Below are positions 1-26,660 of a stretch of 26,660 bases of DNA, one piece after another. The notes beneath the pieces were generated by a model. That model had not been told where the DNA came from and did no database searches. It saw only the letters and a list, made by a program, of their open reading frames with translations. The stretch is from Chloroflexota bacterium (GTDB lineage Bacteria; Chloroflexota; Dehalococcoidia; UBA3495), in assembly GCA_022576105.1 (NCBI GenBank), contig JACZRM010000002.1, positions 1-26,660 on the forward strand, read 5' to 3'. How positions within the stretch are numbered: position 1 is the stretch's first letter; each line of letters opens with the position of its first letter. A program made the translations under genes and the position numbers.

Positions 1-892
1 TAAATTGTGTTCCCCGGGACAGACGCTCCATGGACTGGGCCAGTTGACCAATTAGGACTTCGGCCTTTTCACCTTCCGATTGTTCCGGTACAGCGTAAAT
101 CCGAAGTTTTTCCTTCTGATGGTATTGATTGACATCCAGGCCGATAGTTTTCATCTGAGTCAGCAGGCTATCCTGGGTTTGCTCCGATGTGAAGTAGGCT
201 ACGCCGTATCCACCATCTAACGCCCCGTATACAAAGTGCTGGCAGAGGGTGCTTTTCCCGGATGAAGCCGCCCCTACCGCAAGGGTAACTGAGCTCAGCG
301 GTAAACCTCCCCCCATCCTCTGTTCCAACGCCGCCAGTTTCTCCGCGGTTTTGATTGATGGGATTTCGTCCTCATTAGAGTTGGCCGCCTGGTCTTTTTT
401 ACGACCAGACTTGAAGCGTGCCAACTGGCCCTCCATGGCCACCTGGTTCACATTGTCAGTATTCATATTTATGACCTGGGCCTGCTCCTCCGGCGCCGGG
501 TCAATTTTTGCGTTCAACAAGGCCTTTGTTTCTTGAAGGGTGATCCTAATTGTTGCCTCCACCATTCCAGGATCCCAGGGTTTAGATATGTAATGGGTCA
601 CTCCCATCTTCCGTGCGGCAATTTCGCCCTGGTCCGCTGGCAGGGCAGTCAGCAAAACCACCGGAATAGATTCAGTCCCCGGGTTTTTCTTCATATGCTC
701 CATTACTTGAAAACCATCTAACCCCGGCATCATTACGTCCAACAGCACAATGTCGGGAACGCGCTCTGCCATCATTTGAATGGCGTCAGTTCCGTCGGCC
801 ACGTCGACCACGTCAAATCCCGCGTCCAACAGGGTGTCTACCAATACATCTCTGATGCGCGGTTCATCTTCAACTACCAGGACCATAGTCAT
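1..892 (-). CDS. Response regulator receiver fused to ArlH/KaiC-like ATPase (partial)
   Basis: The gene reads leftward and leaves the window after 297 codons, so its C-terminus is missing. Residues 1-120 form a CheY-like receiver: acidic pair E8/D9, phospho-acceptor D52 in LLDVMMPGLDG, T82 and K104 (SKPW). A polar linker (about 125-185) leads to a RecA/KaiC-type P-loop domain with Walker A GAASSGKST at 207-215. The stretch around it (GGLPLSSVTLAVG, then LCQHFVYGALDGGYGVAYFT, then TIGLDVNQY and KLRIYAVP) matches the pattern of ArlH/FlaH, the ATPase that partners the motor in archaella and related type IV filament machines. The start is ATG at 892, with AAGGAAG on the minus strand at 902-908; an in-frame ATG at 886 is the alternative. 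It lies downstream of a hybrid kinase, so phosphorylation by that kinase is a reasonable inference. The receiver call is firm; ArlH rather than a generic KaiC-like ATPase is likely but not proven, because Walker B lies outside the window. Confidence 0.85.
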   Translation of the reverse strand, partial: MTMVLVVEDEPRIRDVLVDTLLDAGFDVVDVADGTDAIQMMAERVPDIVLLDVMMPGLDGFQVMEHMKKNPGTESIPVVLLTALPADQGEIAARKMGVTHYISKPWDPGMVEATIRITLQETKALLNAKIDPAPEEQAQVINMNTDNVNQVAMEGQLARFKSGRKKDQAANSNEDEIPSIKTAEKLAALEQRMGGGLPLSSVTLAVGAASSGKSTLCQHFVYGALDGGYGVAYFTSEQTQDSLLTQMKTIGLDVNQYHQKEKLRIYAVPEQSEGEKAEVLIGQLAQSMERLSRGTQF

Positions 893-908
893 GTCGGTTT
901 ACTTCCTT

Positions 909-986
909 GCGATCAAAATTGCAGCGATTAAAATTGCAGCGATTAAAATTACGAGCGATTAAGATTTCGGCGATTAAGATTTAAGA
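909..986. repeat. 15-nt tandem array, about five copies
   Basis: GCGATTAAAATTGCA-like units begin at 909, 924, 939, 955 and 970 (periods 15, 15, 16, 15), becoming more divergent to the right. The array abuts the ribosome binding site of the receiver-ATPase gene, so it lies in that gene's leader or promoter. Confidence 0.85.
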
Positions 987-1053
987 GCGAATCTATTTGA
1001 GCGCTGAACACGGCAGGCTCAGCTTGGCGTGGGCCGCCCCACCATTGTTGACC

Positions 1054-2790
1054 CTAAGCTGCAACACTGGCCTCCATCAACGGTGAAGTGAAGCTAAAAG
1101 TACTGCCCACCTCAAACTCACTTTCCACCCAAATTTGCCCTCCCTGGGCTTCGACGATCAGTCTGGTAATGTAAAGTCCCAGTCCCGCGCCAGATTCCTT
1201 TCGAGCCAGGGAATTATCGGCGCGGAAAAATTTGCTGAACACCCGGGGCAGGTCGGTTTCGGAGATTCCGGTCCCGGTGTCTGAAACGTCAATCTGCATG
1301 AACCCTCCGCTTTCCTTAGCGGTGACCCTAATTGTTGCTTCTGACGATGAATACTTGTAGGCGTTGCTAAGCAGATTGGTAATAACCTGGTGGAATCTGA
1401 GCCGATCAACCCACAATGGTTTCAAGTCTTGGCCCAGGGTTAGCAATACCGCCAGCCGCTTTTCCGGGAAGCGGCTGGCGGTGGACCGGATTGCGTGTTC
1501 CATTTCAGTGGACAGATCTAGCTGGGTCGGTCTCAAGTCAAATTGGCCAGACTCAATTCGGGAAATATCCAGTAGGTCGTCGATTAAAGTCTTTAATATT
1601 TTGGAGTCTTCCACTACATACTCCAAATATTTGACCTGTCGATCAGTAAGTGGACCCACCTTTTCCCGATGCAAGAGCAACCTTTCCATGCAGCCCATGA
1701 TGCCGGCCAGGGGCGTCTTGAGCTCATGGGTGACCGTGCCGAGAATCTGGGATTTGGCGATGGATACCCGCTCCAGCTCGGCCAAAGCGAGCTTCCTTTG
1801 GTCGATATCCCACTTTAAGGCCAAGGCGGAATGTACTCGCGCTTCCAATTCGACCCGATGTACCGGTTTAGTTATATAGTCAACAGCCCCGGCGGCGAAG
1901 GCCGCTTCCAAATATTCTGAATCGTGACTGGTGACCATGATGATAGCCACGTCGTTAGTGCCTGGATCGGCTTTTATGCGACGGCACGCTTCAACTCCAT
2001 CCATTACCGGCATGTCGATGTCCATCAGAATCAGGTCGTAGGCGTTGGTCTTGGCCATCTCCAGGGCCTGGAGGCCATTCTCCGCCACGGCCACGGAGTG
2101 GCCCAGGGACTCCAAAAAGCAGACCAGTATCTCTTGGATCACATCATTGTCGTCTACCACCAGGAGGGATCCAGCCTCGGACACCAACTGCTCGCCGCCA
2201 GCCACCGTGCTTGGAACCGGGCTGACCGCCTGCTCCAGGCCGGCCCTTTCCTTTGGGCTGCTTTTCTCCCAGGCAGCGGGGTCTGCCGTTCCAGTGGCGG
2301 AGGCTCCGTTTCCCGTTTGGCGGAGGGAAGCCGGGTTGCTGGCGACTTCCAGTACGCGGTGGGCGGCGTCGCCGATCTTCTGGAGATCTGGGAGTTGCTC
2401 CGTTTGACCTGAGTCTCGGGCCTCCTTTTGCAGCAATTCGCTCCACCCGAGTATGTAGGCGACGTTAGGGCGCAGAGCGCTGTGGAGTTGTTCCAGCGGC
2501 AGGACTTGGCCCTTCCTTGGGTCCACGGTGAGGTTTTCGTTGACCGAGGCCATCAGCTCCCGACCAGCGGCTTGAATGCGCTGCAGGTCGGGCAGGTAAT
2601 CACCCAATCCCCCATCTTCGGCCTCCTCGCGGAGCAGAGCGCAATAGCCGATGATGTGGTTGATGGGGGTTTTCAGGTCATGGGCTAAGTTGGCCATGTT
2701 GTCCTGCCAGGTCGGTTCGGCCGGGTCTGGCCTGGCTGATTGCATCCCATCCTGGCGGGCGGCAGCGGTCTTAGATCTTCGGCTGGTCAT
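1054..2790 (-). CDS. Hybrid sensor histidine kinase with internal receiver domain
   Basis: A 578-residue soluble kinase with no membrane segment. In order: a HisKA-like module (about 30-88) with HDLKTP at H37; a second, degenerate copy (about 97-150) with HSALRP at H103 and similar flanking text (LLQKEA, LPDLQKI); a low-complexity linker; a receiver domain (about 207-325) with D213/D214, acceptor D257, T287 and K308; then a canonical HisKA domain with H355 in THELKTP and a HATPase_c domain carrying the N box (NLLSNAYKY), DTGTG and GAGLGLYI. It should autophosphorylate at H355 and may exchange phosphate with its own receiver or with the receiver-ATPase encoded next. The start ATG at 2790 has GGAGG eight bases upstream and overlaps the stop of the preceding gene as ATGA, which suggests translational coupling. 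The stimulus is unknown; the cytosolic N-terminal modules are the likely input. Confidence 0.93.
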   Translation of the reverse strand: MTSRRSKTAAARQDGMQSARPDPAEPTWQDNMANLAHDLKTPINHIIGYCALLREEAEDGGLGDYLPDLQRIQAAGRELMASVNENLTVDPRKGQVLPLEQLHSALRPNVAYILGWSELLQKEARDSGQTEQLPDLQKIGDAAHRVLEVASNPASLRQTGNGASATGTADPAAWEKSSPKERAGLEQAVSPVPSTVAGGEQLVSEAGSLLVVDDNDVIQEILVCFLESLGHSVAVAENGLQALEMAKTNAYDLILMDIDMPVMDGVEACRRIKADPGTNDVAIIMVTSHDSEYLEAAFAAGAVDYITKPVHRVELEARVHSALALKWDIDQRKLALAELERVSIAKSQILGTVTHELKTPLAGIMGCMERLLLHREKVGPLTDRQVKYLEYVVEDSKILKTLIDDLLDISRIESGQFDLRPTQLDLSTEMEHAIRSTASRFPEKRLAVLLTLGQDLKPLWVDRLRFHQVITNLLSNAYKYSSSEATIRVTAKESGGFMQIDVSDTGTGISETDLPRVFSKFFRADNSLARKESGAGLGLYITRLIVEAQGGQIWVESEFEVGSTFSFTSPLMEASVAA

Positions 2791-3344
2791 GATTGACCTC
2801 CGTTGCCCAGGAGGAACTCAATCTTCCCCAGCAGCCGAGAGAACCCAATGGGCTTGCTGTCGTAGTCGTCACAGCCCGCCTCCAGGGCTTTGCACCGGTC
2901 GTCGGACATGGCGTGGGCGGTGACGGCCAGGATGGGGATGGAGCCGGTCTCCGGAGCGGCTTTGAGCCGTCGGGCGGCTTCCCAGCCGGTGAGGACCGGC
3001 AAGCCCAGGTCCATGAGCACCAGGTCGGGGGTTTCGGCCAGTAGGTGGTATTGGGCCTCGAATCGCTCAAAGTCGGCTTCATCCTTGAGCACCCGCTGGC
3101 GGTATATATAATCCCCGGTTGGCAGGTACTGTAAGACTCCCATTCCGCTGCCGATCAGGTTAATTTCCATCTCGTAGGCGGCGGCGCTGGTGGCCTCGGT
3201 TATCTCCCGCACCTTTTCATCCACAATCCGGGCCTGAAAGAGGGATACCAGGGCCGCGATGACGAACCGGCTCAACAATAGTCCAACGCCCAAGCCTACC
3301 TTGATTCCAACCCGATTCAAGCGTCCTATTTTGCTAAATAACAT
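2787..3344 (-). CDS. Truncated sensor/receiver chimera (in-frame deletion derivative)
   Basis: About 185 residues. The N-terminus has one hydrophobic segment (roughly residues 15-37) followed by an extracytoplasmic sensor-like helix (VREITEATSAAAYEMEINLI... QYHLLAET) of the kind that opens membrane histidine kinases. At AET/PDLVLMDL the sequence switches to the second half of a receiver domain: acceptor-like D in LVLMDLGLP, then AVTAHA, and DSKPI. The first receiver strand with its acidic pair is missing, as are any HAMP, HisKA and HATPase domains. This is what an in-frame deletion within a long membrane hybrid kinase would leave. It may be a real remnant, a regulatory stub or an assembly chimera. 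ATG at 3344 was chosen; TTG at 3359 is the in-frame alternative, and neither has a strong ribosome binding site. The stop overlaps the next gene by ATGA. Confidence 0.6.
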   Translation of the reverse strand: MLFSKIGRLNRVGIKVGLGVGLLLSRFVIAALVSLFQARIVDEKVREITEATSAAAYEMEINLIGSGMGVLQYLPTGDYIYRQRVLKDEADFERFEAQYHLLAETPDLVLMDLGLPVLTGWEAARRLKAAPETGSIPILAVTAHAMSDDRCKALEAGCDDYDSKPIGFSRLLGKIEFLLGNGGQS

Positions 3345-3360
3345 GTTGCCAGCACCCAAT

Positions 3361-3420
3361 TAATGTTCCAGGGATTAATGCTCTAGGGATTGATGTCCCA
3401 GGGATTGATGTCCCAGGGGA
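3361..3420. repeat. 15-nt tandem array, four copies
   Basis: The unit CCAGGGATTGATGTC recurs with AGGGA at 3370, 3385, 3400 and 3415, exactly 15 nt apart. The array lies directly upstream of the truncated sensor gene on the minus strand, in its leader or promoter region. Confidence 0.85.
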
Positions 3421-3810
3421 TTTGGCCTGGCCAACGCCCAGGATTCCCTTCCGGGAGATTCGCTATTGGCGAAAGTTTCCGTCGAGCCGCTCAGGCCGTG
3501 ATGGCGCTTGAACAGCAGACTTTTGCGGCGCGGTGACGGACACCACGCGACAAAATATTGATTCCCGCCTATCAGCGTACCCAGGGACTAATCTAAGACC
3601 AAGAGTAATCACACCCTTTCCTGCTTAGGGCAACCCCCAATCAACCGTGGGGCCTCCAATACCGGGATTTCTCCCATCTGCGGCTGACTGATCCCCTTAA
3701 TGCAAACATTCCACAGATATTTTCGCTTCCTAAAATTCTCCAAGTGTGGTTAAGTTGGAGGGGTTGTTTACGGACGAACCAACAACTTTGAGGGCAGGTG
3801 GGCGAGGGTA
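3421..3810. other. Intergenic region between divergent genes
   Basis: About 390 bases with no credible reading frame. Both flanking genes point away from it, so promoters for each must lie here. I see no clear sigma70 pair, only AT-richer sequence around 3715-3745. No RNA gene or repeat was recognised apart from the array at its left end. Confidence 0.5.
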
Positions 3811-4479
3811 ATGGAGTTCGCTGGATTTACGTTAGAAGATGCAATTACCGTTATCACGCCATTGGCGGGTTTTGCGGTGGGGATGGCCTTCTATGCGATA
3901 TTCGTTTTCTGGTTTTACCGCTTCTTAGCCAGGAAAAATCTCTTTGAGCTGGACTTCAGCAAGTACGAAAAATCCGGGTTCAGGCTGGTCAGGTCGACCC
4001 TGCATTTCGTATTTTATGTGCTGAAGTACTTGATCGTCTTCCCTTTCGTCGCCTTCTTCTGGTTCGCAATATTAACGCTGTTGCTGTCATTTTTGGCCAA
4101 GGGCCAGACTCCCGAGGAGATTCTGTTGATTTCGATTGCGGTGGTCTCCGCCGTTAGGATTGCCGCCTACTATGATGAAGACCTATCCCGTGACTTGGCC
4201 AAGATTCTCCCCTTTGCGCTGTTGGGTATTTTCCTGATCGACCTGTCCTATTTCTCTTTGCCGGCCACGCTGATTACCCTGCGCGACACCGTAGGGGAAT
4301 GGCGCATCATGGCCTACTATCTGGCGTTTGCCATTGCCCTGGAGTTTGTGCTGCGGATCACCACTCCCTTCATGGGACTCTTTTTTGGCGTGAACAAAAG
4401 CCAATCGAAGCAAACCCCAACGATGGAAAGCCAACCCGGAGAGAGTCAATCCGGGGAGAGTCAACAACGGGAAGCATAA
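3811..4479 (+). CDS. Multi-spanning membrane protein, function unknown
   Basis: A 222-residue protein with about five hydrophobic segments (roughly 13-38, 66-96, 103-119, 132-156 and 166-190), rich in Phe and Tyr, so it should lie in the cytoplasmic membrane. A charged loop (41-60) follows the first helix and YYDEDLSRD (about 120-128) follows the third. The C-terminal tail (about 197-222) is polar and contains a short duplication, QPGES/QSGES, encoded by a 15-nt near-repeat. No catalytic motif or named family is evident. ATG at 3811 follows a GGGCGAGGG stretch that can serve as a ribosome binding site. It is transcribed alone, away from the signalling genes on one side and towards the convergent lipoprotein gene on the other. 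Confidence 0.75.
   Translation: MEFAGFTLEDAITVITPLAGFAVGMAFYAIFVFWFYRFLARKNLFELDFSKYEKSGFRLVRSTLHFVFYVLKYLIVFPFVAFFWFAILTLLLSFLAKGQTPEEILLISIAVVSAVRIAAYYDEDLSRDLAKILPFALLGIFLIDLSYFSLPATLITLRDTVGEWRIMAYYLAFAIALEFVLRITTPFMGLFFGVNKSQSKQTPTMESQPGESQSGESQQREA
4431..4465 (+). repeat. 15-nt duplication inside coding sequence
   Basis: AGAGTCAA recurs at 4442 and 4457, giving two near-identical 15-nt units that encode QPGES and QSGES in the tail of the membrane protein. Confidence 0.6.
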
Positions 4480-4708
4480 ATTGCGCCCTGGTCATATAGT
4501 ATCAACGGTCTGGCGCAGCGCCGGAGTCTGGGGAGGGGGAGTTCCTGCCCCATTAAAAGTTCCTCTTTGAGCGTCCCGGAAATGATCCTGGAATGGCGCG
4601 GCGGTGGAACTGCTGGCGGGTCTGGAGAGGTGGGAGTTTCGGCCCTAGCGGCTCGGATTTTCCTTAACGCAGCGTCTGGCGATGCTGTTCTAGCTGAGTT
4701 GCTCCTGA

Positions 4709-5668
4709 TCACCCGATGAACAACTCTCCGTAGAGCCGGTCGACTTCGACGATGGCGGAGTTGATCTCCTTACCCAAGGAGTTAAGATGGTCTTTGCGCA
4801 AGTTGAGGGCAACTCTCTCGGCTTCTAACTGTTGGTAGAGGTCCAGCACCGTCTCATACTCGGCGTGCCCATCCTTATAGCTGGATACCATACCCTGATA
4901 CTCTTCGCCCCGATCATCATAGCCGGTTTTTAGCCGGTCGAATTGGGCCTTGTTCTCCTGGTATTCCACCTTTAAAAGGTTCACCCACTCTTTGGCCAGT
5001 TCGTACGAAGTGGTGTCGATGATGTCCAGAGGCCGCACGCCTTTACGAATTTCCACCAACATGCCGTCCACCTGTTCCAGCGTGGTCTCGCAGGGATCAG
5101 GCTTTTCGGTGGAATCGCCTTTGGTCGTGTAGTAGTCTATTCCGTCTCCGCGGCGGATCGAGATTATGCGGTGGGCCTTGGAAACATTCTGATTCTTGTA
5201 ATAGCGACAACTGGAGTCCGATGAGAAGGAGATGATGTCGCCCACCTCCGGTGGCCTCTGGAAGGGGGGTCGCACGAATATTCCTTCGTCGCCGCAATCG
5301 ATGGTGGGGCGCATGCTGCCGGTGCAGGCAAAGCCGGAGCGGTACTGGTCTTTGGGGAAGCTGGCCGCGGGCGCCGGCGAGGGAAATTGGATCGTGCTTG
5401 ACCTGGCTCCAGTGGTGGTGATGGCGTCAGAAATCGATGGCGAAGTCCCCCGTCGGGAGCGTTTCGGCTGGGCGGCACTTCTGGCGACCGGCGGCCCGGC
5501 GGCAGGAAGCGCGATTCTTTCCGACGCCCGATAGCTAACTTCGACGGTGGGACCGGGCGAAGTGGCAGCGGCGTTGGAGGCCAGCGTGAAACTGCAGGCA
5601 GCCATTGATAATGCCAGGACCGCGCAGACACTGATTATTCGAACCAAAGACCAAGGTCTTGGCTGCAT
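4709..5668 (-). CDS. Signal peptidase I-like (S26) lipoprotein with C-terminal coiled coil
   Basis: A 319-residue protein. Residues 1-25 form a signal sequence ending in LALSMAAC, a plausible though imperfect lipobox (Met at -3) with C25 as the lipid anchor. A Ser/Pro/Ala-rich linker (26-105) follows, then an S26-type domain (about 110-215): TGSMRPTI with nucleophile S118, EVGDIISFS, KAHRIISI with H166 and TTKGDST with D185. Because HRI stands where bacterial enzymes usually carry a catalytic Lys, this looks like the Ser-His-Asp type typical of archaeal, ER and SipW-like peptidases. Residues about 225-310 form a long charged coiled coil. Ordinary signal peptidases are shorter and anchored by membrane helices, so this one is unusual. 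Its natural substrate is unknown. A type IV pilin-like gene lies just upstream on the same strand. Confidence 0.75.
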   Translation of the reverse strand: MQPRPWSLVRIISVCAVLALSMAACSFTLASNAAATSPGPTVEVSYRASERIALPAAGPPVARSAAQPKRSRRGTSPSISDAITTTGARSSTIQFPSPAPAASFPKDQYRSGFACTGSMRPTIDCGDEGIFVRPPFQRPPEVGDIISFSSDSSCRYYKNQNVSKAHRIISIRRGDGIDYYTTKGDSTEKPDPCETTLEQVDGMLVEIRKGVRPLDIIDTTSYELAKEWVNLLKVEYQENKAQFDRLKTGYDDRGEEYQGMVSSYKDGHAEYETVLDLYQQLEAERVALNLRKDHLNSLGKEINSAIVEVDRLYGELFIG

Positions 5669-5819
5669 GTACCTTCCCTGGTCGGCTGTAAGGGAATTTG
5701 TGGATAGCCGACAGATTCAGCATACTGAGCGGCGTAGTTGGGTTATAGGGTGCTGATACTTAAGGCCAGCAAGGGAAAAGTCCTATCGGAATGCTGGGGT
5801 AAAGGGGTTGAACTTAGCG

Positions 5820-6305
5820 TTACGGCAGCGTGCAAGGGGCGGCAGTCTCGAATTGCTCACTAACTACGCCGGCGGCGTCGAAGCAGTAGAAGTAGACAGT
5901 GCTGCTGCTTACCAGATATCCGGTCAGCGGCAGGACATCGGGGCCTCCCACCGGCAGGGAGGTCCAGAGACCGGTTGCGTTGCTGGTGTTGGAATTGTCA
6001 TGGGGGGTAACCGAGGTAGCCTGAGTTTCGGCCATCATCAGTTGAAAGGCGTCTTCCACGTGGTCCAGTTCCACATCCTTGGCTCCTTGTATTCCGGTGC
6101 CAACAAATCTGCCTACGTTGGGGATAATAACTGCTGCCAGTAGGGCGATGATGCCCACCGTAACGATCATTTCGATCAACGTGAAGCCCGCTTGGCTCTT
6201 GAAGAGTTTTCCAGCGCGTTGGTTAAGCAAACCCGCCCTCTGTGGTATGACCGTCCAGTCACATTGTGTACTGGCGGTTAACTGGTATATCGGAATGAGA
6301 CCCAA
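5820..6305 (-). CDS. Type IV pilin/pseudopilin-like protein
   Basis: The class III prepilin signature KSQAGFTLIEMIVTVGIIAL is clear: cleavage after G40, F41 as the new N-terminus, E45 at +5, then a hydrophobic alpha-1 helix (about 41-65). The remaining globular part, roughly 95 residues, contains two Cys that could form the C-terminal disulphide loop (FYCFDAAGVV... AAPCTLP). Prepilin peptidase would cleave it and a type IV pilus or type II secretion-like machine would assemble it. From the first ATG (6305) the leader is 40 residues, long for the family. An in-frame TTG at 6230, preceded by GAGGGCGGG, would give a more usual 15-residue basic leader, so that start is quite likely. The nearest filament-related gene is the ArlH-like ATPase 5 kb away; a functional link is only an inference. 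Confidence 0.85.
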   Translation of the reverse strand: MGLIPIYQLTASTQCDWTVIPQRAGLLNQRAGKLFKSQAGFTLIEMIVTVGIIALLAAVIIPNVGRFVGTGIQGAKDVELDHVEDAFQLMMAETQATSVTPHDNSNTSNATGLWTSLPVGGPDVLPLTGYLVSSSTVYFYCFDAAGVVSEQFETAAPCTLP

Positions 6306-6458
6306 ATTTACCAGAATCGTTACGTTAGTTTGCCATGACTAACTCTCAGGCAGCTTGCAATTGGAGTTGCTTGAGTCACGAACGGCTCACATTTGGGGGT
6401 GGCCGATGGGATTTGGGGTTGGAGAGTGCATCGGTTTGGTGTCCGAATAAGGGGCTTA

Positions 6459-6538
6459 GTCACACCGGAGAAGGCCGGTATCCAGATAACATCGCGGTTC
6501 AGACGCTCTAACGGATTCCGGCGCGCCGGGATGACGAG
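6459..6538. repeat. Inverted pair of REP-like palindromes
   Basis: A left unit at 6459-6485 (GTCACACCGG... ending GTATCCAG) and a right unit at 6513-6538 (GGATTCCGG... ending GATGACGAG) are diverged inverted copies of each other, separated by 27 bases. The same layout occurs at 9933-10020 and, with a gene remnant inside, at 22893-23263. Confidence 0.7.
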
Positions 6539-6620
6539 AACTTAACCGACACACTACCTGGGTTTGGTTAGCCTTGCCAGCGGTGACACAGGTGCGTATT
6601 ATTCCAATCGACCGATCCCC

Positions 6621-6730
6621 GGTTATGGAAACCCGGCTAAGGAAACCCGACTGTGGAAACCCGGTTATGGAAACCCGGTTATGGAAATCTGCCTGTGAAA
6701 CCTGGTTATGAAACCTGGTTGTGAAACCTG
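6621..6730 (+). repeat. 14-nt tandem array, eight copies
   Basis: The core GGTTATGGAAACCC repeats with the GGAAACC block at 6627, 6641, 6655, 6669 and 6683 (period 14), then diverged GTGAAACC-type copies at 6697, 6710 and 6723 (period 13-14). Each unit has GGTT/AACC arms that could pair. The array ends about 25 bases before the ribosome binding site of the next gene. Confidence 0.9.
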
Positions 6731-6770
6731 GCAACGGTGAATAGGGCGTCAGCCCAGGAGGTAAGTCTTG

Positions 6771-7442
6771 GTGAAAAGAAAAGGAAACGCGGTTATGACC
6801 GTATTTGTGGACATAGACCCGGCGATGGATGCCGACTTCAACGCCTGGTACAACCAGGAACATATCGGCGACCTGCTGAGTATGCCGGGATTCCTCAATG
6901 CGGCCAGATATGAGATTCTCAAGGGAGGGCCTCGCTATCTGGCCTGTTACGAGCTGGAATCGGTGGCGGCGCTGCAGACCCCGGAGTACCTGGCGTTTCG
7001 ACGCGAGCCTTCTGAGTGGACCAAAAAGATAGCCCTGTCGGTGAACGGACGCAGCTATGTCCGCAATGTCTACACGCAGATATATCCCCAGGAGAACGAT
7101 GATAACACCATGGGAAGGGGGATGGCTCCGGCCCTTCAAATCGGTCGCATGGACGTGCCCCAGCCGATTGAGGATAAGTACAACGAATATTACGATACGG
7201 TGCGCACCCCGGCCAACTTGACGGTGCCCGGTTGTATCGCGATTCGCCGCTACCATGCGGTTGAGGGCAACCCCAAATACCTGACCATCTACGAATTTGA
7301 GCACGAAAAAGTTCCTGAGACTGCGGTATGGCAGGAGCGCCGGGGGCAGGACCAGATGCACCAGTTCATCGGCGGCAGCTACGGACACGCTCCTGGCTCA
7401 CCGGGGGTTTACCGCCGAGTGTTGCCCGCCCGGGCTTTCTAA
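6771..7442 (+). CDS. Two-domain dimeric alpha/beta-barrel (ferredoxin-like) protein
   Basis: The protein has about 223 residues and is an internal duplication. Each half carries the same pattern: a short helix with YN(Q/E)-rich text (FNAWYNQEHIGDLL; YNEYYDTVRTPANL), PGF/PGC, an RRY/ARY strand, a GGP/EGN-P-(R/K)YL turn, and (A/T)(C/I)YE(L/F)E. This resembles the dimeric alpha/beta-barrel superfamily that includes EthD-like and DUF4286-type proteins, in which each domain usually supplies half of a barrel; here one chain would make a complete one. No substrate can be deduced. AGGAGG at 6756-6761 is nine bases from GTG 6771 and six from TTG 6768; GTG was preferred as the stronger start. A strong terminator follows at 7604-7632. 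Confidence 0.8.
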   Translation: MKRKGNAVMTVFVDIDPAMDADFNAWYNQEHIGDLLSMPGFLNAARYEILKGGPRYLACYELESVAALQTPEYLAFRREPSEWTKKIALSVNGRSYVRNVYTQIYPQENDDNTMGRGMAPALQIGRMDVPQPIEDKYNEYYDTVRTPANLTVPGCIAIRRYHAVEGNPKYLTIYEFEHEKVPETAVWQERRGQDQMHQFIGGSYGHAPGSPGVYRRVLPARAF

Positions 7443-7460
7443 TTGGAATAATATTAGGAC

Positions 7461-7523
7461 GCCCTTCGACAAGCCTGTCCCTTCGATGAACTCAGGGCAG
7501 GCTCTGAGCTTGCCGAAGTGCCG
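7461..7523. repeat. Dispersed repeat, 'CTTGTCGAAGG' family
   Basis: CCCTTCGACAAGCCTG and GCTCTGAGCTTGCCGAAG face each other, forming an imperfect inverted repeat. Related sequence (TCCTGAGCTTGTCGAAGG) occurs at 17861-17919 and in diverged form at 19711-19776. Confidence 0.65.
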
Positions 7524-7603
7524 GACAGGCCTAGCCCCCCTTATCAAGGGCAGGGATTTATTGAACACCCTCCAAGGGGGGTTACTCAGCAGGCAACTAA
7601 GTG

Positions 7604-7632
7604 AATGCCCCCGGCATTGCCGGGGGCATTTT
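7604..7632 (+). terminator. Rho-independent terminator
   Basis: A perfect 13-bp stem (AATGCCCCCGGCA at 7604-7616 with its complement at 7618-7630) runs straight into TTT on the plus strand. It ends the barrel-protein gene. The minus strand lacks a good T-run, but the hairpin also lies just past the stop of the convergent coiled-coil gene. Confidence 0.85.
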
Positions 7633-7657
7633 CAAAGGGTCAGCCTTTTCGCGGTGA

Positions 7658-8281
7658 CTATTCTTGCTGGGAGTCAGGCGCTGGAGCCGACGGAACGGCG
7701 ATTTTTTCAGGGATGATTTTCTCCGGGGATACCACGTGGGCCAGGATAAAATTGGCTATGTCGCGCCGCAGCGGTTCTTCCAGGTCGCACCCTTTTAGAT
7801 AGTTGAAGTCTGGTTCTATCTGGTCCAACAACTCCTTGATTCGGGCCTGGCCATGTCGGGAAGCCACCAAGAACTCGATGCTTTTGGGATCCCGGCCCAT
7901 TTCTTCCTGCTCTGCTCCGCCAGTCTCCAACTCCTCTTCGTAGTCCATGCGGTCTACTATGGCCATGGCCTGGTTGGCTTCCTTGCGGTGGGTATCGATC
8001 TCTTTCAGCAACGAATACAGGGAATAGACCAGCTTGGATACAGTTTCCAGGTTTGCCGGTATTCCGGCTTGCTGCTCTGAAGCGGCGACAACCTCTCTCC
8101 TGGCTTTCTCTAGGGCAGCCTTCCGGTTACGTTCCCGTTCTGCGTTGCGCTGGGCCTGGGCCACCTGGGCGCGCAATTGGGGCGCTTCTGAGGCCAAGGT
8201 CTCCAGTCGGTTTACTTCGCTTTCGGCTTCCTCGGCCCTCCGCAGTTTTTCTTCCAATGCTGAAGTGTACCCGTTTACCAT
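7658..8281 (-). CDS. Coiled-coil protein, function unknown
   Basis: A 207-residue, highly charged protein with no signal peptide or membrane segment, so probably cytosolic. Residues 8-75 have continuous heptad-like Glu/Arg/Leu/Ala patterning (EEKLRRAEEAESEVNRLE onward). A helical middle part (about 80-150) includes LVYSLYSLLKEIDTHRKEAN, and a shorter helical region (about 130-185) contains IKELLDQIEPDF and DIANFILAHVV. The tail is Pro/Ala/Glu-rich. No catalytic motif or family was recognised. ATG at 8281 follows AAGGAGACTTACT, a good ribosome binding site. It is convergent with the gene to its left and divergent from the HtrA-like protease to its right. Confidence 0.75.
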   Translation of the reverse strand: MVNGYTSALEEKLRRAEEAESEVNRLETLASEAPQLRAQVAQAQRNAERERNRKAALEKARREVVAASEQQAGIPANLETVSKLVYSLYSLLKEIDTHRKEANQAMAIVDRMDYEEELETGGAEQEEMGRDPKSIEFLVASRHGQARIKELLDQIEPDFNYLKGCDLEEPLRRDIANFILAHVVSPEKIIPEKIAVPSAPAPDSQQE

Positions 8282-8744
8282 AGTAAGTCTCCTTAGTGTT
8301 TCATCGACCGCGTTTCATCCACCTGAAAATGCAGAAACTATCGGTTGCGCTCCCCCAAATTGGCATTAGCCTAACGAATAACCATTGGCTATTGGTTTGA
8401 TCAATGTAGGACTCAATTAAATCGCATTACTTGATTTTGGTTCAAGGTAACTGGGCATTAGATATTGGGGATTATTGGGTATTTCCCGGGATTATCAGAC
8501 TGCCCCAAAGCGTTTCCGCTCTGGGCCTCCAAGTCAGGTAGCATTCCACCAAACACTGGGGGAAAATTATTTATCTAACAAATGCGTCACAAACGGCGAC
8601 AAATTGACACCAAATGATGGCGATATTCACCTTCCTTGCACCCGGTGCTTCACATTATCCAATTAAGATTTCCGCAGGCATTTGATATTCTGCGTTTGTG
8701 TCCCAAACAAGCCTCCAAGCTATCCGGGATACATCAGGGAAATA
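8282..8744. other. Intergenic region between divergent genes
   Basis: About 460 AT-richer bases with no credible gene. There is an inverted repeat AACCA/TGGTT at 8380-8397 and a TTGACA at 8604-8609 without a well-spaced -10. Promoters for the coiled-coil gene (left) and the protease (right) must lie here; neither can be fixed with confidence. Confidence 0.5.
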
Positions 8745-9848
8745 ATGGATCGAGAAAACCGTTTTTTGGTCATCAGCATCACTGTCGTGTCGGTGTTGGC
8801 GATTTTGTTTGTGACCTTGGTCTGGCCCGGACCAGATGGGGCATTGTTTTCGGACAGTTCCAGTACCTCCATCTTCGATGAAAACCTGGTGGAAGAGGTC
8901 TACTATCGGGTGAGCCCGGCGGTGGTCGAGGTGTATGCCGATCTGGAATCCAATGGTACTTTTACTGAGATTTCCGCCGGTTCTGGTTTTCTGATTGACC
9001 GGCAAGGACACATCATCACCAACGATCACGTGGTGAGAAACGCCGACCGGGTGCGGATATCCTTCTTCGATGGGGCCGATGCGGTAGCGGTGGTGCTTGG
9101 CCGCAATCCGGCCAACGATATCGCCATGCTCAAGGTAGAGGCGGCCCTGGTCAGTGACATTGAACCGGTTACCATGGGCGACTCGTCCCTGGTGCGTCCA
9201 GGACAGTTGGCCATTATCATTGGCAGTCCATTTGGATTGAAGAACTCGGTTGCAGTTGGAATTAGCAGCGGAATCAACCGAGGTCTGCCCAGCGGCCTGG
9301 GGCGGTTTATCCCCGGTATGCTGCAGACCGACGCCCTGATCAGCCCGGGCAACTCCGGCGGGCCAATGTTGAACAGCGCCGGTCAGGTGGTGGGAATTAC
9401 CACGGCGATTGAGTTTTCCTCCGATCAGGTAAATCAGCGGATTGGCTTTGCCGTTCCCATCAACATAGTCCAAAAGTTGATACCCCACCTCAAGGTGCAA
9501 AAGGTGGTTAGGCCTCCCTGGTTGGGGATTCTCTCCCAGAGCCTCAAGCCGTTAATTGTGGAAAGGCTGGACCTACCATTGGGACACGGTTTTTATGTTG
9601 TACAAACAACCCCCAACGGTCCAGCCGACGTGGCCGGACTGATTGGGTCTGGGTTTGACGATGCGGGCCAGCCTGCCTCCGGGGGCGACATCATTATCGC
9701 AATAAATGATGTGCCGGTGTCCAGCGGGGCTGAAATGACCGCGCAGATAAATCGTAACCTGCCCGGAGACGAGATAACGCTGACCGTGGTGCGGAACGGT
9801 CAAGAGGAGCGCCTGACCCTGGTCTTGGGCCAGTGGCCAGGCCAGTAG
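8745..9848 (+). CDS. HtrA/DegP-family serine protease, membrane-anchored, one PDZ domain
   Basis: The 367-residue product has an N-terminal membrane anchor (about 7-27), so the protease domain should face the outside of the cytoplasmic membrane. The chymotrypsin-like domain (about 48-245) carries the full triad: H95 in TNDHVV, D125 in ANDIAML and S204 in PGNSGGPM. A single PDZ domain (about 268-360) follows, with GFYVVQTTPNGPADVAGL and GGDIIIAINDVPV. Family members degrade or refold damaged envelope proteins as oligomers. ATG at 8745 was chosen because AGGGA lies just upstream at 8736-8740 and it puts the anchor at the N-terminus; TTG at 8682 would add 21 residues with no such support. It is transcribed alone, with the hairpin at 10092-10123 downstream. 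Confidence 0.95.
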   Translation: MDRENRFLVISITVVSVLAILFVTLVWPGPDGALFSDSSSTSIFDENLVEEVYYRVSPAVVEVYADLESNGTFTEISAGSGFLIDRQGHIITNDHVVRNADRVRISFFDGADAVAVVLGRNPANDIAMLKVEAALVSDIEPVTMGDSSLVRPGQLAIIIGSPFGLKNSVAVGISSGINRGLPSGLGRFIPGMLQTDALISPGNSGGPMLNSAGQVVGITTAIEFSSDQVNQRIGFAVPINIVQKLIPHLKVQKVVRPPWLGILSQSLKPLIVERLDLPLGHGFYVVQTTPNGPADVAGLIGSGFDDAGQPASGGDIIIAINDVPVSSGAEMTAQINRNLPGDEITLTVVRNGQEERLTLVLGQWPGQ

Positions 9849-9932
9849 GGCCAGATCTCAGCTGAGAGAAACCTTCCGGGCAGATTAAGAGCCTGTGGTC
9901 AAGGATATGCGGGAATAGCTTAATTCCCGGCA

Positions 9933-10020
9933 CGTCATTCCGGCCTGCGCCGGAATCCAGCGTCATCTACCACTCAACCAGGGTGCGGCTTCTGGGCTCT
10001 GGCTTTCGCCGGAGCGACGA
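9933..10020. repeat. Inverted pair of REP-like palindromes
   Basis: A left unit at 9933-9960 (CGTCATTCCGG... CGGAATCCAG) is itself palindromic. A right unit at 9992-10020 (CTGGGCTCTGG... GGAGCGACGA) is a diverged inverted copy; 31 bases lie between them. The rest of the 333-base gap at 9849-10181 holds only the terminator at 10092-10123. Confidence 0.75.
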
Positions 10021-10091
10021 ATAAACCGCCATAGGGCCCATCGATACTTTTGACACAGGCACTAGGGAAAATTAACTTGGGTTAACACCAA

Positions 10092-10123
10092 AAGAGGACC
10101 CCGATATTGATCGGGGTCCTCTT
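10092..10123. terminator. Bidirectional intrinsic terminator
   Basis: A 14-bp perfect stem (AAGAGGACCCCGAT at 10092-10105 with its complement at 10110-10123) and a four-base loop. On the minus strand it is followed by TTTTGG, so it terminates the three-gene operon at 10182-13613. On the plus strand it can end transcripts from the HtrA gene. Confidence 0.85.
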
Positions 10124-10181
10124 GATCTACCCATACCGCTGGTCGCATCACCGGGCGGTGGCGTCGATTGGAAGGCCTGGT

Positions 10182-11471
10182 CTAGTTTTCCCAGCCGCCG
10201 TCGCCCTCTTCAGAGTCCTGGTCATTCAATTCTTCCAGGTCCAGGTCCTCGGAGTAGCTGGGAGACAATGGTGTTACTTGAATGTTCGGACTGTACTCCG
10301 GGTACAGGCGCACCAGGTCCCAGGCGTTGATCCACCGTTTTATGTGCTGCCGGATCCTCCAGGTATTGTTGGTTTCGTAATCCAGCGGAGGCTCCCACCG
10401 GTAGGCATTGGAGTAGACTGATCGAGTCTTGTCGTGCACTTCTGCCAGGTCGGTGGATTCGTAGAGCACCATATCCTCATGAGGCACCTGCCTAATTTTT
10501 GCCATCCCCAGTTCCGCCTGTCTGGCCAGAATCAGGTTCTCCGGCTTTCCGGTGGCGGGCAGCCTCTCCGATATTTTTTCTTCGTCTCGTTTCTCGTCCA
10601 TTACCTCGCTTTGATAGGCGGAGGTAAGGGCGAAAACCGAGGCCAGGCCGGGAATACGGTGATTGTCCAGCAGGCCCAAAAGCCGGGCCATCTCTGAATA
10701 GGACCTGACCCGCTGCAGCAAAGAATACCGGCCCATGAGCTCAACCTCATCGACCAGGATTACCCACCCACTGTAACCGGCGGCCGAGACCAGGCGGGAC
10801 ATGAACTGGTACCGTTCCAGCGTCAGGTCCTTTACCGAAATTTTGTCGAATTTGTAGGTAGCGACTTCTCCCAACTCCCGCAGCCAGCTGCGCAATTCGG
10901 ATTCCGGGACGCGGGCGCCCCCCCAGAATTGGAGAATTCGGTCCGAGACCTCGGGATAGCGGCCTCCGTTGCCCCGCTCAAAGACGAACACCGAAGCGGC
11001 GAAACGGGCGTTTAGAGTGCTTTTTGGGCTGAATACCCACCGGTAGAACTGCTCATATTCCTGGCCGTCAAAGTCCAGCTTCTCGGCCAGCACGCTCAAG
11101 ATCGTGCCAGCCCGGTCGGGCACGCGGGCCGATTGAATGGCAGAGCTGTACACTTTGCTGGTGTCGTACAGGGGAGTCTCTTTGCTGATGACCACCTTAC
11201 TACAGACGAAATTGTTTTCCAGGGCAACGTGCTGCAAATATTCCAGTAAATGGGATTTGCCGGCGCCAAAATCGCCGGCGACCAGAATGCCATCCACCGC
11301 GTTCGCTCCGGTTGCGCCGCTGGTCACAGTGCTCAGCATGTCCCGGAACCGGGCTTCAATGTTGGGCTGGGCGGAGCCAATGCCCAGGGCCTGTACTGCG
11401 TCCCGATTGGGTACGCCGGCCCGTAGCGCTTCAATGGCCCGCCAGCTGGAAACCTGCGTTAGAGTGCTCAT
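10182..11471 (-). CDS. BrxD-like (DUF2791) P-loop ATPase
   Basis: A 429-residue protein. The N-terminus SSWRAIEALRAGVPNRDAV and QPNIEARFRDML, then Walker A GDFGAGKS (66-73), LLEYLQHVAL, SKVVISKETPLYD (91-103) and Walker B WVILVDEVE (236-244, D241/E242), match the DUF2791 family, whose best known member is BrxD of type 2 BREX phage defence. The length also fits BrxD. Sensor-like ASVFALTSAYQSEV (278-290) is present and the C-terminus is acidic (DLDLEELNDQDSEEGD). The ATPase should be active. The start overlaps the stop of the upstream gene by ATGA, and a strong terminator follows. No methylase, PglZ, BrxC or helicase gene is in the window, so it works in another setting than BREX, or with partners elsewhere. 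The family assignment is from memory of its motifs. Confidence 0.8.
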   Translation of the reverse strand: MSTLTQVSSWRAIEALRAGVPNRDAVQALGIGSAQPNIEARFRDMLSTVTSGATGANAVDGILVAGDFGAGKSHLLEYLQHVALENNFVCSKVVISKETPLYDTSKVYSSAIQSARVPDRAGTILSVLAEKLDFDGQEYEQFYRWVFSPKSTLNARFAASVFVFERGNGGRYPEVSDRILQFWGGARVPESELRSWLRELGEVATYKFDKISVKDLTLERYQFMSRLVSAAGYSGWVILVDEVELMGRYSLLQRVRSYSEMARLLGLLDNHRIPGLASVFALTSAYQSEVMDEKRDEEKISERLPATGKPENLILARQAELGMAKIRQVPHEDMVLYESTDLAEVHDKTRSVYSNAYRWEPPLDYETNNTWRIRQHIKRWINAWDLVRLYPEYSPNIQVTPLSPSYSEDLDLEELNDQDSEEGDGGWEN

Positions 11472-12592
11472 GAATAACTCCTAAACCCCTGGGAAATAGC
11501 CGGTGCAATTGCCGGTGAAACGGCGGGTGAAACGGCCGGGATTGTCGAAAGGGAGACCGCCGGCTGCTCTGGTCCCGAGGACTGTGCCCCGGAGGTCCCT
11601 TCATCGGAGGTCCCTTCATCGGAGGTCCCTTCATCGGAGGTCCCGGTCCCGGAGAACCGTATCAGTGAAGACAACGGGTTCATCTTACGTTGGTCCCTCA
11701 CTTCGTCCCAAATGCGCAGGTACAAAGCGTCGTACTTCCTTACCCCTCGCTGCTCATTACTCAAAAACTCCGGCGGCGCAAAAACGACGATCAGGCAGTT
11801 CTGCAGTTCATCGGTACTGTCGATAAACTGCCTCAGGACTTCATAGCCGTCCACCACCGCAGACGTACTGTAGAACAGGGAGGAATCGCCTTCTGGGGGA
11901 CGCTTATCGCGCAAGAAGCTGGAAATGTCGATGGCCAGCACCAGCCCGGATTGTCCCGACACATTCAGCCAGTGCGACAGATAGGCCAGCATGTGGCGGG
12001 CGTTGTGCCGTCCAATCTTCTGAAAGATAGCCGCGGATTTAAGTGCCGATATAAGCTGCAACTCACCCCTCAGCCACTCTCGGACTGCTTCAACAATGCC
12101 AACTCCCAGGTCCTGCGGGTCCAGTTGGGCCTGGCAAAGTTTGAGCATGGCCTGCCGGAATTCTTGATTCATGGCGTAGTCGTGCGAGAGCCGCTCGCGC
12201 AGGCGGGTGTTGATCACAGCCCTCATTTCGCCCAGGTCCAGGCCGTTCAGGTAGGCAATTTGGGACAGGCTAAACTCTTCCCGATCGGCAGGCACCAGGT
12301 AGGAGCTTTCCAGCAGAGTACAGCACAGGAAAGAGTGGGCCAGTTGGTCCCAATCTACCTGCCGGGCGACCGCGCTGAATAGTTTGTCCACCATGTGGAC
12401 CTTGGTGGTGGCGGCGTCCACCTGGGCAAAGGCGTAACCCTCTTCTTGGGACATGCTCTTCAGCTCATCCCACAGCTCTTGGTGCTCAGCCGAGTCTCCG
12501 GGCACCACAAATTTCACTGCGCCTCCACCGTTTTTGATGAAGTTCTGCAAATATTCGCTGCGCAGTACTGATAGCCAGTCTTGAATCGCCAT
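11468..12592 (-). CDS. Pseudo-ATPase paralogue of the BrxD-like protein
   Basis: A 374-residue protein. The start region aligns by eye with the neighbouring BrxD-like ATPase: GGGAVKFVVPGDSAEHQELW (about 22-41) stands where Walker A should be but lacks GxGK(S/T), and KSMSQEEGYAFAQVDAATTK (45-64) parallels the ENNFVCSKVVISKE segment. Around 216-222 GLVLAID resembles a Walker B strand without the Asp-Glu pair, and CLIVVFAPPEFLSNEQRG (266-283) parallels the sensor segment. I infer a catalytically dead partner that forms a complex with the active ATPase. The C-terminal 60 residues are low complexity: GTSDE in tandem, then Pro/Ala/Ser repeats. ATG at 12592 follows AGGAGTCAAAAAGCG. The stop overlaps the next gene by ATGA. 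The homology is suggestive, not proven. Confidence 0.65.
   Translation of the reverse strand: MAIQDWLSVLRSEYLQNFIKNGGGAVKFVVPGDSAEHQELWDELKSMSQEEGYAFAQVDAATTKVHMVDKLFSAVARQVDWDQLAHSFLCCTLLESSYLVPADREEFSLSQIAYLNGLDLGEMRAVINTRLRERLSHDYAMNQEFRQAMLKLCQAQLDPQDLGVGIVEAVREWLRGELQLISALKSAAIFQKIGRHNARHMLAYLSHWLNVSGQSGLVLAIDISSFLRDKRPPEGDSSLFYSTSAVVDGYEVLRQFIDSTDELQNCLIVVFAPPEFLSNEQRGVRKYDALYLRIWDEVRDQRKMNPLSSLIRFSGTGTSDEGTSDEGTSDEGTSGAQSSGPEQPAVSLSTIPAVSPAVSPAIAPAISQGFRSYS
11591..11645 (-). repeat. 15-nt tandem array in coding sequence (GTSDE repeats)
   Basis: The 15-nt unit GGAGGTCCCTTCATC (plus strand) starts at 11591, 11606, 11621 and, partially, 11636. Copies are virtually identical and encode the GTSDE repeats near the C-terminus of the pseudo-ATPase. 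A multiple-of-three period keeps the frame whatever the copy number. Confidence 0.9.
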
Positions 12593-12806
12593 CGCTTTTT
12601 GACTCCTAAAATTTGTCCCGCTGCCACCTTCGTTGTCAATCCCAAAACCGGGATCGGGGCCCGCCCAGGGCCTGGTAATTTCTACCTAGTAATCCCATCG
12701 TGGGAACCAGCCCGCTCGGCCCTTAAGGGAATGTCACCCATCCGATAAATAGGGCACTTTCAAGTCCAACACACTGATGGATAAGGTGGACAATTCGTAC
12801 GCTAGT
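12593..12806 (-). other. 214-base gap inside the three-gene cluster
   Basis: There is no reading frame of note. It contains the small palindrome CCCTTAAGGG (around 12720) and no recognisable terminator. The gap is long for an operon, so the second and third genes may have an additional promoter here; I could not pick out a convincing one. Confidence 0.4.
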
Positions 12807-13613
12807 TTAGGTTTCATGCCTTTCGTTTTGAGTGAACCTGATACCGTAATAGCGGCGCAGTTCTCCGGACTCGTCTACCACTGAAAGTGTCTTGCCGCGC
12901 ACACCCCTACTGATGGGGAAGCTTACCCTGGCGCCCGCCTTGGTGGTTTGAATGTCGCCCCGATGCAGCAGGTAAATGTCCCGGGCAAACTCCTGTCTTG
13001 AATATTCTTTGGCCTGGCCGGGCAGCAGGGTTAGCAGGCTGTAGATGTCCACCAGCGGCACCACCGGAGAGGCGTCGATGGTGTCGCTGCCGCGTTCGGA
13101 GGCAATCTTCGAGTATCCCTCAAACAGAGCGGAGAGAAATGCCTCTGGCCGGAAGCGAGGCGGCTTGTCTTGCAGGTTTTTGAGCAGGTTGACCAGCACC
13201 GTGGGGCGGAGACGGCGCTCCCTGCGGCGGTCCACGGCCACTGCCCGCTCCGACGGGATTACGCGCAACAAGGACGGGAAGCAGAACAGGCGGTCATCGC
13301 GTTCAAACATCGTTACTCCCATCCTTTCTGCCGTGTGCATCACTTCTCTGGCGTAGCCGCCGGTGGAGAGATAATTTTGGGCGTTGAAAGACCAGCCATC
13401 CTTGGCGTTGGCCAGCTGTTGGCGCAACGTTGCCAGCGCAGATTCGGCGGCTTCCATTGATGAGCGTATCTCGCGCAAATCGCCCAATTGAGCTGCCGTA
13501 CGGAACCGGCGCAGCGGCGCCATCAAGGCTCCCGCGGCACGCAGGGTGGCGGCCGCATCGGTCTCAGTGGCGGCCAGGGCCTGCTCAAGAGTCTGTTGTT
13601 CTAAACTCACCAT
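12807..13613 (-). CDS. First protein of the BrxD-like triad, coiled-coil N-terminus, unknown family
   Basis: A 268-residue, probably cytosolic protein. Residues 1-72 are helical and coiled-coil-like, rich in Ala, Leu, Glu and Gln. A compact domain follows (about 73-190): GWSFNAQNYLSTGGYAREVM, ERDDRLFCFPSLLRVIPSER, then a strongly basic stretch VDRRRERRLRPTVLVNLLKN and RFRPEAFLSALFEGY. A third part (about 190-262) ends with beta-rich RVSFPISRGVRGKTLSVVDE. The basic segment suggests nucleic acid or nucleotide contact, but that is an inference. I do not recognise a family. On the minus strand it is followed by the pseudo-ATPase and the BrxD-like ATPase, so it is probably an adaptor or effector of that system. 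ATG at 13613 gives MVSLEQQTLEQ; ATATATGGTG upstream has no strong ribosome binding site, although CCTGGTG lies nearby. Confidence 0.7.
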   Translation of the reverse strand: MVSLEQQTLEQALAATETDAAATLRAAGALMAPLRRFRTAAQLGDLREIRSSMEAAESALATLRQQLANAKDGWSFNAQNYLSTGGYAREVMHTAERMGVTMFERDDRLFCFPSLLRVIPSERAVAVDRRRERRLRPTVLVNLLKNLQDKPPRFRPEAFLSALFEGYSKIASERGSDTIDASPVVPLVDIYSLLTLLPGQAKEYSRQEFARDIYLLHRGDIQTTKAGARVSFPISRGVRGKTLSVVDESGELRRYYGIRFTQNERHET

Positions 13614-13736
13614 ATATCACCAGGGGGCGCTTCAAGAAGAAGCGAGTGGCCAGGTATATTGCCCGCGCCGCAATACACATATTCGGGGGAATTTGATCCA
13701 GCGTAGCATTGTTAGTCCTTTTCACACAGGGTGTCA

Positions 13737-13758
13737 TTACCCTAGGTTATTCGGGTAA
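13737..13758. promoter_or_regulatory. Inverted repeat TTACCC/GGGTAA in divergent promoter region
   Basis: TTACCC at 13737-13742 and GGGTAA at 13753-13758 form an interrupted palindrome. A related half (TTACCCCAATTTGGGAA) lies near 13804-13820. Both sit between the minus-strand triad and the plus-strand lactonase genes, where an operator could act on either. No regulator is suggested by the sequence. Confidence 0.35.
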
Positions 13759-13848
13759 AAGCCCCCGGAATACGTTTCCTTGGTCTCTGGGATTGGGCGA
13801 AAATTACCCCAATTTGGGAATTTGCTCCCTAGCTGGCGGGCTAGGAGT

Positions 13849-13854
13849 TATAAT
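13849..13854 (+). promoter_or_regulatory. Sigma70-like -10 element of the lactonase genes
   Basis: A perfect TATAAT lies 43 bases before the ATG at 13892. No good -35 hexamer stands at the usual distance (TTGCTC at 13822 is too far, with a spacer of 21), so the promoter may need an activator. GGAGG with AAAGTGTC precedes the start codon. Confidence 0.5.
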
Positions 13855-13891
13855 GCCCCGGTTGTGTAACTAGTTGTAGGAGGAAAGTGTC

Positions 13892-14797
13892 ATGCCTGTT
13901 GAGCAAATCGCATCAGAGTTGGAGCGCATCGTTTCGACCGATGCCGAGATAAAAGAGTTGGGCAGTGGATTTGGCGGTGAGCAAGGGCCGGCGGAGGGCC
14001 CCTTATGGTGGCAGGAAGGTGGCTACCTGCTGTTCAGTGACATCCAGAACAACTGCCGGATGAAGTGGTCTCCAGACGCTGGGATGACGGTGGCATTCGC
14101 TCCCAGTAACCGTTCCAATGGCCTGACCCGCGACTTGTCCGGCAGATTGCTGGCCTGCGAACACGACAGTCGGCGGGTTACCCGCACCGAACCTGACGGC
14201 AGCATTACCGTGGTGGCCAACTGTTTCAAGGGTCAGCAGCTTAACCGGCCCAACGACGTGGTGGTCAAGTCTGACGGCAGCATTTACTTCACCGACCCAT
14301 GGACGCATCGACGGCCCCGTGAGGAGTGGGAGCTTACCTTCTCCGGTGTATACCGGTTGTCGCCGGACCTGGGAACGTTGACCCTGCTGGTGTCGGATTT
14401 CATCGTGCCCAACGGGCTGATGTTTTCACCGGATGAAAGCGTGCTGTATATCAACGATACCCGCCGGGGACATATCCGGGCCTTCGACGTTCAACCCGAT
14501 GGCGCATTGGCCTTGGCTTCGGACCGGGTCCTCTGCGATCTGCGAGGAGACCAACCGGGTGTGCCCGACGGCATGAAGGTGGACGTGGCAGGAAATATCT
14601 ACTGCGGCGGCTCTGGTGGTCTGTGGATTCTGGATTCGACCGGCCGGCATCTGGGCACAGTGGCCCACGGTCAGAGCGCCACCACCAACCTGTGCTTTGG
14701 CGGCGACGACTGGAAGACCCTGTTCTTTACCACCCGCAGCACCCTGGGAAGCGTACAGTGCCAGATACCAGGTATACCGGTGCCGGCCCAGCGTTAG
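13892..14797 (+). CDS. SMP-30/gluconolactonase-family hydrolase (copy 1)
   Basis: A 301-residue six-bladed beta-propeller of the SMP-30/LRE family, which hydrolyses sugar lactones or related esters with one bound divalent metal. The likely metal ligands are present in the expected order: E35 (AEGPLWW), N121 (NRPNDVVV), N174 (VPNGL) and D226 (PDGMKVD). Supporting motifs are SDGSIYFTDP, DESVLYINDT and GNIYCGGSGG. No signal peptide, so cytosolic. ATG at 13892 is preceded by AGGAGG. A close paralogue follows after 72 bases, so the two form an operon born of tandem duplication. In the first copy the segment after FTDP (WTHRRPREEWE) differs from the second copy, near the substrate lid, which hints at different substrates. 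Confidence 0.93.
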   Translation: MPVEQIASELERIVSTDAEIKELGSGFGGEQGPAEGPLWWQEGGYLLFSDIQNNCRMKWSPDAGMTVAFAPSNRSNGLTRDLSGRLLACEHDSRRVTRTEPDGSITVVANCFKGQQLNRPNDVVVKSDGSIYFTDPWTHRRPREEWELTFSGVYRLSPDLGTLTLLVSDFIVPNGLMFSPDESVLYINDTRRGHIRAFDVQPDGALALASDRVLCDLRGDQPGVPDGMKVDVAGNIYCGGSGGLWILDSTGRHLGTVAHGQSATTNLCFGGDDWKTLFFTTRSTLGSVQCQIPGIPVPAQR

Positions 14798-14869
14798 TCC
14801 TGGCCGGTAGTGCCCGGCGCTGGTGATAAAGCAAGGCGACAATTCAATATGCTGGAGGAGGACAATTAA

Positions 14870-15766
14870 ATGCCTATCGAAAAATCTGCTGCTGAGCTGG
14901 ACCAGATCGTTGCTTCCAATGCAGAAATAAAGGAGTTGGCCGACGGTTTTGGCGGCGACATGGGTCCTGCTGAGGGGCCGCTGTGGTGGAAGGAACACGG
15001 CTACTTGCTGTTTAGTGACATCCACAACAACCGGCGTATGAAGTGGGACCCCAACGGCGGGCTGTCGGTGTTTAGGGAACCAACTGACCGGGCCAATGGC
15101 CTGACCCGCGATATGCAGGGTCGTCTACTGGCTTGCGAACACCAGACCCGGCGGGTTACCCGGTTGGAGCCCGATGGCAGCATCACGGTGGTGGCCAACA
15201 GTTACAAGGGGCTGCGTTTAAACCGTCCCAACGACGTGGTGGTGAAGTCGGACGGGAATATCTACTTCACTGACCCGGGATTTCCCACCCCTGGGTTGGA
15301 CCTGGACTACAACGGTGTTTTTCAGGTGACGCCGGACCTGGGAACCATCACCCTGGTGTCGTGGGACTTTTCTCGGCCTAACGGCCTGGCCTTTTCACCT
15401 GATGAGAGTGTGCTCTACATCAATGACACCCGCCGAAGGCACATTCGGGCCTTCGACCTGGAACCCAACGGCATGCCGCTGATTGCCACCGACCGGGTGT
15501 TCTGCGACTTGAACGGTGAGCGTCCCGGCAATCCTGATGGGATGAAGGTAGACACTCAGGGCAACGTCTACTGCGGCGGGTCTGGCGGCATCTGGGTAAT
15601 GGACCCCAGCGGCAAGCACCTGGGGACCATTGTTCACGGCGCTCCGGGTACTACCAACATGGCTTGGGGAGGCGACGACTGGAAGACTCTGTACTTCACC
15701 ACCCGCCACACCCTGGGCAGCGTCCAGATGAATATACCAGGAATACCGGTGCCGGCCCGCCCGTAG
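14870..15766 (+). CDS. SMP-30/gluconolactonase-family hydrolase (copy 2)
   Basis: A 298-residue paralogue of the preceding gene with the same metal-binding plan (AEGPLWW E35, NRPNDVVV, RPNGLAF, NPDGMKVD) and the same blade motifs. The two proteins share long identical blocks such as RRVTR, SITVVAN, DESVLYINDTRR and IPGIPVPA. It differs in the lid-like region after YFTDP (GFPTPGLDLDYNG). It should be a cytosolic lactonase or esterase; the substrate cannot be read from sequence. ATG at 14870 follows GGAGGAGG. A cupin gene lies 208 bases downstream on the same strand and could belong to the same catabolic unit. Confidence 0.93.
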   Translation: MPIEKSAAELDQIVASNAEIKELADGFGGDMGPAEGPLWWKEHGYLLFSDIHNNRRMKWDPNGGLSVFREPTDRANGLTRDMQGRLLACEHQTRRVTRLEPDGSITVVANSYKGLRLNRPNDVVVKSDGNIYFTDPGFPTPGLDLDYNGVFQVTPDLGTITLVSWDFSRPNGLAFSPDESVLYINDTRRRHIRAFDLEPNGMPLIATDRVFCDLNGERPGNPDGMKVDTQGNVYCGGSGGIWVMDPSGKHLGTIVHGAPGTTNMAWGGDDWKTLYFTTRHTLGSVQMNIPGIPVPARP

Positions 15767-15974
15767 CAATTTGCCAATTTCGCCGAACACCGAGTACACT
15801 CTGGGGCGTCGGTATTCAGCCGGACGACTAACCCTATTTGCACCGCCGAGTGCACGGGGTGCGCGATGAAAGTTCTTTTAAGAGATGCCCCAGCGCACAC
15901 TGCGCACTCTGCGGTTTTGAATTCGATTCCAAGCAAATTACCAGGTGGAAAGTATTAGGCAAGAGGAGGCAGAC

Positions 15975-16337
15975 ATGAAAAGACTGAGACTTTCAGAAAT
16001 AGACAACGTGCCAGTGGCAACTGCCACTCCCATCGAAGGCTGGACCGGCGGCGAGGTGAGCCGGACCCGACAACCGCTGCTGCCGGAGGGAGCCAGCAAG
16101 TTCTTCAACAGCAGTGTGGTCAACTTTGGGAAGGGGGCGACTACCGGCTGGCATAAACATGAAACCGATCAAATTCTGGTGATTACCTCCGGCAATGGCC
16201 TGGTCGCCAACGAGACCGAGCAGGTTGAAGTGGCGGTGGGTGATATAGTACAGATACTGGCCGGGGAGAACCACTGGCATGGCGCAACCAAAGACTCTTG
16301 TATGGGCCACATAACCATCACCGGTGTGGTTAGCTGA
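15975..16337 (+). CDS. Single-domain cupin protein
   Basis: A small 120-residue protein with the two cupin motifs: GWHKHETDQILVI (H60, H62, with Q66 where Glu is usual) and GDIVQILAGENHWHGA (H100, H102). This gives a metal site typical of small sugar-, acid- or ring-modifying cupins, or of sensor domains. No signal peptide. ATG at 15975 was chosen because AGGAGG at 15964-15969 lies five bases upstream; an in-frame GTG at 15945 has no such site. Its position after two SMP-30 lactonases suggests a role in carbohydrate or small-acid metabolism, an inference from context only. Confidence 0.88.
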   Translation: MKRLRLSEIDNVPVATATPIEGWTGGEVSRTRQPLLPEGASKFFNSSVVNFGKGATTGWHKHETDQILVITSGNGLVANETEQVEVAVGDIVQILAGENHWHGATKDSCMGHITITGVVS

Positions 16338-16451
16338 AGCTGGCGCTGGTAATTCAGGGGCCAGGCAGGAAACCCGCTGGCCCCGAGTTCCGGTTTCATC
16401 GAGGGTCCAAACAACGTGGGAGCTGTCGATCGATGGCAGCGGAGATTGTCC

Positions 16452-16472
16452 TCCCTCCCCTGGTGGGAGGGA
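16452..16472. repeat. Hairpin sharing its core with the palindrome at 20956-20990
   Basis: TCCCTCCC at 16452-16459 pairs with GGGAGGGA at 16465-16472 around CTGGT. There is no T-run on either side, so it is not a standard terminator. Confidence 0.55.
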
Positions 16473-16592
16473 AGTTGGAGGGATGGGGGCGCAGCGACCA
16501 TCAATACCCAGGGTAAATCGTGGTAGGCTGTAGCAGAGAACGGACGACCAGTGCCCCTAAAGGTTAAAATCGGGCAGACTGGAGGTGGGAAC

Positions 16593-17339
16593 ATGCGGCG
16601 TTTCAGGCTCTCCCACCGGACAGTCATCGGTCTGGTGTTGCTGGCTCTGGGCGTCATTTTTCTCCTCGACACCACCGGCGTCTGGGGTCGGAACATCAAC
16701 GTGGTCGGCACCTACTGGCCGGTCCTGCTCATTGCGTGGGGTTTGTGGGGCATCATCTCCAACAGATTTGCCCTGAAACTGTGGTCCTGCGTCTTGGTGG
16801 CGGTGGGGTCAGTCTTGTTGCTGTCCAACCTTGACCTGTGGGACTGGGGATTCGGTCAGCTATGGCCTTTGCTGCTGGTGATATTGGGCGTATTCATGCT
16901 CTTTGGGAACCGGTCGCGTCGCCGCCGGAGGCGACACCGAATCCGAAGAACCCGTCAGAAGGTGAACGCCGACAACTCTGGAACCCGTGGGTCCGACGAT
17001 ACCTCCGGCGGCTTTCGAGCCTCGTACATTTTTGGTGGCGGCAAGGAACGGGTGACCTCGCAAAACTTCCAGGGCGGCCAGGTCTCGGCCATCTTTGGCG
17101 GGGTGGAGTTGGACTTGAGGGACGCCGTTCTGGGTAGTGAAGCAGTAGTCATTGAGGCTACGGTGGTATGCGGTGGTATCGAATTGAGGGTGCCCAAAGA
17201 CTGGCGGGTGAACATTCAGACGACGACCATGTTCGGCGGCGCCGAAAACAACCGTTCCCAGCCCAGCGCCGCCGACGCCAAAGGTGAGTTGACCATTACC
17301 GGCACGGTGGTCTGCGGCGGCATTGAGGTCAGAGACTGA
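16593..17339 (+). CDS. LiaF-like membrane protein
   Basis: The 248-residue protein has four hydrophobic segments (about 8-27, 40-57, 61-81 and 89-106) in the pattern of the LiaI/LiaF membrane region (GLVLLALGVIFLLDTTGVW; YWPVLLIAWGLWGI; LWPLLLVILGVFMLFG). A very basic loop follows (RSRRRRRRHRIRR, about 107-119), then a cytosolic repetitive beta domain (about 140-248) with FGG and VCGGIE(L/V)R motifs typical of the LiaF C-terminal domain. LiaF-type proteins act in cell-envelope stress sensing in Firmicutes, usually next to a LiaRS pair, but no such pair is near here. ATG at 16593 is supported by GGAGGTG at 16581-16587; the in-frame GTG at 16551 is less likely. Confidence 0.85.
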   Translation: MRRFRLSHRTVIGLVLLALGVIFLLDTTGVWGRNINVVGTYWPVLLIAWGLWGIISNRFALKLWSCVLVAVGSVLLLSNLDLWDWGFGQLWPLLLVILGVFMLFGNRSRRRRRRHRIRRTRQKVNADNSGTRGSDDTSGGFRASYIFGGGKERVTSQNFQGGQVSAIFGGVELDLRDAVLGSEAVVIEATVVCGGIELRVPKDWRVNIQTTTMFGGAENNRSQPSAADAKGELTITGTVVCGGIEVRD

Positions 17340-17394
17340 TCGGCGTCCCGGTCTTTGGAGATTCACTTAAAGAAAGCGTATGAAGGAGTCAAGA

Positions 17395-17757
17395 ATGGAC
17401 CTGGTGGAGGAACAGCTCAGAAACAGCAAGACCATTGCGGTGGTTGGTCTCTCCGATAATCCGGAAAGGGCCAGCTACGGTGTGGCCAAGTATCTGCAGG
17501 CTCAGGGCTACCGGATAATTCCGGTGAACCCAATGATTGAGGAAGTCTTGGGAGAAAAAAGCTACCCGGACCTGATGGCAGTGCCAGATCACATCGACAT
17601 GGTGGACATCTTCCGCCGCTCGGAACTGGTTGCGCCGGTGGTGGAAGAGGCGATTACAATAGGCGCCAAATACATCTGGATGCAAGACGGGGTCATCGAT
17701 CAGGAGTCAGCCGACAAGGCCGAGGAGGCGGGGATTCCGGTGGTGATGGACGATTGA
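17395..17757 (+). CDS. CoA-binding domain protein (YccU-like)
   Basis: A single Rossmann-type CoA-binding domain of 120 residues: TIAVVGLSDNPERASYGVAK (about 13-32), YRIIPVNP, LGEKSYPDL, IDMVDIFRRSELV, and KYIWMQDGVIDQESADKAEEAG. This matches the small stand-alone CoA-binding family related to the N-terminal part of succinyl-CoA synthetase alpha. It lacks a catalytic domain and probably senses or carries CoA or an acyl-CoA. ATG at 17395 was preferred over ATG at 17380 because AAGGAG at 17383-17388 lies between them with a six-base spacing. It follows the LiaF-like gene by about 55 bases and may be cotranscribed. Confidence 0.9.
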   Translation: MDLVEEQLRNSKTIAVVGLSDNPERASYGVAKYLQAQGYRIIPVNPMIEEVLGEKSYPDLMAVPDHIDMVDIFRRSELVAPVVEEAITIGAKYIWMQDGVIDQESADKAEEAGIPVVMDD

Positions 17758-17860
17758 ACCCTCCGAGTACACCGTCGCCGGTTCGGCGGCAACTAGGGAA
17801 CTTGGTTAGAGAACTGAAGGAATGTTAGTACATCTGTGGCATAAACTACTCTAGCCTTGG

Positions 17861-17919
17861 CCGCTCGTCCTGAGCTTGTCGAAGGATAACGGCCATCAGC
17901 CCGCTCATGGTTCGACGGG
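17861..17919. repeat. Dispersed repeat, 'CTTGTCGAAGG' family
   Basis: CGTCCTGAGCTTGTCGAAGG and, after a spacer, CTCATGGTTCGAC. The same elements recur, diverged, at 7461-7523 and 19711-19776. It sits in the 519-base gap (17758-18276) that also contains the promoter at 18024. Confidence 0.65.
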
Positions 17920-18023
17920 TCCGACGATGTCGCGACTCTCGATGAAATCGGAGCTCACCAGGAACGGACTTTGGTGCTGGTTAAAAAGGAACTAAAAGCT
18001 CTCCCTACTTTGGGAAAAATCTC

Positions 18024-18052
18024 TTGACAACGGCAGCCCTCGTGATTACTAT
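18024..18052 (+). promoter_or_regulatory. Sigma70-type promoter of the DUF1800-DUF1501-NHL genes
   Basis: A perfect TTGACA at 18024-18029, a 17-bp spacer, and TACTAT at 18047-18052 (four of six consensus positions). Transcription would begin near 18059, leaving a leader of about 215 bases before the ATG at 18277. Confidence 0.65.
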
Positions 18053-18055
18053 TGC

Positions 18056-18078
18056 CATAATGATTCTTATGTAGAATC
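18056..18078. promoter_or_regulatory. Overlapping inverted repeats at the transcription start (operator candidate)
   Basis: CATAA (18056-18060) and TTATG (18067-18071) flank six bases, and GATTCT (18062-18067) and AGAATC (18073-18078) flank TATGT. Both overlap the predicted transcription start. The left part, CATAATGATTCTTATG, loosely resembles Fur-family boxes, and a Fur-family regulator is encoded 4 kb downstream. Confidence 0.5.
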
Positions 18079-18276
18079 GACTTGCGAAAAACGGATCGCG
18101 GTGGGCCGGTCACGTTGGCCATCGCTGTATATCCTACGATAAGCGCCCATTGGGTCTATCTGGAAGCCCTCGTATTTCTGGTGGGCGTGCCCCAGCTTTC
18201 ATCAGCACGATAACCAGGCTTCAACCTCAATAACACCGGCACAATTTTACCGAGACCTGCAGGAAGGAGGAACGGA

Positions 18277-19680
18277 ATGGCAGAACCAGACATCGCTTTA
18301 ATGGCCCATCTAATGCGCCGCGCCGGGTTCGGAGCGTCCTACGAGGAACTTGAGCGACGGGCGGCCCAGGGATATGAGGCTACCGTTGAAGAGCTCCTCA
18401 ATCCGGAAAGCCAGCCCGACCTGGAAATGGATATACTGGAGCGCCGCTTCATCGAGTGGAAGGAGATGAACGCCCTGGAAGTGAACCAGGCCTACTGGAC
18501 CTACCGGATGATCAACACTGAGCGGCCGCTTCAAGAGAAGGTGGCCCTTTTCTGGCACGGAATCCTGTGCACCGGCAACTCCAAATGTGAGCATGGCCGG
18601 CAGATACAGTTGCAGTTGAACCTGTTCCGCGACCAGGGCATGGGCAGTTTCTCCCAACTGTTGAAAGGCCTATCCCGAGACCCGGCAATGGTCTTTTACC
18701 TGGACAACTGCATGAGCCACAAGGGGGCCATCAACGAGAACTGGGGCCGTGAATTGCTGGAGTTGTTCGCGATGGGTGTGGGCATGGACGACCAGGCCAA
18801 CTACAGCGAGGACGACGTCAAAGAGGCGGCCCGGGCCTTCACCGGCTGGACCATTACCAACGCCATACCTCGCTATCCCTACGGCCGCTATGAGTCCAAC
18901 TTCATCTACAACCGTTACGACCATGACGACGATGAAAAGACTTTTCTGGGTGAGACCGGCAACTTGAACGGTGAAGACATCATCGATATCATCACCAAGC
19001 AGCCTTCCGCGGCGCGCTTCGTGGCCCGGCACCTTTATAACTTCTTCGTCGCCGACGAAGCAGAGATACCGGCCTGGCAGCGCACCCCGCCCAAGGACCC
19101 TGAAGCAATCAAGATGCTGGAGGATGAGTACTTCCGCTCCGGATATGACGTTCGCTCAATGTTGCGGTTACTCTTCAACTCCGATTTCTTCAAGAACGCC
19201 CGATTTGAGAAGATCAAGAGTCCCACCGAGGTGGTGATTGGGACAATTCGGCTGGTGAAGGACTTCACCTCTCCCAAACTTGGATTGCATCCCCTGGCCA
19301 ATAACATCCGTTACATGGGCCAGGATTTGATGAATCCGCCCACGGTTGAGGGATGGCACACCGGCAAGGAATGGATCGACAGCGGCACCTTGGTCGAGCG
19401 TATCAACTTTGCCGCCGACCAGGTGGGCAACACTAAATTGCCCGGCGTGCGGGACATCGTCAACCGCCTGGGTTCCGAGAATATCAGCAACCCCGAAGCA
19501 TTGGTTGACCGATGCCTGGACATGGTGGGCGGTTATCAGTTGGCGCCGGAAACCCGCCAACAGTTGGTTGAGCATGCCCAAAAGGGCGGCGCAGTCAATC
19601 CCGGTACCGAAGAATACTCCAACCGGGTGGGCGAAATCCTGCAACTGATCGTCGCCACCCAGGAGTATCAGTTCTCCTAA
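18277..19680 (+). CDS. DUF1800 family protein
   Basis: A 467-residue protein with the hallmarks of DUF1800: HLMRRAGFGASYEELE at the N-terminus, KVALFWHGILCTGNSK (about 85-100), ENWGRELLELFAMGVG, YSEDDVKEAARAFTGWT, DDEKTFLGETGNLNGEDIID, SAARFVARHLYNFFVADE, PTEVVIGTIRLV and PPTVEGWHTGKEW. The family has no settled biochemical role; it is usually encoded with a DUF1501 protein, as here, and is thought to act at or outside the envelope. Many members begin with a Tat or Sec signal, but this protein has none and starts directly in the domain. ATG at 18277 follows AGGAAGGAGG. It opens a three-gene set with DUF1501 and an NHL protein. Confidence 0.93.
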   Translation: MAEPDIALMAHLMRRAGFGASYEELERRAAQGYEATVEELLNPESQPDLEMDILERRFIEWKEMNALEVNQAYWTYRMINTERPLQEKVALFWHGILCTGNSKCEHGRQIQLQLNLFRDQGMGSFSQLLKGLSRDPAMVFYLDNCMSHKGAINENWGRELLELFAMGVGMDDQANYSEDDVKEAARAFTGWTITNAIPRYPYGRYESNFIYNRYDHDDDEKTFLGETGNLNGEDIIDIITKQPSAARFVARHLYNFFVADEAEIPAWQRTPPKDPEAIKMLEDEYFRSGYDVRSMLRLLFNSDFFKNARFEKIKSPTEVVIGTIRLVKDFTSPKLGLHPLANNIRYMGQDLMNPPTVEGWHTGKEWIDSGTLVERINFAADQVGNTKLPGVRDIVNRLGSENISNPEALVDRCLDMVGGYQLAPETRQQLVEHAQKGGAVNPGTEEYSNRVGEILQLIVATQEYQFS

Positions 19681-19710
19681 CGCTGCGCCGTTGAGAGTGC
19701 CCCTACTGTT

Positions 19711-19776
19711 GGTCCTGAGACAGGCCTGTCGAACCATGAGCGACGACGGCCGTCCTGAGACAAGTCCAGGATGAAC
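19711..19776. repeat. Dispersed repeats in the DUF1800-DUF1501 gap
   Basis: GGTCCTGAGACAGGCCTGTCGAACCATGAGCG is followed by a second diverged unit, CGTCCTGAGACAAGTCCAGG. Both belong to the TCCTGAG...GTCGAA family seen at 17861-17919. They fill most of the 133-base space between the two genes. Confidence 0.6.
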
Positions 19777-19813
19777 GGTAGCAATTATTCAAGAGAGGAC
19801 AGGAGAAGAGGAA

Positions 19814-20953
19814 ATGACTTCTACCAAGAAAGACCCGGTCCTGGTAGTGTTGCAGTTGTCCGGGGGTAACGATGTGCTGAACACCGTGGTGCCCCACGGC
19901 AACCCTTTGTACTATGACCACCGGCCTACGGTACGGACCCCGCAAGACCAGGTGCTGAAGATCGACGATAACGTTGGCTTCAACCCCAATATGGCCCCCC
20001 TCAAGAGGCTGTACGATGATGGCAAGGTGGCGGTGATTCAGGGTGTGGGCTACCCCAACCCCAACCGCTCCCACTTCCGGTCCATGGATATCTGGCACAC
20101 CTGCGAGCCCGATACTCAGGGAACCGAGGGCTGGCTGGGGCGGACCATCCGCGATATTGACCCGCACAAAGAAAACGTGCTGACCGGCGTCAACTTTGGC
20201 CGCGGTCTGCCCCGGGCGCTGGCTGCTCCGGGCGTGCCGGTGGCATCGGTGGGAAACCTGGCCACCTACGGAGTGCTGACCGGCATTGAGGGCGAGGACC
20301 AGAGGGCCGACGCCCTGGAAGTTTTCTCCCGTATTTACTCTCCGACCCTTGGCCGCGGCATGGTGGTGGACTACCTTTCTCAGACCGGGATGGATGCGCT
20401 CAAGGGCGCTGACATTTTGAGCACCGCTCCGGAGAAATACTCGTCCACAGTTGAGTATGGCGGCAATGTGGTGGCCCAATATATGAAAAACATCGCCCAA
20501 GTACACCTGGCGGAGTTCGGGACCAGGGTGCTTTACACCACGGCTCCCTACAACAGTTTCGATACCCACGCCGGGCAGCTGATGGCCCACGCCGCGTTGT
20601 GGAGCGACACCTCCAACGCCATCGCCGATTTCTACGACGACATCAAGCAGAACAACGCCAGCGACAACGTGCTGCTGCTGGTATTCACCGAGTTTGGCCG
20701 CCGGGTCAACGACAACGGCTCGGGGACCGACCACGGTTCCGGCGGGGCTGCTTTCGTGATTGGTGACCACATTAAGGGTGGGCTATACGGTGAGTATCCG
20801 TCCTTGGAGGATGGCAAGCTGCTGGAAGGCGACCTGCATTTCAATAACGACTTCCGCAGCACGTACACCACCATTCTGGAAGACTGGATGGGCCTGGACG
20901 CCAAGCCTATCGTCAATGGCAGCTTCGAGAAGTTCGACTTCATCTCGGGCTAG
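19814..20953 (+). CDS. DUF1501 family protein
   Basis: A 379-residue protein of the DUF1501 family, distantly related to the alkaline phosphatase/sulfatase fold. Motifs: LVVLQLSGGNDVLNTVVP near the N-terminus (likely metal or phosphate site), DGKVAVIQGVGYPNPNRSHF, SMDIWHT, APYNSFDTHAGQ (about 245-256), LLLVFTEFGRRVNDNGSGTD and HGSGGAAFVIG. The conserved His and Asp of the last two look like metal ligands. Most relatives are exported by Tat; here there is no twin-arginine leader and the protein begins within the conserved domain, so export must be absent or indirect. ATG at 19814 is preceded by AGGAGAAGAGGAA. It is the usual partner of the DUF1800 gene just upstream. Confidence 0.93.
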   Translation: MTSTKKDPVLVVLQLSGGNDVLNTVVPHGNPLYYDHRPTVRTPQDQVLKIDDNVGFNPNMAPLKRLYDDGKVAVIQGVGYPNPNRSHFRSMDIWHTCEPDTQGTEGWLGRTIRDIDPHKENVLTGVNFGRGLPRALAAPGVPVASVGNLATYGVLTGIEGEDQRADALEVFSRIYSPTLGRGMVVDYLSQTGMDALKGADILSTAPEKYSSTVEYGGNVVAQYMKNIAQVHLAEFGTRVLYTTAPYNSFDTHAGQLMAHAALWSDTSNAIADFYDDIKQNNASDNVLLLVFTEFGRRVNDNGSGTDHGSGGAAFVIGDHIKGGLYGEYPSLEDGKLLEGDLHFNNDFRSTYTTILEDWMGLDAKPIVNGSFEKFDFISG

Positions 20954-20955
20954 TA

Positions 20956-20990
20956 TTGAACTGTCCCTCACCTGGTGAGGGACAGTTCAA
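20956..20990. repeat. 35-bp near-perfect palindrome between DUF1501 and NHL genes
   Basis: Seventeen bases (TTGAACTGTCCCTCACC at 20956-20972) are followed by one base and then their exact reverse complement (20974-20990). It begins three bases after the DUF1501 stop codon. There is no T-run on either strand, so it is more likely an mRNA-stability or processing hairpin, or a mobile short repeat, than a terminator. Confidence 0.85.
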
Positions 20991-21017
20991 AGAAACCCAC
21001 AAATCTGTGAGGTAATA

Positions 21018-22073
21018 ATGACTACTGAAACTCAGACGTTGAAGGTCACGTTGCAGTACGACAAGACCATTGGCCGGGCCGAATTCTCCGGCCCGGGTTT
21101 CCGCAATCCGGTGGCGATGGCTCGGGGCGAGGACGACACCATGTACGTGGTGAGCCGCTCCTATGACTACCGACCGGATGGCAAGAGAATCACCATCTGC
21201 ACCGTAGATGAAGACTATATCGGCGAGTTTGCCCGCGGCGTCACCACTACCGGTGAAGGCGAGGCTACTTCCATCGACGGCGCCATCATCTGGCCCACCG
21301 CCATCGCCTTGGACAGCGAGGGCAAGGTCTACGTGGCTGACGAAGCGCTGGACCGGATTTCGATTTTTACTAAAGACGGCGAGTTCATCACCAAGTGGGA
21401 ACGGCCCGGCAGCGCCGATGGCGAGTGGGACAAACCCTCAGGATTGGCCTTCGACCGGGACGACAATCTCTACCTGGTGGACAGTGGCAACCACCGGGTC
21501 CAGAAACTAACCAAAGACGGTGAGTTCATCAGCAAGTGGGGTCAGCAAGGCGCTGGCGATGGCGAGTTCAACATGCCTTGGGGCATCGGAATCGATAAAA
21601 ACGGCAACGTTTACATTGCCGACTGGCGGAATGACCGCATCCAGAAATTCACCGGCGACGGTGAGTTCCTGATGAAGTTTGGCAGCACCGGTTCTGGAGA
21701 AGGGGAGTTTGACCGCCCCACCGATGTGGCCGTGGACCAGGACGGAGACATCTACGTTGCCGACTGGAACAACGACCGGTTGCAGGTCTTTGACTCGGAG
21801 GGCAACTACCTGACCAGCACCACCGGTGAAGCCAGCCTGTCCAAGTGGGGCACCAATAAATTGGACGGCGGCAACCCGGAAATGTGGCACGAGCGCAGCA
21901 TCGCCCAGGGTCTGGACCGGGAAAAGCATTTCTGGGGCCCGGTGGCGGTGGAGGTCGATGACCAGGGCCGTATCTTTGTCGTCGAATCGGCCCGATCACG
22001 GATTCAGATATTCCACAAGCAGTACCCGGTGTTCTACGGCCCGGGAGAGCAAGGAGCCAGCGGCCGTCTGTAG
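21018..22073 (+). CDS. NHL-repeat beta-propeller protein
   Basis: A 351-residue protein made of NHL-type repeats. At least five blades are obvious, each with P(T/S/W)(A/G/D)(I/L/V)A-D-GK/NVYVAD...(D/H)R(I/V)Q-F followed by DGEF: about 25-75, 90-130, 138-177, 185-224 and 232-270, then a last one at about 300-335 (GPVAVEVDDQGRIFVVES... SRIQIF). Such propellers bind proteins, RNA or ligands rather than catalyse; in bacteria they often go with envelope or redox systems. There is no signal peptide. ATG at 21018 follows TGAGGTAATA. It is third in the DUF1800-DUF1501 set, just after the 35-bp palindrome. The acidic, repetitive blades are evenly spaced with no sign of truncation. Confidence 0.9.
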   Translation: MTTETQTLKVTLQYDKTIGRAEFSGPGFRNPVAMARGEDDTMYVVSRSYDYRPDGKRITICTVDEDYIGEFARGVTTTGEGEATSIDGAIIWPTAIALDSEGKVYVADEALDRISIFTKDGEFITKWERPGSADGEWDKPSGLAFDRDDNLYLVDSGNHRVQKLTKDGEFISKWGQQGAGDGEFNMPWGIGIDKNGNVYIADWRNDRIQKFTGDGEFLMKFGSTGSGEGEFDRPTDVAVDQDGDIYVADWNNDRLQVFDSEGNYLTSTTGEASLSKWGTNKLDGGNPEMWHERSIAQGLDREKHFWGPVAVEVDDQGRIFVVESARSRIQIFHKQYPVFYGPGEQGASGRL

Positions 22074-22231
22074 GCGGTAAATGGGGCCGCTAACATGCGT
22101 TAGCGCAGTTTGGGCGATTAGTTTAGGCCGCTTCCCATCGGACCGGGGAGCGGCCTACCGCTGTCACACATGAAGTTTATGGATAGTCGATTGTCGCCCA
22201 TCCTACCCCTAGAATCGTCTCAGCCCACTCA

Positions 22232-22240
22232 TGGTATAAT
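22232..22240 (+). promoter_or_regulatory. Extended -10 promoter of the Fur-family gene
   Basis: TGGTATAAT is a perfect extended -10 element (TGnTATAAT), which needs little or no -35. It lies about 60 bases before the GTG start at 22299 and makes the upstream in-frame ATG at 22170 an unlikely start. Confidence 0.6.
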
Positions 22241-22263
22241 AGCTATTCGTAGGTGCGGATACC

Positions 22264-22286
22264 TGCCAGATACATGCCAGATACAT
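22264..22286 (+). repeat. 11-nt direct duplication before the Fur ribosome binding site
   Basis: TGCCAGATACA occurs twice in tandem (22264-22274, 22275-22285), ending at the GGAGGA of the ribosome binding site. It lies in the leader of the regulator's mRNA. Confidence 0.7.
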
Positions 22287-22298
22287 GGAGGAAGCCTT

Positions 22299-22733
22299 GT
22301 GACCAGCCCAACTGAAGTGGTCAACCTGTTGAAACCCCTGGGTATTAGATTGACTCCCCAGCGGCTAGCCATTGCGGAAGTGGTTATCAATTCCGCCGAC
22401 CACCCCACCGTCCGTGAGATCTTCGATCGAGTTCAGGCGTTCTTCCCTTACGTTACCATCGCCACCGTTTATTCAACGCTGGCCACGCTGGAGCAGGCCG
22501 GCATCGTCCGTGAGCTCCCCTTTCAGCGGCAGTCCCGCTACGATGCCAATTTGTCCCCCCACGCCAACCTGGTCTGCATCGGCTGCGGCACCGTGGTGGA
22601 CTCTGAGGTAGGGCAGGAAACGGTGATTGAACTGGGCGAGATTATCTCCGCCGATGCCGACTTTGAGGTTTCTTCCCAACGGGTGGACTTTTACGGCTAT
22701 TGCTCCGGCTGTAACCAGGGACGGGACAACTAG
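22299..22733 (+). CDS. Fur-family metal-dependent transcriptional regulator
   Basis: A 144-residue protein from the GTG at 22299, chosen because GGAGGA lies six bases upstream and the promoter (22232-22240) is downstream of the alternative ATG at 22170. N-terminal winged helix: LGIRLTPQRLAIAEVV, HPTVREIFDRV and ATVYSTLATLEQAGIV. Dimerisation domain: SRYDANLSPHANLVCIGCG (79-97). Structural zinc: C93-x2-C96 and C135-x2-C138. Of the usual regulatory ligands, H35, D82 and H88 are present, but N90 occupies the place of the second His of the common HxH. Whether it senses iron, zinc, manganese or peroxide cannot be decided; D82 and H35 recall PerR-type proteins. Possible targets include the operator-like palindrome at 18056-18078. 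Confidence 0.9.
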   Translation: MTSPTEVVNLLKPLGIRLTPQRLAIAEVVINSADHPTVREIFDRVQAFFPYVTIATVYSTLATLEQAGIVRELPFQRQSRYDANLSPHANLVCIGCGTVVDSEVGQETVIELGEIISADADFEVSSQRVDFYGYCSGCNQGRDN

Positions 22734-22859
22734 GTCTAATTGCGGTGATATTGCCAATTAAAATCGCCATGTTGTATCAGAATCATCCCGAAATTGCTGG
22801 TTAGAAACTAGGGAACTGACTGCAAACGAGATGGCTGGTGTTCGAGCATAGTCTGCTCC

Positions 22860-23205
22860 CTACTTGATGCGGGGGTCGGCAATAAAATCGCAGTCGTCTT
22901 TTCGGCGGAAGCCGGAACCCATTCATCCAAACTCCTCATGAAGGGCACGCCATTGGCGATTGCACTGCTCGATTTGCTCAACCTTCCCGGTGCGTTTCCC
23001 TTCCCTGATGGCTTTTTCGCGAGCGATGGCACCACCTATCGCGGCATAACAAACCAACGCGTGCACTTGGCGCCGTTTGATAAATCCATCGATCAATTGA
23101 TTCATGTGTTGCCAGGCGCTTTGTCAATTGCGTCGGGGGAGATTGGAGGTTCGCCTACTATAAGGAACCGTTCAGGCTGCTGGTCAAGAGATAGATGCAT
23201 AGCCG
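22860..23205 (-). pseudogene. Decayed stand-alone GIY-YIG nuclease gene
   Basis: Three pieces together recover a small GIY-YIG (UPF0213-like) nuclease. The N-terminal piece, CIYLLTSSLNGSL, lies at about 23161-23199. After a frameshift at about 23160, TSNLPRR follows, then an in-frame TGA at 23124-23126. An intact 60-codon segment at 22923-23105 then reads WQHMNQLIDGFIKRRQVHAL into AIAREKAIREGKR and QWRALHEEFG. These match the usual order YILTSKRNGTLYIGV, NL..R.WQHK, GFTK.Y.VH.LVYYE, AI.REK.IK.W. The GIY-YIG core itself is destroyed, so no activity is expected. REP-like palindromes flank it on both sides (22893-22921, overlapping its 3' end, and 23233-23263). The rest of the 730-base gap (22734-23464) holds nothing else I recognise. 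Confidence 0.75.
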
Positions 23206-23263
23206 GCCAGTCCTTGATACCGGGCTGGAACGCGGGATTTCGGCTTTCGCCGGAACGACGAAG
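22893..23263. mobile_element. REP-like inverted pair enclosing the GIY-YIG remnant
   Basis: The left unit (22893-22921, GTCGTCTTTTCGGCGG... CCGGAACCCA) and the right unit (23233-23263, GGGATTTCGGC... GGAACGACGAAG) are inverted relatives of about 28 bases. The same left and right types, in the same orientation, make the short pairs at 6459-6538 and 9933-10020. A small non-classical mobile unit is inferred. Confidence 0.5.
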
Positions 23264-23464
23264 CTAACGCAGAGGGCTTTCTCCCTAGCTAAAATTTGGG
23301 ATGACTCAGGTACTTTAGGTAAATAACCGCGGGCCGAGAATATTTCTCTCGGCGCGTCTGTCCCCAACTTTCCCTGCTACAATAGAGGCCAAATTGCCCG
23401 TTTCCCTTGCTCCCGGAGCTTAGGCGACCAGACCCATGATTAATCGTAGGAGGGCTTCTCTGCG

Positions 23465-24652
23465 TTGGCTTACCTATCGCGGCTCAGCCTGACCAACTTT
23501 CGCAATTTTGTAGAGCTGGAACTTGACTTGCCCCTGGGCGTGGTGGTCTTCGCCGGAGACAACGCTCAGGGAAAGACCACCTTGCTAGAGGCAGCCTATC
23601 TGCTGGCCATCGCCCGTTCCTTTCGGGCTGAAAACGAACGGGAGGTAATCAACTTTCAAGCCGGCGCAAATGGTGGGCAAGCCCTGGTTAGAGGTATCGT
23701 TCAGCGTGAGGGTCGGCGGATTTCGGTCAATATCGGGTACCAGAGCACCGTCGCGGTCAGGCCATCCGGGAATGGCGGGTCGGCCGGAGGCGAGGGGTTG
23801 GGATACTCGGTGCGCAAACAGATCCGGGTTGACCGCATCAAAAAGACCGCTGCTGAGCTGGTGGGTACCGTGGGAGCGGTGTTGTTCAGCGCCGACGATG
23901 TGGCGCTGATCTATGGTTCTCCTTCAGACCGACGTCGCTATCTGGATATCCTGATTTCCCAGGCTGACCCGGCGTACATCAAGGCGTTGCAGCGCTATCA
24001 GCGGGTGGTGCAGCAGCGCAACCAACTACTGAAGCTGCGGCGGGAAGGTCGCGCCCAGGCCGACGAACTGGAGTTCTGGGACGGTGAGCTGGTGCGGGAA
24101 GGGTCGGCAATTACCTGGCGGCGGCAGGAGACTATGCGCCGGCTCTCGACCTTCTGCGCTGAACATCACGATCAGCTAAGTCAAGGTGGCGAAGACTTTC
24201 GAGTGGAGTACCGGCCAAGTGTGACCGGGGGCGGCAGTCTGGAGGACACCGAGGAGCGGTATCGTGAGTCTTTGGCGGCGTTTCAGCAGCGAGAGTCGGC
24301 CACCGCTACCACCGCTGTCGGGCCGCATCGAGACGATTTTAAGCTAATTGTTAACGGCCTGGACATGGGTACCTTTGCTTCCCGAGGAGAGGCTCGTACG
24401 CTGGCTTTGACTCTGCGCTTGGCCGAGGCATCGTACCTGTCGGCCGCCCGGGGCGATGAGCCGGTGGTGCTGCTGGATGATGTGCTCTCTGAGATGGACC
24501 CGGCCCGGCGGCAGCGGGTCCTGGAAAAAGTTGGCCGGTATCAGCAGTCGCTGATCACCACCACCGATATTGCCCTGGTTCGGGGTCACTTTGGCAGCGC
24601 CGCATCCTATTTCAGGGTTGAAGGAGGAAGGGTGATTGCCCTAAAAAACTAA
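23465..24652 (+). CDS. recF: DNA replication and repair protein RecF
   Basis: A 395-residue SMC-like ATPase that, with RecO and RecR, loads RecA at single-strand gaps. N-terminal YLSRLSLTNFRNFVELELDL leads to Walker A GDNAQGKT (31-38) and LLEAAYLLAIARSFR. The middle has VGAVLFSADDVALIYGSPSDRRRYLD; further on come TAVGPHRDDFKL, RGEARTLALTLRLAEA (signature region) and Walker B/D-loop VLLDDVLSEMDPARR. Length and order are normal for the family. The start is TTG at 23465 with AGGAGGG ten bases upstream; no ATG is available near the N-terminus. It is not beside dnaA, dnaN or gyrB, the usual neighbours. The hairpin at 24651-24677 follows immediately. Confidence 0.97.
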   Translation: MAYLSRLSLTNFRNFVELELDLPLGVVVFAGDNAQGKTTLLEAAYLLAIARSFRAENEREVINFQAGANGGQALVRGIVQREGRRISVNIGYQSTVAVRPSGNGGSAGGEGLGYSVRKQIRVDRIKKTAAELVGTVGAVLFSADDVALIYGSPSDRRRYLDILISQADPAYIKALQRYQRVVQQRNQLLKLRREGRAQADELEFWDGELVREGSAITWRRQETMRRLSTFCAEHHDQLSQGGEDFRVEYRPSVTGGGSLEDTEERYRESLAAFQQRESATATTAVGPHRDDFKLIVNGLDMGTFASRGEARTLALTLRLAEASYLSAARGDEPVVLLDDVLSEMDPARRQRVLEKVGRYQQSLITTTDIALVRGHFGSAASYFRVEGGRVIALKN

Positions 24653-24677
24653 TACCCGACCCAAAGGGCCGGGTATT
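24651..24677 (-). terminator. Convergent terminator after recF and the coiled-coil gene
   Basis: AATACCCG-A-CCC pairs with GGG-C-CGGGTATT around AAA. Read on the minus strand the stem is followed by AGTTTTTTAGG, a good T-run, so it ends the coiled-coil gene at 24723-25694. On the plus strand it lies just after the recF stop but lacks a T-run. Confidence 0.75.
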
Positions 24678-24722
24678 ATCAAGTGCTGCCGGGGGTTTGG
24701 CTCCCCAGAGGGCCGAACCGTT

Positions 24723-25694
24723 CTATTTGCCGTGGCTGCTGGAGGGACGACGCTTTTTGGTGCTCTTAGCCTTGCTGGATACCACCTTCGGGGCCGGTTC
24801 TACTGCCGGGACCGGGGCTTCATCAGGTTCCACGCTATCCCGAGCGGCGTTTAGCTGCACAATTGGCTGGTCCCATTCGGTGCTGCCGTTCAGGAACATC
24901 GACGGATCGACCAACTTGGCGCGTACTTGGGCCAATACTTCCAGGGATTCGGTCTCCAACTTGGCCGCCTCAGCGTATATTTTCTGGGCTTCCAGTTCTT
25001 CCTGTACCGCTGCCTTTACCAACTCGGCTTCGGCCATCGTCCGGCGGGCTTCCAACTGAGCATAGTTCTTCATCTCATTGCATTCTTGCTCGGCGGCGGA
25101 GCGAGCCAGGCGTAATATCTCCTGACCCTGGTCCTTGGCTTCAGACATTACCCGTTCCCGGTAAACGTCGGCTTCATTCCTAACATTCTGGGCCTGGTTC
25201 AATTGGTCTTGGGCTTCGCGTTGCACCTCTGCCATTACCCGTTCCCGATAAGCGTCGGATTCATTCCGGATATTCTGGGCCTGGTCTAACTTGTCCTGGG
25301 CCTTTTTCTGGGAGTCGGCCTTGGTCTTTTCGGCAAAAGCTTCGGTTTCTTCCCGGTTGGCCCGAGCCCGTTCATGCTCTATCCGGACCTGCTCTTGGCT
25401 CCTCTCGGCTTCGGCTTCCAGACGCTTGGCCCGTCCCAAGGTTTGCTCGCCGTCGCTAATCAGTTTCTGGCATACCTCTTTGGTGGCTTCTAGAATCTCG
25501 TTGGCAATCTTCTGCCGGGCGGTTTCCGCCTGGTTGCGGCTGGCCTTGGCCTGGCTCAGCTGCTCTTCAATAGAGGCTTCCGGGACCGGCTCGTCTCCGC
25601 CGGTTTGGGCGGCCACCAGCGACGAAGCTACCAGGTCGGCAACCCGCCGGTTGACACTGGTCTTTCTTCTGGGTGTGGTTCTGGCTCTGGGCAT
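24723..25694 (-). CDS. Long coiled-coil protein with basic ends, function unknown
   Basis: A 323-residue, soluble, highly charged protein. Residues 1-17 (RARTTPRRKTSVNRR) and the last 15 (KAKSTKKRRPSSSHGK) are basic; the middle (about 42-262) is one long coiled coil. Inside it a block of about 29 residues is duplicated: QAQNIRNESDAYRERVMAEV and QAQNVRNEADVYRERVMSEA (about 138-195). Basic tails with a rod-like centre recall cytoskeletal, polar-scaffold or nucleoid-associated proteins, and the Ala/Gln/Glu-rich rod has a DivIVA-like flavour, but no family-defining motif is visible. ATG at 25694 follows AAGGGGGATTA. A weak promoter can be proposed at 25747-25775, and an intrinsic terminator follows. 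The gene stands alone, convergent with recF. Confidence 0.75.
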   Translation of the reverse strand: MPRARTTPRRKTSVNRRVADLVASSLVAAQTGGDEPVPEASIEEQLSQAKASRNQAETARQKIANEILEATKEVCQKLISDGEQTLGRAKRLEAEAERSQEQVRIEHERARANREETEAFAEKTKADSQKKAQDKLDQAQNIRNESDAYRERVMAEVQREAQDQLNQAQNVRNEADVYRERVMSEAKDQGQEILRLARSAAEQECNEMKNYAQLEARRTMAEAELVKAAVQEELEAQKIYAEAAKLETESLEVLAQVRAKLVDPSMFLNGSTEWDQPIVQLNAARDSVEPDEAPVPAVEPAPKVVSSKAKSTKKRRPSSSHGK

Positions 25695-26038
25695 TAATCC
25701 CCCTTAATTTGGGTGGTGAGATAGTTTGGCACACTGAACGCTAAATCTATTACAGACTAAACCCACATACTTCAACCGGCACAGAGAGTTAGCACCCTGT
25801 CTTGTTGGGTGATGTTCCTAATATCAATGGGAAATCTGATATGTTTAGAAAAACGACGGGACGTTAAACAGAGGGAACAAACGCCAAGGCTGCATAACAA
25901 GCAAAGCGATGGCCAACAACGCGTCGCAGGCCACAACGCAACGCCCCGGCCATCCCTGAAGCTGGCCCTGAATCTTGAGTTGATGCTGGGAGAGTTAGCC
26001 CGAAAGGAGGCGGACCGACTCTGGGATAGCCCTGGCGA
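25695..26038. other. Intergenic region with one promoter candidate
   Basis: A 344-base space between two minus-strand genes. On the minus strand TTGAAG (25770-25775), a 17-bp spacer and TAATAG (25747-25752) form a weak sigma70-like pair about 50 bases before the coiled-coil gene. Nothing else was recognised; a plus-strand frame at 25809-26147 has no family features and is unlikely to be a gene. Confidence 0.4.
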
Positions 26039-26518
26039 TTACTGGGCTAGAACTGCATCCCAAGGCCCGGGGAATTTGCCGCTGGGCCGGTCGCCGTGCA
26101 GGAACAGCCGTTCCTGGCGGTACCACTCCGCGCGGGGAGCTTCGTAGTAGACCTCGATACCGTTGCCGTCCGGGTCCTGGAAATAAATGCCCAGGGAAAT
26201 ACCGTGATCGGCAGTGCGCATGGGCACCTGCTTCTCATCTAGCCGGTTATAGAACTCTTTCAGGTCTTCCAGATTGTCCATGCGCCAGGCCATGTGATTG
26301 AGACCCACCTGCCCCGGCTGGGGGCTTGCGGCGTTCTGGCCCACTTCCACCAGTGCAATCTCGTGGGACTCGTCTTTGTTGGCCGACATGAAAGCGGCCC
26401 GGCCGGGAACCAGGTCGTAGGTATGCAGGCCCAGGATGTCCTCGTACCATTTTTGGGACTCTGCGGCGTTACGCACGTAGATGTTTATGTGGCCCAGATA
26501 CTTTGGAGTGTAGCCCAT
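26039..26518 (-). CDS. VOC-family (glyoxalase/extradiol dioxygenase-like) protein
   Basis: A 159-residue protein with two paired beta-alpha-beta-beta-beta modules of the vicinal oxygen chelate fold. Module 1 (about 6-60) starts YLGHINIYVRNAAESQKWYE with likely metal ligand H10. Module 2 (about 70-128) starts VGLNHMAWRM with H75 and ends DPDGNGIEVYYE with E122, the usual 2-His-1-Glu set. That set suggests a metal-dependent ring-cleaving dioxygenase or related isomerase; the substrate is not deducible. The last 30 residues (RAEWYRQERLFLHGDRPSG) look like the substrate-side extension found in CatE-type enzymes. No signal peptide. ATG at 26518 follows GAGGGAGCAAATC on the minus strand, a good ribosome binding site. 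Confidence 0.92.
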   Translation of the reverse strand: MGYTPKYLGHINIYVRNAAESQKWYEDILGLHTYDLVPGRAAFMSANKDESHEIALVEVGQNAASPQPGQVGLNHMAWRMDNLEDLKEFYNRLDEKQVPMRTADHGISLGIYFQDPDGNGIEVYYEAPRAEWYRQERLFLHGDRPSGKFPGPWDAVLAQ

Positions 26519-26626
26519 GATTTGCTCCCTCAGTGTGTGGTTCAGTTATTCTACCAGATTCACTACAGCCTGGAGGAAGGCAGCCGCCGTGGCATCGTTT
26601 CGTCGAGGGATATAACCCCGATGTAG

Positions 26627-26648
26627 GGGCGCACCTGAGTGTGCGCCC
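26627..26648. repeat. Short hairpin, probably a dispersed repeat
   Basis: GGGCGCAC (26627-26634) pairs with GTGCGCCC (26641-26648) around CTGAGT, upstream of the VOC gene and near the right edge. There is no T-run on either side. Confidence 0.5.
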
Positions 26649-26660
26649 AAGGCAGACGCT

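Follow-up and report, generated by a model that had tools for sequence, protein, structure and literature searches.

The locus studied here raises the question of what a pair of BrxD-type ATPases, one of them apparently dead, can do where the rest of BREX is missing. It lies in a 26,660-nt stretch of DNA (the window) and consists of three genes in the order g1, g2, g3, all on the minus strand. The first-pass annotation had described three minus-strand genes in a row for proteins of 268, 374 and 429 residues; these open reading frames were confirmed, and so was the ATGA overlap between the last two. The first gene (g1, 12807..13613) encodes a putative adaptor, the second (g2, 11468..12592) a pseudo-ATPase of the BrxC/BrxD family, and the third (g3, 10182..11471) a BrxD-like ATPase of the active type. 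The gap between g1 and g2 (12593..12806, minus strand) is 214 nt long, versus mostly -4 to 15 nt in the relatives. No sigma-70-like site was found in the gap; the single one found (13708-13737, minus strand; 1.7 expected by chance) is upstream of g1.

On the 3' side of g3 a hairpin of 14 pairs (10092..10123, assigned to no strand) separates the trio from a convergent DegP-like gene. This element had been annotated as a bidirectional terminator: the hairpin is real (-29 and -28.3 kcal/mol, z -7.0 and -4.4), but its T-tract is poor, and a role as a terminator is no more than likely. Terminator-like sites in the region number 6 versus 4.9 expected by chance. The genes flanking the trio are ordinary and encode trypsin/PDZ (DegP-like) protease, SMP-30, cupin, LiaF-like, CoA-binding, DUF1800, DUF1501, NHL, FUR, RecF/SMC-type, glyoxalase, receiver-KaiC and hybrid kinase proteins.

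Profile searches place both ATPases in one family. PF10923 (DUF2791), the family named in the annotation, is the best match of g3 (E 8.9e-22, 78 bits) and also recognizes g2 (E 3e-12, 46.6 bits), both scores being above the Pfam cut-off of 22.2 bits. In addition, g3 is matched by the PADLOC models of BrxD (E 7e-19) and SngB (E 1.8e-12) and weakly by DUF6079 (E 0.016), whereas g2 is matched by the NCBIfam model of BrxD (E 1.3e-9). When the profiles of g2 and g3 were compared directly, no match emerged (probability 0.2), thus their kinship rests on PF10923 and the BrxD models. The window's g3 carries the Walker A motif GDFGAGKS (11253..11276) and the Walker B motif VILVDEVE (10740..10763), both on the minus strand. 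A P-loop was present in 45 of 48 g3 reading frames (44 GxFGxGKS and one AxFGxGKS; the remaining three are incomplete pieces), and among the 120 g3 homologues listed the same Walker A form was found in 113 and GK[ST] in all. In contrast, none of the 48 g2 reading frames and none of the 120 listed g2 homologues has a P-loop. The Walker B aspartate of g2 is often retained as D-I-S with loss of the glutamate (79 of the 120 listed homologues, as counted with a simple pattern that missed 39 of them). The motifs agree with the active/inactive pair proposed earlier and, as judged from sequence, g2 is a catalytically dead relative of g3. The dead protein nevertheless appears to matter, because in comparison with the related locus L033 it shows the strongest constraint within the trio (pN 0.19 at pS 0.75, compared to pN 0.22 for g3 and 0.28 for g1). 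The two ATPases are naturally fused in L037 and L039, which suggests that g2 would serve as a regulatory subunit beside g3, its fixed partner.

Searches of Pfam, NCBIfam and PADLOC assigned g1 to no family, the one Pfam row obtained (E 0.71) being far below the cut-off; its homologues number 746. The model of the whole protein has a pLDDT of 82, and that of residues 77-268 a pLDDT of 90.6 and a pTM of 0.84. In the predicted secondary structure residues 8-75 (13389..13592, minus strand) form an N-terminal helical hairpin with helices at 9-43 and 46-69, whose structural matches are helical arrangements with middling Z values. Residues 152-265 (12819..13160, minus strand) are modeled as a C-terminal winged-helix-like domain. 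From these models g1 is a putative adaptor of the DNA-binding type.

The distribution of the trio was studied in 71 loci. One genome scan yielded 50 loci, to which scans of a class and an order were added; the total comprises L001-L050, L086, L087, L090-L096, L109-L118, L151 and the window. Excluded before counting were L088 and L089, which lie on the contigs of L018 and L035; L097, a short g1-like match without g2/g3; L150, a lone g3; L152 and L153, which are pieces or duplicates of G007 and G001; the controls L119-L130; and the short stretches L051-L085, L098-L108 and L131-L149. Except for L151, found via g3, and the window, all loci were retrieved by similarity to g1; the presence of g1 is therefore given by construction, and g2, g3 and the helicase described below are independent observations. 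Genes were called by a greedy longest-ORF script, which set some starts wrongly and missed g1 in L044 and L116-L118, where the genome and order scans do find it. The co-occurrence in other genomes that the annotation had proposed to check was borne out: g2 and g3 were adjacent and on the same strand in all 62 loci where they were called apart, an arrangement that cannot be due to chance, and g1 and g2 were adjacent in 61 of 63 loci, the exceptions being L033, with its additional gene, and L094, with an overlap of 128 between the called reading frames.

The trio is patchily distributed. Among genomes of stated class and order but not of stated completeness, g1 was found in 18 of the 294 of G001's class (one of them, G090, without g2/g3) and in 13 of the 250 of G001's order, these two sets overlapping; g3 was found at E 1e-60 in 18 of 393 genomes. 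The g3 tree has 60 rows (the 61 g3 proteins of 300-800 residues less one duplicate, L089), which bear ten phylum-level labels, with 21 rows unlabelled. Phylum labels intermingle on short branches in one region of the tree (Myxococcota with Bacillota, Nitrospirota with Thermodesulfobacteriota; support 82-92, not starred). For L030/L032, the single mixed pair with a star, the mixture may be due to no more than the way in which two 'delta' bins were labelled. Such mixing is consistent with transfer, without being proof of it.

The trio had been annotated as a compact three-gene system. The ATPase pair with its adaptor is indeed conserved as a unit, but it usually forms the beginning of a longer unit of four to five genes, the last of which encodes a Swi2/Snf2 helicase. 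Where at least 2.5 kb of sequence was available 3' of the trio (52 loci), such a helicase (H2) was found within 2.5 kb in 41 loci; in most cases an unnamed protein of about 185 residues (H1) precedes it or is fused to it, and Pfam, PADLOC and the PDB gave no match for H1. H1-helicase fusions occur in L006 and several other loci. H1 matches were obtained in 25 of 38 trio genomes; in 23 they are directly downstream of the trio, and in the other two (G007 and G046) they are on another contig, the trio contig ending right after g3. Of 45 long helicases, 44 have the Snf2 Walker A motif and DEAQ, and 16 an intact Mrr-type nuclease motif; the best models for H2 of the relatives were ZorD1 (E 9.9e-73) and DpdE (E 2.7e-62). 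No helicase was found within 2.5 kb in L022, L033, L042, L043, L049, L094, L095, L115, L117, L118 and the window. In L049 a helicase lies 2.8 kb off, in L117 it is interrupted by a transposase gene, and L022 retains a short H1. L042 has a different superfamily 2 helicase in its place (weak SngC match, E 1.2e-6, behind PbeA), and in L118 McrBC-type genes adjoin the trio.

No helicase was found among the reading frames scanned in the 26,660 nt of the window, and neither H1 nor H2 was matched in the genome of its nearest sequenced relative (G001, the genome of L033), a 2.3-Mb bin of unstated completeness. In the tree the window is paired with L033 (starred, 99) within a starred clade, whose members L003, L086, L087 and L096 carry the helicase and L040 is cut off. 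This nesting among helicase-bearing loci, together with the lack of H1 and helicase matches in L033's genome, makes a derived loss, or a split, the most likely origin of the window's helicase-less form. One might then regard the trio of this lineage as the decaying leftover of a defence system that lost its effector, as the missing helicase and the widened g1-g2 gap would allow. We consider this improbable: the three reading frames are intact and their motifs present, and dN since the divergence from L033, placed after the loss by the tree, amounts to 0.22-0.35 versus a (saturated) dS of at least 1.6. The end branch of the window (0.22) is no longer than those of the relatives, although the stem of the pair measures 0.41. 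These values indicate that the trio in the window is under purifying selection.

If the trio is kept, it may have acquired a different task. A turn of the helicase-less form to membrane regulation or signalling could be read from five of the 120 listed g2 homologues, which start with hydrophobic segments resembling membrane helices, and from one that starts with a receiver-like piece. This explanation seems very unlikely, because the g2 of the window has no such extension; moreover, the segments were judged by look rather than by a transmembrane predictor, and Pfam reported no receiver in the sixth protein. Less doubtful, but still only tentatively put forward, is that the trio has been freed from the helicase-nuclease and works alone as a two-subunit ORC/Cdc6-like switch on DNA; if this is true, its natural versions with and without the helicase separate the loader's job from that of the helicase.

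Whether the complete unit serves defence was judged from its surroundings and its parts. In neighbour samples of 100 reading frames each (from 112 at 12 trio loci, and from 152 control frames of the same genomes), 24 PADLOC families were matched at E 1e-20 near the trio versus 14 in the control, a weak defence signal. The defence-type matches near the trio included mad3, Cas5/6, DpdF, a type I REase and McrC. A defence role is favoured because the helicase is near the ZorD1 and DpdE models, the distribution is patchy and an Mrr domain is present. Alternatively, the trio could belong to a chromosome-maintenance or repair/transcription module that handles the cell's own DNA, with the Snf2 protein as a remodelling motor and no link to phages. 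Most named neighbours at trio loci are in fact metabolic, condensin is among the structural-match rows of g1, selection is strongly purifying, and no relatives were found in the searches made for g1 in viral contigs, g1 and g2 in plasmids and g3 in phages. Against such housekeeping stand the rarity of g1 within the class and order sets, the partly mixed phylum labels, the helicase of L117 broken by a transposase gene and the Mrr motif of the 16 helicases, which together make it a rather unlikely explanation.

Taken together, it appears somewhat probable that the trio is a loader of the ORC/Cdc6 type for a Snf2 helicase-nuclease in a probably antiviral system, of which the window holds a helicase-less form. 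The trio would supply the DNA-loading half of a BrxD-type system that has no name so far, in which g3 acts as the active ORC/Cdc6-type ATPase with the dead g2 at its side, and g1, by its winged-helix-like domain and helical hairpin, tethers the complex to DNA or to a partner. Where the unit is complete, the complex may load or activate the Swi2/Snf2 translocase, often equipped with an Mrr nuclease, H1 being a possible go-between for the loader complex and the helicase, and the helicase-bearing complex would attack invading DNA. In the lineage of the window the locus would have lost H1 and the helicase, while selection retains the trio, which may work with a partner encoded elsewhere or perhaps block DNA itself. 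A compact BrxD-like ATPase with its dead relative, with or without helicase, would make the role of BrxD testable with few parts, and the unit offers a widespread candidate for antiviral screening, of which g1 and H1 are unmatched in PADLOC 2.0.0.

The closest comparison is with type 2 BREX. In a 2026 BREX survey, BrxD is an ORC/Cdc6 AAA+ ATPase whose role is called uncharacterised and whose proposed task is the loading or activation of the helicase BrxHI, a Ski2-like protein with an Lhr-type end (PMC12839542). Complete relatives of the trio resemble the BrxD-BrxHI dyad in that a superfamily 2 helicase adjoins an ATPase of the BrxD family; unlike the dyad, they contain the dead g2 and g1, and their helicase, which the window does not have, is of the Snf2 type. 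With 67.6 bits for g3 and 37.6 bits for g2, both proteins are far below the cut-off of 350 of the NCBIfam BREX_BrxD equivalog. The annotation's statement that the rest of BREX is missing holds: among the window reading frames scanned there was no PglZ and, with Pfam, no adenine methylase (PglX/BrxX), and no PglZ was found beside the trio in 38 trio genomes. A PglZ match occurs somewhere in nine of these genomes: in G320 and G446 it shares the contig of the trio at a distance of more than 1 Mb, and it lies on another contig in G003, G010, G013, G015, G114 and G481 (G013 and G015 judged by ORF lengths); in G016 its contig was not matched, and it is at least 19 kb from the trio if the contig is the same. 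A BREX system was rejected on these grounds.

Shango consists of the TerB-like SngA, the ATPase SngB and the helicase SngC, and both Pfam and PADLOC include TerB/SngA models. It is likewise a small system with a BrxD-family ATPase, SngB matching g3 as given above, and a helicase; the trio differs by its two ATPases, one of them dead, and its winged-helix-like adaptor, and the relatives by their Snf2 helicase with Mrr. Shango was rejected because no TerB-named Pfam or SngA-named PADLOC match was obtained for g1, g2 or g3 at E ≤1 or for H1 at 0.01, the window reading frames scanned include no helicase, and the partner in most relatives is of the Snf2 type rather than SngC, with L042 alone giving the weak SngC match.

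According to the same survey, the DUF499-centred BREX-related (BR/Hma) systems combine an ORC/Cdc6-type ATPase with a Swi2/Snf2 helicase and a fused nuclease (PMC12839542), as do the trio and its helicase in the relatives. The ATPase of the trio, however, is of the short BrxD type and paired, no methylase is encoded by the window reading frames scanned, and neither g3 nor g2 matched DUF499 at E ≤1, which excluded assignment to this group. ZorD of type I Zorya and DpdE of Dpd are the nearest helicase models for H2 of the relatives and share the Mrr-like nuclease with it, but the likeness is confined to the helicase, which the window does not have, and no ZorA/ZorB motor proteins were named among the window reading frames scanned. 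A limited search of the literature yielded no description of this unit. The tests made set the trio unit apart from type 2 BREX, Shango and the DUF499 systems; it is taken here as a variant among the modules that combine a BrxD-type ATPase with a helicase.

The pseudo-ATPase encoded by the second gene of the trio ends, in the window, in a low-complexity C-terminal tail (window:11480-11650) with GTSDE-type repeats and a Pro/Ala/Ser stretch; this tail is missing from all 15 aligned relatives. At the other end of the protein, some homologues (P0146, P0150, P0165, P0166 and P0195) open with hydrophobic segments resembling membrane helices, and homologue P0147 starts with a receiver-like piece.

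In the trio locus of the nearest sequenced relative, G001, a 417-aa gene (L033:3082-4335) is placed between the adaptor and pseudo-ATPase genes, the final ~115 residues of its product being a copy of the winged-helix-like domain of the adaptor. G001 also carries a second BrxD-like ATPase of 559 aa (L150:5019-6698), which stands alone and has a C-terminal extension of ~130 aa. Neither the adaptor nor the pseudo-ATPase gene was called beside it on the 7.7-kb contig. A phage portal gene (PF04860, Pfam) lies nearby, as does an ORF that lacks a Pfam match and resembles a terminase gene.

Elsewhere in the window, a 190-aa ORF (window:2787-3359) apparently fuses a sensor's N-terminus with the last part of a receiver domain, and looks as if it had arisen by internal deletion. 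A second palindrome, CATTCCGGCCTGCGCCGGAATCC (window:9930-9965), was spotted by eye past the DegP-like gene's 3' end, and is perhaps a dispersed repeat.

Among relatives, a DDE transposase gene splits the Swi2/Snf2-type helicase of the unit at L117:2986-6967, and at L118:11820-14757 the trio is directly followed by AAA and McrBC-family genes. In the Actinomycetota loci L042 and L045-L047, the BrxD-like ATPase gene is followed by a different superfamily 2 helicase, whose best likeness in L042 (L042:13018-14655) is to PbeA.
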